The notes under the pieces were generated by a model. The model saw nothing but the letters and a program-made list of their open reading frames with translations, searched no databases and had not been told where the DNA came from. DNA of 64,000 nt from Nitratireductor basaltis (GTDB lineage: Bacteria; Pseudomonadota; Alphaproteobacteria; Rhizobiales; Rhizobiaceae): NCBI RefSeq assembly GCF_000733725.1, contig NZ_JMQM01000002.1, forward strand, positions 558,001 to 622,000, written 5' to 3'. Positions 1 to 64,000 of the stretch are shown one piece after another; the first letter of the stretch is position 1, and each line of letters opens with the position of its first letter. The position numbers and the translations under genes are program-made.

Positions 1-589
1 CAAGTTCACGCTTGTGGCTGCGACAACGCGTCTTGGCCTTCTGACGACGCCGCTGCGCGACCGCTTCGGCATTCCGGTTCGGCTTGATTTCTACACGGTC
101 GACGAGTTGCAGCATATCGTGACCCGCGGCGCGCGTATTCTGGGACTGCCCATGGCGGAAGATGGCGCGGAGGAGATCGCCCGCCGCGCGCGGGGGACGC
201 CTCGTATCGCCGGGCGCCTGCTACGTCGCGTGCGCGACTTTGCAGCCGTTGCGGGCGCCGAGAAGGTCACACGCGAGGTAGCCGATCAGGCATTGTCACG
301 GCTCGAAGTGGATTCCATGGGGCTCGATCAGCTCGACCGGCGTTACCTGACGATGATCACCTCGAATTTTGGCGGCGGACCGGTGGGAATCGAGACCATT
401 GCAGCAGCCCTTTCCGAGCCGCGCGATGCCATCGAGGACATAATCGAGCCCTATCTCATTCAACAGGGATTCATCCAGCGCACGCCGCGCGGGCGTGTTC
501 TGACCGCGCGCGCATGGCAGCATATGGGACTTGAGCCGCCGCAGGCCGTCACCGCCACCCAGATCAATCTTTTCCAGGAGGAGGATTGA
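1..589 (+). CDS. ruvB: Holliday junction branch migration ATPase RuvB, C-terminal part
   Basis: RuvB is the hexameric AAA+ motor that, with RuvA, moves Holliday junctions during recombination and repair. Only the last 195 residues lie in the window; the frame is open from base 2 and the family is about 340-350 residues, so the Walker motifs are outside. Visible are the conserved segment [16 protein letters not shown] (motif region ending in the sensor/arginine-finger part of the ATPase), the lid domain, and the C-terminal winged-helix DNA-binding domain ([39 protein letters not shown]). Its TGA stop overlaps the ATG of ybgC by one base, so the two are translationally coupled, the usual ruvCAB-ybgC-tol arrangement of alphaproteobacteria. 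Confidence 0.97.
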
Positions 590-1041
590 TGGCTGGCGAA
601 AACGAGCTGGCGGGCGAGCTGACTGGCGAAGGTCACCGCTATCGGGCGCGCGTCTATTTCGCCGACACGGACTTCACGGGCGTTGTCTATCACGCGCGCT
701 ATCTGGAATTTCTGGAGCGCGGACGCTCGGACTTTCTGCGGCTTGCCGGTGTGCACCACACGGAGCTTGAAGAAGGCAAGCATGGTGGCGAAAAACTTGC
801 CTGGATCGTCAGGCGCATGGAGATCGATTTCGTCCAGCCGGCGCGCATCGACGACGTCATGACAATCGAGACAAAGGTCGAGCGGCTTTCGGGCGCGCGC
901 ATCTATATGGCGCAGACCATCCATCGTGACGATACGCTGCTGATCAGGGCGCGTGTCGAAGCCGCAATCATCAGCGCCAGCGGCAAGCCACGTCGCTTCC
1001 CGAAGCAATGGGCAGCAGCTTTTCTTGGTGAAGCGGGATAA
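589..1041 (+). CDS. ybgC: Tol-Pal-associated acyl-CoA thioesterase YbgC
   Basis: A cytoplasmic hot-dog fold thioesterase of 150 residues, normal length for the family. The signature DTDFTGVVYHARYLEF near residues 25-40 holds the active-site aspartate and the 4HBT-type substrate loop. Known relatives hydrolyse short-chain or ACP-linked acyl groups and associate with phospholipid enzymes; the exact substrate here is inferred. The ATG at 589 is chosen because an AGGAGGAGGA Shine-Dalgarno lies just upstream inside ruvB; a TTG one codon earlier is less likely. It is the first gene of the tol-pal cluster, followed by a 258-bp spacer before tolQ. Confidence 0.93.
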   Translation: MAGENELAGELTGEGHRYRARVYFADTDFTGVVYHARYLEFLERGRSDFLRLAGVHHTELEEGKHGGEKLAWIVRRMEIDFVQPARIDDVMTIETKVERLSGARIYMAQTIHRDDTLLIRARVEAAIISASGKPRRFPKQWAAAFLGEAG

Positions 1042-1099
1042 TCTTCTTCTCGACGGAAATTGATCTCGTATCCGCGATTCCGCAGCGTCAGCGTAACGC

Positions 1100-1114
1100 T
1101 TAATTAACCATAAA
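1100..1114 (+). promoter_or_regulatory. Weak CtrA-like site upstream of tolQ
   Basis: TTAA, seven bases, then TAAA, with an embedded TTAACCAT half-site. This is one mismatch from the TTAA-N7-TTAA box bound by the cell-cycle regulator CtrA. The site lies in the 258-bp gap between ybgC and tolQ, in which I see no other gene. Cell-cycle control of Tol-Pal would make sense for a division-linked envelope system, but this is inference. Confidence 0.25.
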
Positions 1115-1299
1115 GCCTCAAGACATTGAGCGGTATGGCCAAGGCCCATTGCGCCTTCCTTTTAACAAAATTGAAGGAAAGAAGAGCGCTGAGCAAGGCC
1201 CGCTGGGGACGCTTTCTGCTGCTGGAATGGCAGGGAGGCGAGTGGGCGGGGACGTGAAGTCAGATAAATGCTGCCCTTATCTTACGAGGACGAAGTTTC

Positions 1300-2016
1300 A
1301 TGGAAAGTATAGCGCTCAACGCGCCGGGTGGTGACTTGTCGATCTGGTCGTTGTTTTGGGAAGCGGGCTGGGTGGTGAAGCTCGTCATGATCGGGCTTCT
1401 GGTCGCCTCGGTCTGGTGCTGGGCCATCATCATCGACAAGCTGGTGTCATTCGCGCGGATGCGCATGGCGCTCAACCGCTTCGAGCAGGTGTTCTGGTCC
1501 GGCCAGTCGCTGGAAGAACTCTATCGCTCGCTTTCGGAGCGCAAGACCACCGGCATGGGATCCATCTTCGTGGCTGCCATGCGCGAATGGAAGAAGAGTT
1601 TCGAAAAAGGTGCGCGTTCGCCCCACGGCCTGCAAATGCGTATCGACAAGGCCATGGATCTGGCGCTTGCCCGCGAGATGGAACGGCTTGAGGGCCGGCT
1701 CGGCTTTCTGGCCTCCATCGGTTCGGCAGCGCCATTTATCGGTCTGTTTGGTACCGTCGTTGGTATCATGACGTCCTTCCAGGCCATTGCCGGATCGAAA
1801 TCCACCAATCTTGCGGTCGTCGCTCCGGGTATCGCCGAGGCGCTGCTGGCAACCGCGATCGGTCTGCTTGCCGCCATTCCCGCCGTCATCGGCTACAACA
1901 AGCTGACTTCCGACGCAGGCAAGATCGGCGCGCGGATGGAAGGCTTTGCCGATGAGTTCTCGGCCATACTCTCGCGGCAAATCGATGAAAAGGTCGCGCC
2001 CCGTAATCAGGGCTGA
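1300..2016 (+). CDS. tolQ: Tol-Pal system protein TolQ
   Basis: An inner-membrane proton-channel subunit of the TolQRA motor, homologous to ExbB and MotA. It has 238 residues and three membrane segments: about 21-43 (VVKLVMIGLLVASVWCW), about 135-158 (FLASIGSAAPFIGLFGTVVG) and about 176-200 (APGIAEALLATAIGLLAAI). The second and third carry the family's conserved small residues and the channel-lining polar positions. The ATG at 1300 follows a cGAGGA ribosome site. TolR starts 12 bases downstream, so tolQ, tolR and tolA form one transcript. TolQRA uses the proton gradient to drive Pal relocation and outer-membrane constriction at division. Confidence 0.96.
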   Translation: MESIALNAPGGDLSIWSLFWEAGWVVKLVMIGLLVASVWCWAIIIDKLVSFARMRMALNRFEQVFWSGQSLEELYRSLSERKTTGMGSIFVAAMREWKKSFEKGARSPHGLQMRIDKAMDLALAREMERLEGRLGFLASIGSAAPFIGLFGTVVGIMTSFQAIAGSKSTNLAVVAPGIAEALLATAIGLLAAIPAVIGYNKLTSDAGKIGARMEGFADEFSAILSRQIDEKVAPRNQG

Positions 2017-2028
2017 GGAGCAACTAGC

Positions 2029-2478
2029 ATGGGCATGTCGGTAGGCGCCCCTCGCGGGGCCGGTGGACACAGAAGGCGCGGCCGCAAGCAGGCGCTGATG
2101 TCGGAAATCAACGTCACGCCCTTCGTGGACGTGATGCTGGTGCTTCTCATCATCTTCATGGTTGCAGCACCGTTGATGACGGTGGGCGTGCCGATCGACC
2201 TGCCGGAGACGCAGGCAAAGGCGCTCAACTCCGACACACAGCCGATCACGGTGTCGGTGAACAATGAAGGGCAGATTTTCCTTCAGGAGACTGAAATACC
2301 GATTGACGAGGTCGTGCCGAAGCTCGAGGCCATTGCACAGGCAGGCTACGAAGAGCGCATCTATGTACGCGGCGACAAGGCGGCCGACTACGGAACGGTC
2401 ATGCGTGTGATGGCACGAATTTCGGCTGCCGGTTTCCGCAATCTCGGTCTCGTTACTCTCCAGGAACAGGACACCTAA
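2029..2478 (+). CDS. tolR: Tol-Pal system protein TolR (ExbD family)
   Basis: A 149-residue protein with a single membrane helix (about 32-50, FVDVMLVLLIIFMVAAP) that carries the essential proton-coupling aspartate of the ExbD/TolR family in the VTPFVDVMLVLL motif. A short arginine-rich cytoplasmic tail precedes it, and a periplasmic domain rich in beta strands follows (IYVRGDKAADYGTVMRVM is the typical ExbD C-terminal motif). It works with TolQ as the stator of the TolA motor. tolA follows after a 4-base gap. Confidence 0.96.
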   Translation: MGMSVGAPRGAGGHRRRGRKQALMSEINVTPFVDVMLVLLIIFMVAAPLMTVGVPIDLPETQAKALNSDTQPITVSVNNEGQIFLQETEIPIDEVVPKLEAIAQAGYEERIYVRGDKAADYGTVMRVMARISAAGFRNLGLVTLQEQDT

Positions 2479-2482
2479 GGTC

Positions 2483-3541
2483 ATGAAGGCGGGGCTTGCC
2501 ACATCGGTTGCTTTGCATGCTGCGATGCTGGGCTTCGGTCTGTTCACGCTGTCGGCACCCCGTGCCTTCGAGGTGGCGGATGTCGAGGCGCTGCCGGTGG
2601 ACATCATTCCTGTCGATGCGCTGACGCAAATACAGGAAGGCCAGAAGGAAGCGCCGAAGCTGGACAAGCCTGCGCCCACGCCGACCGAACGGCCTGACCC
2701 CGTCGAGGACGCGGTCAAGGTCGGAGAAGCAGATCAGGACCAGGAAGCACCGCCGACACCGGAAACCAAGCCCCAACCTGTCGAGCAGGCCGCAGAGCCT
2801 CCGCCTGCGCCCAAGCCCACGCCCAAACCGGCTGAAAAGCCGGTCGAGGAGCCAAAGGTTGCCGAAACCCAGCCGCAGCCGGCACCTGAACCCGAGCGCG
2901 AGCCGGAAGCGCAGCCGCGTCAGGAAGTAACGCCCGAGCCGACTTCCGAGCCGCTGGTCGCGGAAAATCCGGTGGAAGAGAGCTTGAAGCTGCCGGACAG
3001 CGCACCGGTGCCGCAGGCTCGTCCGCAACCGCCCAAGCCGCAGACCGCCAAGGCGCCGGAACGCCAGAAGGCCGAAGAAAAGCCTGCGCAGCAGCAGGCG
3101 CAGAAGAGCGAGAAATCGGAATCCGAGGTCCTCGACCAGGTGGCCGCACTCCTGAACAAGGAGAAGGCTTCCGGTGGCGGGGCCAAGCGTTCACAGGAAC
3201 AGGCTTCGCTCGGTGGCGAGAGCAAAACGGCTGGTGAAAAGCTGACGCAGAGCGAGATGGACGCCCTTCGCGGCCAGATCCAGCGTTGCTGGAACGTTCC
3301 GGCCGGTGCGCTGGATGCCGAGAATCTTCGGGTTTCCGTGAAGTTCAAACTGGATCCGAGCGGCGCAGTCGACGGATCACCTGAAATCATCTCCGGGGGC
3401 AGTGGTTCGACCGTGGAGCGCGCTGCAGCAGCATCGGCACGTCGTGCCATCCTGCAATGTGCGCCCTATAACCTGCCTGCCGACAAATACAGTGCCTGGG
3501 CAGACGTCATCGTGAATTTCGATCCATCTGACATGTTCTGA
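2483..3541 (+). CDS. tolA: Cell envelope integrity protein TolA
   Basis: TolA links the inner-membrane TolQR motor to TolB and Pal in the outer membrane. The protein has 352 residues: an N-terminal membrane anchor (about 6-23, [17 protein letters not shown]), a long proline-, glutamate- and lysine-rich periplasmic region (about 50-230) of low sequence complexity, and a C-terminal TonB/TolA-like domain ([15 protein letters not shown] to the end) with the two cysteines (CW and QCAPY) seen in alphaproteobacterial TolA proteins. The middle segment is not the long alanine-rich helix of the E. coli protein but a Pro-rich spacer, common in Rhizobiales. Identity rests on the position between tolR and tolB together with the C-terminal domain. 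Confidence 0.92.
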
Positions 3542-3582
3542 CGGACCTGACCGGCGAAATGGAAACAGAGAGGCAATTGCTG

Positions 3583-4899
3583 ATGCGAAATATCCTCAAG
3601 GCATCCCTGGCCATCGCGGTCTTTGCCGCTGCGATGATCGGCATGGCTTCAACACCGGCGCGTGCGCTGGTGGAAATCGATGTGAACAAGGGCGTGGTAG
3701 AGCCCACACCGATTGCAGTGACCGACTTTCTGTCCGGTGACAGCAAGGGCGCGGATATCAGCGGCGTGATTGCCGCGGACCTGCGGCGCTCCGGCCTGTT
3801 TGCTCCGATCGACAAGGCTGCCTTCATCGAGAAGATCTCGAACCCGGATGTTGCTCCGCGTTTCGAGGACTGGAAGGTTCTGAACGCGCAGGCCGTCGTC
3901 ACCGGTCGCGTCACACAGGAGGCCGATGGCCGCCTGCGTGCCGAATTCCGCCTGTGGGATACCTTTACGGGGCAGCAGCTTGTCGGCGAACAGCTATTCG
4001 CGGATGCCAAGAACTGGCGTCGTATCGCCCATATCATTGCCGACACGATCTACGAACAGTTTACCGGCGAGAAGGGCTATTTCGACAGTCGCATCGCATT
4101 CGTCGCGGAGTCCGGTCCGAAGGACAATCGCGTCAAGCGCCTGGCCATCATGGATCAGGACGGAGCCAATCTGATCTATCTCAGCAACGGCAATTCCATC
4201 GTCCTGACGCCGCGATTTTCGCCGCAACAGCAAGAACTGACCTACATGTCCTACGAAAGCGGTCAGCCTCAGGTGTATCTCCTGCGCATCGAGACCGGCC
4301 AGCGCGAGCTGGTTGGCAATTTCCCGGGCATGACATTTGCACCGCGCTTTTCGCCCAATGGCGACAAGGTGATCATGAGCCTGCTGCGCGATGATGGTAA
4401 TTCGAATATCTTCACCATGGATCTGCGTACCCGTGCTACTGCGCGCCTGACGGATACGAACGCCATCGACACCTCGCCTTCCTATTCGCCGGACGGCAGC
4501 CAGATCGTCTTCACCTCCGACCGTGGCGGGCGTGCACAGATCTATGTGATGGGTGCAGACGGCAGCAATCAGCGCCGCATTTCTTTCGGAAACGGTTCGT
4601 ACTCAACACCGGTATGGTCGCCGCGTGGTGACCTGATCGCCTTCACCAAGCAGAGCGGCGGCGAGTTCCAGATCGGGGTCATGCGCACGGACGGATCGGG
4701 CGAGCGCATTCTCACCTCCGGCTATCTGCAGGAAGGCCCCACCTGGTCACCCAATGGCCGCGTGATCATGTTCTTCCGTCAAGCGGCAGGTGCAGGTGGG
4801 CCGAAGCTTCACTCGATCGATCTGACCGGTCGCAACGAGCAGCAAATCCCGACGCCCGACTTCGCGTCTGATCCAGCCTGGTCACCATTGCGCAACTGA
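3583..4899 (+). CDS. tolB: Tol-Pal system periplasmic beta-propeller TolB
   Basis: TolB is the periplasmic partner that binds Pal and TolA. I place the start at ATG 3583 because AGAGAGG lies 9 bases upstream and the protein then opens with a clean signal peptide ending in STPARA before LVEIDVNKG; an in-frame ATG at 3559 would add eight residues ahead of it and lacks such a site. The mature protein has an N-terminal alpha/beta domain followed by a propeller with repeated [30 protein letters not shown] motifs. The 438-residue length is normal. It lies 41 bases after tolA and should be co-transcribed with it. Confidence 0.96.
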
Positions 4900-4943
4900 T
4901 TGCCGCCTTTCAGCCGCATTTGACAGTAGGTATGCCACATAAC

Positions 4944-4963
4944 GGAGCTGCTTCGGCAGCTTC
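4944..4963 (+). other. UUCG-capped hairpin between tolB and pal
   Basis: GG-AGCTGC-TTCG-GCAGCT-TC forms an 8-bp stem with a stable UUCG tetraloop. No T-run follows, so it is not a standard terminator; it may protect the upstream tolB mRNA end or act as a processing site. A weak CTTGAG/CTATGG pair 15 bp apart at 5019-5045 could supply a separate pal promoter. Confidence 0.4.
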
Positions 4964-5092
4964 GTAGAGGGGGAGAGGGGCCAGGACAACAGACGGCAAC
5001 CTTTCCTTAACCGTGTTTCTTGAGAGCTCCTTAACTTTGCTATGGTTACTGGAGCCTGAAGCAGTTCACCTGTATTTTAAGGAGAGACGGCA

Positions 5093-5611
5093 ATGCGCCG
5101 TATCGCAGCCCTAACGAAAAATCCCGCTATCATCGTGCTTTTCACAGCCTTGGCCGTTGCCGGCTGTCGCTCGAAGCAGCAGGTGCCGAACAATGCCGCC
5201 GAGCTTGGCCTTGGCGCAGGTGCGGGCACTTCCGCGGCTACGCCCGGCTCCACTCAGGAGTTCACCGTCACCGTCGGCGACCGCATCTTCTTCGACACCG
5301 ACTCGACGCTGATCCGTGCCGATGCACAGGCGACGCTTGCCCGCCAGGCACAGTGGCTCAACCGGTATTCCAACTACTCGATCACGCTGGAAGGCCATGC
5401 CGACGAGCGCGGCACGCGTGAGTATAACCTGGCGCTTGGTGCCCGACGTGCTGCCGCCGCGCGTGACTACCTCGTCAGCCAGGGTGTTGCGGCCAACCGC
5501 ATTCGCACGATCTCCTACGGCAAGGAGCGGCCCGTGGCGACGTGCGATGACATTTCCTGCTGGTCGCAGAACCGCCGCGCGGTCACCGTTCTCAACGGTG
5601 CGGGCAGCTAG
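5093..5611 (+). CDS. pal: Peptidoglycan-associated lipoprotein Pal
   Basis: An outer-membrane lipoprotein that binds peptidoglycan and is pulled by the Tol motor. A lipoprotein signal peptide ends in the lipobox LAVAGC, so Cys25 would be lipidated. A short linker leads to an OmpA-like domain with the motif FFDTDSTLI, the peptidoglycan-binding signature HADERGTREYNLALGARRA and the NRRAVTVL tail. The 172-residue length is standard. The ATG follows AAGGAGAG closely. A strong terminator follows at 5639, so pal ends the tol transcript and cpoB has its own promoter. Confidence 0.97.
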   Translation: MRRIAALTKNPAIIVLFTALAVAGCRSKQQVPNNAAELGLGAGAGTSAATPGSTQEFTVTVGDRIFFDTDSTLIRADAQATLARQAQWLNRYSNYSITLEGHADERGTREYNLALGARRAAAARDYLVSQGVAANRIRTISYGKERPVATCDDISCWSQNRRAVTVLNGAGS

Positions 5612-5638
5612 TTCCCGATCCATCGGACCAGATGAACC

Positions 5639-5666
5639 AAAGGCGGTGCTGCGGCGCCGCCTTTTT
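5639..5666 (+). terminator. Rho-independent terminator after pal
   Basis: AAAGGCGG pairs with CCGCCTTTT around a GC-rich loop and is followed by five T residues. Confidence 0.85.
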
Positions 5667-5798
5667 CCGTTCTATGCGGGTTTTGGCTGATCTTGGGTAA
5701 TACAATCAAAATTTGGCCGAAGTCTCGCGCCCTGTTAAAAGGACTGGCGGTCGCGTGTTGGCCGTGATCTCGAGCCGTTTTCTGGAGAAAGAGACGAA

Positions 5799-6752
5799 AT
5801 GCCATTTCGCATTAGCGTGTTACGTGCCGGACTGCTGCCACTTGTTCTAGCCATCGCAGCCGGTTCTGCGAGTGCTGGCGGGCTGCATCCCGTGCCGAAG
5901 ATGCAGGTGGGGGCGCAGGATGCACCGATCATTCAGGTGCAAGCGGTGGATCCGCGTGTTTCCGCACTTCAGGAAGAAGTGCGCCGCCTCACCGGGCTGG
6001 TGGAAGAATTGAATTTCCAGCTCTTGCAGACACAGGATGAAATCCGCCGGATGAAGGAAGACAACGAGTTCCGCTTCCAGGAACTTGAGGGAAAGCAGAC
6101 CGATGCCGGCTCGTCAGCCGGTTCTTCTTCCACGCAGACGGCGCAAACGCCTGATGCGGGGAATACCAATCCGGATGCCGGTGGCTCTGCCACCGCATCT
6201 GCGCCTTCCTCGACCGGAGAAGCGCCGCAGACGGGCGAACCACCGCGCACGCTGGGCTCCATCACCTTCGACGAGAACGGGAACATTGTCGCCGGGGACA
6301 ACGAGGTCCCGATGGACATGCTCCCCGACGGCGAGCCGTCAGCCGAAGTCGCCGCTCTGCCCGAGACGAGCAGCCCGGATGAGCTTTATCGCAACTCCTA
6401 CGAATTCATCCTGTCTGGTGATTACAAGACCGCTGAAGCCGGTTTCCGCCAATATATCGATCAGTATTCAGGTGAGGAACACGAGGCAGACGCGAAGTTC
6501 TGGCTGGGAGAAGCGCTTCTCGGGCAGGATCGCCACCGCGAGGCAGCGGAAGTCCTCTTGCAGGCAAGCCGCGCACATCCTTCCGCCAACAAGGCGCCCG
6601 AAATGCTCTTGAAGCTTGGTATCGCGCTTGCAGCGATGAACCAGCGTGATGTGGCATGTGCCACCTATAGCGAGATAGGCCAGCGTTATCCGCAGGCTTC
6701 CGATGCGCTGAAGCAGCGCGTCGAGGAAGAACGGTCTTTCGCCGGCTGTTGA
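5799..6752 (+). CDS. cpoB: Tol-Pal-associated periplasmic protein CpoB/YbgF
   Basis: CpoB coordinates peptidoglycan synthesis with Tol-dependent outer-membrane constriction in the periplasm. The 317-residue protein has a signal peptide (ending around GSASA), an N-terminal coiled coil (SALQEEVRRLTGLVEELNFQ region, about 50-100) that trimerises in homologues, a Ser/Ala/Thr-rich low-complexity linker (about 105-150), and three C-terminal TPR-like repeats (LYRNSYEFILSGDYKTAEAG, DAKFWLGEALLGQDRHREAA, KAPEMLLKLGIALAAM). The ATG follows a GGAGAAAGAGA site. tilS starts 9 bases downstream. Confidence 0.94.
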   Translation: MPFRISVLRAGLLPLVLAIAAGSASAGGLHPVPKMQVGAQDAPIIQVQAVDPRVSALQEEVRRLTGLVEELNFQLLQTQDEIRRMKEDNEFRFQELEGKQTDAGSSAGSSSTQTAQTPDAGNTNPDAGGSATASAPSSTGEAPQTGEPPRTLGSITFDENGNIVAGDNEVPMDMLPDGEPSAEVAALPETSSPDELYRNSYEFILSGDYKTAEAGFRQYIDQYSGEEHEADAKFWLGEALLGQDRHREAAEVLLQASRAHPSANKAPEMLLKLGIALAAMNQRDVACATYSEIGQRYPQASDALKQRVEEERSFAGC

Positions 6753-6761
6753 GCCGAGAGC

Positions 6762-8039
6762 GTGATCCGTTTCCACGAGACTTTCGACAGATTGACATTG
6801 CAGCCGGGAGAGCCCGTTGTCGTTGCTGTTTCGGGCGGCAGTGACTCCTTGGCGATGCTTCTGCTGCTGCAGGACCATTTGCGGCGTTCAGGCCGGTCCT
6901 GGAAGGTGCAGGCCGTCACGGTCGATCATGGACTGCGTGAGGCTTCCGCAGGCGAAGCCGAAGATGTTGCCCGGTTGTGCGACGCTTACGGAATAGGCCA
7001 CCGCGTGATGCGATGGCAGGAGGAGAAGCCTGCAGCCGGTGTAATGGCTGCAGCTCGAGAGGCGCGTATGGCCTTGCTTGCGCAAGCGGCGCATGAATGC
7101 GGCGCGAGGGTTGTCCTCGTGGGGCATACGGCGGATGACCAGGCCGAGACGGTTGTGATGCGCAAGGCGCGCGGCCACGGGCGCGGTCTGGCGGGGATCG
7201 CACCTGCGAGCCTTTTTCGGCAGCAGGTCTGGTTCGTGAGGCCTCTTCTGAATATTCGCCGGCAGGAATTGCGCGGCTGGCTGCATGCTCGCGGCATCCG
7301 CTGGATCGATGACCCAAGCAACGAAAACATTTCCTTCGAACGCGTTGCCACGCGCCGGCATCTTGCTGGCGCAGATATCTCCGGGGTGCTGGCAGAGCAA
7401 CGTGCTTCAGCCGCAGCCCGTGAGGAGGAGAACATCAATCTGGCCGACTTCCTCGCCCTGCATCTCGGCATGGACGAGGAGGGGCGGCTCTTACTTTCAC
7501 GAAGTGCTCTAATGTCACTATCGCCTGGCCCGCGTGCCCTGTGCGTGCGCACCTTGTGCGCTGCGGCGGGCGGGGCCGAGCAATTGCCCGATGAGAACAG
7601 CGCTGCCCTGGTGCTTGAAAACATTTCGGCGGGAAGAGGCGCCAGTCTGGCCCGCGCGGTGATAAGCTGCAGGAAGGATGTGGTAAGGTTTGCACGGGAG
7701 CAGCGAAATCTGCTGCGGCTCGATCTTGCGGATGCGACACCCGACTGCCCCTTTGTCTGGGATGGGCGTTACGAGATCGTAGTTCGAAAGAAATTTGATG
7801 GGCAGCTGGGGGCTGGTGGGCGCTCGGCTCTGCCCGCAGCCTGGTTCAAAGGGGAGCAACTGGACAAAGTCGGGCAGGACGACATCTTTCACGCCAGGCC
7901 ACTCGTTGCGCCCTGGAGCCGCCTCCTGCCAAGCTTCGATCTGCCGCTTGCTGCCGCTATCGGCAATGTGATCGGCGCAGGTTTGCTGCCGCACTTGCCT
8001 CTGCAAGGCCACAATGGCAGGCAAGGCTTAACCGAATGA
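6762..8039 (+). CDS. tilS: tRNA(Ile)-lysidine synthase TilS
   Basis: TilS adds lysine to C34 of the CAU-anticodon tRNA-Ile so that it reads AUA instead of AUG. The PP-loop ATP-binding motif SGGSDS is at residues 24-29, and the family motifs VDHGLR, GHTADDQAETV and RPLLNIRRQELRGW follow. The C-terminal part is divergent, as is usual in alphaproteobacteria. The start is GTG at 6762, 9 bases after cpoB, with only a weak GAGAG ribosome site, which suggests low or coupled translation. It is essential in most bacteria. Confidence 0.94.
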   Translation: MIRFHETFDRLTLQPGEPVVVAVSGGSDSLAMLLLLQDHLRRSGRSWKVQAVTVDHGLREASAGEAEDVARLCDAYGIGHRVMRWQEEKPAAGVMAAAREARMALLAQAAHECGARVVLVGHTADDQAETVVMRKARGHGRGLAGIAPASLFRQQVWFVRPLLNIRRQELRGWLHARGIRWIDDPSNENISFERVATRRHLAGADISGVLAEQRASAAAREEENINLADFLALHLGMDEEGRLLLSRSALMSLSPGPRALCVRTLCAAAGGAEQLPDENSAALVLENISAGRGASLARAVISCRKDVVRFAREQRNLLRLDLADATPDCPFVWDGRYEIVVRKKFDGQLGAGGRSALPAAWFKGEQLDKVGQDDIFHARPLVAPWSRLLPSFDLPLAAAIGNVIGAGLLPHLPLQGHNGRQGLTE

Positions 8040-8132
8040 AGGAGATGCGCTTGGCAAGGCCATGTGCGCTCCCTATGTTAGATCAGATATGCAAATGACG
8101 TTGCCGGCCTCGGCGCACTCACGGGACGCTTT

Positions 8133-10070
8133 ATGAATCCGAACTACAGAAATTTCGCGCTGTGGGCGATAATCGCAGTGTTGCTCATAGCCCTGTTCAA
8201 CCTGTTTCAGGCGCCGCAGCAGCGCAGTGCTTCGCGCGATGTTGCCTATTCCGAATTCCTGCAGGACCTGTCCTCGGGCAGGGTGGATTCCGTTACGATC
8301 ACCGGCGACCGTATTACCGGCACCTATACGGACAACAAGCAGACCTTCCAGACCTATTCGCCGGGTGATGATTCACTCGTGCAGCGTCTTGAAGATCGCG
8401 GCGTGACGATCAATGCGCGACCCGAGAGCGACGGCTCCAATTCCTTGCTTGGTTATTTCATTTCGTGGCTGCCGATGATCCTGATCCTGGGCGTGTGGAT
8501 ATTCTTCATGCGCCAGATGCAGTCGGGTTCGGGCCGCGCGATGGGATTTGGCAAGTCAAAGGCCAAGCTTCTGACCGAAGCGCATGGTCGCGTGACCTTC
8601 CAGGACGTTGCCGGCGTCGATGAGGCCAAGGAAGACCTTGAAGAGATCGTTGAATTTTTGCGCGACCCGCAGAAGTTTCAGCGTCTTGGCGGAAAGATCC
8701 CGCGTGGTGTTCTGCTTGTCGGCCCTCCGGGAACGGGTAAGACCCTGCTTGCGCGCTCGGTGGCGGGCGAGGCGAATGTGCCTTTCTTCACGATTTCGGG
8801 TTCGGACTTTGTCGAAATGTTTGTCGGTGTCGGCGCCTCCCGCGTCCGCGACATGTTCGAGCAGGCCAAGAAGAACGCGCCCTGCATCATCTTCATCGAC
8901 GAAATCGATGCGGTGGGGCGTCATCGTGGTGCCGGCCTCGGCGGTGGCAATGACGAGCGCGAGCAGACGCTGAACCAGCTTCTGGTCGAAATGGACGGCT
9001 TCGAGGCGAATGAGGGTATCATCCTCATTGCTGCCACCAACCGTCCCGACGTCCTTGATCCCGCGCTTCTGCGTCCCGGTCGCTTCGACCGTCAGGTCGT
9101 TGTGCCGAACCCGGATGTTTCCGGCCGCGAGAAGATCCTGAAGGTTCATGTTCGCAATGTGCCGCTGGCCCCGAATGTGGACCTGAAGATTGTTGCGCGC
9201 GGCACGCCCGGTTTCTCCGGTGCCGATCTTGCCAATCTCGTCAACGAAGCTGCCCTCATGGCTGCCCGACGCAACAAGCGGCTGGTCACCATGCTGGAAT
9301 TCGAGGATGCCAAGGACAAGGTCATGATGGGTGCCGAGCGCCGCTCGCATGCCATGACGCAGGAGGAAAAGGAACTGACCGCCTATCACGAGGCAGGTCA
9401 TGCCATTGTTGCGCTGAACGTGCCCAAGGCAGATCCGGTGCACAAGGCCACGATCATTCCGCGCGGACGTGCGCTTGGCATGGTCATGCAGTTGCCCGAG
9501 GGCGACCGCTATTCGATGAGCTACAAGTGGATGATCTCGCGCCTTGCCATCATGATGGGTGGACGCGTTGCCGAAGAACTCAAATTCGGCAAGGAGAACA
9601 TTACGTCAGGCGCCTCCTCCGATATCGAGCAGGCCACCAAGCTTGCGCGCGCAATGGTGACCCAGTGGGGCTTTTCCGACGAGCTTGGGCAGGTGGCCTA
9701 TGGCGAGAACCAGGAAGAGGTCTTCCTTGGTCACTCCGTCGCGCGCCAGCAGAACATGTCGCAGGAGACGCAGCAGAAGATCGACAGCGAAGTTCGCCGT
9801 CTGATCGATGAGGCTTACGAGACCGCACGCGACATTCTCACGAAAAAGAACAAGGAATGGATCGCCATCGCCGAAGGTCTTCTCGAATACGAGACGCTTT
9901 CCGGTGACGAGATCCAGGCCATCATGCGCGGCGACAAGCCGTCCCGCGACATGGGTGACGACACGCCTCCTTCCCGCGGCTCAACCGTGCCCAAGGCCGG
10001 TGCGCGCAAGGAAGGCAAGAGTGGCGGAGAAGAACCCGATGCAGGCATGGAGCCCCAGCCGCAGGGCTAG
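8133..10070 (+). CDS. ftsH: ATP-dependent zinc metalloprotease FtsH
   Basis: A membrane-anchored AAA+ protease that degrades misassembled membrane proteins and regulators such as RpoH and LpxC. The 645-residue protein has two membrane helices (about 9-26 and about 107-127) flanking a periplasmic loop, Walker A GPPGTGKT at 197-204, Walker [13 protein letters not shown], a second region of homology ending in LRPGRFDR, and the zinc site HEAGH with H419, E420 and H423. A Pro/Gly-rich acidic tail closes it. The gene lies between tilS and glmM, the usual alphaproteobacterial order, and ends at a strong terminator. Confidence 0.98.
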
Positions 10071-10094
10071 GCTCGCAGCCTTTCACACATATCG

Positions 10095-10128
10095 AGCGCT
10101 GCAACGTGATCGCGTTGCAGCGCTTTTC
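10095..10128 (+). terminator. Rho-independent terminator after ftsH
   Basis: A 12-bp perfect stem, AGCGCTGCAACG with CGTTGCAGCGCT, around a 6-base loop, followed by TTTTCTTTT. Confidence 0.9.
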
Positions 10129-10302
10129 TTTTGCGAGAAGCCGCTGTTAAGCTTTTGCAAACCATGCATGGCAAGCCGCTGTTCATAAGAGTGGTTTACA
10201 ACTTCTCACATAATGTGATGCCTCTTTGCCGCGCAATTTGTGGCAAAGGGTAGGGATTGCTTCGTGGGGAAGAGTTCCAAACCAGTTCAGGTACGAAACA
10301 CA

Positions 10303-11655
10303 ATGGCCAAGAAATATTTCGGCACCGACGGTATCCGCGGGCGTGCCAATCGCTTTCCGATGACTGCAGATGTCGCGATGAAGGTTGGTATGGCTGCAGG
10401 CCTGACCTTCCAGAACGGCAATCACCGCCACCGTGTCGTGCTTGGAAAAGATACCCGTCTTTCCGGCTACATGATTGAAAACGCGCTCGTGGCCGGTTTC
10501 TGCGCTGCGGGCATGGATGTCTTCCTTCTCGGCCCGATTCCCACTCCGGCCGTAGCGATGCTTGTACGTTCATTGCGCGCCGATATCGGCGTGATGATTT
10601 CCGCTTCGCACAATCCTTACCACGACAACGGCATCAAGTTGTTCGGTCCCGACGGCTACAAGCTTTCCGACAAGATCGAGGGGCGCATCGAGGCAATGCT
10701 CGACAAGGAAGTCGAGCTGGCATTGGCGGACGCGAATGCGCTGGGCCGCGCCAAGCGTGTTGATGGTGTTCATGACCGCTATATCGAGCATGCAAAGCGC
10801 ACATTGCCGCGCGCCATGTCCCTTTCCGGCCTGAGGATCGTGATCGACTGCGCCAATGGTGCGGCATATCGCGTCGCACCGGCTGCGCTGTGGGAGCTTG
10901 GTGCGGAGGTCATCACGATCCACAACGAGCCGAACGGCCTCAACATCAACGACGACTGTGGCTCCACCCATCCAGCCAGCCTCGCCAAGAAGGTTCACGA
11001 GGTTCGGGCGGATATTGGCATCGCCCTTGATGGTGACGCCGATCGCGTGGTCATCGTCGATGAAAACGGTTCGGTCATCGATGGCGACCAGATCATGGCG
11101 CTCATTGCCCAGTCCTGGCACGAGGCCGGTCGACTGACCGGTGGTGGCGTGGTGGCAACCGTCATGTCCAATCTCGGTCTCGAACGCTTCCTGGGGGAGC
11201 GTGAGCTCAAGCTGCACCGCACCAAGGTCGGGGACCGCTATGTGGTCGAGCATATGCGCGCTCACGGGCTGAATGTCGGCGGCGAGCAGTCCGGCCACGT
11301 CATTCTCTCGGACTTCTCCACCTCGGGTGATGGTCTGGTGACCGCATTGCAGGTGCTGGCCTGCATAAAGCGTCAGAACAAGCCTGCGAGTGAAGTCTGC
11401 CGCAAGTTTGAGCCTGTTCCGCAGGTCTTGAAGAATGTGCGTACCGGTGGTGGCAAGCCATTGGAGAATGCGCAGGTAAAGGCTGCAATTGCAGATGCCG
11501 AAAAGAAGCTTGGCAAGAGTGGCCGCCTGGTTATCCGGCCTTCGGGCACGGAGCCTTTGATCCGCGTGATGGCGGAGGGTGACAATCCAGACCTCGTGAA
11601 CACGGTGGTGGACGACATCATAAGCGCCATCAGCGACGTGCGCTCGGCTGCCTGA
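10303..11655 (+). CDS. glmM: Phosphoglucosamine mutase GlmM
   Basis: GlmM converts glucosamine-6-phosphate to glucosamine-1-phosphate on the way to UDP-GlcNAc for peptidoglycan and lipid A. The phosphoserine loop [14 protein letters not shown] has its catalytic serine at position 102, as in the E. coli enzyme. The metal-binding loop LDGDADRVV, the sugar loop GGEQSGH and the phosphate-binding [12 protein letters not shown] are all present. At 450 residues it is full length. ATG 10303 ([13 protein letters not shown]) is the family start; an in-frame codon at 10240 would add 21 unrelated residues. Confidence 0.97.
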
Positions 11656-11679
11656 TACAGTCTGGTTGCGAAAGCAAAG

Positions 11680-11711
11680 ACCGCGATGATGGATGCATCA
11701 TCGCGGTTTTT
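11680..11711 (+). terminator. Rho-independent terminator after glmM
   Basis: ACCGCGATGATG pairs perfectly with CATCATCGCGGT across a GATG loop and is followed by five T residues. Confidence 0.9.
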
Positions 11712-11774
11712 CTTTGTCTGCAGCATCCATGGAAAGTGAAGCGCAGAATATCCGTACAACGCGGTAAATCAGAG

Positions 11775-11821
11775 TTAAGTGCGACTTAACCTTTTTCCTT
11801 CAATCTTAACCACGAGCTTAA
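11775..11821 (+). promoter_or_regulatory. CtrA-type boxes upstream of first outer-membrane gene
   Basis: An exact TTAA-N7-TTAA box lies at 11775-11789 (spacer GTGCGAC), and a second pair with an 8-base spacer lies at 11806-11821. TTAA-N7-TTAA is the established CtrA binding consensus of alphaproteobacteria. The boxes end about 32 bp before the gene start, which would suit direct regulation of the promoter. Confidence 0.6.
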
Positions 11822-11852
11822 GTGAAGATAAGGCGGCGTCGAGGGCGCGGCC

Positions 11853-12701
11853 ATGAGGATGGGGTTCATGCTGAAAGCCGTTAAGCATTCTGTTGCCGTG
11901 GGAGCATTGCTCATCACCACGAGCGCCTTTGCTGCCGATCCGTTCGAGCCGCAAGTCGTCGAGATGCCGCCATACCAGCCGCCGCAGGTGGTGGAGAAGT
12001 CGGTGTCCACCGGCAACTGGTATCTTCGCGGTGATGCGGGCTACCACTGGTCCGAACTGCGGGGCATCCATTACTATACCGCTCCGCCCATCCAGGCGCA
12101 GACCTTCGCGACGCATGAGCTGAAGGGCGCGTTCTCGATTGGTGGTGGTGTCGGCTACAAGATCAGCAAGCATTTCCGTACCGATCTGACCGCCGACTAC
12201 TGGCTCAAGGCCGATTTCAACGGCTCGACCACCAACGGCGTTGACGTGTCAAGCGATGCTTCCGCCTATAGCGCGCTGCTTCTGATGGCAAATGCCTATG
12301 TGGATCTGGGCACCTATCACGGCATCACGCCTTATGTTGGTGCAGGTATTGGTGGCGCCTATGTGAAGTGGGATGATCTGGCGAACACGATCGGCACCAC
12401 GACGACCTATCACGAGGGCAATGCCGAATGGCGCTTTGCCTGGGCACTGATGGCCGGTGCTTCCTATTGCCTGACCGACAGCCTCGAGCTTGATGCAGGG
12501 TACCGCTACGCCAATATCTCCGGTGGCGAAATGTTCGGCATCGCAGAAGGTGCCGGTCCTGGCTATGACGAGGGCATGCATGTTCATGAAGCCCGCGCCG
12601 GTCTGCGTTTCGCACTGGGCGGTCAGGGCAGCGCGAACTGCGCTCAGCCACAGGTGGTTTCCTATGAGCCGCCAAGCTTCGAGCCGCCGGTTTACAAGTA
12701 A
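11853..12701 (+). CDS. Outer-membrane beta-barrel protein, porin-like family
   Basis: A probable outer-membrane protein of 282 residues. A signal peptide ends at TTSAFA before ADPFEP. After a proline-rich stretch (MPPYQPPQVVE), the sequence becomes alternating amphipathic strands typical of eight-stranded barrels: WYLRGDAGYHW, GGGVGYKISKHFRTDL, ANAYVDLGTYHGITPYVGAG and LELDAGYRYANISGG. It resembles the Omp31/RopB-like small porin family of Rhizobiales; the exact role is unknown. It shares strand motifs and layout with the next gene, so the two are paralogues. The start at 11853 has GAGGG upstream, and ATG 11868 with AGGAT before it is an equally good alternative. CtrA boxes and a strong terminator bracket it. 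Confidence 0.85.
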   Translation: MRMGFMLKAVKHSVAVGALLITTSAFAADPFEPQVVEMPPYQPPQVVEKSVSTGNWYLRGDAGYHWSELRGIHYYTAPPIQAQTFATHELKGAFSIGGGVGYKISKHFRTDLTADYWLKADFNGSTTNGVDVSSDASAYSALLLMANAYVDLGTYHGITPYVGAGIGGAYVKWDDLANTIGTTTTYHEGNAEWRFAWALMAGASYCLTDSLELDAGYRYANISGGEMFGIAEGAGPGYDEGMHVHEARAGLRFALGGQGSANCAQPQVVSYEPPSFEPPVYK

Positions 12702-12729
12702 TCTCCAGCTCAGGCAGCGAGTAGAAGAG

Positions 12730-12758
12730 CCGTCCGGAGGAAACTCCGGGCGGTTTTT
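12730..12758 (+). terminator. Rho-independent terminator after first outer-membrane gene
   Basis: CCGTCCGGAG pairs with CTCCGGGCGG (one G-T pair) across a GAAA loop, followed by TTTTTCTTT. Confidence 0.88.
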
Positions 12759-12805
12759 CTTTGTTGCTCTTTCCGCACGAAAACAGCGTCAAGACTTCGT
12801 TAGCC

Positions 12806-12833
12806 TTAACCGCGGCTTAACCACCATGGTTAA
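12806..12833 (+). promoter_or_regulatory. CtrA-type box upstream of second outer-membrane gene
   Basis: An exact TTAA-N7-TTAA box (spacer CCGCGGC) lies at 12806-12820, and an inverted GGTTAA half-site follows at 12828-12833, making a TTAACC...GGTTAA palindrome. It begins 90 bp upstream of the gene. The same box type precedes the paralogue, so the two are probably co-regulated. Confidence 0.6.
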
Positions 12834-12895
12834 CAATGGTGGAGACAGCGGCGGGGGGCAACACGGCTCCGTCGCAATTTGCGGAGTAAAACCAG

Positions 12896-13738
12896 ATGCG
12901 CCAGCTTTTCAAAGCCACCTTGCCGGTGGTTCTTCTCGGCGCAGCAAGCGCCCCTCAAGCCCTTGCTGCGGACTATGATCCGCCTCTCGTCATCGATGAG
13001 GTGCCGCAATACAAGCCCGTGGAGATCGGCTCCGGCTGGTATCTGCGTGGTGATATCGGATATGCCGTGAAGACGCGGTCGGGTGGCAACCCCACCTATC
13101 GTAGCTTTGATGGCACCAACTACTACGACAATGAATTCGCTTCCGGCGAGTTTGGCGACGACTTCAGCTTCGGTGCAGGCTTCGGCTATCATTTCAATGA
13201 CATGCTGCGTGGCGATCTGACGGTCGAGCGGATGGAAACCGATTTCTTCGGCTCCACGGTATCTGCAGCTCCCTGTCCTGGTGGGCCGGTTGACACAAGC
13301 TGCCGCTCGGAGGACGGAGCAGAATTCGAAGCCTATTCGGTGCTCGCCAATGCCTATGTCGACCTTGGTACCGTTGTCGGCATCACGCCCTATCTTGGTG
13401 CCGGTATCGGCTACACCTATGTGAGCTGGGACGAACTCAACAACACGACCTATTGCGTGGACGGAGCGGGGAGCTGTACCGGCTTCGTGAATTTTTCCAC
13501 GCCTCATGAAGGCGAGCGCGACTGGCGCTTCACATATGCGCTCATGGCAGGTGTTTCCTATGACATGACCAAGCGCACCAAGCTGGACCTCGGCTATCGC
13601 TACATGCATGTCGATGGTGGCAACATGTTCAATTGGGATGCTGGCAGTGCTGCTGCCGGTGCATCCGGTGTTCAGGGCGAAGACAAGGGCTTTTCCAAGC
13701 ACGAGCTTCGGGTCGGCCTGCGTTTCGACCTCTGGTAG
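12896..13738 (+). CDS. Outer-membrane beta-barrel protein, paralogue of the preceding gene
   Basis: A 280-residue protein with a signal peptide ending in PQALA before ADYDPP. It shows the same arrangement as the upstream gene: a short proline/tyrosine-rich N-terminus (DEVPQYKPVEI), then barrel strands such as GWYLRGDIGYAV, FSFGAGFGYHFNDMLRGDL, ANAYVDLGTVVGITPYLGAG and LDLGYRYMHVDGG, ending in an aromatic-terminated strand (LRVGLRFDLW), the usual Bam recognition signal for outer-membrane insertion. Cysteine pairs (APCPGGPVDTSC, YCVDGAGSC) mark two extracellular-loop insertions absent from the paralogue. The function is unknown beyond a structural or porin-like role. Confidence 0.85.
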   Translation: MRQLFKATLPVVLLGAASAPQALAADYDPPLVIDEVPQYKPVEIGSGWYLRGDIGYAVKTRSGGNPTYRSFDGTNYYDNEFASGEFGDDFSFGAGFGYHFNDMLRGDLTVERMETDFFGSTVSAAPCPGGPVDTSCRSEDGAEFEAYSVLANAYVDLGTVVGITPYLGAGIGYTYVSWDELNNTTYCVDGAGSCTGFVNFSTPHEGERDWRFTYALMAGVSYDMTKRTKLDLGYRYMHVDGGNMFNWDAGSAAAGASGVQGEDKGFSKHELRVGLRFDLW

Positions 13739-13763
13739 TCCGCTCCCAGCGCAAATTTCGAGG

Positions 13764-13788
13764 ACGGGCGCTTTCGGCGCCCGTTTTT
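13764..13788 (+). terminator. Rho-independent terminator after second outer-membrane gene
   Basis: ACGGGCGC pairs with GCGCCCGT across a 5-base loop, followed by TTTTT. It separates the outer-membrane gene from the stranded serC promoter 31 bp downstream. Confidence 0.88.
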
Positions 13789-13818
13789 CGTTCTGGCAGA
13801 CGATGCGTCGTCAAAAGG

Positions 13819-13847
13819 CTTGACGCGGGGAACGCTTGGCCCTATTC
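13819..13847 (+). promoter_or_regulatory. Probable original serC promoter, now separated from serC
   Basis: CTTGAC, 17 bases, CTATTC: a close match to the rhizobial sigma-70 consensus CTTGAC-N17-CTATAT. It ends one base before the 31-bp attL core. Joining the left flank to serC in the uninterrupted chromosome would place this promoter about 56 bp upstream of the serC start. Today it points into the element, antisense to the integrase gene. Confidence 0.6.
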
Positions 13848-13878
13848 CCGTCCGTGGGCCACCCCTCCCCACCGAGGG
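13848..13878 (+). repeat. attL core
   Basis: A 31-bp perfect direct repeat of 23746-23776, beginning CCGTCCGTGGGCC and ending CCACCGAGGG. Identity extends leftward through TATT with one mismatch, giving 36 bp in total. It lies between the stranded serC promoter and the integrase stop codon. Confidence 0.92.
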
Positions 13879-13909
13879 TAAGAGTTCGACATTTTTTTCT
13901 CCTTGTTTT

Positions 13910-14905
13910 TCAACTGCTTGCCACTTTATCGGTTTGTTCTTGTGTCAGATTTGTGCCAAAAACCACATCTGTGACTGTCCGATCTCCCATTGCATGTGCG
14001 TAGGTTTTCACCAGCGTAGTCACGTCTCTCCATCCACCCATCTTGGCAACGGTCTTCACGTCGATACCTGCATGAAGCATCGTCGTCGCGAAGCCGTGCC
14101 GACATGAATGGGGCGAGAGCCGCTTTATACCGGCTCGCGTGATCGTTTTGTCCCATACCTTGCGCACGTTCTCCCTGTGCATGTATCGGAACACACGCTC
14201 GTCAGGCCTACGGTTCGACGGAATGTTGGACAGAGCAGCCACTAGACGTGGCTGCAGGTGAGCGATCCGCTCGTTTCCGACCTTCGTCTGACGGATCGTG
14301 ACCGTCCGGGCCGACAGATCGACGTCACCCCATGTTACAGCGACAGCTTCGCTAATGCGCGCGCCGGTTCCGAACATGAACAGGCACAACGCACCAAGGT
14401 GCGGGGACGCATGGGCCGCGAAAGCTTCTGCCCATTCCAGTGTCGCCGGCTGCTTAATCTTTGCGTCCACCTTAAAACGCTTCACCTTAAGATATGCGCA
14501 CCAGCCGTTTTCTGCAGCGTAGTTGATGACAGCCTGCGTCGGCACAACGGCTTGCCTGTTGCGCGTGGCTGCACTTCCGACCGGGTAGAGTTTGATCGCC
14601 GCCGAACGTACGGCCTGGTCAGTTACGTCTCTCACTAGGGTATCGCGCCAATAGTCTTCGACGCGCTCAAGAAACCGCGTCGGCTTGCCCGCTTCCCGGT
14701 ATGCGATTGCCGCATCTGCGAAGGTCAGCGTTGCGCCCGGTCCATCGAGATGACGCGTCCATTCGCGCTGTTCGCGTTCGGCCGCGATCCGTTGCGCTCT
14801 TGTCTTGTCCTCAGTTTCTGTAGAGCCGCGTATCCGCCTTCCGGCGATCGTACCCCGGTAGTGCCAGATTTTGCCGCCGCGTCGGCGGTAGAGCTTGAGG
14901 GACAT
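13910..14905 (-). CDS. int: Tyrosine-type site-specific integrase
   Basis: The 331-residue integrase of the element, which recombines attP with the 31-bp site in the serC leader. The catalytic set is complete: R183 in GTGARISEA, K208 in RQTKVG, H266 and R269 in HSCRHG, W292 in GGWRD and the nucleophile Y302 in KTYAHAM. The N-terminus (LYRRRGGKIWHYRGTIAGRR) resembles an arm-binding domain and is followed by a core-binding domain (about 60-150). It reads toward attL, and its stop codon is 32 bp from the core. Its first 181 bases overlap the excisionase-like gene in another frame. An 18-bp arm-like site lies inside its 3' end. Confidence 0.96.
   Translation of the reverse strand: MSLKLYRRRGGKIWHYRGTIAGRRIRGSTETEDKTRAQRIAAEREQREWTRHLDGPGATLTFADAAIAYREAGKPTRFLERVEDYWRDTLVRDVTDQAVRSAAIKLYPVGSAATRNRQAVVPTQAVINYAAENGWCAYLKVKRFKVDAKIKQPATLEWAEAFAAHASPHLGALCLFMFGTGARISEAVAVTWGDVDLSARTVTIRQTKVGNERIAHLQPRLVAALSNIPSNRRPDERVFRYMHRENVRKVWDKTITRAGIKRLSPHSCRHGFATTMLHAGIDVKTVAKMGGWRDVTTLVKTYAHAMGDRTVTDVVFGTNLTQEQTDKVASS
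13941..13958 (+). repeat. Candidate integrase arm-type site, left
   Basis: TGTGTCAGATTTGTGCCA, identical to 23629-23646 and in the same orientation. It lies 62 bp inside the attL core and within the int coding sequence. The two copies are read in different frames, so protein conservation does not explain the identity. A shared TGCCACTT also occurs nearby at 13919. Confidence 0.6.
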
Positions 14906-15078
14906 GGTCGGGTCGCCTCCATCAATGTGCGCACGTCGGTTTCTGTTAAAATCATTCGCTTGCCGAACTCACGGCAGGCGCCAAGTGCGCGGGCCAACTG
15001 CCGCAGTGATCGTTCCGAAACACCAAGATGCGCCGCCAAGTCTTCCGGCGTCGTGTAATCCGGCAGTAGCTTTGTCAT
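14725..15078 (-). CDS. Helix-turn-helix DNA-binding protein, candidate excisionase/AlpA-type
   Basis: A 117-residue protein with an N-terminal MerR/excisionase-like helix-turn-helix: YTTPEDLAAHLGVSERSLRQLARALG, then a wing with GKRMILTETDVRTLMEA. The C-terminal tail is polar (GGYAALQKLRTRQERNGSR, VISMDRAQR). ATG 15078 is chosen because GGGAGG lies about 9 bases upstream. The last 181 bp overlap the start of int in a different frame. Such a gene in front of an integrase commonly acts as a recombination directionality factor or as an AlpA-like activator of island excision; that role is inferred from position and fold. It follows portal by 69 bp and is probably in the same operon. Confidence 0.72.
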   Translation of the reverse strand: MTKLLPDYTTPEDLAAHLGVSERSLRQLARALGACREFGKRMILTETDVRTLMEATRPCPSSSTADAAAKSGTTGVRSPEGGYAALQKLRTRQERNGSRPNANSANGRVISMDRAQR

Positions 15079-15147
15079 CGCCTCAGCCTCCCGACAGCAC
15101 GCTGATTTCGCGGAAGCGGTTGCGTCTGCGTGCATCGCCGTTTGCAA

Positions 15148-16380
15148 TCATTCCGCGCTCTCGCCGTTTGCAGAGGTGCCGCGCTCACTGAGCGGCACCA
15201 TGTTGAGGGGCGAAAGGTATTCGCCGCCGCCGTCGATCTCTGGCAGGTTCTCCCAGCCGCGGATTTCGTTCGGGCTGAGCCAACCCCATTCGCGGCCGAT
15301 ACGATAGCTCTCGTAGCGTGCCTTCATGTCGCCGCGCAGGAGGCCGGCGAGGTCGTGCTCTACGAACAGCGTCTTTCGGCTTTGCTCAGGCAGTAGCGCG
15401 ACGTTCATCGCCTGCTCGACGCGCCGCGCCATCGGTGCGAGACAGCGCACAACAAGAGCACGGCTTTCCGCCTCGACGTTGGAATAGGTGCCATGGTCGA
15501 GGATCCCGGCGACGGTTGGCGGAACGCCCCAGATGCGGCAAATATCGAGATTAGTGAGCTTTCGGCTTTCCAGGAACTCGGCGTCCTTCGCCGTCATAGA
15601 GAAGGATTTCCACTCCGCGCCGCCGTCAAGTACGAGCACGTTGGAGGTGACGGTGTTCGCCTCAATCTTGGCTTTGAGCTTGTCGAGAGCGCTATCCTTA
15701 CCTGTTTGCCCCAACATGTTCGGAAATACGAGCGCGCCGGATGGCCGGTTACCCTTCGCCGCCAGCCCCGCCGCCGTATCCTGTTGCGTGAGCGCTAGGT
15801 TGAAGGTCTCGCGGGCGAGTTGGATAGGCGAAAGGCCCATCACGCCGTCGCGGGCAAGCCGATAGCGGAGATGCAGCATCTCCTCCTGCAAGTAGATGCG
15901 CGTTCCCTTCCGACCCGTCACGCGATAGCGCAGCCGGCCGTTTTCTAACTGCTCTACAGCCACGCTGCCGGGGTCGAGCGGGTTGAGCGCCACCACCTGG
16001 CCGCGACCGTTCCATTCGAGTGCCGCATAAGCGTTTCCGGCGATCAAAAGGCTCGTTAGAAGCGCCTCGCGCGCCTCAAAAGCCGTCATGTTGGCGTTCG
16101 GCATGTTGTGCAGGACGCCGTAAAGCGGATGGTCAGTCGCCCGCTCGCGTCCGCCGTTGTCGGTGCGGCGGTAAAGGTTGAGCGGAACCGCCGCAAGCGC
16201 CTGCGATATGATCGAGATGCAAGCCCCGGCCGTCGCAAGGCCGCTGGCGCGGCGCGGATCGACATAGGAACCGATGCCGCCATTAAGGCCGAACCATTCG
16301 GCGATGAAGGGGTCATCCGACTGGATGCGGGTTTCGGTGGCGCGCGTCTCGCGGCCAAGGATGCGGTCAATCCAGCTCAT
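15148..16380 (-). CDS. Phage portal protein, HK97 type
   Basis: The portal dodecamer forms the DNA entry vertex of the capsid and docks the terminase. At 410 residues it is the normal length. Family motifs are visible: YVDPRRASGLATAGACISIISQ-type N-terminus, AVPLNLYRR, HPLYGVLHNMPN, ALLTSLLIAGNAYAAL, RYRVTG, HLRYRLARDGVMGLSPIQLAR, SRKLTNLDICRIWGVPP and the C-terminal GWLSPNEIRGWENLP. Its ATG overlaps the protease stop by 4 bp (ATGA), so the two are translationally coupled. In canonical HK97-type operons the portal precedes the protease and capsid; here it comes last. Confidence 0.94.
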   Translation of the reverse strand: MSWIDRILGRETRATETRIQSDDPFIAEWFGLNGGIGSYVDPRRASGLATAGACISIISQALAAVPLNLYRRTDNGGRERATDHPLYGVLHNMPNANMTAFEAREALLTSLLIAGNAYAALEWNGRGQVVALNPLDPGSVAVEQLENGRLRYRVTGRKGTRIYLQEEMLHLRYRLARDGVMGLSPIQLARETFNLALTQQDTAAGLAAKGNRPSGALVFPNMLGQTGKDSALDKLKAKIEANTVTSNVLVLDGGAEWKSFSMTAKDAEFLESRKLTNLDICRIWGVPPTVAGILDHGTYSNVEAESRALVVRCLAPMARRVEQAMNVALLPEQSRKTLFVEHDLAGLLRGDMKARYESYRIGREWGWLSPNEIRGWENLPEIDGGGEYLSPLNMVPLSERGTSANGESAE

Positions 16381-16910
16381 CGGGACAGCTCCAGAAGTTT
16401 CAGCGCACGCTCGGCATAGGCGCGATGTGGCGCGGCCGACTGGAGCGAGCGGGCTTGAACGATTGTGCCGTCATAGGCCGGCCATGCCAGCACGATGGAG
16501 ATTTCATGCAGGTCCACGCCGCGCAGCTCGCGGCGATCGCCGTCGCGGTGCTCATCAACTGCCGTGAAGCCGAAGGACATGCCGCCCACGTCGCCACGCT
16601 CGGCCAGCGCGAGCACGTCGCGGCCTGCGCTCGTGTCCGGAACGTCGAGCGAGAAGGCCAAGCCCTTCGTGTCCTCGGCCAGCCTGAGTGTGCCGGAGCG
16701 CGTACGGGCGAGCACGCGGCCGGGATCGTGATCGACCAGGGCGAGAATGTCGCGCCGCGCGCGGAGCGAGGCCGCGAAAGCGCCAGGCGCGATCGTCTCC
16801 ATGAATATGCCGCCGATATCGGCCGGATTGTTGAAGGTCGCAGCATAGCCTTCAAGCTTGCGGCCGTTGGCGCGAATTTCCATCGCGAGGGCGCGGCGCT
16901 CGGTTTTCAT
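16377..16910 (-). CDS. HK97-family prohead protease
   Basis: A serine protease that matures the capsid shell by removing scaffolding (delta) domains. In the 177-residue protein, the strand LEGYAATFNNPADIGG, the catalytic histidine region LVDHDPGRVLARTRSGTLRL and the serine motif GGMSFGF are all present, followed by the VDLHEISIVLAWPAY motif typical of the family. It overlaps the connector gene upstream and the portal downstream by 4 bp each, showing a tightly coupled morphogenesis operon. Confidence 0.93.
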   Translation of the reverse strand: MKTERRALAMEIRANGRKLEGYAATFNNPADIGGIFMETIAPGAFAASLRARRDILALVDHDPGRVLARTRSGTLRLAEDTKGLAFSLDVPDTSAGRDVLALAERGDVGGMSFGFTAVDEHRDGDRRELRGVDLHEISIVLAWPAYDGTIVQARSLQSAAPHRAYAERALKLLELSR

Positions 16911-17182
16911 AGGTGAACGCTCCGGTAGGGCTGAATGAGACGGTTAACGCCGATCTGGATTGCGGCGTTTTCGGCGTCCCCGACGGCTTCGCGGTGCTCA
17001 TAAAAATGCGCCACGAGCATCAGAATGGCGTGATCGACGGCTGGCGGAACCGGTGCGGTGGTCGTGTCCACGCCGATGCTTTCGAGGTGGTTGCTTGCCG
17101 CCGCGATCATTTCTTCGATGACGCTATCATCGTCATCGAAGTCGACGCGGCAGTGAGCTTTCGCGGCGGCAAGCGTAACCAT
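16907..17182 (-). CDS. Head-tail connector protein (gp6-like)
   Basis: A 91-residue, all-helical protein of the phage gp6-like connector family: start VTLAAAKAHCRVDFDDDD, then a helix EEMIAAASNHLESIG, and the conserved ILMLVAHFYEHREAVG followed by GVNRLIQPYR. In HK97-type phages this protein forms the adaptor ring under the portal where the tail docks. Its presence in an element without tail genes suggests that the particle presents a docking site to a tail supplied in trans (inference). It lies 3 bases after the capsid stop. Confidence 0.85.
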   Translation of the reverse strand: MVTLAAAKAHCRVDFDDDDSVIEEMIAAASNHLESIGVDTTTAPVPPAVDHAILMLVAHFYEHREAVGDAENAAIQIGVNRLIQPYRSVHL

Positions 17183-17185
17183 GGC

Positions 17186-18430
17186 TCAAACCTCCGCGAA
17201 GGCAAACGCTTCGGTGTGGCGCACGGCCACGTCGGCGTCGAGGAACGCATGCAGAAGCGCGCCGCCATTGCTGGCCACGTCCGGGTGGTATGGGTTGATG
17301 AGAATGTCCACTGCGCTCCAGTACCCAAGGTAGAGTTGCCCCCACTGGCCATAGATCAGCGCCGACTTATCGGACGCACCGCCTATGTCGGCGGGAACCT
17401 GAGTGCTGACCTCGACGCGTCCGCCATGGAACAGCTCGGAAGCCGGGATCACGTGGCCATCTGCGTCCTTCGTCTTACGCCCGATCTGCATGACGTTGGG
17501 ATTGGTCAGGAACGCAGCCGTGCCGGTCACGTCGTCGAGCTCAAGCGCAGCGATAAGGTTCGCTGTCGTGTCGGAGAAGTCGGCTTCGGTTGTGACCTTT
17601 TCGACACCAGGCGTGTTAAGGATGCCAAGCGGCTCCGGTCCCGTTCCGCTGCCGTTGATGGCGGCACGGTCTAACGCTTGAGCCAAGAGGAAACCAAGAT
17701 CACGGCGCAGAAGATCCTCTATAGCCGTGTTCGACTGGAGGATGAGCCGGCGCGAAAGCCGATATTCTCCGGTCACGGTTTTCGGCGCCATGGACACCTT
17801 TGAGAATGTTGCGGTCGAGCGGGTGGCGTTACCGTCCTCGGCTACCCAAGCCGTGGAGCCGCTGGCGGCGAGGTTTGGCAGATCAAGGAAGCTGGAAAGG
17901 CCGCGCATCACGGTCGCGCCCATGCTCTCGACGCGGAGAGCCGGCCGGAAACGATCCGCCACGGCCGCAAGCTGCGTGGCGACAGTGTATCCGCCATCCG
18001 CAGGCGTGCCGACCGTCTGCGATCGGGCTTCGCCCAGGATGATTTCGGACGGGACGGCCACGTGAATGCCGCTGCCGCTTCGCGCCTCGCGACCCTTCGT
18101 AAGTTCCTGGTGCACTTCCGCCTCGCGCCCGGTCAGCCGGCCGGAAAGCGCGCCGTTGATTGCAGCCGCCAGCGAATAACTGCGCAGCTCGCGCCGCATT
18201 TCGCCGCCGTCGACAGGCTCGCCCTGCGCCTCGAGGCGTTCATAGGCAGCAAGCTTTTCGGCGCGGTCGACCTGGTCGCCAAGCGCCCGCACTTCCTTGT
18301 CGAGCGCGTCGAACTGCTTGCGCTCACCGTCGTCAAGGTCGCGGTTGTCGTTCGACGCTTTCTCGTTGATCGTGCGCATTTCCGCGATTTTCGCGGCGCG
18401 CTGTTCCTTCAAGTCCTGCAGTCTCGGCAT
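17186..18430 (-). CDS. HK97-type major capsid protein
   Basis: The shell protein, 414 residues. An N-terminal coiled-coil delta domain (LQDLKEQRAAKIAEMRTIN, then a charged helix to about residue 75) acts as a built-in scaffold and is expected to be cut by the prohead protease. The mature fold begins around 110 and carries hallmark segments: GGYTVATQLAAVADRFRPAL, STAWVAEDGNATRS, YRLSRRLILQSNTAIEDLL, ALDRAAINGSGTGPEPLGILN and the C-terminal LLHAFLDADVAVRHTEAFAF. I place the start at ATG 18430 because GGAGA sits 6 bases upstream; further in-frame codons up to 18463 lack one. A 52-residue gene ends one base before this start. Confidence 0.94.
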   Translation of the reverse strand: MPRLQDLKEQRAAKIAEMRTINEKASNDNRDLDDGERKQFDALDKEVRALGDQVDRAEKLAAYERLEAQGEPVDGGEMRRELRSYSLAAAINGALSGRLTGREAEVHQELTKGREARSGSGIHVAVPSEIILGEARSQTVGTPADGGYTVATQLAAVADRFRPALRVESMGATVMRGLSSFLDLPNLAASGSTAWVAEDGNATRSTATFSKVSMAPKTVTGEYRLSRRLILQSNTAIEDLLRRDLGFLLAQALDRAAINGSGTGPEPLGILNTPGVEKVTTEADFSDTTANLIAALELDDVTGTAAFLTNPNVMQIGRKTKDADGHVIPASELFHGGRVEVSTQVPADIGGASDKSALIYGQWGQLYLGYWSAVDILINPYHPDVASNGGALLHAFLDADVAVRHTEAFAFAEV

Positions 18431-18431
18431 G

Positions 18432-18590
18432 TCAGTCTCCATCTTGGGGATTAGCCGCCTCACGGCGGGTTAAGGGTCCATCGGGCCGGGTAGACCCGGC
18501 ACAGGGAAACGGCGTCTCACGACGCGAAAGCACGGTGCGAATGATGCGCAGCGAATCGAGGACGGGGAGAAGAGGGCTGTGGCAAGTCAT
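18432..18590 (-). CDS. Small unknown protein coupled to the capsid gene
   Basis: A 52-codon frame that I found by reading the gap. Its ATG overlaps the stop of the upstream gene by 4 bp (ATGA), and its TGA ends one base before the capsid ATG, with the capsid ribosome site inside its last codons. The product begins MTCHSPLLPVLDSLRIIR and is arginine/proline-rich, with no recognised domain. The exact coupling on both sides argues for a translated gene, or at least a translational relay that loads ribosomes onto the capsid cistron. It contains the inverted repeat CCGGGT/ACCCGG near its middle. Confidence 0.6.
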   Translation of the reverse strand: MTCHSPLLPVLDSLRIIRTVLSRRETPFPCAGSTRPDGPLTRREAANPQDGD

Positions 18591-18883
18591 GCGTGCCCTT
18601 TCGCCGGCAACCCTTCGAAAGCGCGCTTTCTGACAGCGAAATTCACGACATTGGCAACTTCGCTAGCCAACTTTTGCTCTGGACAGCCAAGATCGCGAAG
18701 CTCTTGTGCGACACCGGCCCATATGCCTTCGCGTAGCTTGATGAAATGCGCCGCGAATTTTGCGTCGTCGGTTTCAAGCTGGCGAGCGCGCTGCATCGCT
18801 GTGAGACAAGCCGCCTCGTAGCGATTGGCGATTTCGACCATGTCCGTTGGCGCAACTCCAGTCCATTCCTTTCGGTCGCTCAT
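18587..18883 (-). CDS. Unknown element protein, 98 residues
   Basis: A helical, acidic protein (EIANRYEAACLTAMQRARQLETDD, LREGIWAGVAQELRDLGCP, LASEVANVVNFAVRKRAF) with no recognised motif. It is in the operon leading to the capsid, overlaps the preceding gene by 4 bp (18880-18883) and the following 52-residue gene by 4 bp. In a capsid-first operon, candidate roles are a capsid-size or scaffolding factor or a small terminase subunit, the one packaging protein not otherwise found; both are speculative. Confidence 0.6.
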   Translation of the reverse strand: MSDRKEWTGVAPTDMVEIANRYEAACLTAMQRARQLETDDAKFAAHFIKLREGIWAGVAQELRDLGCPEQKLASEVANVVNFAVRKRAFEGLPAKGHA

Positions 18884-19554
18884 TTGTCGCCCTCGGTGCC
18901 GGCAATGAGATTGGCAACGGCGCGCAGTAATTTGCTGTCGAACTCGGCGGTGAGGTTCTTCCCGGTGCGGAAACGCCGCGTCTCGCGCTCGAACGCCTCT
19001 TCGGCAACATTCCGGGCCGCAGGCTCACCGCCGCTGACGCTATCCATTACGGCGGCAAGCGACGGGTGATGAAAGCTGTGCCGACCGTCGAGCACCCTTA
19101 GCTGCGCTGCCGCCCCACTACGCGGAAGGATTAGCCAGACAAACGCAGAAGGGAAATGCGGCCCCTCGGGGAATTTCTCCTTCCAGCGCGCCGACGCAAC
19201 GGCGTCGATCTTGCCCGTGCCCAACCATTCTAATGTTTTTGCAAGTGCCAGGTCGAGCGTCGGAGCTTCCTCCTTGGTCAAAGGGAAATCGGCGTCCATG
19301 CCTCTTTCGCCGGAGTGCACCAGATTGCTGAATACAAACTCCGCGTCCGCCGCGCGCTCTGGATGATCGGTGGCGGCGCATGCGATCAGGAAGCGGGCCG
19401 CGTCGAGAAATGTCATGTGCGCCGCGCCACGGCCACGGCCGGCCTGAGAGATGCGGCCCGCCTCGCGCAGACGGCGCGCGAAGATGCTCAACGTCCCGCG
19501 CGTGTCGAGCCGCTGTGCTTCGCACGTCGCTACCAGTTCGCTCAAAAGTGCCAT
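18880..19554 (-). CDS. Unknown element protein with N-terminal helical DNA-binding-like domain
   Basis: A 224-residue protein. The N-terminal 60 residues (LLSELVATCEAQRLDTRG, SIFARRLREAGRISQAGRGR, AAHMTFLDAARFLIACAA) resemble a winged-helix/sarcin-like regulatory module that recurs in alphaproteobacterial prophages; the rest is not recognised. ATG 19554 is chosen because GAGG sits 8 bases upstream; the open frame continues to 19995, but that extension shadows the neighbouring gene. A 12-bp inverted repeat (19567-19599) lies immediately upstream and could be its operator. It heads the capsid-portal-int operon, so it may be an operon regulator or an early packaging protein. Confidence 0.65.
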   Translation of the reverse strand: MALLSELVATCEAQRLDTRGTLSIFARRLREAGRISQAGRGRGAAHMTFLDAARFLIACAATDHPERAADAEFVFSNLVHSGERGMDADFPLTKEEAPTLDLALAKTLEWLGTGKIDAVASARWKEKFPEGPHFPSAFVWLILPRSGAAAQLRVLDGRHSFHHPSLAAVMDSVSGGEPAARNVAEEAFERETRRFRTGKNLTAEFDSKLLRAVANLIAGTEGDK

Positions 19555-19566
19555 ATTGAAACCTCG

Positions 19567-19599
19567 GCCATTTATCGGAACGATATGCCGATAAATGGC
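19567..19599 (-). promoter_or_regulatory. Inverted repeat upstream of the capsid operon
   Basis: GCCATTTATCGG and its perfect complement, separated by 9 bases. A nested TATCG-GAA-CGATA pair (19573-19585) adds a third half-site of the TATCG/CGATA type. It lies 13-45 bp from the start codon at 19554. It could be an operator for the element's regulator or a 5'-UTR hairpin. Confidence 0.5.
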
Positions 19600-19621
19600 G
19601 GAAGTCAACTTCATTTGTGTT

Positions 19622-20074
19622 TCATGCAAATGAAAGGTTCTTACGCAATGTACTTGCGTCGTAACATTCGTCATTGGTGAGCCACACGAAGCCCATTTCC
19701 ACTTCGATTGTGCTTCGCCAGTGGCCAGGTTGAAGGTCGTTGAGCGCAGACCGCGCGACGGCCAGGGCCTGTTCGATACGTACCCGCGGCGGCACATGGC
19801 GCGGCTGCACCGTGTAAATTGGTATGTCGTAGCGGGCAGCTGACACGAGGGTTTGCCAATTGCCTCCGTCGAGCTTGGCAAGTAGCATCGACATTTCCGC
19901 AGCAAGATCGTGAACGTGAAGAGCGATTTCGTTTTGTGTGAGCGGCGTGGCGGCCGCCATCCTCGGCACTGCCAGAATGGCAGTGCTCGCCGCACCTGCT
20001 AGTACTGAGCGGCGGGATAGGTTCTCACCAGCAGGCATAGCTTCGCCGGCCGTGCGAACGAGGTTGTTCAGCAT
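19622..20074 (-). CDS. Unknown protein with a twin-arginine signal
   Basis: A 150-residue protein. Residues about 19-41 (LSRRSVLAGAASTAILAV, then AAA cleavage-like residues before TPLTQNEIALHVHDLA) match the Tat motif S-R-R-x-F/V-L and a hydrophobic core, so export of a folded protein is predicted. The mature part is mostly helical with VSAARYDIPIYTV and EMGFVWLTNDECYD; I recognise no family. It is transcribed away from the Cro/C1-type gene, with its start about 67 bp away, so it is the first gene under the divergent switch. A secreted cargo gene in a satellite could alter the host envelope; this is inference. Confidence 0.6.
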   Translation of the reverse strand: MLNNLVRTAGEAMPAGENLSRRSVLAGAASTAILAVPRMAAATPLTQNEIALHVHDLAAEMSMLLAKLDGGNWQTLVSAARYDIPIYTVQPRHVPPRVRIEQALAVARSALNDLQPGHWRSTIEVEMGFVWLTNDECYDASTLRKNLSFA

Positions 20075-20111
20075 GGTAACGCTCCATTAATTGTGCTAAT
20101 CGCACTATGAC

Positions 20112-20157
20112 GGTGACAAATGCACTATAAGGAAAAACTTCATGGTGACAAGTGCAC
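20112..20157. promoter_or_regulatory. Direct-repeat operator of the element's regulatory switch
   Basis: GGTGACAAATGCAC (20112-20125) and GGTGACAAGTGCAC (20144-20157) are 14-bp direct repeats with one mismatch, 32 bp apart, roughly three helical turns. The second begins on the last base of the regulator's own ATG. A GTGC-taatc-GCAC inverted repeat lies just upstream (about 20093-20105), and a TATAAG -10-like box at 20126 falls between the repeats. This suits an autoregulating Cro/C1-type repressor controlling divergent promoters. Confidence 0.55.
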
Positions 20158-20366
20158 AAATCAGAGCCGCGCGCGGTTTGCTGAATTGGACCGTTCGAGA
20201 TTTAGCGCAGAGATCAGGTGTTCATCGGAACACTGTCACTCGTATCGAAACCGAAGCTACGGCTCCAGGTCACGCCATGACTGCTGTGCAAGCAGCCCTT
20301 GAGGCTGCCGGCGTAGAGTTTATCCCTGAGAACGGAAGTGGCCCCGGTGTGAGACTCCGCAAATGA
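20142..20366 (+). CDS. Cro/C1-type (XRE) helix-turn-helix regulator
   Basis: A 74-residue single-domain protein: IRAARGLLNWTVRDLAQRSGVHRNTVTRIE is a clear XRE helix-turn-helix, ending in a short beta tail (GVEFIPENGSGPGVRLRK) common in Rhizobiales. It is the only part of the element read rightward, with its partner gene, and is divergent from the capsid operon, the position of master repressors such as Stl in phage-inducible islands. AAGGA lies 10 bases before the ATG. It overlaps the next gene by 4 bp. Which signal or helper protein would relieve it cannot be seen. Confidence 0.85.
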   Translation: MVTSAQIRAARGLLNWTVRDLAQRSGVHRNTVTRIETEATAPGHAMTAVQAALEAAGVEFIPENGSGPGVRLRK

Positions 20367-20596
20367 AAGACAGTGAGAAAGAAAAGATCAAGCTTAGGGC
20401 GAATTATCTTAACGGCATTTCGCTAATTTTCATGGGACTCGGGGGGCTGGGGCCAATGTTCTTAGCCATGCAGACTATGGACTTCGAGCGTATCGTATTT
20501 GCCCTTAGCTTCCTTGGTGCAGGTATCTTTTCTAGCTGGGAACTTCACACATTGGCGCAGAAGGAACTAAACAAGCTGAAAGAAGACGACGCCTAA
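20363..20596 (+). CDS. Small two-helix membrane protein coupled to the XRE regulator
   Basis: 77 residues with a charged N-terminus (MKDSEKEKIKLRANYLNG), two membrane helices (about 18-37, SLIFMGLGGLGPMFLAM, and about 43-60, RIVFALSFLGAGIFSSW) and a lysine-rich C-terminus. It starts on the ATGA overlap with the XRE gene, so the pair is one operon expressed in the integrated state. Candidate roles are superinfection exclusion, a toxin held by the regulator, or membrane sensing; none is proven. It converges on the terminase gene with a 4-bp tail-to-tail overlap. Confidence 0.65.
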   Translation: MKDSEKEKIKLRANYLNGISLIFMGLGGLGPMFLAMQTMDFERIVFALSFLGAGIFSSWELHTLAQKELNKLKEDDA

Positions 20597-22218
20597 TCGA
20601 TCAACTCAGCCAAGCATGCCGGAAGCGCCTCGGGCTCATGTCGCTTCGAGATGCTAAGCGCCATCGCCAACGCAACGAGCCCATCAATCCGGCCTGCGGC
20701 TTTCGATTTATCAAGTTTGCGACCACCTGCGGGATCGCGTGTAACGACCGCGTTCGCGGCGCACATATTTAGCACCGGGTTCCCGCCATGCCGCAAGAGC
20801 TTCTCGGCAACGCATCGTTCCAGCATGTCAACGGCGGGTGAGAAATCTTTGAAGCCCTGGCCGAACGGCGTCAGAGGCAGATTCGCCCCGATCAGTCCCA
20901 ACTCGCGTTTCAGATCCTCAATGCGCCAACGATCATAGGCGAGAGCCTGCATATTGTAGCGCGCAGCCGCATTCGCCAGCACGTCCGCGACAAAGCCCGG
21001 ATCGATCGTGGCACCCGGGATGAGCGTAATAAGCCCCTGCTTTGCCCATACGTCGTACGGAACGCGATCCTCATTCGAGCGATCCGCGATGTTGGCTTCC
21101 GGCATGAAGAACCGCGCCGCCACGTCGAAGTGGCCTTGATCATCAGGAAACACCATCACAAAGGCCGTAAGGTCACGCGTCGCTCCCAGATCGAGGCCCG
21201 CATAGCACTCGCGCCCGTCGAGCGAAGGAAGGTCGACCGTGCCGGCACAGGCATCCCATTCAGCTTTGTGGATGAAGCGCGATACTGCCGAAACACGTTG
21301 GTTGAGGATCAAGTTGCGGAAGGCCGCTTCCTTCGATGGCACAAGCCGCGCCTGAGCGGCCTGCCGCTTCACGTCATCGAACGAGCGGAAATCTCCGATC
21401 GCAGGGTTCGCCAGCTCCCAGGTTGTCGGCTCCCACGGATCGGCGTCGGACGGCGCGGCGAACAGTGTCAGGTGGAAGGACGGATCGTCCAGTTCTCCGG
21501 CCTGCACCTTCAGCCCGTAGTCGATCAGTTCCGACATAACCGCATGGTCCGCTGCTGCCTGCGTGGAAATCACCATCATCAGCGGGTTGTCCCGCGCACC
21601 CGAAGCGGTGTCCATGGCGTCGAACAGGGCACGGTTCGGTGCGCTGCCAAGCTCGTCATAGACAACGAAGGACGGCGATAGGCCAAGCTTGCTCCCGGCA
21701 TCGGCTGACAGGGCGGCATAGATCGAGCCCTCACCATCGCCACTGAGAACTTCGATCTGCTTCGTGAAGCGCACCACATTGCACCGATCGTCAAGCTCCG
21801 GATGGCCCTTCAGGATCGCGACCATCTCCGCGAACAGCTTCGCCGCCTGGTCACGGGTCAGGGCGCACGAATAGACTTCACCACGCGGCTCAGCTTCCGG
21901 CCCCAGCAGATGGCAGAGAGCCAGCGCCGCTGCGAGCTGCGTCTTGCCGTTTTTGCGCCCCATGCTGAGTACTGCCGTGCGCACGGGTCGGTTGCCTTCG
22001 GCATCATCGGCGTAGACGGCGCGGATGAAGTCGCATTGCCACGGCCGCAGCTTCATCTTGGTGCCGGCGAGCTTGCCAGCCGTGATCGGCAGGTCTTCGC
22101 AGAACTCGATCACGCGTTGATCGCGCGTCAGGCCGGGTTCATTCCACGGCGCGACCTCGCGAACCTCGATCTGACCCCGCTCCGAAAGCGGCTTCGCGCC
22201 TACGCCTCTAAGTGCCAT
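20593..22218 (-). CDS. Terminase large subunit, HK97-like
   Basis: An ATP-driven DNA-packaging motor with a nuclease domain, 541 residues (full length). Walker A is GRKNGKTQ (about residues 87-94), the adenine/Walker B segment is FVVYDELG, and a coupling segment VISTQAAADH follows. The C-terminal nuclease carries CYAGLDLGATRDLTAFVMVF with the first metal-binding aspartate and DPGFVADVLANAA further on. It resembles the Terminase_1 family of HK97-type cos phages. It is separated from the capsid operon by the divergent regulatory genes instead of preceding portal. HNH lies 90 bp upstream; no small terminase is recognisable between them. Confidence 0.94.
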   Translation of the reverse strand: MALRGVGAKPLSERGQIEVREVAPWNEPGLTRDQRVIEFCEDLPITAGKLAGTKMKLRPWQCDFIRAVYADDAEGNRPVRTAVLSMGRKNGKTQLAAALALCHLLGPEAEPRGEVYSCALTRDQAAKLFAEMVAILKGHPELDDRCNVVRFTKQIEVLSGDGEGSIYAALSADAGSKLGLSPSFVVYDELGSAPNRALFDAMDTASGARDNPLMMVISTQAAADHAVMSELIDYGLKVQAGELDDPSFHLTLFAAPSDADPWEPTTWELANPAIGDFRSFDDVKRQAAQARLVPSKEAAFRNLILNQRVSAVSRFIHKAEWDACAGTVDLPSLDGRECYAGLDLGATRDLTAFVMVFPDDQGHFDVAARFFMPEANIADRSNEDRVPYDVWAKQGLITLIPGATIDPGFVADVLANAAARYNMQALAYDRWRIEDLKRELGLIGANLPLTPFGQGFKDFSPAVDMLERCVAEKLLRHGGNPVLNMCAANAVVTRDPAGGRKLDKSKAAGRIDGLVALAMALSISKRHEPEALPACLAELID

Positions 22219-22308
22219 CCGCTCTTGCCCTTCATGCGTTTAAGTATCTGAAACTAAGTATTTTCCCAACTCCCCCGTCGGTCCTCGGCCCCCCGGTCTC
22301 CCGTGATT

Positions 22309-22632
22309 TCAGGCACCCCCACCATGCCAAGCATCACCGGGATCAATGGGATTACCGTTCACGTCGAAGCCTTTGAAGCGTCGGCCAGTTGATGCACGGT
22401 CGGGCCGATCAACCGCGTTCGTCTTTTCATTGTGGCAGCGCTCGCAAAGGCTCATCAGCCCATCCAGTGGCGGAAACGGCTCGCCGCCAGCTTTAATCGC
22501 CTTTACATGATCGACAGCTACGGCAGGCACAAAGCGTCCGCGCAGCTCGCATGCGTAGCACCCCGGATCGCTCGCCAGCTTCGCCAGCCTGAGCCGCTTC
22601 CAAATTCGTGTGTTGTAGGGCCAATCAGCCAC
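22309..22632 (-). CDS. HNH endonuclease of the packaging module
   Basis: A 107-residue HNH nuclease: a first zinc pair in PGCYACELRG, the HNH core VAVDHVKAIKAGG, and the second zinc pair in LCERCHNEKTN. HNH proteins next to HK97-type terminases help cut cos DNA during packaging. The start is GTG 22632 because AAAGGAGG lies 6 bases upstream, one of the best ribosome sites in the element; the frame is open to 22719 but that part overlaps the previous gene. It overlaps the upstream gene by 8 bp. Confidence 0.88.
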   Translation of the reverse strand: MADWPYNTRIWKRLRLAKLASDPGCYACELRGRFVPAVAVDHVKAIKAGGEPFPPLDGLMSLCERCHNEKTNAVDRPDRASTGRRFKGFDVNGNPIDPGDAWHGGGA

Positions 22633-23350
22633 GGTGCACCTCCTTTGCCATCGCAGGTTGGGCGCGGCTTCGCCGTCGCTCCCTATTCCTGAGCCCCTTT
22701 GCACCGTCTCCACTGGCATGATCGTGTCCGTTCTCTGCTCCCTGACACGTGCCAGCGATTGTTTTTTGATCTTGGTTCTTCGTGGGGTGGAACGTTTTGA
22801 ACCCTATCGATCGCGCCAAGGAGGGGCCCCGTTTGAGCCAAGCGAGCCACTCCTTCGAGCTGACATGCACCAGATTGGTGAGGTTCTTCTGCCCTTTGCG
22901 CGGTCGGGGCTCGACAATCACATGGCCGCGCGCTCTCGCCTCGCGTAGTGCGTTCTGAACGGTCGTACGGCTCACGCCAGCGACGGCCGCAATCCGATCA
23001 AGCGGCAGGTCGCAAACGCCGTGGTGCTTTACCTCACCGGCGACGACGGCCAGGGCGGCGCGCTCACCTTCGGTGTAGTGATGCCGGATCGTATCGGGCA
23101 GGCTGCTTGATCCGCCCAACATGCGGCGGCGTTTGACAGACGCGGCGCGATCCGGTGAGCGCTGCCATTTCCGATTGAACCGCGCTGTCAGGCGGCGGGA
23201 ATGGCGATTGAGGGGATTAGGCGGGCGGCTCGGCCCCTTCGTACGGATCGCGCCTGACATATAGGCTTCGACCAACTCGGGGTCTGAGACGCTGGCCTTG
23301 ACCAGTCGCGAATTGAGCAACGCGGCACTGACTTCGAGGGGCGCACTCAT
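22625..23350 (-). CDS. Winged-helix DNA-binding protein, candidate replication or regulatory factor
   Basis: A 241-residue, strongly basic protein. The middle part has a helix-turn-helix: TEGERAALAVVAGEVKHHG, DLPLDRIAAVAGVSRTTVQNALREARARG, then a wing with VIVEPRPRKGQKNLTNLV. A conserved RRRMLGGSSSLP precedes it. Similar proteins recur in rhizobial prophages and plasmids in replication-related positions, but I see no primase or helicase motif, so a replication initiator role is only a possibility. The N-terminal 70 residues are poorly ordered and basic. It overlaps the genes on both sides (4 bp and 8 bp), making a terminase-side operon. Confidence 0.7.
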   Translation of the reverse strand: MSAPLEVSAALLNSRLVKASVSDPELVEAYMSGAIRTKGPSRPPNPLNRHSRRLTARFNRKWQRSPDRAASVKRRRMLGGSSSLPDTIRHHYTEGERAALAVVAGEVKHHGVCDLPLDRIAAVAGVSRTTVQNALREARARGHVIVEPRPRKGQKNLTNLVHVSSKEWLAWLKRGPSLARSIGFKTFHPTKNQDQKTIAGTCQGAENGHDHASGDGAKGLRNRERRRSRAQPAMAKEVHRG

Positions 23351-23679
23351 CGCTGCACCCCGTTCGCTTCATGGATCGCCTGGACGGCTTCAACTGCCGA
23401 CAGGCCAAACATTGCCCTGAGCGTCGGCACGATTGGACGCGCACAAACTTCGCGATTTTCCGCGTACCAGCGTGCAGCGCGCATTGCGGCACTAGCACCC
23501 TCGTGGTAGATACTGTCCTCGAAAGCGCGGCAGTGCTTTTCTATCGTATCGCCGCCGTTCCGGGGACCAGCCGGGACGGCGGTTTTCTTTTCTGAGCCAT
23601 CAATAGCGCGAACAGAAAGCGAACTGCCTGTGTCAGATTTGTGCCACTTCCTCTCGCGCGTTCCATCTTCGTTCGGCAC
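23347..23679 (-). CDS. Unknown element protein next to attR
   Basis: The frame ends in AAMRAARWYAENREVCARPIVPTLRAMFG followed by LSAVEAVQAIHEANG, a short helical C-terminal domain that recurs in small rhizobial phage proteins; its function is unknown. The 4-bp overlap with the next gene supports the 3' end. The 5' end is uncertain: GTG 23679 is offered here (110 residues), while a GTG at 23760 would begin inside the att core and overlap the serC leader. Neither has a good ribosome site. The 18-bp arm-like repeat lies within the first third of the frame. Confidence 0.5.
   Translation of the reverse strand: MPNEDGTRERKWHKSDTGSSLSVRAIDGSEKKTAVPAGPRNGGDTIEKHCRAFEDSIYHEGASAAMRAARWYAENREVCARPIVPTLRAMFGLSAVEAVQAIHEANGVQR
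23629..23646 (+). repeat. Candidate integrase arm-type site, right
   Basis: An exact copy of TGTGTCAGATTTGTGCCA at 13941-13958, same orientation, 99 bp inside the attR core. Confidence 0.6.
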
Positions 23680-23716
23680 GATCGTGCATGAACCCGCATG
23701 GCAATCGCTTATGGGG

Positions 23717-23745
23717 CTTGCGGTTTTCGAGGGCTTCGGGTATTG
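23717..23745 (+). promoter_or_regulatory. Element-borne promoter now upstream of serC
   Basis: CTTGCG, 17 bases, GTATTG, ending exactly at the attR core. It has the same spacing and position relative to the core as the stranded native promoter at attL (CTTGAC-N17-CTATTC). The TATT of the -10 region is shared, and the -35 is weaker. It would restore serC transcription after integration. Confidence 0.5.
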
Positions 23746-23776
23746 CCGTCCGTGGGCCACCCCTCCCCACCGAGGG
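23746..23776 (+). repeat. attR core, within the serC leader
   Basis: A 31-bp perfect copy of 13848-13878. It ends 27 bp before the serC ATG, so the crossover preserves the leader sequence. Confidence 0.92.
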
Positions 23777-23803
23777 GCGTGCTATCTGAGAGGATAGAAT
23801 ATC
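23751..23803 (+). promoter_or_regulatory. serC leader RNA element
   Basis: The leader can fold into CCCCT/AGGGG (23760-23764 with 23773-23777), whose loop contains CCCAC able to pair with upstream GTGGG (23752-23756) as a pseudoknot. A second hairpin, CTATC/GATAG (23782-23786 with 23793-23797), has the ribosome site GAGAGGA in its loop and 3' arm. A short conserved serC leader motif is known in alphaproteobacteria; whether this matches it needs a covariance-model search. The fold predicts translational control of serine synthesis. Confidence 0.5.
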
Positions 23804-24973
23804 ATGAGCACACTCCCCATGCCGGACAAGCGTCCGGAAAACCCCCGTTTTTCTTCTGGTCCCTGCGCGAAGCGTCCCGGTTGGTCGCTCGATGCGCTTT
23901 CCGATGCCCCGCTCGGTCGTTCGCACCGCGCCAAGGTTGGCAAGGAAAAGCTGGCTCGCGCCATTCAGCTGACGCGCGAAGTGCTGCAGGTCCCCGATGA
24001 CTACCGCATCGGCATTGTTCCCGCTTCCGACACCGGTGCCGTCGAGATGGCGCTCTGGTCGCTTCTGGGCGAACGCGGTGTCGACATGGTCGCCTGGGAA
24101 AGCTTCGGCTCCGGTTGGGTGACCGATGTGGTGAAGCAGCTCAAGCTTGATGATGTCCGCCGCATCGAGGCCGATTACGGCAAGCTTCCGGACCTCTCCA
24201 CGATCGATTTCTCCCGCGACGTCGTCTTCACCTGGAACGGCACCACCTCCGGTGTCCGGGTTCCGGATGGTGATTTCATTCCCGCGGACCGCCAAGGCCT
24301 GACCATCTGCGATGCCACCTCCGCGGCTTTCGCGCAGCGCCTGGCATTCGACAAGCTCGATGTTGTCACCTTCTCCTGGCAGAAAGTGCTTGGCGGCGAG
24401 GCCGCACATGGCGTGCTCATCCTCAGCCCGCGCGCGGTTGAGCGGCTGGAAAGCTATTCGCCGGCATGGCCGCTGCCGAAGATCTTCCGTCTCACCAAGG
24501 GCGGCAAGCTGATCGAAGGCATCTTCAAGGGCGAGACCATCAACACGCCCTCCATGCTGTGCGTCGAGGACTATATCGATGCGCTTGAATGGGCGCAGCG
24601 CGAAGGTGGGCTCGACGGGCTCATCAAGCGGGCGGATGCCAATTTCGCCGTCATCGACCGTTTCGTCGAGAGCCATGCCTGGATTGCGCATCTGGCGGAA
24701 GATCCCGCCACGCGTTCCAACACTTCCGTCTGCCTGACCATCGTCGCCCCCGAGATCGAGGCCCTTCCCGCTGACGAGAAGGCCGCCTTCGCCAAGGGCA
24801 TGGTCTCCCTTCTGGACAAGCAGGATGTCGCCTATGACATCGGCGCCTATCGCGACGCACCTTCCGGGCTTCGCATCTGGGCCGGTGCCACGGTCGAGAC
24901 TTCCGATCTGGAAGCGCTGATGCCCTGGCTCGACTGGGCGTTCCAGACGCAAAAGGCCGCGCTCAAGGCCTGA
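23804..24973 (+). CDS. serC: Phosphoserine aminotransferase SerC
   Basis: Transfers an amino group from glutamate to 3-phosphohydroxypyruvate, step two of serine synthesis. The 389-residue protein is the alphaproteobacterial SerC type. The PLP lysine is K194 in [15 protein letters not shown]. Other family features are [12 protein letters not shown] at the N-terminus, [20 protein letters not shown], and [11 protein letters not shown]. The ATG follows GAGAGGA by 9 bases. serA follows after 142 bp, so the two enzymes of the pathway sit together. Its original promoter was cut off by the element. Confidence 0.97.
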
Positions 24974-25016
24974 GGGCCATGAGCATCAGAGAATTCATGC
25001 AGCGCTGATCTCAAAT

Positions 25017-25045
25017 CCTGCCCCTGACACAAGACACGGGGCAGG
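25017..25045 (+). other. Inverted repeat between serC and serA
   Basis: CCTGCCCC pairs with GGGGCAGG across a 13-base loop. There is no T-run, so it is not a clear terminator; it may be a transcript-stability or attenuation hairpin in the 142-bp gap. Confidence 0.35.
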
Positions 25046-25115
25046 GGAGGGGCATTTCTTTCTGCTCCCGGCGCTCGTTCAGATATCCAATTTGTCATAG
25101 CGAAGGACTGACGCC

Positions 25116-26711
25116 ATGCCACGCGTACTCGTATCCGACAAGCTGTCGCCAACCGCCGTCGAAATCTTCAAGCAGCGCGGCGTCGAGGTCGACTACCAGC
25201 CCGATCTCGGCAAGGACAAGGAAAAGCTGCTCTCCATCATCGACCAGTATGACGGTCTGGCCATCCGCTCTGCCACCAAGGCGACGGAGAAGCTTATCAA
25301 TTCCGCGACCAATCTGAAGGTCATCGGTCGCGCCGGCATCGGTGTCGACAATGTCGACATTCCGGCTGCTTCGCGCCGCGGTATCATCGTGATGAACACG
25401 CCATTCGGCAATTCGATCACGACTGCGGAACATGCAATCGCAATGCTGTTTGCGACCGCGCGCCAGATCCCGGAAGCGAACGCTTCCACCCATGCCGGCA
25501 AGTGGGAAAAGAACCGCTTCATGGGCGTCGAGATCACCGGCAAGACGCTGGGCCTCATCGGCTGCGGCAATATCGGTTCCGTTGTCGCAATGCGCGCCAT
25601 CGGCCTGAAGATGCATGTCGCAGCGTTCGATCCGTTTCTTTCGGAAGAGCGGGCGTCAGAACTGGGCGTGGAGAAGGTTGAACTCGACGAGCTTTTCGCC
25701 AAGGCCGATTTCATCACGCTGCACACGCCGCTCACCGACAAGACGCGCGGCATCATCGATGCAGAAGCGATCTCGAAGATGAAGGATGGCGTGCGCATCA
25801 TCAATTGCGCGCGCGGCGGCCTCGTCGTGGAAGCGGATCTTGTCGAGGCGCTGAAGTCCGGCAAGGTGGCCGGTGCCGGTATCGATGTTTTCGAGCAGGA
25901 GCCTGCGACCGAGAACCCGCTCTTCAACATGCCCAACGTCGTCTGCACGCCCCATCTTGGCGCATCCACCTCGGAAGCGCAGGAGAATGTTGCGATCCAG
26001 GTGGCCGAGCAGATGTCGGATTATCTGGTCAAGGGTGCCGTCACCAACGCGATCAACATGCCGTCGATCTCGGCTGAGGAAGCGCCGCGCCTGAAGCCGT
26101 TCATCAAGCTGGCCGAAGTGCTTGGCGCATTTGTCGGGCAGGTCACCGACGAAGCCATCGACGAGGTCGAGGTGCTGTTCGACGGCGCGACTTCGGAGAT
26201 GAACACGAAGGCACTGATCTCGGCGACACTGGCCGGCCTTATCCGCCCGCAGGTGTCGGATGTGAACATGGTTTCCGCGCCGATCATGGCGAAGGAGCGC
26301 GGCGTTATCCTCTCGGAGGTCAAGCGCGACAAGTCCGGCGTGTTTGACGGCTATATCAAACTGACGGTCAAGACGCCGAACAAGACACGTACCATAGCCG
26401 GTACGGTATTCTCCGACGGCAAGCCGCGCTTCATCCAGATCAAGGGTATCAACCTGGATGCAGAGGTGGGCGAACACATGCTCTACACGACCAACCACGA
26501 CACGCCGGGCTTCATCGGCATGCTCGGTTCGGTCTGCGGCAAGCATGGCGTGAACATCGCCAACTTCCAGCTTGGCCGCAACAAGCCGGGTGGCGACGCG
26601 ATCGCGCTTCTCTATCTGGATGCGCCGTTCCCGTCGGAGGTTCTCAAAGAACTCGTGGCGCAGGAACAGGTCATTTCGGCCAAGCCGCTGCGTTTCGATA
26701 TCGGCGCCTGA
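25116..26711 (+). CDS. serA: D-3-phosphoglycerate dehydrogenase SerA, ACT-domain form
   Basis: Oxidises 3-phosphoglycerate to phosphohydroxypyruvate, the committed step of serine synthesis. At 531 residues it is the long form: a catalytic domain with the NAD-binding motif LGLIGCGNIGSVVA (about 145-158), the D-hydroxyacid dehydrogenase signatures (IINCARGGLVVEADLVEAL, TPHLGASTSEAQENVA), an intervening ASB-like domain (about 320-450) and a C-terminal ACT domain (GFIGMLGSVCGKHGVNIANFQLGR) that binds serine for feedback inhibition in homologues. It ends at a strong terminator. Confidence 0.97.
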   Translation: MPRVLVSDKLSPTAVEIFKQRGVEVDYQPDLGKDKEKLLSIIDQYDGLAIRSATKATEKLINSATNLKVIGRAGIGVDNVDIPAASRRGIIVMNTPFGNSITTAEHAIAMLFATARQIPEANASTHAGKWEKNRFMGVEITGKTLGLIGCGNIGSVVAMRAIGLKMHVAAFDPFLSEERASELGVEKVELDELFAKADFITLHTPLTDKTRGIIDAEAISKMKDGVRIINCARGGLVVEADLVEALKSGKVAGAGIDVFEQEPATENPLFNMPNVVCTPHLGASTSEAQENVAIQVAEQMSDYLVKGAVTNAINMPSISAEEAPRLKPFIKLAEVLGAFVGQVTDEAIDEVEVLFDGATSEMNTKALISATLAGLIRPQVSDVNMVSAPIMAKERGVILSEVKRDKSGVFDGYIKLTVKTPNKTRTIAGTVFSDGKPRFIQIKGINLDAEVGEHMLYTTNHDTPGFIGMLGSVCGKHGVNIANFQLGRNKPGGDAIALLYLDAPFPSEVLKELVAQEQVISAKPLRFDIGA

Positions 26712-26733
26712 TCGATCTCAAACGTCATGTTCC

Positions 26734-26763
26734 AGGCCCCGGCAGCAATGCCGGGGCTTTTTT
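26734..26763 (+). terminator. Rho-independent terminator after serA
   Basis: GCCCCGGCA pairs perfectly with TGCCGGGGC across GCAA, followed by six T residues. It reaches the stop codon of the convergent EamA gene. Confidence 0.9.
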
Positions 26764-27689
26764 CATTTGCCGTCGAGGGATGCGCGCACGCTGGGTGTCC
26801 TCTGGGAGGCCTTCCGCCCCGAGTACTCCGCCAGTCCGATGCCCATGAAGACGAGCGCCAGTGCAGCTGCATGATAGAGCTGGAAGCTTTCTCCAAGGAT
26901 CACGACCGACAATAAGGTGCCGAAGATCGGCACGAGATTGATGAAGAGCCCGGCTCTGTTCGGTCCGATCAGCTCATTGCCGCGGATGTAGAACACCTGC
27001 GAGATGATCGACGGGAAGAGAACGGTATAGACGCCGATGCCCCAGCCCTTGGCATCGGGGGCAATGAAGCGCCCGCTTGCGATCTCCCAGATGAGGAAGG
27101 GAAGCGACGAGATGAAAGCCGCAGCGGCAAGAACGGTGATCGTGCTTTGCCAGTGGATCGCCGGTTTGTAACGCAGGAACACGGTGTAGAGCGCATAGAC
27201 GAGCACGCCAATCAGCATGATGAAGTCACCCACATTCACATCAAGCTGCGCCAGGCGCGCGAGATTGCCGTGGCTCGCGGTCAGCGACACGCCCAGAAGC
27301 GACAGCAGGAAGCCGGTGATCTGAAGCCAGGTGACGCGGGTGCGGAAGATGAGGAAGTTGAGCACGATCACCAGCATGGGGATGGCAGCCTGCTCGATTG
27401 CCGCATTGATTGCTGCCGTGTGTATCAGCGCCATGTAAAGCGAGGCGTTGAAAAAGGTGAAGCCGACCGTGCCGAGAAGGAAAAGCGTTACGGCGTGTTT
27501 GCGGATCAGGGGCAGGTCCTGTTTCACGCGCGGCCAGGCGAAGGGCAGCAGGATGAGCACCGCGAGGATCCAGCGCAGCGATGTCAGAGCAAAAGGCGAG
27601 ATGTGCCCGACGGCCAGCTTGCCGGCCACGGCATTGCCGCCCCAGAAGAGGGTTGTCAGCAGCAGGAGGGGATAGGCAGCATTCGCCAT
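26763..27689 (-). CDS. EamA-family (DMT) transporter
   Basis: A 308-residue inner-membrane exporter of the drug/metabolite transporter family, with ten predicted helices in two EamA repeats. The first opens with LLLLTTLFWGGNAVAGKLA, and the second with FIMLIGVLVYALYTVFLRY; both repeats end in typical tails (FLLSLLGVSLTASHG, ALVFMGIGLAEYS). The substrate cannot be told; relatives move amino acids or their derivatives. The start is ATG 27689; an in-frame GTG at 27734 would add 15 residues without a ribosome site. It is divergent from purA and convergent with serA. Confidence 0.88.
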   Translation of the reverse strand: MANAAYPLLLLTTLFWGGNAVAGKLAVGHISPFALTSLRWILAVLILLPFAWPRVKQDLPLIRKHAVTLFLLGTVGFTFFNASLYMALIHTAAINAAIEQAAIPMLVIVLNFLIFRTRVTWLQITGFLLSLLGVSLTASHGNLARLAQLDVNVGDFIMLIGVLVYALYTVFLRYKPAIHWQSTITVLAAAAFISSLPFLIWEIASGRFIAPDAKGWGIGVYTVLFPSIISQVFYIRGNELIGPNRAGLFINLVPIFGTLLSVVILGESFQLYHAAALALVFMGIGLAEYSGRKASQRTPSVRASLDGK

Positions 27690-27886
27690 GGCAATAATCG
27701 CTCCGTCTGGTTTCGGCAGCGTGAGGTACACCACAATGGCGAGTAACCAAACAGGTTAGTTCGCGAAATTTGCGTGAGAATCCTCATCTCCTGCAAAGAA
27801 GGGTCGCAAGTGACGCACTCAGAGGATATAGAGCGGGGGCTTTGAGACATAGCGCCCGCGGGACGGGCATCGAAGAGGACGCAAGC

Positions 27887-29185
27887 ATGGCGAATGTAGT
27901 GGTCGTCGGTTCCCAGTGGGGCGACGAAGGTAAGGGCAAGATCGTCGATTGGCTGAGCGAACGCGCCGATGTGGTCGCGCGCTTCCAGGGTGGGCACAAT
28001 GCCGGTCACACCCTGGTTATCGATGGTGTGAGCTACAAGCTGTCACTGCTGCCATCCGGTGTCGTGCGCAAGGGCAAGCTGTCGGTCATCGGCAATGGCG
28101 TGGTCTTCGATCCGCATGCATTCGTGGCCGAAATCGCAAAGCTGAAAGAGCAGGGCGTAGACATCACGCCTGCCAATCTGAAGATCGCGGAAAACACCTC
28201 GCTGATCCTGTCGCTGCATCGCGAGCTCGACGGCTTCCGCGAGGATGCGGCCTCCAACAGCGGTACGAAGATCGGAACGACGCGTCGGGGCATCGGCCCG
28301 GCTTACGAAGACAAGGTAGGTCGCCGTGCCATTCGTGCGCTGGACCTTGCAAATCTCGAGACGCTCCCGCGCAAGGTTGACCGTCTGCTCACCCATCACA
28401 ATGCGCTTCGCCGCGGCCTTGGTCATCCGGAAGTCACCCATGAGACGATCATGGAAGAGCTGAGCTCGGTCGCCGGCAAGATCCTGCCATTCGTGGATCG
28501 CGTTTCCAAAATTCTCGACGATGCACGCCGTGCCGGCCAGCGCATCCTGTTCGAAGGCGCGCAGGGCACGATGCTGGACATCGATCATGGCACCTATCCC
28601 TTCGTTACCTCATCCAACACCGTTGCGGGCCAGGCCGCGACCGGTACCGGCATCGGTCCAGGTGGCGTGGGCTATGTGCTCGGCATCACGAAGGCGTACA
28701 CAACCCGCGTGGGCGAAGGTCCGTTCCCTACTGAGCAGGACAACGAGATCGGCAATTTCCTTGGCACGCAGGGCCACGAATTCGGCACGGTGACGGGCCG
28801 CAAGCGCCGTTGCGGCTGGTTCGACGCGGTTCTGGTGCGTCAGGCAGTCATCGCCAATGGCATGCACGGCATCGCCCTGACCAAGCTTGATGTTCTGGAC
28901 GGCCTCGATGAAATCAAGGTTTGCACCGGCTACAAGCTGGATGGCGAGGTGATCGACTACCTGCCCGCAAGCCAGGGTGCGCAGGCGCGCCTTGAGCCGA
29001 TCTACGAAACGCTTGAAGGCTGGAAGGACACGACCAAGGGTGCGCGCAGCTGGAACGATCTGCCGGCACAGGCCGTCAAATATGTCCGTCATATCGAAGA
29101 ACTGATCGGCGCACCGGTGGCAATACTTTCCACCAGCCCCGAACGCGAGGACGCGATACTTGTGACCGATCCGTTTCAAGACTAG
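27887..29185 (+). CDS. purA: Adenylosuccinate synthetase PurA
   Basis: Joins IMP and aspartate using GTP, the first committed step to AMP. Of 432 residues, with the GTP-binding P-loop [11 protein letters not shown] at 8-18, HNAGHTLV, the IMP-binding [14 protein letters not shown], and [23 protein letters not shown] 27887 ([15 protein letters not shown]) is the family start with AGAGGA upstream; the frame is open from 27770 but that stretch is leader. Confidence 0.97.
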
Positions 29186-29235
29186 TCTAGCGCCCGATTT
29201 CGGATGTGCGAACATGCGTTTGGTGGGGCTTGAGC

Positions 29236-29268
29236 CACTCCGTCGGTAGTCAAGACACCGACGGGGTG
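29236..29268 (+). other. 12-bp hairpin after purA
   Basis: CACTCCGTCGGT pairs with ACCGACGGGGTG (one G-T pair) across a 9-base loop. No T-run follows; the next gene starts 26 bp later. It could be an mRNA-processing or leader structure for the downstream gene rather than a terminator. Confidence 0.4.
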
Positions 29269-29294
29269 CGCAGGCAGGAGCGGAATATTTAAGC

Positions 29295-30917
29295 ATGGCA
29301 GATTTTACTGCAGTCTTGCGGAAGACAATTGGCGGGTTGAAGGAAAACACGCCGGAAATGCGCGAGAAGGTCTATCTGAAGGCTCGTGCTACCATTGATG
29401 CCAAGCTTGCCGCTGTCTCACCGCCGCCACCTGCAGCGGTTGTCGAGCGGCAAAAGGCACTTCTGGAAGACGCCATTGCCAAGGTGGAGGCGGAATTCGC
29501 GGCTCCACCAGCACCGCCAGAGCCTCAGCATGATCACCTCGATGATGTGCTTGCGGAGCTGAACAAGCCAGGCACCACGGTTCAAGCCGTTTCGCCAGCG
29601 GCAGCAGAACGCGATGAAGCCGCACAATCGGAAGCCTATGAAGCCAACGCCGCGGACGACGCGACGGCCGAACCTCCGGAGCCAGCGGTTGCTGACCCTT
29701 ATGAAGCGCCAGCATATCCGCAGGGCGATCAAGAGCCGATCGCCGTCATTCCGGATATCGACCGATCTTCACAGGGCGCAAGCGACGAGCACGAAGCAAC
29801 CGCACCGAATGAAGGGCTGGTTGGTGGTCCTGATGGTTCGGGCGATGGTGGCGCTTCGGGCGAGACCGCGCATGAGGTCTATGAAGACCAACCGCGTCGC
29901 AGGGGTGTAGGCGGCTTCGGTCTCATTCTGATTTTCCTCGCCGTTCTTGGCGCTATCGGTTTCGGCCTGTGGCAGTTCCGGGATGATGTTTCACAACTTG
30001 CCGGTTTCGATGATTTCGATGCACTGGTCGCTCGTATCGATCCAGCGCAGCCGGACAATGGCGGTGGCGCGGCGCCAGATGAAGAAGCCGAGCCTGCCGA
30101 GGCAACGGAGCAGGCTGCTGCTCCAGCCGAGCTGGAAACTTCAGGCGAGAGTGAGGCTGCCGGCGAACCGGATGCCTCCAAATTCACCCAGCGCCTTCTT
30201 CCCAATGGAGAGGAGGTTGACGAGGGGCCCGCAGGTGGCGAACCGGGACTGGGTGAGGGAACTTCCGTAGCGCAAGCAACGCCAGGTTCTGCCGACGACG
30301 GCGAAACGGCTGAAGGTGATGCTGCGGACGACGCCGACACCACCGCGACGGAGGCTCTGCCTGTCGGCCAGCGCGCGATCTTCTACGAGGAGAGCACTTC
30401 CTCTGCGCAAGGATCGGCGTCGAGCGGCAATGTGGTCTGGTCGATTGTGCAGGAGTCGCCTGGTGCCGACCTTCCGCCTGAGCCGGCCATTCGTGCAGAT
30501 GCCACCATTCCGGAAAAGCAAATCCAACTGAAAATGACAATCCGGCGCAATGCGGATGATTCACTGCCTGCCAGTCACATAGTCGAGCTGATCTTCCTGA
30601 CGCCGGACGGTTTTGGCGGCGGCGGTGTCGAGAGTGTTCAGCGCATCGCGATGAAGCGATCCGAGCAGGATACGGGCAACCCGCTGCTGGGTATTCCCGC
30701 CAAGATCGCTGATGGCTTCTTCCTCGTGGCGTTAAGTGACAGCCAGGCGGATCAGGAGATGAACCTCACCGTGATGCGCCGTCAGGACTGGCTGGATATC
30801 CCGATAGCCTATAAATCCGGTCGCCGTGCACTTTTCACCATGGAGAAAGGTGCGCCGGGTTCGAAGGTCTTCAACGACGTGATTTCCGGATGGGAGCGTG
30901 CAGCCGAGGGCGGCTGA
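29295..30917 (+). CDS. Rhizobial conserved single-pass membrane protein
   Basis: 540 residues. A cytoplasmic N-terminal segment with FTAVLRKTIGGLKENTPEMREKVY and a helical region (about 50-70) leads into a long Glu/Pro/Ala-rich acidic stretch (about 70-200), one membrane helix (about 207-226, GGFGLILIFLAVLGAIGFGLW), a second acidic low-complexity linker, and a C-terminal globular domain (about 360-540) with AIFYEESTS, KMTIRRNADDSLPASH and the motif KIADGFFLVALSDS. This layout recurs between purA and rpoH in rhizobia; its function is unknown. The C-terminal domain is predicted to be periplasmic. It ends at a bidirectional terminator shared with rpoH. Confidence 0.8.
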   Translation: MADFTAVLRKTIGGLKENTPEMREKVYLKARATIDAKLAAVSPPPPAAVVERQKALLEDAIAKVEAEFAAPPAPPEPQHDHLDDVLAELNKPGTTVQAVSPAAAERDEAAQSEAYEANAADDATAEPPEPAVADPYEAPAYPQGDQEPIAVIPDIDRSSQGASDEHEATAPNEGLVGGPDGSGDGGASGETAHEVYEDQPRRRGVGGFGLILIFLAVLGAIGFGLWQFRDDVSQLAGFDDFDALVARIDPAQPDNGGGAAPDEEAEPAEATEQAAAPAELETSGESEAAGEPDASKFTQRLLPNGEEVDEGPAGGEPGLGEGTSVAQATPGSADDGETAEGDAADDADTTATEALPVGQRAIFYEESTSSAQGSASSGNVVWSIVQESPGADLPPEPAIRADATIPEKQIQLKMTIRRNADDSLPASHIVELIFLTPDGFGGGGVESVQRIAMKRSEQDTGNPLLGIPAKIADGFFLVALSDSQADQEMNLTVMRRQDWLDIPIAYKSGRRALFTMEKGAPGSKVFNDVISGWERAAEGG

Positions 30918-30948
30918 CGGGCTCGACTCCCGGACGACCTCCAGATAA

Positions 30949-30979
30949 AAAAGGCCCGGCGCTTGCGTCCGGGCCTTTT
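30949..30979. terminator. Bidirectional terminator between the membrane-protein gene and rpoH
   Basis: AAAAGGCCCGG pairs perfectly with CCGGGCCTTTT across a 9-base loop, with T-runs on both strands. It serves the convergent genes on either side. Confidence 0.9.
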
Positions 30980-31002
30980 CAATATCCGATGATGCGCACT
31001 GG

Positions 31003-31917
31003 CTACATCGCGGCTGCTTCTGCGGCACCAGGCAGAGCGGCCCGTGCCTGCTCGCGTGCGGAAGCCTGAACGGCTTCCTGAACCTTTTCGAACGCCCGCA
31101 CCTCGATCTGGCGCACGCGCTCGCGGCTGATGTCGAACTCTCCGGAAAGTTCTTCCAGCGTCAGCGGATCTTCGGAAAGGCGACGGGCCAGAAAGATGCG
31201 CTTTTCGCGTTCATTCAGGACATCCATCGCGTTTTCCAGCATGCGCCTGCGTGATTCCAGCTCATCCTGCTCGGCGAGCATGTCTTCCTGACTTTCATGG
31301 TCGTCAACGAGCCAATCCTGCCATTCACCCGATTCACCTTCCGTCGCGCGTATGGGGGCGTTCAATGATGCATCGCCGGAAAGGCGGCGGTTCATCGAGA
31401 TCACCTCTTCCTCGCTGACATTGAGCCGGGTGGCAATTTCCTTGATCTGGTCGGGCTTCAGATCGCCCTCGTCGAGCGCCTGGATCTTGCCCTTCACCTT
31501 GCGCAGGTTGAAGAACAGGCGCTTCTGGTTGGCGGTCGTCCCCATCTTCACAAGGCTCCAGGAGCGCAGGATGTATTCCTGTATCGAAGCCTTGATCCAC
31601 CACATGGCGTAGGTCGCAAGACGGAAACCACGTTCGGGCTCGAACTTCTTTACCGCCTGCATCAGGCCGACGTTGCCTTCGGAGATCACCTCACCGATTG
31701 GCAAGCCATAGCCGCGATAGCCCATTGCTATCTTCGCAACGAGACGCAGATGGCTGGTAACGAGCCGGTGGGCCGCATTCGTGTCGCCATGCTCATGGTA
31801 TCGCTTGGCGAGCATGTATTCTTCTTCGGGCTGAAGCATGGGAAAGCGACGTATCTCTTCGAGATAACGTGTCAGGCCGCCTTCGCCCGAAACAATGCTT
31901 GGTAAAGTCTGGGCCAT
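31003..31917 (-). CDS. rpoH: RNA polymerase heat-shock sigma factor RpoH
   Basis: Sigma-32, the heat-shock sigma factor, 304 residues. Region 2 is complete (AAHRLVTSHLRLVAKIA, ISEGNVGLMQAVKKFEPERG, FRLATYAMWWIKASIQEYIL). The RpoH-specific box QKRLFFNLRKVK marks it as sigma-32 rather than another sigma-70 member, and region 4.2 is LEELSGEFDISRERVRQIEVRA. FtsH, which degrades RpoH in E. coli, is encoded 21 kb away. Many rhizobia have several rpoH copies; this one's paralogues would be elsewhere. Confidence 0.96.
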   Translation of the reverse strand: MAQTLPSIVSGEGGLTRYLEEIRRFPMLQPEEEYMLAKRYHEHGDTNAAHRLVTSHLRLVAKIAMGYRGYGLPIGEVISEGNVGLMQAVKKFEPERGFRLATYAMWWIKASIQEYILRSWSLVKMGTTANQKRLFFNLRKVKGKIQALDEGDLKPDQIKEIATRLNVSEEEVISMNRRLSGDASLNAPIRATEGESGEWQDWLVDDHESQEDMLAEQDELESRRRMLENAMDVLNEREKRIFLARRLSEDPLTLEELSGEFDISRERVRQIEVRAFEKVQEAVQASAREQARAALPGAAEAAAM

Positions 31918-32001
31918 GGAGCACCCTCCTGATCGATAGCAGCTCCCTCACTAGAGGCGAGCCATTGCTGTGGCCGCTTAAACGCACCACTCCCCTAGCA
32001 C

Positions 32002-32030
32002 ATATAGGAACAAATTCCGAAGTCCAAAAG
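32002..32030 (-). promoter_or_regulatory. Candidate rpoH promoter
   Basis: On the minus strand, CTTTTG, 17 bases, CTATAT, close to the rhizobial sigma-70 consensus. It predicts a 5' leader of about 75-80 bases, long enough for the thermosensing fold known in other rpoH messages. Confidence 0.45.
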
Positions 32031-32099
32031 CATACCGGAACGCTCAACAATGCGTTACCGCCACGTTGACGATGATACTATGCTCGCCTCGGTCTTGCT

Positions 32100-33131
32100 T
32101 CACAAACTGGCAAATTGTCTCATAAGTTCCGCCATGTCTTCGGGCAATGGTGCCTCGAAGCGCATCACCTCGCCCGAGATCGGGTGGCGGAAGGCCAGCA
32201 GTTGAGCGTGAAGTGCCTGGCGGGAAAACGCGTTGACTGCCGAAGCCAGAGGTTCTTCAAGCCGGTTCGCCTTGGTCTTGAATGCACGGCCATAGGCGGG
32301 GTCCCCGATCAGCGGATGGCCGAGATGGGCCATGTGGACACGTATCTGATGGGTGCGCCCCGTCTCCAGCCTGCACTCCACCAGCGAAGCCAGGGCCTCA
32401 CCGGAACTGTCGAGGCCGAAAGTGTCCAGCACGCGGTAGTGGGTGATTGCTTCGCGCGCGTCAGGCTGGTGCTGCGATACCACCGAGCGCAGCGTGCGGT
32501 CACTGGATGAGCGCCCGAGATGTGTTTCCACCGTTCCGACCTTGCGTGGCAGCTTGCCCCACACAAGGGCCACATAGGCGCGTTCCAGGTCGCCCTGCCG
32601 CCCGTGATCCGCAAAGGCGTCGGCAAGAGCGCGATGGGCAGTATCGGTTTTGGCGACAACCATGACGCCGCTCGTCTCCCGGTCGAGCCGGTGGACTATG
32701 CCCGGTCGGCGGACACCACCGATCCCCGACAGCGTATCACCGCAATGGTGGATCAACGCGTTGACAAGCGTTCCCGTCCAGTTGCCGGGTCCCGGATGCA
32801 CGACGAGGCCGGCGGGCTTGTCGATTACTATAAGCGCCTCATCCTCATGGAGGATGGCCAGCGGAATATCCTCCGGCAATGGTTCCGGGGCTTCTGGTTC
32901 GGGCAGCTTCAGCTCATAGACTTCGTCAGCGCCGACCTTGCGTTTGGGCTCCTTGACGGTCGTGCCCGAGCTGGACACGGCGCCTTGCTTGATGAGCGTT
33001 TGCAGACGACTTCTCGACAATTCCGGCGCCAGCTTGGTAGCAAGCCACTGGTCGAGGCGCTGCCCCGCCTCTTCAGGAGCTACAAGCAAAGCTTTCATTT
33101 CGTGGTCTGCTTCGTTATCAGGACCGCTCAT
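32100..33131 (-). CDS. rluD: Ribosomal large-subunit pseudouridine synthase, RluD type
   Basis: 343 residues with an N-terminal S4 RNA-binding domain (GQRLDQWLATKLAPELSRSRLQ) and the RluA-family catalytic domain. The catalytic aspartate is D150 in GIVHRLDRETSG; other family segments are VIDKPAGLVVHPGPGN, LVECRLETGRTHQIRVH and HPLIGDPAYG. It probably modifies helix 69 of 23S rRNA. An AGGAAAGA-like site precedes the ATG. The next gene begins divergently only about 23 bp away. Confidence 0.93.
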   Translation of the reverse strand: MSGPDNEADHEMKALLVAPEEAGQRLDQWLATKLAPELSRSRLQTLIKQGAVSSSGTTVKEPKRKVGADEVYELKLPEPEAPEPLPEDIPLAILHEDEALIVIDKPAGLVVHPGPGNWTGTLVNALIHHCGDTLSGIGGVRRPGIVHRLDRETSGVMVVAKTDTAHRALADAFADHGRQGDLERAYVALVWGKLPRKVGTVETHLGRSSSDRTLRSVVSQHQPDAREAITHYRVLDTFGLDSSGEALASLVECRLETGRTHQIRVHMAHLGHPLIGDPAYGRAFKTKANRLEEPLASAVNAFSRQALHAQLLAFRHPISGEVMRFEAPLPEDMAELMRQFASL

Positions 33132-33154
33132 TCATTCTTTCCGTGAGTAAAACC

Positions 33155-33529
33155 ATGACCGCCCAGGACCCGATCGAGGATCGTGAGGAAGAAGAACCGC
33201 TGGACCCGGCGGTGGAGCGGGTGAGACGCAAGCTCATTCGCTTCATGGCCATCAATCTGGGCATTCTCTTTGCCGCGGTTATGGCTGTCGTGCTCGCCTT
33301 TGTCTACAAGTCGCTAACGATGGAAGGCGGGGAGCCTTCCGCCAGCATCGCATCACCGAGCGAAGGCAGCTTGCCGCTGCCAGCCGGCAGCACCGTCCTT
33401 TCTCACGCCATTAACGGACCGAGAGTGTCCATCATCGTCGAGAGCCGGGGTGGCTCACGCGAGATCATCATCTACGACCTGGAACAACAGGGCGTGGTCG
33501 CACGCATTGCGCTCAGCGAAGATCAGTGA
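33155..33529 (+). CDS. Conserved small membrane protein
   Basis: A protein of 124 residues (128 if GTG 33143 is used). The N-terminus is acidic (EDREEEEPLDPAVERVRRKL), one membrane helix spans about 30-52 (FMAINLGILFAAVMAVVLAF), and a periplasmic tail has a small beta-domain (RVSIIVESRGGSREIIIYDL). This pattern resembles a short uncharacterised alphaproteobacterial family found next to rluD. No function is known. It overlaps the VOC gene by 4 bp. Confidence 0.75.
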   Translation: MTAQDPIEDREEEEPLDPAVERVRRKLIRFMAINLGILFAAVMAVVLAFVYKSLTMEGGEPSASIASPSEGSLPLPAGSTVLSHAINGPRVSIIVESRGGSREIIIYDLEQQGVVARIALSEDQ

Positions 33530-33918
33530 GCAGCAGGACGCAAATACTCGCGCTGGTGACGCTGGTGGTCGACGACTGTCAGGAAGCATTGCACTGGTAT
33601 TGTTACAAGCTCGGTTTCCATCTCAAGGCCGACACGGATATTGGCGGCGGAAAGCGCTGGCTGGTTGTCGGTCCGGAGCAGGGAGCCGACCTTCTTCTCG
33701 CCCTGGCATCGGATGCGAAGCAGGAGCAGGCTGTCGGCAATCAGACCGGCGGACGCGTCGGTTTCTTTCTCCACACCGACAATTTCGAGCGCGACTTTGC
33801 TGCAATGCGCGGTAAGGGCGTGGTTTTTCTGGAGGAGCCGCGCCACGAGCCCTACGGAATTGTGGTGGTATTTGAGGACCTCTACGGGAACAAGTGGGAT
33901 CTGATCGAGCCGCGCTGA
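33526..33918 (+). CDS. VOC-superfamily protein (glyoxalase/bleomycin-resistance fold)
   Basis: 130 residues with two beta-alpha-beta-beta-beta modules: VTLVVDDCQEALHWYCYKLGF and the second module VGFFLHTDNFERDFAAM ending in PYGIVVVFEDLYGNKWDLIEP. The last glutamate is the usual metal ligand. The fold covers glyoxalases, dioxygenases and antibiotic-binding proteins; the substrate is not predictable here. GTG start at 33526 overlaps the previous stop codon (GTGA), so translation is coupled. Confidence 0.82.
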   Translation: MSSRTQILALVTLVVDDCQEALHWYCYKLGFHLKADTDIGGGKRWLVVGPEQGADLLLALASDAKQEQAVGNQTGGRVGFFLHTDNFERDFAAMRGKGVVFLEEPRHEPYGIVVVFEDLYGNKWDLIEPR

Positions 33919-33990
33919 ATAAAGTTGGACGCCAGTCTTTTTCTTCTGTTGCAATCCATGGAAATCAGCCCTATATCGCGTCCGTCTGCT

Positions 33991-34065
33991 GCTCCCATCG
34001 TCTAGCGGTCAGGACGCCGCCCTCTCACGGCGGAAACAGGGGTTCGATTCCCCTTGGGAGTACCA
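33991..34065 (+). tRNA. tRNA-Glu (anticodon CTC)
   Basis: A complete cloverleaf. The acceptor GCTCCCA pairs with TGGGAGT (G1-U72 wobble), the anticodon stem is CCGCC/GGCGG with loop CTCTCAC and anticodon CTC at 34024-34026, and the T arm is CAGGGG-TTCGATT-CCCCTTG. The encoded 3' CCA is at 34063-34065. A T-run follows at once. No att-like repeat is seen, so this tRNA is not an integration site here. Confidence 0.96.
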
Positions 34066-34192
34066 GTTTTTTCCTTGAAATTCAGCTGACTATCCTGGCC
34101 ACACCAAATGCTGTCCTGCGACCGCATCGGGTTACGGTTGGGAATTCGTTATCCTTAGTAGATCGTTAAGCCTTGATTGCGATTGTGGCCCC

Positions 34193-37100
34193 ATGGGGGA
34201 AGAATCTAACGGGGCAGGCTTCTTGGAAGCGCATGAGCATGAACAGGGTCCGGAGCACGTGCCGGACCGCGGGATTCCATTCAGCAGCAGAGATGTGGAG
34301 CGGGAGGACTGCCCGTTTGACGTTGAGGTGCAGTCTGCTCTCATTTCGCTGGAGGCGGACTGGTTCTGGGAAACCGACAGTGAACTGCGCGTTACGCGCC
34401 TGACCGATGGATTTCAACGCGCCACGGAGGTAGACCCGCAGACCCTTATCGGGAAAGCCCGGCTGGACATGCTGCGCGGAGCCGGGAACAATCGCGAAGC
34501 CGACCGTGCGCATTGGGGGCGCGTGAAAGAACGCCTGCCTTTTCACAATCACATTCTCGAGCTGCACAGGCCTGGGAAAGATCCCCTCTGGATCGCGGTC
34601 AGCGGCATCCCGCAATTCGACGAGGCGGGAGATTTCGCCGGATATCGTGGCCTGGGCCATCGCGCCGACAATTCCTTGCGCATCGCGCGCGAGCTGGCCG
34701 AAGCCAATCAGCATATTTCACTACGCGAGAGCCATGAGCGGGCGCTGCGCGACAAGTTGAGCGGCGAGGGACATTTCGAGCGGCTCCTTGCCGGTCTCGA
34801 CGTCACTCGCGAAGCCTTCTCCTGCTATGACGCGGATAACCGGCTGGTTCTTTACAACCAAGCGATGGTGAAAATGTTTCCGGGTCTGGAGCATATCATC
34901 CGGCCCGGTGTGCGTTTGGAAACACTGCTCGATGCGGTGCTTGAACGCCAGATGTGGGTCGTGCAAGGCGATGGCGAAACCTTCAAGAAGCATTTCGTCG
35001 AAGAGCGCCGCAAACCAGGCGAGCGCGAAAGCATTCTCGCGTTCACTGACGGGCGCTATGTGCTCCACCGCGAGATGCACATGGAGGACGGCGGCACCGT
35101 CTGCATCTGCACGGATATTACCGAACTGAAACGGCACGAAGCGGCGTTGGAAAAGGCCAGGCATGAGGCCGAGGCCGCGCGCAGCCGACTTCAATCAGCC
35201 ATTGACGCGCTCGATGACGGCTTCGTTCTGTGGGATGACAAGGACAGGCTGGTAGCCTGCAACAAGGCGTTCCGCAACGGACTGGGCCGGTCGGATATAC
35301 TGCAACCTGGCGTCAGCCTGTCGGCCGTGGTGGAAGAGCTTGAGCGCACGGGCGTGCTCGGCGACATCTCCGTTCTCCACGAACATGCCGGCAACAAGGC
35401 AGAAGAACTTGGCCAGAACATTGTCTTCAAACTGCCTGACGGCCGATATATGCTGCGCCGCGATCAGCTTACCGAGCAGGGGGACCGGGTTGGCATCCGC
35501 AGTGATGTGACCGACCGAATGCGCCGCGAAGAGGAGCTGGCGCGCGCCAAGGAAGAAGCAGAGCTTGCTTTCTCGGATCTTCGGCGCAGCATCGACAGCT
35601 TGCGTATGGGCGTGATCGTGATGGAGTCCGATCTGACGGCTTCCATCGTCAATCGCACCTATCGTGAACTCTGGGGTTACGGCGAGGACGAGCAGCTTTC
35701 GGGCACCTATGCCGGCGATCTGATGGAGCATTCGCGAAAGCGGGGGCTCTACGATCCGGTCGAAGCTGCCAATTGGGAAGACTACAAGAACCAGCGGCTT
35801 GACGAGATCCGCGTCGGCGAGATGGCGCCGCGCGAAGTGACGCGCCCGGATGGGCGAACCATGCTGTTTTCGATCACGCGGCTTTCGCGCGGTCGGCGCA
35901 TGCTGACCTATTACGAGATCACCAATCTGAAGCGGCGCGAGGCGGATCTTGCATCTGCCCTGGAGCAGTCAAAACTGGCACAGGCTGTTTTGGACGAGCT
36001 GCCCAGCCCGATCTTCGTGAAGGATGAGAATCTGAAGTTCGTTCTTGCGAACAAGGCCTTCGCTCATATTCACGGGATGGAGCCGGCAGCGATTGTCGGC
36101 AGGCAAGCGGCAGAGGTGGTCGGCGCCAGGAACGCAAAGCTGTTCGAGCCGAGTGAGCAAGAGGTCCTTGCCACGGGCACCGAATATCGTGTCGAAGAGG
36201 ATTTCGAAGAGGATTTCGAAGAGACCGGCATGGGTCAGACGCGCATCGTGCGCAAGAACAGGGTAAGTTCCTTCTCCGGAAAACACTATCTGGCCTGCAC
36301 CATCTTCGACGTGAGCGATCTCAAGCAGCGCGAGCGCGATGCGGAGGAAGCAAGGCGCCAGCTTGCCTATGTCATCAACTCCCTGCCTGCAGGTGTGGTG
36401 ATCTATGACCGCGATGATCGGTTCGTGCTGGCCAATGATGTGATCCACACAGCCCTGCCGGGTCTTGTGCCGACGCTGCAGCCGGGCCTGCCGCTGCGCG
36501 ATGCCATATCTGCAGCGCATGCCAACGGCTATTTCCGCAACAGCGGTGATCCGGAAATCGATGCGATCTATGATGCCGATCGCGAAAGCTGGATCGAACG
36601 CTATTGCAGGCTCTTTCACGAGAAAAGACGCGTCTATGAGCGACAGCATCCCGACGGGCGCTGGTACAAGGTATTCGACACGCGCACGGATGACGGCACC
36701 TTTGTCGGCGTTCGCGTGGATATCACCGAGATCAAGGAGCGCGAGGAGCAGCTCAAGGATTCGATGCGCGAGAACGAGATCTTCCGGAATCTGGTCGATA
36801 ATGTTCCTGTCGCGATCTATGCCAAGAAGGACGATCTGCGTCTTGCCTACGTCAATCGCGGCTGGAGCGATCTGACCGGCATTCCGGCCGAACAAGCGAT
36901 CGGCAAGACCGATATCGAGGTATTCGGTGATACCGGTATCGCCTTCACGGAAAGCGACCGCCATGTGCTGGAGAGTGGCGAGCGGCAGGAAATCGAGGAA
37001 GAGCGGCTGGATCACAACGGGGTTCTGCGCCATCAAATCGCTCGCAAGGACATCCTTCAGGCTTCTGACGGCTCGGTCTATCTCATCGGTTCCACCACCG

Positions 37101-38836
37101 ATGTGACGGAGATGAAGCGGCGCGAAGAGGAACTGCGTGAAGCGCAGGAACAGGCGGTTGCCGCCGATCAGGCCAAATCCGAATTCCTGGCCAATATGAG
37201 CCATGAGATCCGTACTCCGATGAACGGCGTGCTGGGCATGGCGGAGCTTCTGGTAAAGACGGAGCTGAACTCAAAGCAGAGAACCTTTGCCGAGATCATA
37301 CTGAAATCCGGCAATGCGCTGTTGAATATCATCAATGACATTCTCGACTTCTCGAAGATCGATGCAGGTCAACTCAAGCTTGATGCCCAGCCGTTCAACC
37401 TTGCCGAGGCGGTCGAGGATGTGGCGACGCTCTTCTCGTCGCGCGCGAAGGAAAAGGATCTGGAGCTGATCGTGCGGGTTGCGCCTGCACTGCCGGAAGC
37501 TGTTGTCGGCGACATCGGCCGTTTCAGACAGATCATCACCAATCTTGTCGGCAATGCGGTGAAGTTCACCGAAAGCGGTCATGTTCTCATCGACATCAAT
37601 GGTCGTGCGGAAGATGGCGAGGTGTTCCTCGAAGCGCGCATCGAAGATACCGGCATTGGCATACCTTCGGACAAGCTTGAGCTGGTCTTCGACAAATTCA
37701 GTCAGGTGGATGCTTCCTCGACGCGCAGGCATGAAGGCACCGGTCTGGGCCTGGCCATCACTTCGCGACTGGTCGCACTGATGAATGGCGAAATCGGGGT
37801 CAGCAGCACCGAGGGTGAGGGATCGACCTTCTGGTTCACGATGAAGCTGCCCATGGCGAAAGGCTGCACCAAGCCAAACATCGCACCAAGCGACATTTCC
37901 GGATCGCGCGTGCTTGTCATCGACGACAACGAGACCAATCGCACGATCCTTTCCGAGCAAATGGCGCATTGGGGATTTGATGCGTGCGCGGCCAGCAGTG
38001 GCGATGAAGGCGTCGCTGTCCTTCGAGCCGCTGCAGAACTGGGCGTGAAGGTCGACTGTGTCATTCTCGACTACCAGATGCCGGGCATGAATGGCGGCGA
38101 GGTGGCCCGTTGCATTCGTGAGGACGCCAGCATCGCCGATACGCCGATCATATTGCTTACTTCGGTTGATCAGTCGCCTTCGCTCAGCATGGCGAGTGAT
38201 CTGGCGATCGACACGCAGCTCATAAAGCCGGCACGCGGCGGCAGCCTGTTGCGCGCTCTCGTCTCGGCAATACAGCGTGCACGCCATGTGGCCGGTGAAT
38301 TTTCGTTGCCCGAGCCGGACATCACGCCGATTGAAGTGCAGCCGGAGCCTCACCCAAAAGTGCAGACAGTCGAGGCGGGTGCGGTCACCTGCGCGTCAGT
38401 GAAGGAGAAAGCTGACGGCGAAGCTTCGCAACACGGCGTCGATATCCTTGTTGCCGAAGACAATGAGGTGAACCAGCTCGTCTTTACGCAGATACTGAGC
38501 GAGAGCGGTTTTGGCTTCGAGATCGTCAACAATGGCCGGGAGGCACTGGAGGCTTTCCAGAAGCTCAACCCACGCCTCATATTGATGGATGTCTCCATGC
38601 CCGAGCTGAACGGGCTGGAAGCGACCAAGGCCATACGCAATACCGGGCCGGAAGGAAAAGCGGTTCCGATCATCGGCGTCACGGCGCATGCCTTGAAAGG
38701 TGATCGGGAGAAATGCCTGGAATCAGGCATGAACGACTATCTCTCGAAGCCGATCAGCCCGAAGGCTCTCGTCGACAAGATCAATCGCTGGGCGGAAGAG
38801 AATCATCAGCCGGCGCTCCAGTCGCAGCGGGGGTAA
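34193..38836 (+). CDS. Multi-PAS hybrid sensor histidine kinase
   Basis: 1547 residues with no membrane helix, so a cytoplasmic sensor. About seven PAS-like domains lie in series (starting near residues 36, 198, 335, 463, 595, 723 and 862), each with an alternating linker helix. The kinase core follows: phospho-acceptor H1004 in NMSHEIRTPMNGV, and ATPase boxes including NLVGNAVKFTESG, EDTGIGIP and GTGLGLAI. Two receiver domains close the protein, with D1293 (ILDYQMPGMNGG) and D1466 (LILMDVSMPELNG) as phosphorylation sites, so it can feed a phosphorelay. A tandem 12-bp repeat near 36193 adds an acidic EEDF duplication. The signal and partner are unknown. It lies upstream of pstS, where some rhizobia carry phoR, but it is not PhoR. 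Confidence 0.9.
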   Translation: MGEESNGAGFLEAHEHEQGPEHVPDRGIPFSSRDVEREDCPFDVEVQSALISLEADWFWETDSELRVTRLTDGFQRATEVDPQTLIGKARLDMLRGAGNNREADRAHWGRVKERLPFHNHILELHRPGKDPLWIAVSGIPQFDEAGDFAGYRGLGHRADNSLRIARELAEANQHISLRESHERALRDKLSGEGHFERLLAGLDVTREAFSCYDADNRLVLYNQAMVKMFPGLEHIIRPGVRLETLLDAVLERQMWVVQGDGETFKKHFVEERRKPGERESILAFTDGRYVLHREMHMEDGGTVCICTDITELKRHEAALEKARHEAEAARSRLQSAIDALDDGFVLWDDKDRLVACNKAFRNGLGRSDILQPGVSLSAVVEELERTGVLGDISVLHEHAGNKAEELGQNIVFKLPDGRYMLRRDQLTEQGDRVGIRSDVTDRMRREEELARAKEEAELAFSDLRRSIDSLRMGVIVMESDLTASIVNRTYRELWGYGEDEQLSGTYAGDLMEHSRKRGLYDPVEAANWEDYKNQRLDEIRVGEMAPREVTRPDGRTMLFSITRLSRGRRMLTYYEITNLKRREADLASALEQSKLAQAVLDELPSPIFVKDENLKFVLANKAFAHIHGMEPAAIVGRQAAEVVGARNAKLFEPSEQEVLATGTEYRVEEDFEEDFEETGMGQTRIVRKNRVSSFSGKHYLACTIFDVSDLKQRERDAEEARRQLAYVINSLPAGVVIYDRDDRFVLANDVIHTALPGLVPTLQPGLPLRDAISAAHANGYFRNSGDPEIDAIYDADRESWIERYCRLFHEKRRVYERQHPDGRWYKVFDTRTDDGTFVGVRVDITEIKEREEQLKDSMRENEIFRNLVDNVPVAIYAKKDDLRLAYVNRGWSDLTGIPAEQAIGKTDIEVFGDTGIAFTESDRHVLESGERQEIEEERLDHNGVLRHQIARKDILQASDGSVYLIGSTTDVTEMKRREEELREAQEQAVAADQAKSEFLANMSHEIRTPMNGVLGMAELLVKTELNSKQRTFAEIILKSGNALLNIINDILDFSKIDAGQLKLDAQPFNLAEAVEDVATLFSSRAKEKDLELIVRVAPALPEAVVGDIGRFRQIITNLVGNAVKFTESGHVLIDINGRAEDGEVFLEARIEDTGIGIPSDKLELVFDKFSQVDASSTRRHEGTGLGLAITSRLVALMNGEIGVSSTEGEGSTFWFTMKLPMAKGCTKPNIAPSDISGSRVLVIDDNETNRTILSEQMAHWGFDACAASSGDEGVAVLRAAAELGVKVDCVILDYQMPGMNGGEVARCIREDASIADTPIILLTSVDQSPSLSMASDLAIDTQLIKPARGGSLLRALVSAIQRARHVAGEFSLPEPDITPIEVQPEPHPKVQTVEAGAVTCASVKEKADGEASQHGVDILVAEDNEVNQLVFTQILSESGFGFEIVNNGREALEAFQKLNPRLILMDVSMPELNGLEATKAIRNTGPEGKAVPIIGVTAHALKGDREKCLESGMNDYLSKPISPKALVDKINRWAEENHQPALQSQRG

Positions 38837-38995
38837 AGCTCGATATTCACCCGATGCCAAGGGGAACTTGTTGCAGGAACAATTTCCCCGGATGGCGGTT
38901 CGCATATTGCGGAGAGGTGTTCAGGCCCCGCGGATCGGTGTTGCGCGAACAAGCTGTTGCTTATTGAACAGTATCTTAATCGCGATGACACGGAA

Positions 38996-39013
38996 CTGTC
39001 ATGCAACTGTTAC
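38996..39013 (+). promoter_or_regulatory. Pho box upstream of pstS
   Basis: CTGTCAT, four bases, CTGTTAC: one or two mismatches from the PHO box consensus of two CTGTCAT repeats 11 bp apart. It lies 73 bp upstream of the pstS start. Bound PhoB, encoded at the end of this operon, would activate it under phosphate limitation. Confidence 0.82.
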
Positions 39014-39086
39014 ATAGGGGCTTTAAGCGACTCCCCGTCGCCACATGGTGGTGGCTATGACGAATTCCGAACAGGGAGTAGCCCTA

Positions 39087-40085
39087 ATGCAGAAGTTCAT
39101 CCTGATGACGTCAGCAGCAGCTGTTGCTGTTGCGATGTCCGCCGGTACGGCAGCCGCACGCGACCAGATCCGCATCGTCGGTTCCTCGACCGTTTTCCCG
39201 TTCACCACCGCTGTTGCTGAACGCCTCGGTCAGAGCGGCCAGTTCCAGACGCCAGTCGTCGAGTCCACCGGCACCGGTGGCGGCATGAAGCTTTTCTGCG
39301 GCGGCGTTGGCGAAAGCCACCCCGACTTCACCAATGCTTCGCGTCCGATCAAGGACGGCGAGCTCGAAGAGTGCAAGGCCAATGGCGTGACGCCGATCGA
39401 GATCAAGGTCGGCTTCGACGGCATCGTGCTTTCCAACTCCAAGGGCGGCGAGCAGGTTGACCTGACCAAGGAGCAGATCTTCGCGGCTCTTGCCAAGAAT
39501 GTCGTTGTCGACGGTGAAGTGGTCGCGAACCCGCACACCAACTGGTCCGATATCGACGAAGGCCTGCCAAACACGAAGATCGAGGTTCTCGGCCCGCCCC
39601 CGACCTCCGGCACCCGTGACGCCTTCGTTGAACTGGTCATGGAAGAAGCTTGCCCGGAAGCGATCGAAGAAGCTGACGGCTGCACCGAGATCCGTGAAGA
39701 CGGCGCTTTCGTTGAAGCCGGCGAAAACGATAACCTGATCGTTCAGAAACTCGAAGCCAATGCAGACGCATACGGCATCTTCGGTTTCTCCTTCCTCGAC
39801 CAGAATGCCGACAAGCTGCAGGGTGCCTCGATCGGTGGCGTTGAGCCGACCTTCGACAATATTGCATCCGGCGACTACGGCGTCTCCCGCTCGCTCTTCA
39901 TCTACGCCAAGAAAGAGCATGTAGGTGCCATTCCCGGCATGGAAGAGTTCATCAAGGAATACACCTCCGAGGCAGCATGGGGTCCTGAAGGCTATCTCGC
40001 CGACAAGGGTCTGATCCCGCTTCCGGAAGCCGACCGCACTTCGCAGCGTGACAATGCTGTTGCTCTGAAGGGCATGGGTTCCTAA
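39087..40085 (+). CDS. pstS: Phosphate ABC transporter substrate-binding protein PstS
   Basis: Periplasmic high-affinity phosphate receptor, 332 residues. I use ATG 39087 because GGGAG is 8 bases upstream and a signal peptide follows (ending SAGTAAA before RDQIRIVGSSTV). The motifs SSTVFPFT, ESTGTGGGMKLFCGG and PPPTSGTRDAFVEL line the phosphate site in homologues. The frame is open from 39045. It heads the pst operon, with a terminator-like hairpin after it that would lower expression of the downstream genes relative to pstS. Confidence 0.95.
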   Translation: MQKFILMTSAAAVAVAMSAGTAAARDQIRIVGSSTVFPFTTAVAERLGQSGQFQTPVVESTGTGGGMKLFCGGVGESHPDFTNASRPIKDGELEECKANGVTPIEIKVGFDGIVLSNSKGGEQVDLTKEQIFAALAKNVVVDGEVVANPHTNWSDIDEGLPNTKIEVLGPPPTSGTRDAFVELVMEEACPEAIEEADGCTEIREDGAFVEAGENDNLIVQKLEANADAYGIFGFSFLDQNADKLQGASIGGVEPTFDNIASGDYGVSRSLFIYAKKEHVGAIPGMEEFIKEYTSEAAWGPEGYLADKGLIPLPEADRTSQRDNAVALKGMGS

Positions 40086-40107
40086 TCGGATCCTCATCAT
40101 GACTTTC

Positions 40108-40136
40108 CCCGCCGGCTTTATCAGCCGGCGGGTTTT
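40108..40136 (+). terminator. Hairpin-T-run after pstS (attenuating terminator)
   Basis: CCCGCCGGCT pairs perfectly with AGCCGGCGGG across 5 bases, followed by TTTT. As the operon continues, it probably reduces but does not stop read-through. Confidence 0.8.
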
Positions 40137-40166
40137 CAGACTGCTCCGGGACAGGATAATAGGAGG

Positions 40167-40219
40167 TGCCAGCTTCAAGGCTGAGCGCCGCATCCCGGAG
40201 GCGCTGCCGGAAGCTGGCA
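40167..40219 (+). other. Two-tier hairpin before pstC
   Basis: TGCCAGCTTC pairs perfectly with GAAGCTGGCA (10 bp), enclosing a second 6-bp stem AGCGCC/GGCGCT. It lies just before pstC, in a 159-bp gap that holds no gene that I can support. Confidence 0.5.
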
Positions 40220-40244
40220 AGCGCTAGAAACAGGCGGGACCGGT

Positions 40245-41633
40245 ATGATCACTTACGTAGTCATCGCGCTAATTTTGCTGTTCTTTGCGGCATTCTACAT
40301 CGGCCGCTCCCGTGCGATGACGGTCGGCGGCGGACGTGCTGCCAATCTTCATTCACTTCCAAGCCAGCATGGCCTTTTCCTCGCGCTCATGGCTGCAGGA
40401 CCTGCGCTGCTCTTGCTGTTTGCCTGGAGCATCGCCACGCCCTCTATCGAGGCGTCGGTCGTGGAAACGCGTTTCGCAGATCATCTGGCGACGTTGAACC
40501 TGCCTGAACAGCAGGCCTTCATTCGCGATTCCCGCGCCACTGCATTCGGTGGCATTGCAGGGTTTCCGAACGAGACCAAAGACGCGGCTGCCGAAGTTTT
40601 CAAGAGTGTTCACGCGACGAGCCAGTGGGTTGCTGCCGTGCTTGCGCTTGCTCTTGCCGCTGCCGGGTTCTTCCTGGCGCATCGACTGATTTCGCCGCGC
40701 TTCCGCGCACGCCACAAGGTAGAGCGCGTTGTTCGCGTCTTCCTGATCCTTGCCTCCATCGTGGCCATTCTCACCACGGTGGGCATCGTTCTGTCCCTGA
40801 TCTTCGAAAGCCTTCGCTTCTTCCAGCAGGTGCCGATCTACAAGTTCCTGTTCGGCACGCATTGGAGCCCGCAGAGCGCCTTTACCGGTGCGGGGCAGGA
40901 AGCGGGCGCTGTCAATGAAGATATCTTCGGCGCCATCCCCCTTTTCGTCGGAACGCTGCTCATCACGCTGATCGCGATGATCGTTGCTGCACCTGTGGGG
41001 CTCATGTCGGCCATCTATCTTTCCGACTACGCATCCAAGCGCGTGCGCTCCATAGCCAAGCCCGTTCTGGAGATCCTCGCCGGCATTCCGACCGTGGTCT
41101 ACGGCTTTTTCGCCGCGCTTACTGTGGCGCCGTTCTTCCGGCGCATGGGCGATGGAATCGGGCTTGATGTTGCCTCCGAGTCCGCGCTTGCTGCCGGTAT
41201 CGTCATGGGCATCATGATCATCCCCTTCGTGTCATCGCTCTCCGACGACGTGATCAATGCCGTGCCGCAGTCGCTGCGTGACGGTTCTGCCGGGCTTGGC
41301 GCGACGAAGTCGGAGACGATCCGCAAGGTGGTGCTGCCTGCCGCACTGCCTGGCATTGTCTCGGCGATGCTTCTGGCCGTGTCGCGTGCAATCGGCGAGA
41401 CCATGATCGTAGTCATGGCTGCGGGGCTGGCGGCCAATCTGACGGCCAATCCGCTGGAGGCCGTGACCACGGTCACGGTTCAGATTGTCACGCTTCTCGT
41501 CGGCGATCAGGAATTTGACAGCGCCAAGACGCTTGCTGCCTTTGCGCTCGGCCTCATGCTGTTCTGCGTCACCCTTGTCTTGAACATCATCGCCCTTCGG
41601 GTCGTGAAGAAGTATCGTGAGCAATATGACTGA
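40245..41633 (+). CDS. pstC: Phosphate ABC transporter permease PstC
   Basis: Inner-membrane permease of 462 residues, longer than E. coli PstC (about 319) because of an N-terminal membrane extension with two helices (about 2-20 and 45-65) and a periplasmic loop, as in many alphaproteobacteria. The ABC-permease core starts near 195 with TLLITLIAMIVAAPVGLMSAIYLSDY, and the EAA-type coupling motif LGATKSETIRKVVLPAALPGI contacts PstB. It overlaps pstA by 8 bp. Confidence 0.94.
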   Translation: MITYVVIALILLFFAAFYIGRSRAMTVGGGRAANLHSLPSQHGLFLALMAAGPALLLLFAWSIATPSIEASVVETRFADHLATLNLPEQQAFIRDSRATAFGGIAGFPNETKDAAAEVFKSVHATSQWVAAVLALALAAAGFFLAHRLISPRFRARHKVERVVRVFLILASIVAILTTVGIVLSLIFESLRFFQQVPIYKFLFGTHWSPQSAFTGAGQEAGAVNEDIFGAIPLFVGTLLITLIAMIVAAPVGLMSAIYLSDYASKRVRSIAKPVLEILAGIPTVVYGFFAALTVAPFFRRMGDGIGLDVASESALAAGIVMGIMIIPFVSSLSDDVINAVPQSLRDGSAGLGATKSETIRKVVLPAALPGIVSAMLLAVSRAIGETMIVVMAAGLAANLTANPLEAVTTVTVQIVTLLVGDQEFDSAKTLAAFALGLMLFCVTLVLNIIALRVVKKYREQYD

Positions 41634-43215
41634 TACGACACCCACCGAAGCGGGCTCGACCAGCCTGCACACCAACGATGCCGCCAAGGCACGGCTGAAG
41701 GCCCGCTATGCGGCCGAGCGCCGGTTCAAGTGGATGGGTGCGGGCGCTGTAGCACTCTCAGGCCTGTTCCTGGTGATCTTGCTTTCCACAATCGTGACGC
41801 AGGCGTTGCCTGCCTTCCGGATGAATTATGTCACCCTGCCGCTTGATCTGTCGGCAGAGCAGGTGGACATGGAAAATCTCAGCGCGACCAATTTTTCCGG
41901 CATCGTCAACGACGCCATCATGGGGCAGTTTCCATCAGTGGAAGGTCGCCAGGAACAGCGCGCCCTTCGCGGACTGGTCTCCACCGGCGCACCGACCCTG
42001 CTGCGCAAGGCGCTTGAAAGCGGCGAGGTTGAAGCAGGTGATACCCGCCAGGTCGCTCTGCCACTCGATGACTTTTCCGATCTCTACCTGAAGGGCCTCG
42101 TGGCCAAGGATGGTGGACGGGAAGCGCTCGCGGCAGCGCCTCAGATCGTAGCGACTGATGGTGCCGCGGAAATCACGTTCAGCGATCGGTCGGTTGTTGA
42201 ATTGGCTCGTGAGGCTGGTGCCATAGAAGAAGATGGCGTGCTGCGTCTCACCTCGGGTGCATCATCGCTGTTGCTTCAAGCCGACGGCCGGATCGTCAAG
42301 CTGCTTGAGGTGCAGGCCGCGGACGGTGGTGCAACCGCAACCGGCAATGTTCTCCTGAGCGATGCGCCCCAGGTTTCTGACGAAGCAGCCATTCGCATTG
42401 TCGAGACACCCGAGTCGCAACGTAAATTTACCGACCGCGAAATCGTGTGGGTCGACTCACTGACGGCTCAGGGGCTCACCGAAAGCCGCTGGAACGAGAT
42501 ATTCCTCTTTTCCGGTGCGAGCCGTGAACCGGAAATGGCAGGCATTTGGGGTGCGGTTGTCGGCTCTGCCCTGACAATGCTTGTGACGCTTGCACTCGCT
42601 TTCCCGATCGGTGTTGCAGCTGCGATCTATCTGGAGGAATTTGCCCCCAAGAACCGCCTGACGGCCATCATCGAGGTCAATATCAACAATCTGGCTGCCG
42701 TTCCGTCCATCGTGTTCGGTCTGCTCGGCCTGGCTGTCTTCATCAACTGGTTCTCCTTCCCGCGTTCGGCACCCCTTGCCGGCGGTTTCGTTCTGGCGCT
42801 GATGACACTTCCGACCATCATCATCGCCTCGCGCGCAGCATTGCGCGCCGTGCCGCCCTCCATCCGCGAGGCTGCATTGGGGATCGGAGCGTCGAAGGTG
42901 CAGACCGTGTTTCACCACGTGCTGCCGCTGGCGATGCCCGGCATCCTGACGGGGACGATCATCGGCATGGCGCAGGCGCTGGGTGAAACCGCTCCGCTTC
43001 TCATGATCGGCATGGTCGCCTTCATCGTGGATGTGCCGGGCGGGTTCACTTCTCCGGCCACGGTGCTGCCGGTGCAGATCTTCATGTGGGCGGATTTTCC
43101 GGAACCCGCATTCCAACAGAAAACTTCTGCGGCTATCCTCATCCTTCTGGGCTTCCTGGTCCTGATGAATGCAATAGCCGTGGTCCTGCGCAAGCGCTTC
43201 GAGCGTCGCTGGTAG
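41626..43215 (+). CDS. pstA: Phosphate ABC transporter permease PstA
   Basis: 529 residues from ATG 41626 (GTG 41617 is an alternative). As with PstC, a large periplasmic insertion (about residues 65-300, DUF3333-like) separates helix 1 (AGAVALSGLFLVILLST) from the permease core, which begins near IWGAVVGSALTMLVTLALAF. The EAA motif is LGIGASKVQTVFHHVLPLAMPGILTG. It forms the phosphate channel with PstC. Confidence 0.94.
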   Translation: MTDTTPTEAGSTSLHTNDAAKARLKARYAAERRFKWMGAGAVALSGLFLVILLSTIVTQALPAFRMNYVTLPLDLSAEQVDMENLSATNFSGIVNDAIMGQFPSVEGRQEQRALRGLVSTGAPTLLRKALESGEVEAGDTRQVALPLDDFSDLYLKGLVAKDGGREALAAAPQIVATDGAAEITFSDRSVVELAREAGAIEEDGVLRLTSGASSLLLQADGRIVKLLEVQAADGGATATGNVLLSDAPQVSDEAAIRIVETPESQRKFTDREIVWVDSLTAQGLTESRWNEIFLFSGASREPEMAGIWGAVVGSALTMLVTLALAFPIGVAAAIYLEEFAPKNRLTAIIEVNINNLAAVPSIVFGLLGLAVFINWFSFPRSAPLAGGFVLALMTLPTIIIASRAALRAVPPSIREAALGIGASKVQTVFHHVLPLAMPGILTGTIIGMAQALGETAPLLMIGMVAFIVDVPGGFTSPATVLPVQIFMWADFPEPAFQQKTSAAILILLGFLVLMNAIAVVLRKRFERRW

Positions 43216-43236
43216 GTGGAGCCAAGGGATATGAAC

Positions 43237-44046
43237 ATGCTCACAGAAGCTCAAGTAGAGAACGCGATCCAGCCTGATAGCGAGAACTATACCGTCAAGA
43301 TGCGCGGCTCGAATGTCTGCGTCTTCTACGGCGAGAAGCAGGCTCTCTTCGACGTCAATCTGGATGTTCGCCAGAACCAGGTGACGGCGCTGATCGGTCC
43401 GTCCGGCTGCGGCAAGTCCACCTTCCTGCGCTGCCTCAACCGCATGAATGACACGATCGATATCTGTCGCGTGCGTGGGGACATCACGCTTGATGGCGAG
43501 GACATCTACGATCCGGCGATCGACGTGGTGGAACTGCGCGCACGCGTTGGCATGGTGTTCCAGAAGCCCAACCCGTTCCCGAAGTCGATCTATGAGAACA
43601 TCGCCTATGGTCCGCGCATCCACGGGCTCTCCAACTCCAAAAGCGAGCTGGACGGCATTGTGGAAACGAGCCTGCAGAAGGCAGGCCTCTTCAACGAGGT
43701 AAAGGACCGTCTGCATGAACCGGGAACCGGGCTTTCCGGCGGTCAGCAGCAGCGCCTTTGCATTGCGCGCGCCATTGCGGTTTCGCCGGAAGTCATCCTC
43801 ATGGACGAGCCATGCTCGGCACTCGACCCGATCGCGACCGCAAAGGTGGAAGAACTGATCGACGAGTTGCGCGAGAACTACACGATCGTGATCGTCACAC
43901 ACTCCATGCAGCAGGCGGCCCGCGTGTCGCAGCGCACGGCGATGTTCCATCTCGGCAATCTTGTCGAGGAGGGGCCGACGGACAAGATGTTCACCAACCC
44001 CGAAGACAAGCGCACCCAGGACTACATCACCGGCCGCTTCGGCTGA
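43237..44046 (+). CDS. pstB: Phosphate ABC transporter ATPase PstB
   Basis: 269 residues from ATG 43237, chosen for the AAGGGA site 7 bases upstream; codons at 43216 and 43231 are poorer. Walker A GPSGCGKS lies at about 54-61, the Q-loop is [17 protein letters not shown], the signature is [14 protein letters not shown], and Walker B is [16 protein letters not shown]. It powers uptake and, with PhoU, reports phosphate status. Confidence 0.96.
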
Positions 44047-44084
44047 TTTTATCCGTGGTTTCAGCGGTTACGAGGAACAGTCAC

Positions 44085-44792
44085 ATGGGCGAACATACAG
44101 TCACCTCCTTTGACGAGGAACTGAACCGGATCGACCAGCTTCTCTGCGAGATGGGCGACCTTGCCGGGGCCATGACCCAGTCGGCGACGAAGGCACTCAT
44201 AAGCTCCGACAACGGTCTGGCGCAGCGTGTCATCTCCGATGATGCGATCATGGATGCCAAGCAGCGCGAGCTCGACGAGCGCGCCATCACGCTCATCGCC
44301 AAGCGCCAGCCCATGGCGCAGGATCTGCGCGCCGTGGTTGGTGCCATACGCATGGCAGGCGATCTCGAGCGTATCGGCGATCTGGCGAAGAATGTTGCAA
44401 AGCGCGTCGGTGCCGTTGGCGACAGCGCCACCCCGCGCAGCCTTGCCCATTCCATCGATGCGATGGCGCAGCTTGTCATCGTGCAGGTGAAATCGGTCAT
44501 CGACCAATATGTCGCGCGCCAGAGTGAGGGGCTTACCTCCCTGCGCGACGAGGACGAGAAGATCGACATCCAGTACACTTCGGTGTTTCGCGAACTTCTC
44601 ACCTACATGATGGAAGATCCGCGCAACATCACGGCATGCACGCATCTTCTCTTCTGCGCCAAGAATCTTGAGCGTATCGGTGATCATGTCACCAATATCG
44701 CCGAGAATGCCTATTACGTGATGACCGGCGAGCAACTGCCCGTCCAGCGGCCAAAGCTGGACGAGACGCAGATGACGGTCAGCGCCGAATAA
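44085..44792 (+). CDS. phoU: Phosphate signalling regulator PhoU
   Basis: 235 residues forming two three-helix repeats. Metal-binding motifs occur in each (MAGDLERIGDLAKNVAKR and AKNLERIGDHVTNIAENAYY), the E/D-xx-D pattern typical of PhoU. It couples PstB activity to the PhoR-PhoB pathway and limits uptake. GAGGA precedes the ATG. No phoR gene lies nearby. Confidence 0.95.
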   Translation: MGEHTVTSFDEELNRIDQLLCEMGDLAGAMTQSATKALISSDNGLAQRVISDDAIMDAKQRELDERAITLIAKRQPMAQDLRAVVGAIRMAGDLERIGDLAKNVAKRVGAVGDSATPRSLAHSIDAMAQLVIVQVKSVIDQYVARQSEGLTSLRDEDEKIDIQYTSVFRELLTYMMEDPRNITACTHLLFCAKNLERIGDHVTNIAENAYYVMTGEQLPVQRPKLDETQMTVSAE

Positions 44793-44805
44793 AGGGTGTC
44801 AGCCA

Positions 44806-45495
44806 ATGATTGCGCCGAAAGTGATGGTGGTCGAGGACGACGAACCGCTATGCGTCCTCCTGCGCTATAATCTGGAAGCGGAGGGCTATCAGGTCGAAGT
44901 CGTCACGCGTGGTGACGAGGCCGAAATGCGGCTTCAGGAGAATGTGCCTGACCTGCTCGTACTCGACTGGATGGTGCCTGCCATCTCCGGCATAGAGCTC
45001 TGCCGCCGCCTGCGCATGCGGCCCGAGACCGAGCGCCTGCCGATCATCATGCTCACTGCGCGCGGCGAGGAAAGCGACCGGGTGAGGGGGCTTTCAACAG
45101 GTGCCGACGACTATCTCGTCAAACCTTTTTCGACGCCCGAATTCGTCGCCCGCGTGCGCGCGCTTCTGCGCCGTGCGAAGCCGGAAGTGCTTTCGACGGT
45201 CCTAAGTGTCGGAGACATCACGCTCGACCGCGAATCCCATCGTGTCTATCGCCGCAAGAACGAGATCCGCCTGGGGCCAACCGAGTTCCGCCTGCTGGAA
45301 TTCATGATGCAGCATCCCGGTCGCGTCTTCTCCCGCGCCCAGCTTCTCGACAATGTCTGGGGCGAGACCATCTATATCGACGAACGCACCGTCGACGTCC
45401 ATGTCGGACGCCTGCGCAAGGCCGTGAACCACGGCAAGATGCCGGATGTGATACGGACAATCCGCGGCGCGGGCTATGCGATCAGGGAAGCTTGA
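44806..45495 (+). CDS. phoB: Phosphate regulon response regulator PhoB
   Basis: 229 residues: a receiver domain with the phosphorylation site D54 (LLVLDWMVPAISG), conserved acidic pair EDDEP near the N-terminus, K in LVKPFSTPEFVARV, then an OmpR/PhoB winged-helix domain (LGPTEFRLLEFMMQHPGRVFSR, VHVGRLRKAV). It should bind the Pho box at 38996. The last gene of the operon; a hairpin follows at 45520. Confidence 0.95.
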   Translation: MIAPKVMVVEDDEPLCVLLRYNLEAEGYQVEVVTRGDEAEMRLQENVPDLLVLDWMVPAISGIELCRRLRMRPETERLPIIMLTARGEESDRVRGLSTGADDYLVKPFSTPEFVARVRALLRRAKPEVLSTVLSVGDITLDRESHRVYRRKNEIRLGPTEFRLLEFMMQHPGRVFSRAQLLDNVWGETIYIDERTVDVHVGRLRKAVNHGKMPDVIRTIRGAGYAIREA

Positions 45496-45519
45496 GGGGC
45501 TGTTTAGCCATACAAACGA

Positions 45520-45540
45520 AAGGGAGCCAAAGGCTCCCTT
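45520..45540 (+). terminator. Hairpin after phoB
   Basis: AAGGGAGCC pairs perfectly with GGCTCCCTT across AAA. There is only a short TT run, and a second hairpin (ACTTCC/GGAAGT, 45549-45565) follows, so it is a weak or Rho-assisted end point. Confidence 0.5.
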
Positions 45541-45652
45541 CGCAAGTCACTTCCTTTCGGGAAGTAAATACTCCTGCGAGCACCACGAATAGTGTGAATA
45601 TTAGTATTCGCCAGATTGGTGTCAGTAGAATGTCGCTAAAGCGCAATTCTCC

Positions 45653-47275
45653 TCACTCCACCGGATACCAATACCTTGCTTCCGCTTCCCCGCGCTCGAT
45701 CCTGACGAAATTGTTGGCGAAGACGCGGTAGGGGTGGCTCCATTCTCCGTCGGGCCATTTTACGCGGATTTCAGCGCGTTCGGAGGTGCCGAGGCCTGCG
45801 TGGATGAAGCCTGCATGGCCGGAGGCGTGCCCGCCGCCGAGCTGGATGGTGCGGTTGACGGTTCTGGTGCCGATCTTGATCGAGATGAGCGCGCCGACCG
45901 CGTTGCGGTTTGCCCCCTTCTGGGCGAGTTCGACGGCGACGAAATTGCCGCCCGCAATTGCGCGATCGCCCTGCTTCATGCCCTTGTTGCGGAAGAGCGA
46001 GACATTCTGCTCGCGGTTGACCACCAAGAGGTCCAGCAGACCGTCGGCGTTGAAATCCGTGACAACCGCACCGCGGCCCTTGGTCGGCAGGCCGATGCCG
46101 CTTGTGCCGCCGGCTTCCTCGAAGGAACCGTCCCACTGGCCGATCAGCAGATTGTCGGGATCGGTAGCCGCAAAATCCGGCATGGCTTCAACATTGCCCT
46201 TGGCGATGAAAAGGTCGGCGAGGCTGTCATTGTTGAAGTCGGCGAACTCGGCATGCCAGCCGGTGGAGGGTTTCAGGTCGTCGCCCTGATAGGGGCGATG
46301 GGCGGTTGCGCCGCGGTCAAAGGCTATGTCTCTGTAGATCGGACGGTCTTCCTCGGCCTCTTCATCGAGCTTCTGCAGCTTGGTGTCGCCCATGGAGGTG
46401 AGCGCGTATTCGGGATAGCCGTCGGCGTCGATATCGGCTTCGGCGATGCCCATGCCCCAGATGGTCAGGTGTCGCCAGCCTTCGGAGCGGGAGTAGAGCC
46501 GCGGGCTTCGGCCCGGCTCCACATGCCAGAGTTGCTCCTCGCCGCCGCGATAATAGTGGCGGTCATTGGTGATGCGCAGGTCCGGCGTGCCGGAGCGGTT
46601 CCAATCCGTAAACAGCATGGACAAGGCGCAGTAGCCTGGGGTGAGTGCGCGGCGATCCTCGTAGAGCGGGCCGTTGGTGCCTTGCTCCGGCCGGTAGAGC
46701 GCGTTGTCGTGGCAGGTGCCCCAGGGAGAGCCGGGGGCGGAGCGGTCGACATAGTTTCCGAAGGCAAGCGTGGGGAAGCGGGCGTCCGGCTCCCACATGG
46801 CCGAGAATGCGGTTGTCCAGGCGCGCCCGCCGTCGAAAGCGAAGGCGTCATTGGCCCTCTCGAAACTGCAGTTTGGTCCGCCCTTCAGGATGATGTTTTC
46901 GCCAAGGCGCAGGAGCACGAGATCCTTGTGGCCGTCATTGTCGATGTCGAGCGGGTAGGCGCCCAGCACACGCGTGCCATCGCGGCCAAGACCATGGTCG
47001 CGACGGGAAAATTTCAGCGCGCTGCCTCTGGTGCTTTCACTGACGAAGAGTGCAGCATCATCACGCCCGCCTGCGATGAACAGATCGGGCATGCGATCGC
47101 CATTGCAGTCGAATGAAGCGGCTCCGCCGCCCACGAAATATTCCCACGGACCGCGATAGGCGTGGGTGAGGCCAGCGGATTGGGCTTCCTCGTGCATCAC
47201 GGGGATGTCGGCGAGGGGCGCAGCGATGGTTGGGTGGGTGAGGAGGAGGGTGGCTGCGAGGATCACCAGGCTCAA
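45653..47275 (-). CDS. FG-GAP repeat and UnbV/ASPIC domain protein
   Basis: A secreted or outer-surface beta-propeller of about 540 residues. Calcium-binding FG-GAP repeats recur (DCNGDRMPDLFIAGG, DIDNDGHKDLVLLR, DADGYPEYAL, DFNNDSLADLFIA, DFNADGLLDLLVVN), and the C-terminus is a UnbV/ASPIC domain (WPDGEWSHPYRV). The start is unclear. A TTG at 47275 gives a signal peptide (SLVILAATLLLTHPTIAA), but an ATG at 47467, overlapping the stop of the upstream gene, would start a product that reads through two palindromic repeats. It is paired with the di-heme enzyme gene. The function is unknown. Confidence 0.75.
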   Translation of the reverse strand: MSLVILAATLLLTHPTIAAPLADIPVMHEEAQSAGLTHAYRGPWEYFVGGGAASFDCNGDRMPDLFIAGGRDDAALFVSESTRGSALKFSRRDHGLGRDGTRVLGAYPLDIDNDGHKDLVLLRLGENIILKGGPNCSFERANDAFAFDGGRAWTTAFSAMWEPDARFPTLAFGNYVDRSAPGSPWGTCHDNALYRPEQGTNGPLYEDRRALTPGYCALSMLFTDWNRSGTPDLRITNDRHYYRGGEEQLWHVEPGRSPRLYSRSEGWRHLTIWGMGIAEADIDADGYPEYALTSMGDTKLQKLDEEAEEDRPIYRDIAFDRGATAHRPYQGDDLKPSTGWHAEFADFNNDSLADLFIAKGNVEAMPDFAATDPDNLLIGQWDGSFEEAGGTSGIGLPTKGRGAVVTDFNADGLLDLLVVNREQNVSLFRNKGMKQGDRAIAGGNFVAVELAQKGANRNAVGALISIKIGTRTVNRTIQLGGGHASGHAGFIHAGLGTSERAEIRVKWPDGEWSHPYRVFANNFVRIERGEAEARYWYPVE

Positions 47276-47292
47276 TGCATGGTGGCGATGTT

Positions 47293-47338
47293 CACCCCCC
47301 TCTGCCTTGCCAGGCATCTCCCCCACGAGGGGGGAGAT
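47293..47338. repeat. Palindromic intergenic repeat, copy A
   Basis: Two adjacent hairpins: CTCCCCC-acga-GGGGGAG and TGCCT-ggca-AGGCA (on the minus strand). It is about 90 percent identical to copy B in inverted orientation and resembles the short palindromic repeats common between genes in rhizobia. Confidence 0.75.
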
Positions 47339-47399
47339 CAGTCGTTTCGCCTTGGCCGACGCATTCGGCGATGTTTGTGCGGTTCCAGATGACAGCCAT

Positions 47400-47444
47400 T
47401 CTCCCCCCTTGTGGGGGAGATGTCCGGCAGGACAGAGGGGGGTG
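47400..47444. repeat. Palindromic intergenic repeat, copy B
   Basis: An inverted copy of 47293-47338: TCTCCCCC/GGGGGAGA and TGTCC-ggca-GGACA. Relative to copy A, the second stem has two compensating base-pair changes with the loop unchanged, so pairing is conserved. The pair could form one large hairpin. Confidence 0.75.
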
Positions 47445-47466
47445 TCGATACGCCAGCGCTTCAACA

Positions 47467-48891
47467 TCACTCTGCCTCCCCAATCACCAGCGTGCGCAGG
47501 AAAGCGATCAATGCGCTGCGGTCTGCTTCTTCGGCTGCGATATAGGCGTCACGCGATGCGCGGGCCGCGCCGCCATGGGCGCGGATGGCTTCGTCCATGG
47601 TGGTCATATCGTTTCGGTGGCCGTAGGGCGCGGTTGATTCCAGGCCCCAGAGTTCTGTGGTCATGAAGACATTGCGCTCGACGAAGCGCTGGGCGAGCAG
47701 CTCATTGCCGAAGGCGGAGACTTCCTGGTCTGCGATCACGTGGCGCTTGAGGTCGCCGAAGAGCGGGACGAGCCAGTTGCCTTCTTCATCACGCGGCAGA
47801 TCTTTCGCCCACTCAAGCAAGGCGAGATCATACACGGCGTCGGCTTCAGCCTCGCCGCTGCGCAGCGTCCCTGCCATGTCCACGGGACCGGGATCGACAA
47901 ATTCAAGCGAGGACAGCGGCAGGGCTCGGATATGGCAGGCGCTGCATTGCAGCTCGTCGAAGACGGCATTGCCGTGCTCTGCAGCCTTTTGCCAGGCTTC
48001 ATCCTCGGGTGCCCTGCGCACGGGCGGCTGAAGCCCTGCCTGCCAGGCAACGAGTGCAGCGATGTCGGCGTCGGCAATCTCGTCTGCCACACCGTCGCCA
48101 TCGAAATCGTCTTCGCCGGTCCAGCGCTTGCCGAAACGTTCCACGGCCTGAATACCATGATGATGATTCAGGGCATTGACCGTGAACTGCCGCAGCGAGG
48201 TCATCACGCCTTTCTGGGTGAAGGGCCGAATGACGAGATCGGCATCCACGCCGTCAACCTCTGTCAGATCCAGCATGCCGTCGGGATGGGCGGTGATCGT
48301 GCCGAAGTGGACGCCCTTGGAGACAAGTTTGCCGGTCACGGTTTCGCCCGAGATGCGCGCGCTGTCGAGCGTGCTGCGTCGGATCGCCTGCAGATCACGC
48401 GTCATCTCGCGGGCGAGCAATTCCACCAGTCCGGCACCAAACAGATGGTTGGTCCCGCGCTCGTTGGAAAATTGCGGATCGAGGCTTTCGAAATCGGCGC
48501 TTTCGAAGCCTTCGGAGACGAAAACATTGGTGACAAATTCACCGGCGCCGCCAGCCACCGGCATGTTGTGGCAACCTGCGCAGGCATTCGCGTCGAGGCC
48601 GGCGGAGCGGAAGAACTGGTTCTGCGGCGGGCGCTTTCGCTTTGTGGGTACGATCGCCTGCGTGGCAAAGGGACGGCCCACGCCGTCGGCGGTGGTGAAA
48701 TGACCCGTGAAGAGATGCTCCCCGCGGTCGCGCAGCGCTTTCAGCGTGTCAGGGTCGATCTTGCCGGAAAGACCTGCAACCGGCTGCGTGCCTGAAAGGA
48801 TGCTCTCCGCCCAGGGTGGGCTTGTTTCCGCGCTTATGGCAGCGTTCGCCGCTGAAAGCAAAATTGCGAGGGCAAGGCCCGCTCGTGCCAT
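47467..48891 (-). CDS. Di-heme c-type oxidoreductase (putative thiol oxidoreductase, DUF1111 type)
   Basis: 474 residues. A signal peptide ends around ANAAISA. Two c-type heme sites are visible: ACAGCHNMPV and QCSACHIRAL. The segment FLFRSAGL/ANACAGC and the mid-protein DGVDADLVIRPFTQKG, with the C-terminal GHRNDMTTMDEAIRAHGG, match the periplasmic di-heme peroxidase-like family often paired with imelysin or ASPIC proteins. The start is ATG 48891, with GGGAGGAG 8 bases upstream; the open frame upstream shadows the ROK gene. Its stop overlaps an ATG of the FG-GAP frame (TGATG). Confidence 0.88.
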   Translation of the reverse strand: MARAGLALAILLSAANAAISAETSPPWAESILSGTQPVAGLSGKIDPDTLKALRDRGEHLFTGHFTTADGVGRPFATQAIVPTKRKRPPQNQFFRSAGLDANACAGCHNMPVAGGAGEFVTNVFVSEGFESADFESLDPQFSNERGTNHLFGAGLVELLAREMTRDLQAIRRSTLDSARISGETVTGKLVSKGVHFGTITAHPDGMLDLTEVDGVDADLVIRPFTQKGVMTSLRQFTVNALNHHHGIQAVERFGKRWTGEDDFDGDGVADEIADADIAALVAWQAGLQPPVRRAPEDEAWQKAAEHGNAVFDELQCSACHIRALPLSSLEFVDPGPVDMAGTLRSGEAEADAVYDLALLEWAKDLPRDEEGNWLVPLFGDLKRHVIADQEVSAFGNELLAQRFVERNVFMTTELWGLESTAPYGHRNDMTTMDEAIRAHGGAARASRDAYIAAEEADRSALIAFLRTLVIGEAE

Positions 48892-48914
48892 GCTCCGTCT
48901 CCTCCCGAATTCAT

Positions 48915-50129
48915 TCACGCCGACAGCGCGGCTGCACCCGCACCGAAATGACTTCGATCCAGCTCCGCGAGCGCAAGCATCGCGCTGCCTTGCGCTATGA
49001 GTGGTGTCTCTTCGGGCTCTGTCTCGAAGCTGATCACCTGCGCATTCTGGCCGCCCAGCGTTTGGGCCAGCGCGTGGCGAATGCTTGGTTCCAGAATGTC
49101 GAATGCCGCCGTTCCCTGGCCGATCATCGCAATCGGAGCCGGATCTATGAGCGCGAAGAGGTTGCCGATGGCATAGCCAATGGCCTCGCCTGCCTCGCGA
49201 AAGGCCTGGCGGGCCGGACCATCTTCCTCGCGCGCTTCTGCGGCGAGCTTCTCCATCTCGGCGGCTCGCATATCGGTAACCGGCATGGCCATGGGGCTTT
49301 GCCCGGTCGCCTTGCGCCAGATCGCATAGTTTCCCGCATAGGCTTCCACGCAGCCCAGGCGACCGCAGCGGCAAAGAGCTCCGCGAGGCATGTAGGTCAT
49401 GTGACCAAGCTCTCCGCCGGACGAGTTCTTTCCGGTAAACATGCGGCCATCGACCATCAGGCCCATGCCTATGCCGTGGGAAAGCAGAATCGCCACGAAA
49501 TTGTCGCGGTAGCGATCGGGTTTTCGCCAGCGAAGGGCAAGCGCGATCAGGTTGCAGTCATTGTTGATGCTGACGGACACGCCGAAAGCGTTTTCCAGGG
49601 CTTCGGCGAAGGCGATGTTCCGGTGGACCGTAATCGGTGACCAGAGCATTTCGCGTCCGGCTGAATCCGTCAGGCCCTGGACGCCGAAACTGATATGCAG
49701 GATCGGACCTTCGTCGCCCGCTATCTCCCGAACAGCCCTGATTGCTGCGTCACAAAGTTCCCGGCGCGACATTTCGAGAGTTTCGAGGCGGAATGTCTTT
49801 TCGCGGACCTTGTTGCCGCAGTAGTCAACCAGGGAGGCAGTGAGCCTGTTGAAGATGAGGACCAGCACAACTATGCGTCCCGCATCCGGCGACAGGCTGA
49901 GTGCCACCTGCGGACGTCCGCGACGGGCGGGCGCTGCCTCCTCGTCGCGCAATTCGCGCATGATGCCTTCTTCGATCAGATCGGATGAAATTGCCGAGAT
50001 GGTAGAGTGGCTCAGGCCGCTCATGCGCGCAATTTCGGTACGCGACGCGCGACCCGCCTGACGCACGGCAGAGATCACCATGGTACGATTGCGCTTGCGC
50101 ATCTCGTCGTGACGGATACCTGCCGTCAT
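48915..50129 (-). CDS. ROK-family transcriptional repressor, XylR-like
   Basis: 404 residues. The N-terminal winged helix (NRTMVISAVRQAGRASRTEIARMSGLSHSTISAI) is followed by a ROK sugar-binding/kinase-like domain with the ROK signature CRCGRLGCVEAYAG (zinc cysteines), INNDCNLIALA and IGYAIGNLFALIDPAPIAMIG. It is divergent from xylFHG and almost certainly represses it through the palindrome at 50221. The inducer is probably xylose or a related sugar; this is inferred from the neighbours. Confidence 0.9.
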   Translation of the reverse strand: MTAGIRHDEMRKRNRTMVISAVRQAGRASRTEIARMSGLSHSTISAISSDLIEEGIMRELRDEEAAPARRGRPQVALSLSPDAGRIVVLVLIFNRLTASLVDYCGNKVREKTFRLETLEMSRRELCDAAIRAVREIAGDEGPILHISFGVQGLTDSAGREMLWSPITVHRNIAFAEALENAFGVSVSINNDCNLIALALRWRKPDRYRDNFVAILLSHGIGMGLMVDGRMFTGKNSSGGELGHMTYMPRGALCRCGRLGCVEAYAGNYAIWRKATGQSPMAMPVTDMRAAEMEKLAAEAREEDGPARQAFREAGEAIGYAIGNLFALIDPAPIAMIGQGTAAFDILEPSIRHALAQTLGGQNAQVISFETEPEETPLIAQGSAMLALAELDRSHFGAGAAALSA

Positions 50130-50191
50130 GCATACTCCTCCCGCAGTTCGGCGCCTTCTTGTTCCCTAGCCGATACCGCCTATCAGCAATA

Positions 50192-50220
50192 TTGACACGC
50201 CCCCGAGGTTGAGTCATTAT
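50192..50220 (+). promoter_or_regulatory. xylF promoter
   Basis: TTGACA, 17 bases, CATTAT: a strong sigma-70 promoter reading toward xylF. The operator palindrome begins at the next base, covering the start of transcription. Confidence 0.75.
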
Positions 50221-50241
50221 TTTTTTCGAGGCTCGAAAAAA
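50221..50241. promoter_or_regulatory. Operator palindrome for the ROK repressor
   Basis: A perfect 21-bp palindrome: arms TTTTTTCGAG and the complement, around a central G. It lies between the -10 box and the xylF start. The AT-rich arms with CGAG core match the general shape of ROK operators. Confidence 0.7.
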
Positions 50242-50287
50242 TCGACCTCGGTACTAGTCGCGCCGTTCCGGCGCCCGGGAGGAAATC

Positions 50288-51331
50288 ATGAAGAAGTCTG
50301 TGACTGCCGTTCTGGCAGGTCTTACCCTTTCGCTCACCCTTTCGACTGCTGCGCTTGCCGAAGGCAAGGTCATTGGCGTTTCCTGGTCCAACTTCCAGGA
50401 AGAACGCTGGAAGACCGATGAAGCCGCGATGAAGGAGCAGATCGAGGCTGACGGCAACACCTATATCTCCGCGGATGCACAGTCCTCTGCTTCCAAGCAG
50501 CTGACGGATGTTGAATCGCTGATCGCCCAGGGCGCCGACGCTCTCATCATTCTTTCGCAGGATTCCTCGGCAATCGGCCCGGCAGTTGAAAAGGCTGCAA
50601 ACGAAGGCATTCCGGTTGTTGGCTATGACCGCCTTATCGAGAACCCGGATGCGTTCTACCTGACCTTCGACAACAAGGAAGTCGGTCGCATGCAGGCTCG
50701 CGCCGTGTTCGAGGCCCAGCCGGAAGGCAACTACGCCTTCATCAAGGGCTCGTCGGCCGATCCGAACGCGGACTTCCTCTTCTCCGGTCAGATGGAAGTG
50801 CTGAAGGAAGCCATCGATTCCGGCAAGATCAAGAATGTGGGCGAGGCCTATACGGATGCGTGGCTTCCGGCCAATGCGCAGAAGAACATGGAGCAGATCC
50901 TGACGGCCAACAACAACGAGGTTGATGCCGTTGTCGCTTCCAATGACGGCACTGCCGGTGGCGCAATTGCCGCTCTTGAAGCACAGGGTCTGGCTGGCAC
51001 CGTTCCTGTCTCCGGCCAGGATGGCGATCACGCTGCACTGAACCGCATCGCTCTCGGCACGCAGACCGTCTCCGTGTGGAAGGACTCCCGTGAGCTTGGA
51101 AAGGCTGCCGCCAAGATTGCCGCGCAGCTTGCAGACGGTGCGGCCATGGATGAGGTCGAAGGTGCGGAAAAGTGGTCGGACGGCCCGAACGGCGTTGAGA
51201 TGACCGCAACGTTCCTCAAGCCAATCCCGATCACCGCCGACAATCTCGACGTTGTCATCGATGCTGGCTGGGTGTCGAAGGACGTTGTCTGCCAGGGCGT
51301 TGAAGCCGGCAAGGTCGCAGCCTGCGACTGA
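50288..51331 (+). CDS. xylF: D-xylose ABC transporter substrate-binding protein XylF
   Basis: 347 residues, periplasmic. A signal peptide ends in STAALA before EGKVIGVSW. The sugar-binding fold is the XylF/RbsB type; conserved segments include [56 protein letters not shown] and [12 protein letters not shown], and the [13 protein letters not shown] loop with the ligand aspartates. Its closest resemblance is to XylF proteins, so D-xylose is the likely ligand. It is the first gene of xylFHG. Confidence 0.93.
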
Positions 51332-51436
51332 TCATCGAATGTGATAGGATGAACGCCGTGACCTCCAGTCGCGGCGTTCTTCACATCGCGGCCAGGTCGG
51401 GGGCAGGTGACGCGCCCGGCGAGGGAGAATATTGGG

Positions 51437-52750
51437 ATGACGGATATGGCAATCCAGGCCGCGCCGCAGGGCGCATCGGCTTCTGCCACAGGGCCCGTGG
51501 CACGCTTCTTGAAAGCTACTGAACTCGACACGCGCATGCTGGGAATGCTCGGCGCGCTGGTCGTTATTTGGATCGGTTTCCACCTCTTGTCGGGCGGACT
51601 GTTCCTCACACCCCGCAATCTTTGGAACCTGTCGGTACAGTCGGCATCGATCGCCGTCATGTCCACCGGCATGGTGCTTGTCATCGTGACGCGGAACATC
51701 GACCTGTCCGTCGGTTCGCTGCTCGGCTTCATCGGCATGATCGTCGGCGTGACCCAGGCGCAGTATCTGCCCGAACTGCTCGGTTTCGGTCATCCAATGA
51801 TCTGGGTGCTGGCGCTCATTGTCGGCATCATCGTGGGGGCCATTGTTGGCGGATTTCAAGGCTACATCATCGCCTTTCTCGGTGTGCCTGCCTTCATCGT
51901 CACGCTGGGCGGGCTTCTCGTCTGGCGCGGGGCAGCCTGGTGGGTGACGAGCGGGCGTACGGTTGCGCCGATGGACCCCACTTTCCGCCTGATCGGGGGC
52001 GGACCCGAAGGAGCCATCGGTGCCACCTGGAGCTGGATCCTCGGCATCATCCTTTGCCTGGCCATCATCGCCATGCTGGTGAGCGGCCGCAAACAGCGTC
52101 GCAAGTTCAATTTCCCGCTGCGCCCCCTGTGGGCCGAAGGTTTTCTGGGCCTCGTCGGCTGCGGGCTGGTGCTCGGCGCCGTGGCGATTGCAAATTCATA
52201 TCCGTGGCCGAGCGGTATTGTTCGCCGCTATGCCGAAGCGAACAACATCACCGTGCCCGAAGGTGGTCTTTTCATCGCCCATGGCATTGCCATACCGGTT
52301 CTGGTTGCCATCGGTGTTGGCATCGTGATGACCTTCATTGCGACCCGCACGCGCTTTGGTCGCTATGTTTTCGCTATTGGCGGCAACCAGGAAGCCGCAG
52401 AACTGGCGGGTATCAACACGCGTTGGGTGATCATGAAGATCTTCATCCTCATGGGCATCCTCACAGCCATCGCATCAGCCATTTCGACGGCACGCCTCAA
52501 TGCGGCAACCAATGCGCAAGGCACGCTCGATGAGCTTCTGGTCATTGCCGCTGCGGTTATCGGAGGCACTTCGCTTGGCGGAGGTGTGGGCACAATCGCC
52601 GGTGCGATGATCGGCGCGGTACTCATGCAGTCGCTCGCAACGGGCATGATCCTGCTTGGCGTGGACACTCCACTGCAGAACATCGTCGTGGGTCTCGTGC
52701 TTGTGGTGGCCGTCTGGCTCGACACGATCTACCGCAAACGCGTCGCGTAA
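51437..52750 (+). CDS. xylH: Xylose ABC transporter permease XylH
   Basis: 437 residues from ATG 51437, with GAGGGAGAA upstream. The AraH/RbsC-type permease: about ten helices, beginning [20 protein letters not shown], then [38 protein letters not shown] (the substrate-channel motif), [20 protein letters not shown], and the coupling segment [24 protein letters not shown]. The family length and neighbours fit XylH. Confidence 0.92.
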
Positions 52751-52769
52751 AGCAGAGGGAGTGAAAGCA

Positions 52770-53558
52770 ATGGAAAACAAGACACCCCTCGTCGAGATGA
52801 AGAATATCTCGATCGCGTTTGGTGGTATTCACGCGGTTGAAGACGCGTCTGTCGACTTGCATGAGGGCGAAGTCGTTGCGCTGCTCGGCCATAACGGGGC
52901 GGGCAAATCCACGCTGATCAAGATCCTGTCCGGCGCCTACAAGCGCGACAACGGACAGATCTTCGTCAATGGCGAAGAGGCACAGATCACCAATCCGCGC
53001 GATGCCAAGAAGTATGGCATCGAGACCATCTACCAGACGCTTGCGCTGGCGGATAATGTCGATGCGGCGGCCAATCTGTTCCTGGGGCGTGAACTGATGA
53101 CACCGTGGGGCACGCTTGACGATGTCGCGATGGAGTCGGAGACGCGCAAGGTGATGGCTCGTCTGAACCCTCGCTTCCAGCGCTTCAAGGAGCCGGTGAG
53201 CCGCCTGTCGGGTGGCCAGCGCCAGTCGGTGGCAATTGCCCGTGCGATCTACTTCGATGCGCGTGTGCTCATCATGGACGAGCCGACTGCAGCACTTGGT
53301 CCTCAGGAAACGGCGCAGGTCTCTGACCTGGTACGCCAGCTCAAGAAGGATGGAATCGGCATCTTCCTGATCAGCCATGACATACATGACGTGTTTGATC
53401 TCGCCGATCGGGTGGTCGTGATGAAGAACGGTCAGGTGGTCGGAACCGCTCACACGAAGGATGTAACCGAGGACGAGGTCCTGGGCATGATCATTCTGGG
53501 CAAGTGCCCGCCCGGAGCCATACCCGGGCCCGGTGCCATACAGGCTGCTGCCGCCTGA
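52770..53558 (+). CDS. xylG: Xylose ABC transporter ATPase XylG, single-domain form
   Basis: 262 residues from ATG 52770. One nucleotide-binding domain: Walker [10 protein letters not shown], signature [14 protein letters not shown], Walker [12 protein letters not shown] and the H-loop [16 protein letters not shown]. coli XylG has two fused ABC domains in about 513 residues; this type carries one and should work as a homodimer, as is usual in alphaproteobacteria. A Gly-Pro-rich tail closes it. Confidence 0.9.
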
Positions 53559-53593
53559 AAAAAAGAAGCCGCTGCAGCAATGCCAGCGGCTTC
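53558..53593. terminator. Terminator between xylG and the small membrane gene
   Basis: GAAGCCGCTG pairs perfectly with CAGCGGCTTC. On the minus strand it is followed by seven T residues, so it ends the small membrane-protein transcript; in the xylG direction the T-run is short. Confidence 0.8.
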
Positions 53594-53614
53594 ATCAGTT
53601 CTGTGCTGTCAATT

Positions 53615-53788
53615 CTATAGGATGCTGAAGATCAGGAGCGCTGCTATCAGTGCTGCCAGTATAAGCAGCGCGAGGCGAAAATAGCCGAAGGGCCCGTAAT
53701 TCGGTCCCGGCGGCAGAGGGTCGCGCTCCTCGATATTGACCATCGCCATGCGGGCTGCCTCCTCGGCATTCTGCAGCAGCTTTTCCAT
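53615..53788 (-). CDS. Small membrane protein, 57 residues
   Basis: A short frame that I found by reading the gap. ATG 53788 is preceded by GGGAGGG at good spacing. The product starts MEKLLQNAEEAARMAMVN, has a Pro/Gly/Tyr turn (DPLPPGPNYGPFGYF) and ends in one strongly hydrophobic helix (RLALLILAALIAALLIFSIL). A minus-strand terminator follows directly. It lies downstream of the DUF1328 gene and could share its EcfG promoter. No family is recognised. Confidence 0.75.
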   Translation of the reverse strand: MEKLLQNAEEAARMAMVNIEERDPLPPGPNYGPFGYFRLALLILAALIAALLIFSIL

Positions 53789-53823
53789 CAGCTTTCCCTC
53801 CCGGTCTCAAACACCGCCATGCA

Positions 53824-53991
53824 TTACCGTGCGCGCCTGAACAGGCCGAGCACGAGCGAAATGATGAGCAGTGCGAGGAAGATGTAGAACAGGATCTGCG
53901 CGATGCCGGCAGATGCGCCTGCAATGCCACCGAAGCCCAGTGCGCCTGCAATCAAGGCAACGACCAGAAATACGAGTGCCCAATAAAGCAT
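53824..53991 (-). CDS. DUF1328-family small membrane protein
   Basis: 55 residues, two membrane helices: [20 protein letters not shown] and the second ending in [15 protein letters not shown], with a [14 protein letters not shown] link. This is the YtjA/DUF1328 family, small stress-associated membrane proteins of unknown function. ATG 53991 has AGGAGAGG upstream. An exact EcfG promoter lies 30-50 bp upstream. Confidence 0.92.
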
Positions 53992-54019
53992 GATACCTCT
54001 CCTTGTTAACTGAGCGTAC

Positions 54020-54044
54020 AACGCCAGCTTCAACCGTTGGTTCC
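54020..54044 (-). promoter_or_regulatory. EcfG-type promoter for the DUF1328 gene
   Basis: On the minus strand, GGAAC, 16 bases, CGTT. This is the exact general-stress sigma-factor motif; the start codon is about 30 bp downstream. Confidence 0.8.
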
Positions 54045-54054
54045 GAGGCAAGAA

Positions 54055-54078
54055 AAAAGCCGCCCGGAGGCGGCTTTT
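54055..54078. terminator. Bidirectional terminator after phyR
   Basis: AAAAGCCGCC pairs perfectly with GGCGGCTTTT across CGGA. It ends the phyR transcript. Confidence 0.85.
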
Positions 54079-54105
54079 CAGGTCCACTGCAGTGGAAGCA
54101 ATCGA

Positions 54106-54903
54106 TCAGGCGGCGGCAGCCTTCGCCTGATGATCGAAAAACAAGGCCTGACTGATAAGTGCCTTCACCATGTCGGGGTTGAAGGGTTTCGTCACCAGGA
54201 AGGCCGGTTCAGGACGTTCGCCGGTCAACAGCCGCTCGGGGAAAGCGGTGATGAAAATCACCGGCACCGGATGCGATGCAAGGATCTCGTTTACTGCGTC
54301 GATACCCGAGCTGCCATCGGCCAGCTGGATATCTGCCAAAACCATGCTGGGATTGGTCTTCTGGAAGAGCTCGGTCGCTTCCTTGTGTGTACGCGCCGTG
54401 CCCACCACGTTGTGGCCAAGGCTTTCCACCAGTTCCTCGATATCCATCGCGATAAGCGGCTCATCCTCGATGATCATGATATCGGTCGCGACGGTCTTGG
54501 AAATCTCGTCACTGGCCTGGCGGAGAAGCTCGTTGAGTTCCTTTTCCTCGACATCGAGGATCTCGGCTGATTCCGTGACATCGAAGCCTTCGACAGCCAC
54601 GAGCAGGAATGCCTGACGCGGCAGAGGAGCCATGGATGACAGATTGGTCAGCGCGCGCTGCTCCCACGCGGAGGTAGGCGCTTCTTCCGGGATGCGCAGA
54701 TCGAGTGAGCCGAACAGTTTGGCGAACAGCTTGAAGAGCGCTATCCGGTCGGTCGAGGCTTCCGGGAACACCGAAGGATCGGCGATGAGCGCTTCCAAGG
54801 TGGCAGCCACCAGAGCATCCCCGCTCGTCTGCGAGCCGGATACTGCACGCGAGAAGCGGCGCAGATAGGGCAAGTGCGGGGTAATACGGGCTGACAGACT
54901 CAT
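54106..54903 (-). CDS. phyR: General stress response anti-anti-sigma regulator PhyR
   Basis: 265 residues. The N-terminal sigma-factor-like domain (about 1-130; regions MSLSARITPHLPYLRRFSRAV and LPRQAFLLVAVEGFDVTESAEIL) mimics sigma; the C-terminal receiver (about 141-255) has EDEP and the phosphorylation site D191 (VLADIQLADG), with K in VTKPFNPDM. When phosphorylated it binds NepR and frees EcfG. It is divergent from nepR-ecfG. An overlapping pair of EcfG promoters lies between. Confidence 0.96.
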   Translation of the reverse strand: MSLSARITPHLPYLRRFSRAVSGSQTSGDALVAATLEALIADPSVFPEASTDRIALFKLFAKLFGSLDLRIPEEAPTSAWEQRALTNLSSMAPLPRQAFLLVAVEGFDVTESAEILDVEEKELNELLRQASDEISKTVATDIMIIEDEPLIAMDIEELVESLGHNVVGTARTHKEATELFQKTNPSMVLADIQLADGSSGIDAVNEILASHPVPVIFITAFPERLLTGERPEPAFLVTKPFNPDMVKALISQALFFDHQAKAAAA

Positions 54904-54961
54904 TTTCTTTCAATCTCCCTCGGCAATGAACACCGTGTTTTATGAAAATAGCGAACTGAGG

Positions 54962-54986
54962 AACGGGTAGGCGAGAAAAAAGTTCC
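54962..54986 (-). promoter_or_regulatory. EcfG-type promoter for phyR
   Basis: On the minus strand, GGAAC, 16 bases, CGTT. It reads into phyR, whose start codon is about 60 bp downstream, giving positive feedback. Confidence 0.82.
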
Positions 54987-54995
54987 GAAAAGTTT

Positions 54996-55020
54996 GGAAC
55001 ATAATTCTGCCCCTGCCGTT
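54996..55020 (+). promoter_or_regulatory. EcfG-type promoter for nepR-ecfG
   Basis: GGAAC, 16 bases, CGTT. It begins 10 bp from the phyR promoter, back to back, and lies 61 bp before the nepR ATG. Confidence 0.82.
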
Positions 55021-55080
55021 TAGGCTCGGATGCAATGATCGAAACAGGCAAAGCTGCGCGCGCAGGAAGGCTCCGCTATA

Positions 55081-55329
55081 ATGCCAACTGAACTGGGGCG
55101 AGACGCTGCAAAAGAAGCGAACGAAATGAAGTATCAGTCATTTGAGAAAGGCCGCAAGGCAGGTGCAGACAGTAGAGATGGCGATCCGCTGGGCGCCAAT
55201 TCCGAAATCGGTCGTAAGTTGAAGCAATATTACGACGACCTGGTTTCCGAAGATATTCCCGACCGGTTTGCGTCGTTGCTGAGCCAGCTGGAGCAAAAAG
55301 AGAAGCCTCAAGCACCGGAGAAGGAGTAG
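55081..55329 (+). CDS. nepR: Anti-sigma factor NepR
   Basis: 82 residues. The NepR core is SEIGRKLKQYYDDLVSEDIP followed by DRFASLLSQLE, two helices that clamp EcfG in unstressed cells; the flanks are polar and disordered. It ends 3 bp before ecfG, so the pair is translated together. AGGAAGG precedes the ATG; ATG 55126 is an alternative that keeps the core. Confidence 0.92.
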   Translation: MPTELGRDAAKEANEMKYQSFEKGRKAGADSRDGDPLGANSEIGRKLKQYYDDLVSEDIPDRFASLLSQLEQKEKPQAPEKE

Positions 55330-55332
55330 CGC

Positions 55333-55884
55333 ATGAGTGACGCTCCAGGTTTCCGTGAATCACTGCTTGCAGCGGTTCCGGTTCTGCGCGCTTTCGCGCT
55401 TTCTCTCTCCAAGAATGCCGATCGTGCAGATGATCTCGTGCAGGAGACCCTGGTGAAGGCATGGGACAAGCAGGAAAGCTTCCAGCCGGGCACCAATCTC
55501 AAGGCATGGCTCTTCACCATTCTTCGCAATGAATTCTACTCCCAGATGCGCAAGCGCAAGCGGGAGGTGGAAGACAGTGATGGCTCGATCACCGCGAGCC
55601 TGTCCATTCATCCCAGCCAGGACGGTTCGTCAGATCTCAACGACTTCAAGAAAGCGCTCGCACGTCTTCCTGAAGATCAGCGCGAAGCAATCATCCTGAT
55701 TGGTGCAAATGGTTTCTCGTATGAGGAAGCTGCCGAGATCTGTGGCTGCGCGGTGGGCACCATCAAGAGCCGCGTAAGCCGCGCGCGTACGCGTCTGCAG
55801 GAAATCCTCTCAATCGAGGGTGAGGGTGAATTCGGCCCGGATCCCATCGCCGCGCAGGTGACCAGCGCAGCCAGTGTCGCCTGA
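55333..55884 (+). CDS. ecfG: General stress ECF sigma factor EcfG
   Basis: 183 residues. Sigma region 2 (LLAAVPVLRAFALSLSKN, ADDLVQETLVKAWDKQESF, LKAWLFTILRNEFYS) and region 4 (LARLPEDQREAIILIGANGF, SYEEAAEICGCAVGTIKSRVSRAR). This is the EcfG (ECF15) type that recognises GGAAC-N16-CGTT, the motif found at six sites in this region. The stop codon TGATCA is shared with the convergent response-regulator gene, with no gap. Confidence 0.95.
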   Translation: MSDAPGFRESLLAAVPVLRAFALSLSKNADRADDLVQETLVKAWDKQESFQPGTNLKAWLFTILRNEFYSQMRKRKREVEDSDGSITASLSIHPSQDGSSDLNDFKKALARLPEDQREAIILIGANGFSYEEAAEICGCAVGTIKSRVSRARTRLQEILSIEGEGEFGPDPIAAQVTSAASVA

Positions 55885-56313
55885 TCAGCTGCGTACAGCT
55901 GTCAGTGAAACGAGCACCTCAAGCAGGTGCTCGTTTGCAAATGGTTTTTCGAGTACCGGCGAATCCGGAAATTCCTGAAAATAGGCTTGGTCGGCCGTGT
56001 AGCCTGAAGCAAAGACGAAGGGCACCGAGGCCGCATGGAGCAAAGACGCAAACTCGTGCGTCGAATTACCGTTCATCTTCGTGTCAAGAATGGCGACATG
56101 AGGCCTTGGCTGCAGCAGATCTTCGGTCAGGTGCGAACGATTGGTGACGATCGTCACAGCTTCGGCACCGCACTCCTTGCACAGTTCTTCGATGTCCATC
56201 GCGACGATGGCCTCTTCTTCCACGATCAGAACGCGCATTCCGGAGAGCGGTGGGTTATTCAATACTGAATCCTTAGCAAGAACGAGATGGCTTACCTCGC
56301 TGCATTTCACCAT
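55885..56313 (-). CDS. Single-domain response regulator
   Basis: 142 residues if started at ATG 56313, but that codon has no ribosome site; TTG 56262 after AAGGA or ATG 56238 (MRVLIVEEEAIVAMD) are alternatives. A receiver domain only: EEEA acidic pocket, AILDTKMNG with the phosphorylation aspartate, and K in EKPFANEHLLEVL. The FATGUY-type pocket motif (VFASGYTAD) resembles stress-pathway receivers that modulate PhyR phosphorylation. It is convergent with ecfG. Confidence 0.8.
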   Translation of the reverse strand: MVKCSEVSHLVLAKDSVLNNPPLSGMRVLIVEEEAIVAMDIEELCKECGAEAVTIVTNRSHLTEDLLQPRPHVAILDTKMNGNSTHEFASLLHAASVPFVFASGYTADQAYFQEFPDSPVLEKPFANEHLLEVLVSLTAVRS

Positions 56314-56422
56314 TCGCGCAGTATGTCATTTAACAATAATACTATCGCCGAACTGTTTTGTGATGTGACCATCACCGAAAAGCCTGAATCGCGACCCCGG
56401 TGGGCTGCTGATGGCAGCCGCG

Positions 56423-57529
56423 TCAGCGCTCGCTTTCAGGCGGCAAGCCCCAATTGATGCCGGGCATCAGGTTGCGCGCTATTGCGATGAATATGAGCAA
56501 TGCCGGGATTGCAATGAAGCCACCAACCGGTCCCCAAAGCCACAGCCAGAACGCTACGGCCAGGAACACGAGGAACGGGTTCATGGTCATCTGCCTGCCG
56601 ATCACCGTGGGTGTCACGAACTGCGCTTCGATCGCATTGATGGTCAGGTAGACGAGCGGCGGGAGAAACGCTCCGGCGAATGTGTCGAAGCTCATGAGAC
56701 CAACGCCGAACAAGATCACCGCCATGATTGCCGGGCCGATATAGATGACGAAGTTCAATATTCCGGCCAATGCACCCCATAGCAGTGCCGAGGGTACGCC
56801 GATCATAAGCAGCCCGAGCCCGACAGCGATTGCGAGGCCGATATTGATGAGGGTTATGGCGAGCAGATAACCCGAGACGAGGTCTTCGACCTCACGAAAG
56901 ATATGGGCGGCACGCCAGCGCAGCCTGCGGTCGATGAAGATTGTCAGGATCGCGGCGCGCGTCTGGTGGCGTGTTGCCACAAAGAAATAGAGGCTTGCAA
57001 GAAAGATGAGCAATTGTGCCAGGAGCGTAGGTGCCAGCACTGCGACACTTTCAACGGCTGTTTCCTCGTCGACGTTCACTGTCATGCCTTCACTCGCACC
57101 CGTCACGCTCTGCAGTTCCTTTTGCAGATTGCGCACGGTCTCAAGGGGCTCGCGCAGGCTGCTCAATTTGAGCTGGAGTTCGCCCCAGAGCTGAGGAATG
57201 CGTTCACTCCATGAGGCCAACGGGGCCACCACGGCTGCGCCGACAACTATGATGATGAAGATGAACAACAGGACCGAAATGGCGGCTGATACGGTTGGCG
57301 GCAGCCGCCAGCTTTCGAGCTTGTTCGCCACGGGCCCCATCATCAGTCCAACCACGATGGCCAGGGCGAAGGGAGCGAGCAGGAAACGGCCCGCCTGCAG
57401 AATGAAGATGACCGCCAACAGCGCAATGAAGATTATTGCGATTTGGGCGCCGCGTGTCAGTACCAGTTCGAGGTTGGACTTGGGCGGGAGTCTTACAACT
57501 GGCGGTTTCTTGCGGGATTGAGCTGGCAT
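56423..57529 (-). CDS. AI-2E family membrane permease
   Basis: 368 residues from ATG 57529 (preceded by GGAAG; ATG 57541 is an alternative). Seven to eight helices: IAIIFIALLAVIFILQAGRF, LLAPFALAIVVGLMMGP and others, with the family's central soluble stretch (about 115-165) and the signature VTPTVIGRQMTMNPFLVFLAVAFW and GPVGGFIAIPALLIF. The family includes AI-2 exporters and ion antiporters; the substrate is unknown here. It has a good EcfG promoter. Confidence 0.88.
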   Translation of the reverse strand: MPAQSRKKPPVVRLPPKSNLELVLTRGAQIAIIFIALLAVIFILQAGRFLLAPFALAIVVGLMMGPVANKLESWRLPPTVSAAISVLLFIFIIIVVGAAVVAPLASWSERIPQLWGELQLKLSSLREPLETVRNLQKELQSVTGASEGMTVNVDEETAVESVAVLAPTLLAQLLIFLASLYFFVATRHQTRAAILTIFIDRRLRWRAAHIFREVEDLVSGYLLAITLINIGLAIAVGLGLLMIGVPSALLWGALAGILNFVIYIGPAIMAVILFGVGLMSFDTFAGAFLPPLVYLTINAIEAQFVTPTVIGRQMTMNPFLVFLAVAFWLWLWGPVGGFIAIPALLIFIAIARNLMPGINWGLPPESER

Positions 57530-57556
57530 GAACGCTTCCATCTAGAGCTACTCATC

Positions 57557-57581
57557 AACGGCTTCATCTGCAACCGGTTCC
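57557..57581 (-). promoter_or_regulatory. EcfG-type promoter for the AI-2E gene
   Basis: On the minus strand, GGAAC, 16 bases, CGTT. The -10 is about 28 bp from ATG 57529, so the 5' leader would be short. Confidence 0.8.
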
Positions 57582-57588
57582 AGAAGAG

Positions 57589-57613
57589 GGAACCAGGGCG
57601 AGCGTCAGGCGTT
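57589..57613 (+). promoter_or_regulatory. EcfG-type promoter for the DUF883-to-dps operon
   Basis: GGAAC, 16 bases, CGTT, 31 bp before ATG 57644. It is back to back with the AI-2E promoter, only 7 bp apart, the same arrangement as at phyR/nepR. Confidence 0.82.
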
Positions 57614-57643
57614 GATGAGGCAGCTTTTCAAAGGAGCTCTTTC

Positions 57644-57937
57644 ATGCCGAACACGACTTCCACCGCGAAATCCTCAGCATCTGAAGCCGCAACCAGCGAT
57701 GCGCGGACGCGCGACCTTGAGAGCGATATCCAGCGTTTGCGCGATGATATCAGCCAACTGACGGCCCATCTCAAGGAGACCGGCGACAATTCGATCGCTC
57801 GGGCAACGGACGCGGCCAAGGCGCAGGTCAATAGCATTGAGCGTGATCTGGAAAACCGGGTGCGCGAAAAGCCTCTCCATGCGCTTGCCATGGCGGCAGG
57901 AGCCGGCTTTTTTCTCGCCATGATGTTCCGCCGCTGA
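57644..57937 (+). CDS. DUF883/ElaB-like membrane-anchored protein
   Basis: 97 residues: a Ser/Thr/Ala-rich start, a long helix (RDLESDIQRLRDDISQLTAH through IERDLENRVREKPL) and a C-terminal hydrophobic anchor (ALAMAAGAGFFLAMMFRR). This is the ElaB/YqjD pattern, which in E. coli binds ribosomes at the membrane in stationary phase. AAGGAG precedes ATG 57644. Confidence 0.88.
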   Translation: MPNTTSTAKSSASEAATSDARTRDLESDIQRLRDDISQLTAHLKETGDNSIARATDAAKAQVNSIERDLENRVREKPLHALAMAAGAGFFLAMMFRR

Positions 57938-57950
57938 CGGACACGATCTT

Positions 57951-58391
57951 ATGCTTGCACGACTCCTGACGCTGCTGACTACAGGCGAAGTGTCGATCCT
58001 GAAGCGCCGCATCATGGTGTCGTCCATTGCCTATGGGCTGGCGGGCATCTTTGCGATCTTCGGCCTCGTCTTTCTGGTAATGGCAGGCTTCATGTGGACG
58101 GCTGAACAAATCGGTCCGATGGCAGCAGCCATCTATTTCGGGATCGGCTTCTTTGCCCTCGTTGTCGTGACGCTGATTGTTTTGCGGATTGCTTCCGCAA
58201 TGATGCGTCGCGCGCAGCGCCGAAAGCTCGCTGCGGATCGGAACATGGTTGCCGGTGCTTCGGCGATGGCAATGTTGCCGACCCTCATGAGCAAGAAAGG
58301 CGGCTTCAGCGCCGCCCTGGTCACGATGGCCGGCTTTGCCGGCTATATGGCATGGCGCGAATATGAGCGGCGCTCCCATAATCGTCGTTAG
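57951..58391 (+). CDS. Phage-holin-like/YqjE-type small membrane protein
   Basis: 146 residues with two close membrane helices (about 26-50, YGLAGIFAIFGLVFLVMAGF; about 56-80, MAAAIYFGIGFFALVVVTLIV), a basic cytosolic segment, and a third hydrophobic region near the end (AALVTMAGFAGYMAW). It resembles the membrane partner of ElaB/YqjD-type proteins (YqjE). It follows the DUF883 gene by 13 bp in the same operon. No function is proven. Confidence 0.75.
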   Translation: MLARLLTLLTTGEVSILKRRIMVSSIAYGLAGIFAIFGLVFLVMAGFMWTAEQIGPMAAAIYFGIGFFALVVVTLIVLRIASAMMRRAQRRKLAADRNMVAGASAMAMLPTLMSKKGGFSAALVTMAGFAGYMAWREYERRSHNRR

Positions 58392-58409
58392 ATCTGCAAG
58401 GAGCAGAAA

Positions 58410-58646
58410 ATGAGAGAGAAGCTGTCGGAGAACAAGGCTCGACAGGGCCGCAGGGGCTTTCCCGTGCTGATCGTGCTTATCGCCGCACTGATCCTGGCCG
58501 CCATCGCGTGGTGGGGTGCCGAAATCTACGGCGTGGCGATTGACGAATCCCAGCCCGTTGAGACGCCGGCATCGGAAGACACGCCGGTCGGCGCCGAAGT
58601 TGATAACGAGGTCGACGCAGAGCTCGATCCTGAACCGAACCAGTAG
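58410..58646 (+). CDS. Small single-pass membrane protein
   Basis: 78 residues: a basic N-terminus, one helix (about 18-36, PVLIVLIAALILAAIAWWG) and an acidic periplasmic tail (DTPVGAEVDNEVDAELDPEP). AAGGAG precedes the ATG. In the same operon as DUF883 and dps; unknown function. Confidence 0.72.
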   Translation: MREKLSENKARQGRRGFPVLIVLIAALILAAIAWWGAEIYGVAIDESQPVETPASEDTPVGAEVDNEVDAELDPEPNQ

Positions 58647-58655
58647 GAGTTTAAC

Positions 58656-59159
58656 ATGAGTGATGCTGTAGAAGTTCTCCAGCCTAAGACGCGTCGTGAG
58701 AAGATGAATGTCGGCCTTACGGATGGTGATCGCAAGGAGCTGGCACAGGGGCTGTCCGAGATCCTGGCCAATACCTATCAGCTTCTGATCAAGACCCATG
58801 TCTATCACTGGAACGTGGTGGGGCCACTCTTCCACACGATCCATACGCTGACCGAAGAGCAGTACAACGAGCTTTTCGAGGCCACCGACATCATTGCGGA
58901 GCGGATACGCGCTCTTGGCCATCATGCCCCCCTGGGCAAAGGCAAGGAGCAGACTGTCACGCTTAACGCCTCAGGCCGCTCGGCACTAGAGATGGTCGAA
59001 GACCTCATTTCAGACCATGAAGAAGCAGTGCGGAAGATGCGCGAAGTCGGCACTGCCGCCGATGACAAGGGCGACCTCGTCACTGCAGACATGCTGACCG
59101 CGCGTCTGACCTTTCACGAAAAGGCCTTGTGGATGCTGCGTGCCACGATTGCCGACTGA
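58656..59159 (+). CDS. dps: Dps-family ferritin (DNA-protecting protein under starvation)
   Basis: 167 residues. A ferritin-like four-helix protein: ILANTYQLLIKTHVYHWNVVGP carries the ferroxidase histidines, followed by FEATDIIAERIRALGHHAPL and the second D-x-x-x-E region. The N-terminal lysine/arginine-rich tail would bind DNA. Dps stores iron and shields DNA from oxidation. It is the last gene of the EcfG operon, before a strong terminator. Confidence 0.93.
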   Translation: MSDAVEVLQPKTRREKMNVGLTDGDRKELAQGLSEILANTYQLLIKTHVYHWNVVGPLFHTIHTLTEEQYNELFEATDIIAERIRALGHHAPLGKGKEQTVTLNASGRSALEMVEDLISDHEEAVRKMREVGTAADDKGDLVTADMLTARLTFHEKALWMLRATIAD

Positions 59160-59186
59160 GCAGGTGTTAAAGCGCCTGCCAAGTGC

Positions 59187-59215
59187 AAACCGCCGGACAA
59201 GTCCGGCGGTTTTTT
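59187..59215 (+). terminator. Rho-independent terminator after dps
   Basis: AAACCGCCGGAC pairs perfectly with GTCCGGCGGTTT, followed by TTT. The convergent lipid kinase gene ends at its far edge. Confidence 0.9.
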
Positions 59216-60123
59216 CATTCCTGCTTCGTGTCGGGCACCAAAACGCGCAGCACCTTCGGATGCAGCTTCACGACGATCTCTTCTGAGAGCGGTTCAAGTT
59301 CGCCGTCGATCGCACATTTGAACCGTGGATCGAGATAAGGCAGCGTGATCTTCACCTCGGTGGCCTCGTGAATTTCCACCTTGTCATTCCTGCGCCAGCG
59401 CCCGATCGCCATATTCGCGAAAAAGAAGAAAAGATCACTGCGGCGTGCCGCTCGCGTCACATAGACGCCGAGCGTTCCCCCGTCGGGTTGATCCGTAAAG
59501 GGCAGATGGCCTTCACCATAGAGGTTGTTGGTAACGCTGAGGCTTTGGGTCACGGCCTCAAACCTGGTCTTGTTGGTTTCCACCTTCACCAGAATGTTGT
59601 GCGGATGCTTCAGCGTGGTCAGTGCCGCACGCGAGGAGGCGAGAATTTTCCCGATGCGGCCCCGGAATGAGAGCTTCTTGCGCAGGTCTATGAGTTGCGG
59701 ATGCATTCCGATCGAGAATTGATGCACCAGATATCGGCCATTCATGCTTGCAAGGTCGACCTGCTTGACCTGTCCTTTGGCGAAGGCCTTGATCGCAAGG
59801 TCGAGGTCGAGTGGCATGCCCAGGCTGCGTGCGAAAAGATTCATGGTGCCCGCCGGCAGGACCGCCAAGGCTTTCTCGGTGCCGGCAAGTTTTCCTGCGG
59901 CCAGTGAAATCGTTCCATCACCCCCACCGGCGATGACCACCTCGACATCCGGCGCCACCGCGGCTTCGTCGATTGCCGAGACGATGTCGCGTCCGGCCAC
60001 GGCACGAACCTCGATCTCGTGTCCTTCTTCCCGCAACAGCTCCGTAAGGCGGGTGGAAAAGATCTCGATGTCCAGTGAAGAGAGTGTGCCGCCGTCGCGG
60101 TTGAGAATAGCCAGAATTTGCAT
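59215..60123 (-). CDS. Diacylglycerol/lipid kinase family protein
   Basis: 302 residues from ATG 60123. The DAG-kinase catalytic domain has ILNRDGGT, then the diagnostic GGGDGTISLAAGKLAG (ATP-binding) and VLPAGTMNLFARSLGMP. The C-terminal part includes DQPDGGTLGVYVTRA and FKCAIDGELEP, as in YegS-like kinases. It phosphorylates a lipid such as diacylglycerol or phosphatidylglycerol. A GGAAC with N17 and CATT upstream is a weak, unconvincing EcfG-like match. Confidence 0.88.
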   Translation of the reverse strand: MQILAILNRDGGTLSSLDIEIFSTRLTELLREEGHEIEVRAVAGRDIVSAIDEAAVAPDVEVVIAGGGDGTISLAAGKLAGTEKALAVLPAGTMNLFARSLGMPLDLDLAIKAFAKGQVKQVDLASMNGRYLVHQFSIGMHPQLIDLRKKLSFRGRIGKILASSRAALTTLKHPHNILVKVETNKTRFEAVTQSLSVTNNLYGEGHLPFTDQPDGGTLGVYVTRAARRSDLFFFFANMAIGRWRRNDKVEIHEATEVKITLPYLDPRFKCAIDGELEPLSEEIVVKLHPKVLRVLVPDTKQE

Positions 60124-60225
60124 GGCGCTACTTTGTATCGGGTGCAGACGCCACACAATGGGGCATGGAACAATTAGGTTCCCGCGCCGACTCTCCACGA
60201 TGCACGCACTGCGAAAGTAAGTGGC

Positions 60226-60250
60226 GGAACTGTTTTCATATGGCCGCGTT
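60226..60250 (+). promoter_or_regulatory. EcfG-type promoter for the PRC-barrel gene
   Basis: GGAAC, 16 bases, CGTT, 98 bp before ATG 60348. The 60124-60347 stretch holds no other gene that I can support. Confidence 0.78.
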
Positions 60251-60347
60251 GTAGGCAGGTGATGGCCGCGCCGCTGAACGTCACTGCCAAGATCAGAAAG
60301 TGGCACGGCCTTTGTACAGATAAACGCTGCACATGGAGACCTATATC

Positions 60348-61517
60348 ATGATCCGTAACCTTTTGGCGACTACCGCGATTGCTACGCTGGTTTCCACCGG
60401 CGCATTCGCTCAGACGTCCCAGCCTGCCGACCCGGCTGCCACAACCGCGCCTGCTCAGCAGGAAACGCAGATGACTGTTCGTGCCGAAGGGCACCTCGCC
60501 TCCAACCTGATGGGCGAGAATGTGTATAACGGTTCCGGCGATGAAGCCGAGAGCATCGGTGAAGTCAACGATCTGGTGCTTGACCAGGAAGGCAAGGTAC
60601 AGGCCATCGTCGTTGGCGTAGGCGGCTTCCTCGGCATTGGCCAGAAGGAAGTGGCCCTTGAGTACGACCTCGTTGAATGGGTCGAGCGCGAGGGTGACCG
60701 CTTCATGGTTGTTGAAACCACCGCTGACGCATTGAAGGCGCAGGAAGAGTTCGACCGCGCTGCCTATCGTCCGATGCCGGCTGACGCCGATGTCGCAGAG
60801 ACGAAGCCGGCCACGAAGGAAGACCTGGCAAATGCTCCCCAGCCTGAGGATGCCGAGAATGCGGAAGGTACGGATGGCGAGATGGCTGCCGTTCCGACCG
60901 ATCGTCCGGAGCAGGCTGAAGAGCAGCAGGCTGCCGACGCCGAGCCAGCTCGCGATGCCGTGAATGATGACGAGCAGATGGCGGAAGCTGACGGTGAGAC
61001 GGTCACCGGTGACGAAGCTGCTGATGAGGAGATGGCGGGTCGCGATCAGGATCAGTCCGGCGATCTGAATCAGACTGCTGAAGTAGCGGAGCCAACCCAG
61101 GACCGCGTCGATCAGGAGGCTGCAGAGGCTGAGCAGGACGCTCAGACCGACGAGACCCAGACCGCTGCGATCGACCGCAACAGCCTTGCTGAGGCTTCCA
61201 GCGACCAGATCAGCGCCGATAATCTCATGGGCACGAGCGTCTATGGTGCCAATGAGGAAGATGTCGGCGAGATCGGTGACGTGATCCTTTCGAGCGACGG
61301 CCAGGTGGAAGCCATCATCGTTGACGTGGGCGGTTTCCTGGGTCTTGGTGAGAAGGAAGTTGCCATCAGCATGGAGAACCTTGTCTTCATGGCCGATGAC
61401 GATGGCGAACTCTATCTTTACACCGAGTTCACCGAGGAGCAGCTCGAAGGTCAGCCTGAGTATGATGAAACGAGCTATGCCGAGAAGCGCGAAGAACAGC
61501 TGATGCGCATTGAATAA
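60348..61517 (+). CDS. Exported protein with two PRC-barrel domains
   Basis: 389 residues from ATG 60348, with GGAG upstream. A signal peptide ends in STGAFA before QTSQP. Two PRC-barrel domains lie at the ends, with the same core: SNLMGENVYNGSGDEAESIG and VVGVGGFLGIGQKEVAL in the first, and DNLMGTSVYGANEEDVGEIG with VDVGGFLGLGEKEVAI in the second. An acidic, Glu/Asp/Gln-rich linker of about 150 residues joins them. PRC barrels bind RNA or act in envelope and photosynthesis proteins; here the linker suggests a periplasmic or envelope stress role. Confidence 0.85.
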   Translation: MIRNLLATTAIATLVSTGAFAQTSQPADPAATTAPAQQETQMTVRAEGHLASNLMGENVYNGSGDEAESIGEVNDLVLDQEGKVQAIVVGVGGFLGIGQKEVALEYDLVEWVEREGDRFMVVETTADALKAQEEFDRAAYRPMPADADVAETKPATKEDLANAPQPEDAENAEGTDGEMAAVPTDRPEQAEEQQAADAEPARDAVNDDEQMAEADGETVTGDEAADEEMAGRDQDQSGDLNQTAEVAEPTQDRVDQEAAEAEQDAQTDETQTAAIDRNSLAEASSDQISADNLMGTSVYGANEEDVGEIGDVILSSDGQVEAIIVDVGGFLGLGEKEVAISMENLVFMADDDGELYLYTEFTEEQLEGQPEYDETSYAEKREEQLMRIE

Positions 61518-61544
61518 TCGGTTACCGACTTAGCCAAGGCAAAG

Positions 61545-61572
61545 GCCCCGCGCATCCCTGCGTGGGGCTTTT
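61545..61572 (+). terminator. Rho-independent terminator after the PRC-barrel gene
   Basis: GCCCCGCGCA pairs with TGCGTGGGGC (one G-T pair) across TCCC, followed by TTTTG. Confidence 0.88.
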
Positions 61573-61695
61573 GTTTGTTCTGAGCAGCCCATTGTTTCGT
61601 GATCGTGAACAATCCATCGCCGCTTATCGATCTGTACCTCTTGCCACATCCACGCCATGTGATCTGATGAAAATCAGCAACAGGGAGCGTATCAA

Positions 61696-62628
61696 ATGCT
61701 CAACCAGATCCAGGGAATACATCACGTGACGTCGATGTCCCGTGACGCGCATACGACAGATCGCTTCTTCACCAGGATTCTTGGCCTTCGCAGGGTCAAG
61801 AAGACAGTGAATTTCGATGCTCCAGATATCTATCACCTTTATTATGGAAACAGTTCAGGTCAGCCGGGCAGTGTCATGACCTATTTCCCGTTTCCCAACA
61901 TCATCAAGGGAGTGCGCGGGACCGGCGAGGTGGGCGAGACCTATTTTGCCGTGCCTGAAGGCGCTCTCGACTTCTGGCAACAACGCCTGCAGGAGGCGGA
62001 CGCGAACCCGGAACTTGCCACGCGGTTCGATCGGAAGGCACTGACATTCACCGGCGCTGACGGTGATGGCTTCGTCCTCATGGAGCAGGCAGAAGACCCA
62101 CGCGAAGCATGGCTGGGCGGCGGTGTCGGTGGGGACCAGGCGATACGGGGTTTCCACGGTGCGAAGATGGTGCTTGCCGACGGTACAGCAACCAAGGAGT
62201 TGCTCAAGTACATGTCGTTTGAATCAGTGGGCACCGAAGGCGCCGTGGAGCGCTTCGAGCGTCGTGACGGCAACGCTGCCGAAATCATTGACGTGGAGAC
62301 ACGCACTGATCTGCCGCGCTCGCGCGAAGGGGCCGGTTCGGTCCACCACATCGCGTTCGCCGTGGCCGACGATGAGGCGCAGCTCCAGGTCCGCGCGGCA
62401 CTCGTCGAAGCGGGGATGCGCATAACTCCGGTGATTGATCGCGACTATTTCCATTCGATCTATTTCCGGGCGCCTGGCGGAGTCCTGTTCGAGATTGCCA
62501 CCAATCAGCCGGGCTTCGCCCGCGATGAAGATCCCGAGCATCTGGGCGAACAGTTGCGCGTTCCCGCCCAGCACGCTCATCTGAAACCTCATCTCGAGAA
62601 AGTGCTGCCCGCAATTGGAGACAACTGA
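61696..62628 (+). CDS. Ring-cleaving dioxygenase-like VOC protein (MhqO type)
   Basis: 310 residues with two VOC repeats. IHHVTSMSRDAHTTDRFFTRILGLRRVKKTV carries the first histidine, SVHHIAFAVADDEAQLQVR the second, and the terminal GGVLFEIATNQPGFA the glutamate of the 2-His-1-Glu iron site. This matches the MhqO/LinE-type quinone/hydroquinone dioxygenase. Its TGA overlaps the ATG of the next gene by one base, so the two are coupled. Confidence 0.86.
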   Translation: MLNQIQGIHHVTSMSRDAHTTDRFFTRILGLRRVKKTVNFDAPDIYHLYYGNSSGQPGSVMTYFPFPNIIKGVRGTGEVGETYFAVPEGALDFWQQRLQEADANPELATRFDRKALTFTGADGDGFVLMEQAEDPREAWLGGGVGGDQAIRGFHGAKMVLADGTATKELLKYMSFESVGTEGAVERFERRDGNAAEIIDVETRTDLPRSREGAGSVHHIAFAVADDEAQLQVRAALVEAGMRITPVIDRDYFHSIYFRAPGGVLFEIATNQPGFARDEDPEHLGEQLRVPAQHAHLKPHLEKVLPAIGDN

Positions 62629-63527
62629 TGGCCGTCAGCTTCTATGAACATGTCAAGCTCCCCGGCGATGCGGCCGGGGAGACGCTTCTGTTTCTCTTTC
62701 ACGGCACTGGTGGAGACGAGCGTCAGCTAGTCGCGCTGGGGCAGCAGGTTGTGCCCGGCGCAACGATCATCGCCCCACTTGGGGATGTGAGCGAGCACGG
62801 GGCTGCACGCTTCTTCCGGCGTACGGGCGAGGGTGTTTATGACATGGACGATCTGCGCCGCGCAGTCGACAAGATGGGAGCGTTCATCGCGGCGCATATC
62901 GGGGAGACGCAGGCCAAACGGGTGCTGGGGCTTGGCTATTCCAATGGTGCGAATATCCTGGCGAGCGTGATTTTCGCGCAGCCGAACATGTTCGATCAGG
63001 CGGTGCTGATGCATCCGCTCATTCCGTTCAAGCCCGAGATAGGCGGAAACCTGGCGACGCGCATTCTGCTCACCGCAGGGCGGCGTGACCCGATCTGCCC
63101 CCCGGACTTGACCAACCGTCTCGTCAGCTGGCTGGAAGCAGCAGAAGGTGATGTCGTTACGGAATGGCACGAAGGCGGGCATGAACTGCGCGAAAGCGAG
63201 GTGGATGCAGCGCGTAGCTTTTTCGCCTCTGCGGCAGGTCAGCAGGAGCCCGCGCCTATCCGGCAGGAAAGCGGGCCTCGGCGCGGACGATATGTCTACT
63301 CCATTGAGGGCGACGAAGCCGAACTGACCTACGCGCTCAGCGACGGACGCATGATTATCGACCACACCTATGTGCCACCTGATCTCAGAGAGAAGGGAAT
63401 CGCACTGAAGCTGGTCGAGCGTGCGGTCGAAGATGCGCGGGAGAGGGGCTTGAAGGTGACGCCCCTTTGCTCCTATGCCGCCGCACAGTTCCGGCGGCAC
63501 AGGGAATGGCAGGACCTATTGGCCTGA
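62628..63527 (+). CDS. Carboxylesterase (MhqD-like) fused to a small GNAT domain
   Basis: 299 residues. Residues 1-205 are an alpha/beta hydrolase of the MhqD/esterase type: HGTGGDERQL oxyanion region, nucleophile serine in LGYSNGAN, aspartate in GRRDPICPPD and histidine in EGGHELRESE. Residues about 215-299 are a GNAT-type NATD1/YjdJ domain (YVYSIEGDEAELTYALSDGR, IIDHTYVPPDLREKGIALKLVERAVEDAR, VTPLCSYAAAQFRRH). MhqD and MhqO occur together in quinone detoxification; the acetyltransferase fusion is unusual. Confidence 0.85.
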   Translation: MAVSFYEHVKLPGDAAGETLLFLFHGTGGDERQLVALGQQVVPGATIIAPLGDVSEHGAARFFRRTGEGVYDMDDLRRAVDKMGAFIAAHIGETQAKRVLGLGYSNGANILASVIFAQPNMFDQAVLMHPLIPFKPEIGGNLATRILLTAGRRDPICPPDLTNRLVSWLEAAEGDVVTEWHEGGHELRESEVDAARSFFASAAGQQEPAPIRQESGPRRGRYVYSIEGDEAELTYALSDGRMIIDHTYVPPDLREKGIALKLVERAVEDARERGLKVTPLCSYAAAQFRRHREWQDLLA

Positions 63528-63538
63528 GGAGGCGGCTT

Positions 63539-64000
63539 TTACGCCGCCTTCCTGATTGGTGCTTCTTCCTGGCTCTCGATGAAGGCGCTGTGCAGCGCCT
63601 TCACGGCCTCGTCGCAGTCTTCGCTGCGCACCACGAACTGAACATCAACGCAGCGTCCGGTCTCATGGGACGAGATCGGCTCGATGCCGGCCTTGTCCAG
63701 CGCCTGCAGACCTTTCAGCATAACGCCGAGGCCCTTCAGCTCGCGGCCAATGACCGACACGATGCTTGCGCGGCGCGTCGTGATGCGGGCTGAGGGATAA
63801 CGCTCCTTCAGATCGCGCTCCACGCGACGAACCGCCTTCAGCGGAGCCTCGACGTGGTGGACGATCGAGTTGGCATTGGAGGTCTTGGAGACGATGCGCA
63901 CACGGTGGCGGGTCAGCATCTCCAGAATGGAAGCGTCATACCCCTTTACGCCCACCATATCCTGTTCGAACAGCTCGAAGGAGGTGATGGGCAGTCCGGT
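63539..64000 (-). CDS. Aspartate kinase, C-terminal part (Ask_Ect-like)
   Basis: Only the last 153 residues lie in the window; the frame is open to the window end. The visible part has FELFEQDMVGVKGYDASILEM, a regulatory region with two ACT-type repeats (HRVRIVSKTSNANSIVHHVE, ASIVSVIGRELKGLGV). The FELFEQDMVGVKGYD segment is typical of aspartate kinases that serve ectoine synthesis (Ask_Ect), so the host may make this osmolyte. Without the kinase core, the subtype is uncertain. Confidence 0.7.
   Translation of the reverse strand, partial: TGLPITSFELFEQDMVGVKGYDASILEMLTRHRVRIVSKTSNANSIVHHVEAPLKAVRRVERDLKERYPSARITTRRASIVSVIGRELKGLGVMLKGLQALDKAGIEPISSHETGRCVDVQFVVRSEDCDEAVKALHSAFIESQEEAPIRKAA

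Follow-up and report, generated by a model that had tools for sequence, protein, structure and literature searches.

A 9.9-kb element (positions 13843-23776) is flanked by an outer-membrane-protein gene and serC in a 64,000-nucleotide stretch of the Nitratireductor basaltis genome, hereafter the window, and raises the question of whether an integrated element with capsid genes and no recognisable tail is a phage satellite or the remains of a prophage. A reading made from the letters of the window only (the sequence-only reading) had proposed 31-bp attL and attR sites. We found a flanking direct repeat of 36 bp with one mismatch, of which the 3' part is exact over 31 bp, with a copy spacing of 9898 bp; the proposed coordinates were right to within 5 bp. 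A single similar att site is present beside serC in all 15 other genomes of the genus, in the stretch examined in each, and the site is empty in 10 of the 15 since a homologue of the outer-membrane-protein gene lies next to serC and the one att copy. Capsid-forming phage-inducible chromosomal islands (cf-PICIs) are defined, in excerpts of PMC10690885, as integrated islands with their own head and packaging genes and without tail genes, and the integrated, att-bounded state of the window element, with its integrase and excisionase-type gene, agrees with such an island.

Each of the 15 genes of the element was scanned individually against Pfam and PHROGs at a limit of E<=0.1 (Table 1). The frames are, as had been described, open and tightly packed, and profile matches confirm the HK97-type capsid protein, connector, protease, portal, large terminase (TerL) and HNH endonuclease along with an intact tyrosine integrase. 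The element thus holds its own capsid set (major capsid protein or MCP, protease, portal and connector) and its own packaging genes (TerL and HNH), as a cf-PICI does. TerL matches the solved TerL structure 6z6d (6e-121), while the connector has weak matches to phage and gene transfer agent (GTA) adaptors in the PDB (E 1.2e-4 to 0.07). The integrase is 72% identical in locus L029 and 54% in L028, two relatives that occupy the same site. The excisionase-like gene is also where it had been placed, and is conserved in L028, L029 and L032; its family matches are weak, and no match to the AlpA family, a hallmark of PICIs, was obtained in the Pfam and PHROGs scan. No primase was recognised among the 15 genes with these families, the only candidate for a replication role being the winged-helix protein, which has weak matches to replication-initiator families; some relatives carry a primase-helicase or DUF5906 protein. 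Likewise, the head-closure protein Hc1 was not found in the window element and is present in several relatives. The sequence-only reading did not mention the HTH_3 regulator and its membrane-like partner, the Tat-signal-like protein, u98, u224, u137 or the winged-helix protein. Relatives also have the regulator, encoded opposite to the head genes, the N-terminal ~70 aa of u224 recur in several relatives but not all, and the Tat-signal-like protein has no homologue among the relative loci compared.

Table 1. Attachment repeats and genes of the element (window coordinates)
Feature	Position	Strand	Evidence or remark
Attachment repeat, integrase side	13843..13878		exact 31-bp core 13848-13878
Tyrosine integrase, 331 aa	13910..14905	-	PF00589 1.6e-28
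Excisionase-like HTH protein, overlaps integrase gene	14725..15078	-	weak: HTH_17 5.9e-4, PHROG excisionase 1.7e-4
Portal protein	15148..16380	-	PF04860 3.7e-99
Prohead protease, S78 family	16377..16910	-	PF04586 2.4e-40
gp6-like head-tail connector (Ad1)	16907..17182	-	PF05135 1.5e-13, phrog_40 5.3e-29
HK97-fold major capsid protein, 414 aa from ATG at 18430	17186..18430	-	PF05065 2.9e-27
u98, small protein	18587..18883	-	no family above cut-off; 71% in L040
u224, upstream of capsid gene	18880..19554	-	58% in L131
Tat-signal-like cargo protein, 150 aa	19622..20074	-	signal judged by eye; no family above cut-off
HTH_3 regulator, divergent from head operon	20142..20366	+	PF01381 7.3e-8
Small membrane-like protein, pairs with regulator	20363..20596	+	66% in divergent element L037
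HK97-type TerL, 541 aa	20593..22218	-	PF20441 6.3e-37, PF03354 2e-19, phrog_9 1.4e-137
HNH endonuclease adjoining TerL	22309..22632	-	PF01844 3.1e-6, phrog_2323 1.1e-22
Winged-helix protein, possible replication/regulatory role	22625..23350	-	phrog_15967 1.6e-44 (family of unknown function)
u137, serC end	23347..23760	-	53-66% identity in L028-L031
Attachment repeat, serC side	23741..23776		exact 31-bp core 23746-23776

No separate small terminase (TerS) was recognised among the 15 genes with Pfam and PHROGs. Over its HNH region, the HNH protein has a secondary match of 2.6e-8 to phrog_4581, a family with a small-terminase annotation, and two weak matches to TerS-annotated families came from the excisionase-like gene (0.029) and from the HTH regulator (0.025). 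When the profiles of six small proteins were compared with those of six TerS proteins, four of which are identified solely by their position, the probability did not exceed 1.8%. We considered u224 as a small terminase and found it unsupported at 1.8% in this comparison; its AlphaFold model has a mean pLDDT of 58, an uninformative fold, and no PDB match at E<=0.001.

The earlier claim that the element lacks tail, tape-measure, baseplate and lysis genes held up, as no such family was matched by any of the 15 genes in Pfam or PHROGs at E<=0.1, and the tail module with tape measure that marks a tailed prophage is absent. We found the same tail-less plan in relatives: the order HNH-TerL-cargo-MCP-(connector)-protease-portal recurs in many genera across the host's order, and two genomes farther away in the class also have it. 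A suggested search for the element at other chromosomal sites was borne out by 18 repeat-bounded copies of 9.9-11.2 kb located at serC, tRNA-like and GTA-terL sites. The TerL-MCP-protease-portal order was further found in 19 of 20 additional IMG/VR contigs with a related TerL, the other (L147) holding TerL pieces only, and 18 tail-protein queries gave no match in the 20 at E<=1e-5; these contigs are partly redundant (L134 and L135 have 10.7 kb in common at 100% identity, and L136 has the same sequence as L031). Among relatives, the 123 non-core frames, out of 145 frames called, were searched (frames below ~60 aa and some likely antisense frames being omitted), with 25 of 74 PHROG families and 25 of 32 Pfam families listed. 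The tail search in relatives is therefore incomplete, since these family lists are partial and the 18 tail queries find a match in only 6 of 11 loci with the canonical order (L089-L099). Five PADLOC families were found among the 123 frames, none of which is an evident defence system.

Estimates of dN/dS were 0.056-0.13 for TerL, 0.12-0.19 for the portal, 0.16-0.23 for the protease and 0.13-0.22 for MCP, so that all four, judged by these ratios, are under purifying selection. In the TerL tree, 18 of 20 TerLs labelled tail-less fall into one group (SH-aLRT 98). Both results fit a maintained satellite, and the relatives show a lineage rather than one deleted prophage. Cargo genes vary between relatives and some copies are broken: the L028 TerL and the capsid frame of L032 (genome G332) contain a stop, L038 is truncated, L040 is counted among the broken relatives and TerL was not found in L041. 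We looked for a free form of the element in IMG/VR, but direct terminal repeats were not present in contigs L023-L027 and L129-L148, with L131, L135 and L136 excluded (partial sequences); L135 contains a pair of adjacent elements whose att-like copies are ~10.07 kb apart, and is not a circle.

Our data indicate that the window element is most likely an integrated capsid-forming phage satellite that works like a cf-PICI, in keeping with the earlier proposal of such a satellite in a rhizobial host, for which the tail-less lineage, purifying selection and TerL grouping argue. It probably borrows tails from other phages, because many related bacteria carry elements built on this tail-less plan. 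Weighing against this reading are the failure to find a separate TerS, the lack of Hc1 and of a recognisable primase in the window element, the broken copies, the missing terminal repeats, the tail-tube gene of L036 described below and carrier G313, in which no helper was found. In the cycle that we infer, the Cro/CI-type regulator would keep the element silent at attB upstream of serC until helper infection or induction, upon which the integrase and excisionase-like protein would excise it and replication would follow. Capsid protein, protease and portal may then assemble a small head, into which the element's own TerL and HNH would load ~10 kb of element DNA, as gene content and near-constant size suggest, and the gp6-like connector would form the neck that receives a siphophage stopper and tail from the helper.

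Could the element instead be the decaying remains of a prophage whose tail and lysis genes have been deleted? Its head genes are of the ordinary HK97 type, broken relatives exist (L028, L038, L040) and one relative, L036, has kept a tail-tube gene (PF06199). Of the two signs that, for the sequence-only reading, would point to a deleted prophage, a tail module in relatives or tail remnants in the unassigned frames, our searches of the element's frames and, less completely, of the relatives turned up that single gene of L036, and with this exception we rejected a deleted prophage. Such decay is made very improbable by the occurrence of tail-less elements of almost the same size in many genera and at several att sites, by selection on the head and packaging genes, and by the grouping of the TerLs; moreover, the element is not simply a tailed relative minus its tail, because the head order differs. 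Still less probable in our estimation is a minimal phage that is autonomous and carries the gene for a short tail or adsorption protein among its unassigned cargo. Several frames match no family, the Streptomyces satellite MiniFlayer has its own short tail fibres according to portions of PMC10690885, and a search with two markers revealed no resident helper in carrier G313. A tail would, however, be expected to be conserved with the head, whereas the cargo varies between relatives and the Tat-like gene lacks homologues among the compared loci, and no lysis family was matched.

A plausible candidate helper is the tailed prophage that resides in the host genome and has genes for a tape measure, a tail tube, a terminator and fibres. 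The Hc1 proteins of relatives L030, L031 and L022, the last carried by Rhizobium sp. Root1334, are 39-52% identical to that of the host prophage and 43-48% to that of Agrobacterium phage Rivra, far closer to the prophage than their head proteins are: against prophage and Rivra, portals reach 25-36% and TerLs 21-29%, and MCP has no match in five of six comparisons. This resemblance may be ordinary mosaicism, since the connectors of the three loci have no match in either phage and their proteases are equally similar elsewhere (47-52% to the canonical-order loci L094 and L095). In carrier G313, a near-complete genome, we found neither a second Phage_portal gene nor a GTA marker, and therefore no such helper is resident there.

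Another possible source is the GTA. A GTA marker gene is present in 12 of 15 carrier genomes and, unexpectedly, such elements lie inside the GTA large-terminase gene in three genomes, L030 and L031 being two of these elements. That the element takes its tails from the GTA, whether in place of phage tails or in addition to them, is suggested by these two observations, by the Hc1 of L039, which is closest to a GTA Hc1 (36%), and by the window connector, whose partial alignment to a GTA protein shows 40% identity. We nonetheless regard it as very unlikely, because L022, L030 and L031 have Hc1 proteins that match siphophages and have no match in the GTA of the host genome (G000), for L030 and L031 despite their GTA-terL site, the window connector scores as well or better against loci L096 and L098, and the window element is outside the GTA, whose marker lies at G000:C1:1705492. 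An RcGTA-type terminase/tail cluster without integrase is likewise not what the element consists of, since it has an integrase and an HK97-type TerL. Somewhat less doubtful, though still speculative, is a wider proposal: an alphaproteobacterial family of capsid-forming satellites with a distinct head-gene order, part of it GTA-specialised, in which insertion into terL would remove about the last 40 residues and silence GTA packaging while the element supplies its own head and terminase, its heads perhaps docking on GTA or phage tails. The insertions suggest that GTAs are a target of mobile elements and are perhaps switched off by them, which bears on GTA retention and loss.

If true, our reading would add to the known pirates of helper tails a broad lineage in Alphaproteobacteria that selection maintains, and the near-constant 10-11 kb size offers a testable prediction on capsid size. 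Among the matches listed in open-licence literature, as represented by titles and abstract openings, neither a cf-PICI of Alphaproteobacteria nor an element within a GTA terminase was named. HK97-like tailed temperate phages (HK97, Rivra and loci L089-L099) share homologous TerL, portal, protease and connector, the window TerL being 45% identical to that of HK97, whereas HK97 and Rivra are ordered TerS-TerL-portal-protease-MCP-connector-Hc1-tail. The Streptomyces satellites MulchRoom and MiniFlayer, compared here by description in sections of PMC10690885, also encode head and packaging genes, and MulchRoom has an integrase and a helper-like tail; they differ in having TerS and direct terminal repeats and in parasitising virulent phages. 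The cf-PISP satellite-plasmid TG54 of Vibrio crassostreae shares capsid, portal, protease, adaptor, HNH and terminase but is episomal and without integrase, and is classified as a cf-PICI whose capsid clusters with those of gammaproteobacterial cf-PICIs (parts of PMC13230959). A close likeness in gene content is to cf-PICIs such as EcCIEDL933, which, in excerpts of PMC10690885, are integrated islands that encode MCP, protease, portal, connector, TerL, HNH and integrase but lack tail genes. Compared with these, known here by description, the window element has no separate TerS that we could find, an alphaproteobacterial host, a regulator and cargo between TerL and MCP, and head genes in the order MCP-connector-protease-portal.

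We found that the 9.9-kb element sits between an Omp gene and serC and is bordered at both ends by a 36-bp direct repeat with 1 mismatch; the last 31 bp of the repeat match perfectly and correspond to the att borders proposed by the sequence-only reading. The gene map likewise bears out its integrase, excisionase-like, capsid, connector, protease, portal, large terminase (TerL) and HNH genes, and its observation that tail, baseplate, tape-measure and lysis genes are missing agrees with family profile scans, in which no element gene matched such a family at E<=0.1. Neither a primase nor a separate small terminase (TerS) was recognised among the element genes, while the HNH protein has a secondary match (2.6e-8) to phrog_4581, annotated as a small terminase, covering its HNH region. 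Judged by eye, the R..HxxR..Y residues of the integrase are intact, and so are the Walker A and Walker B motifs of TerL. The Tat-signal-like cargo protein (150 aa) has no homologue among the loci compared. The regulator and small membrane protein also occur as a pair in the divergent locus L037 (43% and 66%), and since the L037 capsid and portal are only about 35% identical to those of the window, this pair may move as a unit.

Locations of the element, its neighbours and related features (L, loci compared; G, genomes, G000 being the window's own and C1 a contig of it; GTA, gene transfer agent)
Feature	Location	Strand
Element	window 13843-23776	
Omp gene (named by reading its protein sequence)	window 12896-13738	
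serC (named by reading its protein sequence)	window 23804-24973	
Element, serC end: u137 (uncharacterised), winged-helix protein, HNH, TerL		minus
Element, middle: HTH_3 regulator, small membrane-like protein	window 20142-20596	plus
Tat-signal-like protein	window 19622-20074	minus
Remaining element genes: u224 and u98 (no known family), major capsid protein (MCP), gp6-like connector, S78 protease, portal, excisionase-like protein, integrase		minus
Tail-less element in GTA terL, G002 (L136 identical)	L031 3975-14169	
Tail-less element in GTA terL, G196	L030, whole contig	
Tail-less element in GTA terL, IMG/VR provirus	L131 8691-19359	
Two adjacent family elements	L135:743-11805	
Tail-tube gene	L036:8625-9071	
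Tailed prophage (L101-L103)	G000:C1:1389708-1427308	
Portal gene of that prophage	C1:1402819	

Matches to the capsid protein (E<=1e-20) were found in 20 of 394 genomes of the family, and matches to TerL in 45 of 397 genomes of the order (E<=1e-60, tailed prophages included) and 5 of 385 of the class (E<=1e-110), with the window's genome counted each time; Rhizobium sp. Root1334 (L022) is one named carrier. Gene maps indicate a common plan of HNH, TerL, regulator and cargo, MCP, connector, protease, portal and integrase in the window, L022, L026, L028-L031, L033-L035 and L084-L087, although L028, L084 and L086 yielded no connector and BLAST gave no match for the L026 integrase. Variants place the connector after the portal (L025), or the integrase at the opposite end and HNH after the portal (L036). 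The head order of the window recurs outside the order but within the class in L123, where almost no cargo separates TerL from MCP, and in L124, where the connector was not found. It also recurs (TerL-MCP-protease-portal) in 19 of 20 further IMG/VR contigs, the remaining one, L147, holding TerL pieces only; these contigs are not fully independent, L136 being a duplicate of L031 and a 10.7-kb stretch being common to L134 and L135.

Our data indicate that size is conserved as well. Flanking repeats were found for 14 copies (window, L022, L028-L030, L033-L037, L041 and L084-L086), with a mean size of 10,666 bp (SD 434); those of L028, L030, L037 and L086 are short (11-16 bp) and those of L036, L041 and L085 are 50-54 bp. 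Together with L031 (10.18 kb, ends set by the split GTA gene), L131 (10.66 kb), L132 (10.12 kb) and L135 (10.07 kb), all 18 bounded copies span 9.9-11.2 kb, a count that leaves out the truncated L038 (4.3 kb between repeats), L039 and L026 (uncertain repeats of 13 and 14 bp) and L087 (no convincing repeat found). In L041, 10.6 kb between 50-bp repeats holds portal, protease, capsid and an ~800-aa frame, and TerL and HNH were not found. The adjacent elements of L135 have att-like copies 10,066 bp apart and share 93% identity over 471 bp around HNH.

The window's serC site is also occupied in L028, L029 and L100. A single att-like copy lies ~60 bp upstream of serC in the stretches examined from all 15 other genomes of the genus, and since an Omp homologue lies inside the same 1.5-kb flank in 10 of them, the site is empty in at least those 10. 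The sequence-only reading had suggested looking for tail-less relatives elsewhere in the chromosome; repeat-bounded relatives do occupy other sites, including the GTA large-terminase gene and tRNA-like sites: read by eye, the repeats of L033-L036, L041 and L085 look like tRNA 3' ends. The GTA terL is split at an identical point (MC-D/E-F) in G002, G196 and one IMG/VR provirus, so that a piece matching its last 44 residues ends up beyond the integrase. GTA packaging would be disabled while an element occupies this gene. Same-kind integrases, carrying different and larger cargo (L118, L119), abut the same terL end in G393 and G097, and no GTA terL was seen next to the related integrases of G167, G131 and G016. 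Twelve of 15 carrier genomes contain a GTA marker gene.

Against up to six relatives, dN/dS was 0.056-0.13 for TerL, 0.12-0.19 for portal, 0.16-0.23 for protease and 0.13-0.22 for MCP, and constraint was weaker for the connector (0.16-0.41), winged-helix protein (0.27-0.43) and u137 (0.44-0.63), ratios that are rough because most pairs have a dS close to or exceeding 1. A single internal stop interrupts the L028 TerL, showing that individual copies do decay.

We asked whether the lineage as a whole is tail-less. In a quick-search tree of 32 TerLs called at at least 400 aa, the broken L028 TerL omitted, 18 of 20 tail-less-labelled rows fell on one side of a branch with SH-aLRT 98 (L037 and L039 lay outside), and the tail labels required 3 changes, matched by 0 of 500 shuffles; labels of the truncated L083, L088 and L100 are based on gene order, and a tail is proven for only part of the 12 canonical-order (HK97-like) rows. 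When 38 loci were searched with 18 tail proteins of the host prophage and Agrobacterium phage Rivra, only L089, L093-L095, L097 and L098 gave matches, a limited reach given that the same queries missed 5 of 11 canonical-order loci. The sequence-only reading had held that relatives with a tail module in the same place would point to a deleted prophage. None of the 18 proteins matched in the 20 IMG/VR contigs; as evidence against tail-lessness, the otherwise tail-less L036, bordered by 54-bp repeats, carries a tail-tube gene (PF06199, 5.4e-12) upstream of its capsid. L119 and L122 have integrases, canonical-order head modules and, after TerL, a 750-1214 aa frame, and may represent a further type of small phage or satellite.

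Beyond the content, borders, conservation, selection and distribution documented here, the most likely scheme is that the regulator would keep the island silent, that it would excise upon induction and build a small HK97-type head, that its own TerL and HNH would load ~10 kb of its DNA, and that the connector would accept a helper tail. Three Phage_portal genes occur in the window's genome, belonging to the element, the GTA and a ~37.6-kb prophage (outermost fibre frame to integrase, a span between genes rather than mapped ends). The tail module of this prophage comprises tape measure, major tail protein, tail terminator, distal tail and fibre proteins, making it a candidate helper. A resident candidate helper is not in every carrier: G313 shows neither a second Phage_portal gene nor a GTA marker.

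The head-closure protein Hc1 receives the tail. Hc1 of L022, L030 and L031 is 39-52% identical to that of the host prophage and 43-48% to that of Rivra, compared with 25-36% for portal, 21-29% for TerL and no MCP match in 5 of 6 comparisons, which is the pattern predicted by tail borrowing. Ordinary phage mosaicism could give the same picture, since the protease, a head gene, of these relatives is equally similar (47-52%) to canonical-order L094 and L095. Their connectors have no match in the host prophage or Rivra, L033-L035 have a different type of Hc1, and the Hc1 of L039 most resembles that of the GTA (36%). This evidence concerns relatives, as the window element lacks Hc1, has just a gp6-like connector and would depend on the stopper of the helper.

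In published work, capsid-forming phage-inducible chromosomal islands (cf-PICIs) are defined by having a capsid, protease and portal, connectors, HNH and the two terminase subunits, with tails coming from a helper (PMC10690885); their capsids are reported to have radiated three separate times (PMC11389934), and Vibrio has an episomal cf-PICI-like element (PMC13230959). The window element shares the capsid, TerL, HNH and tail-less features of cf-PICIs, and does not clearly show TerS. Since TerS is not clear and the comparison is by description rather than by sequence, we say that it would work like a cf-PICI instead of classing it as one.
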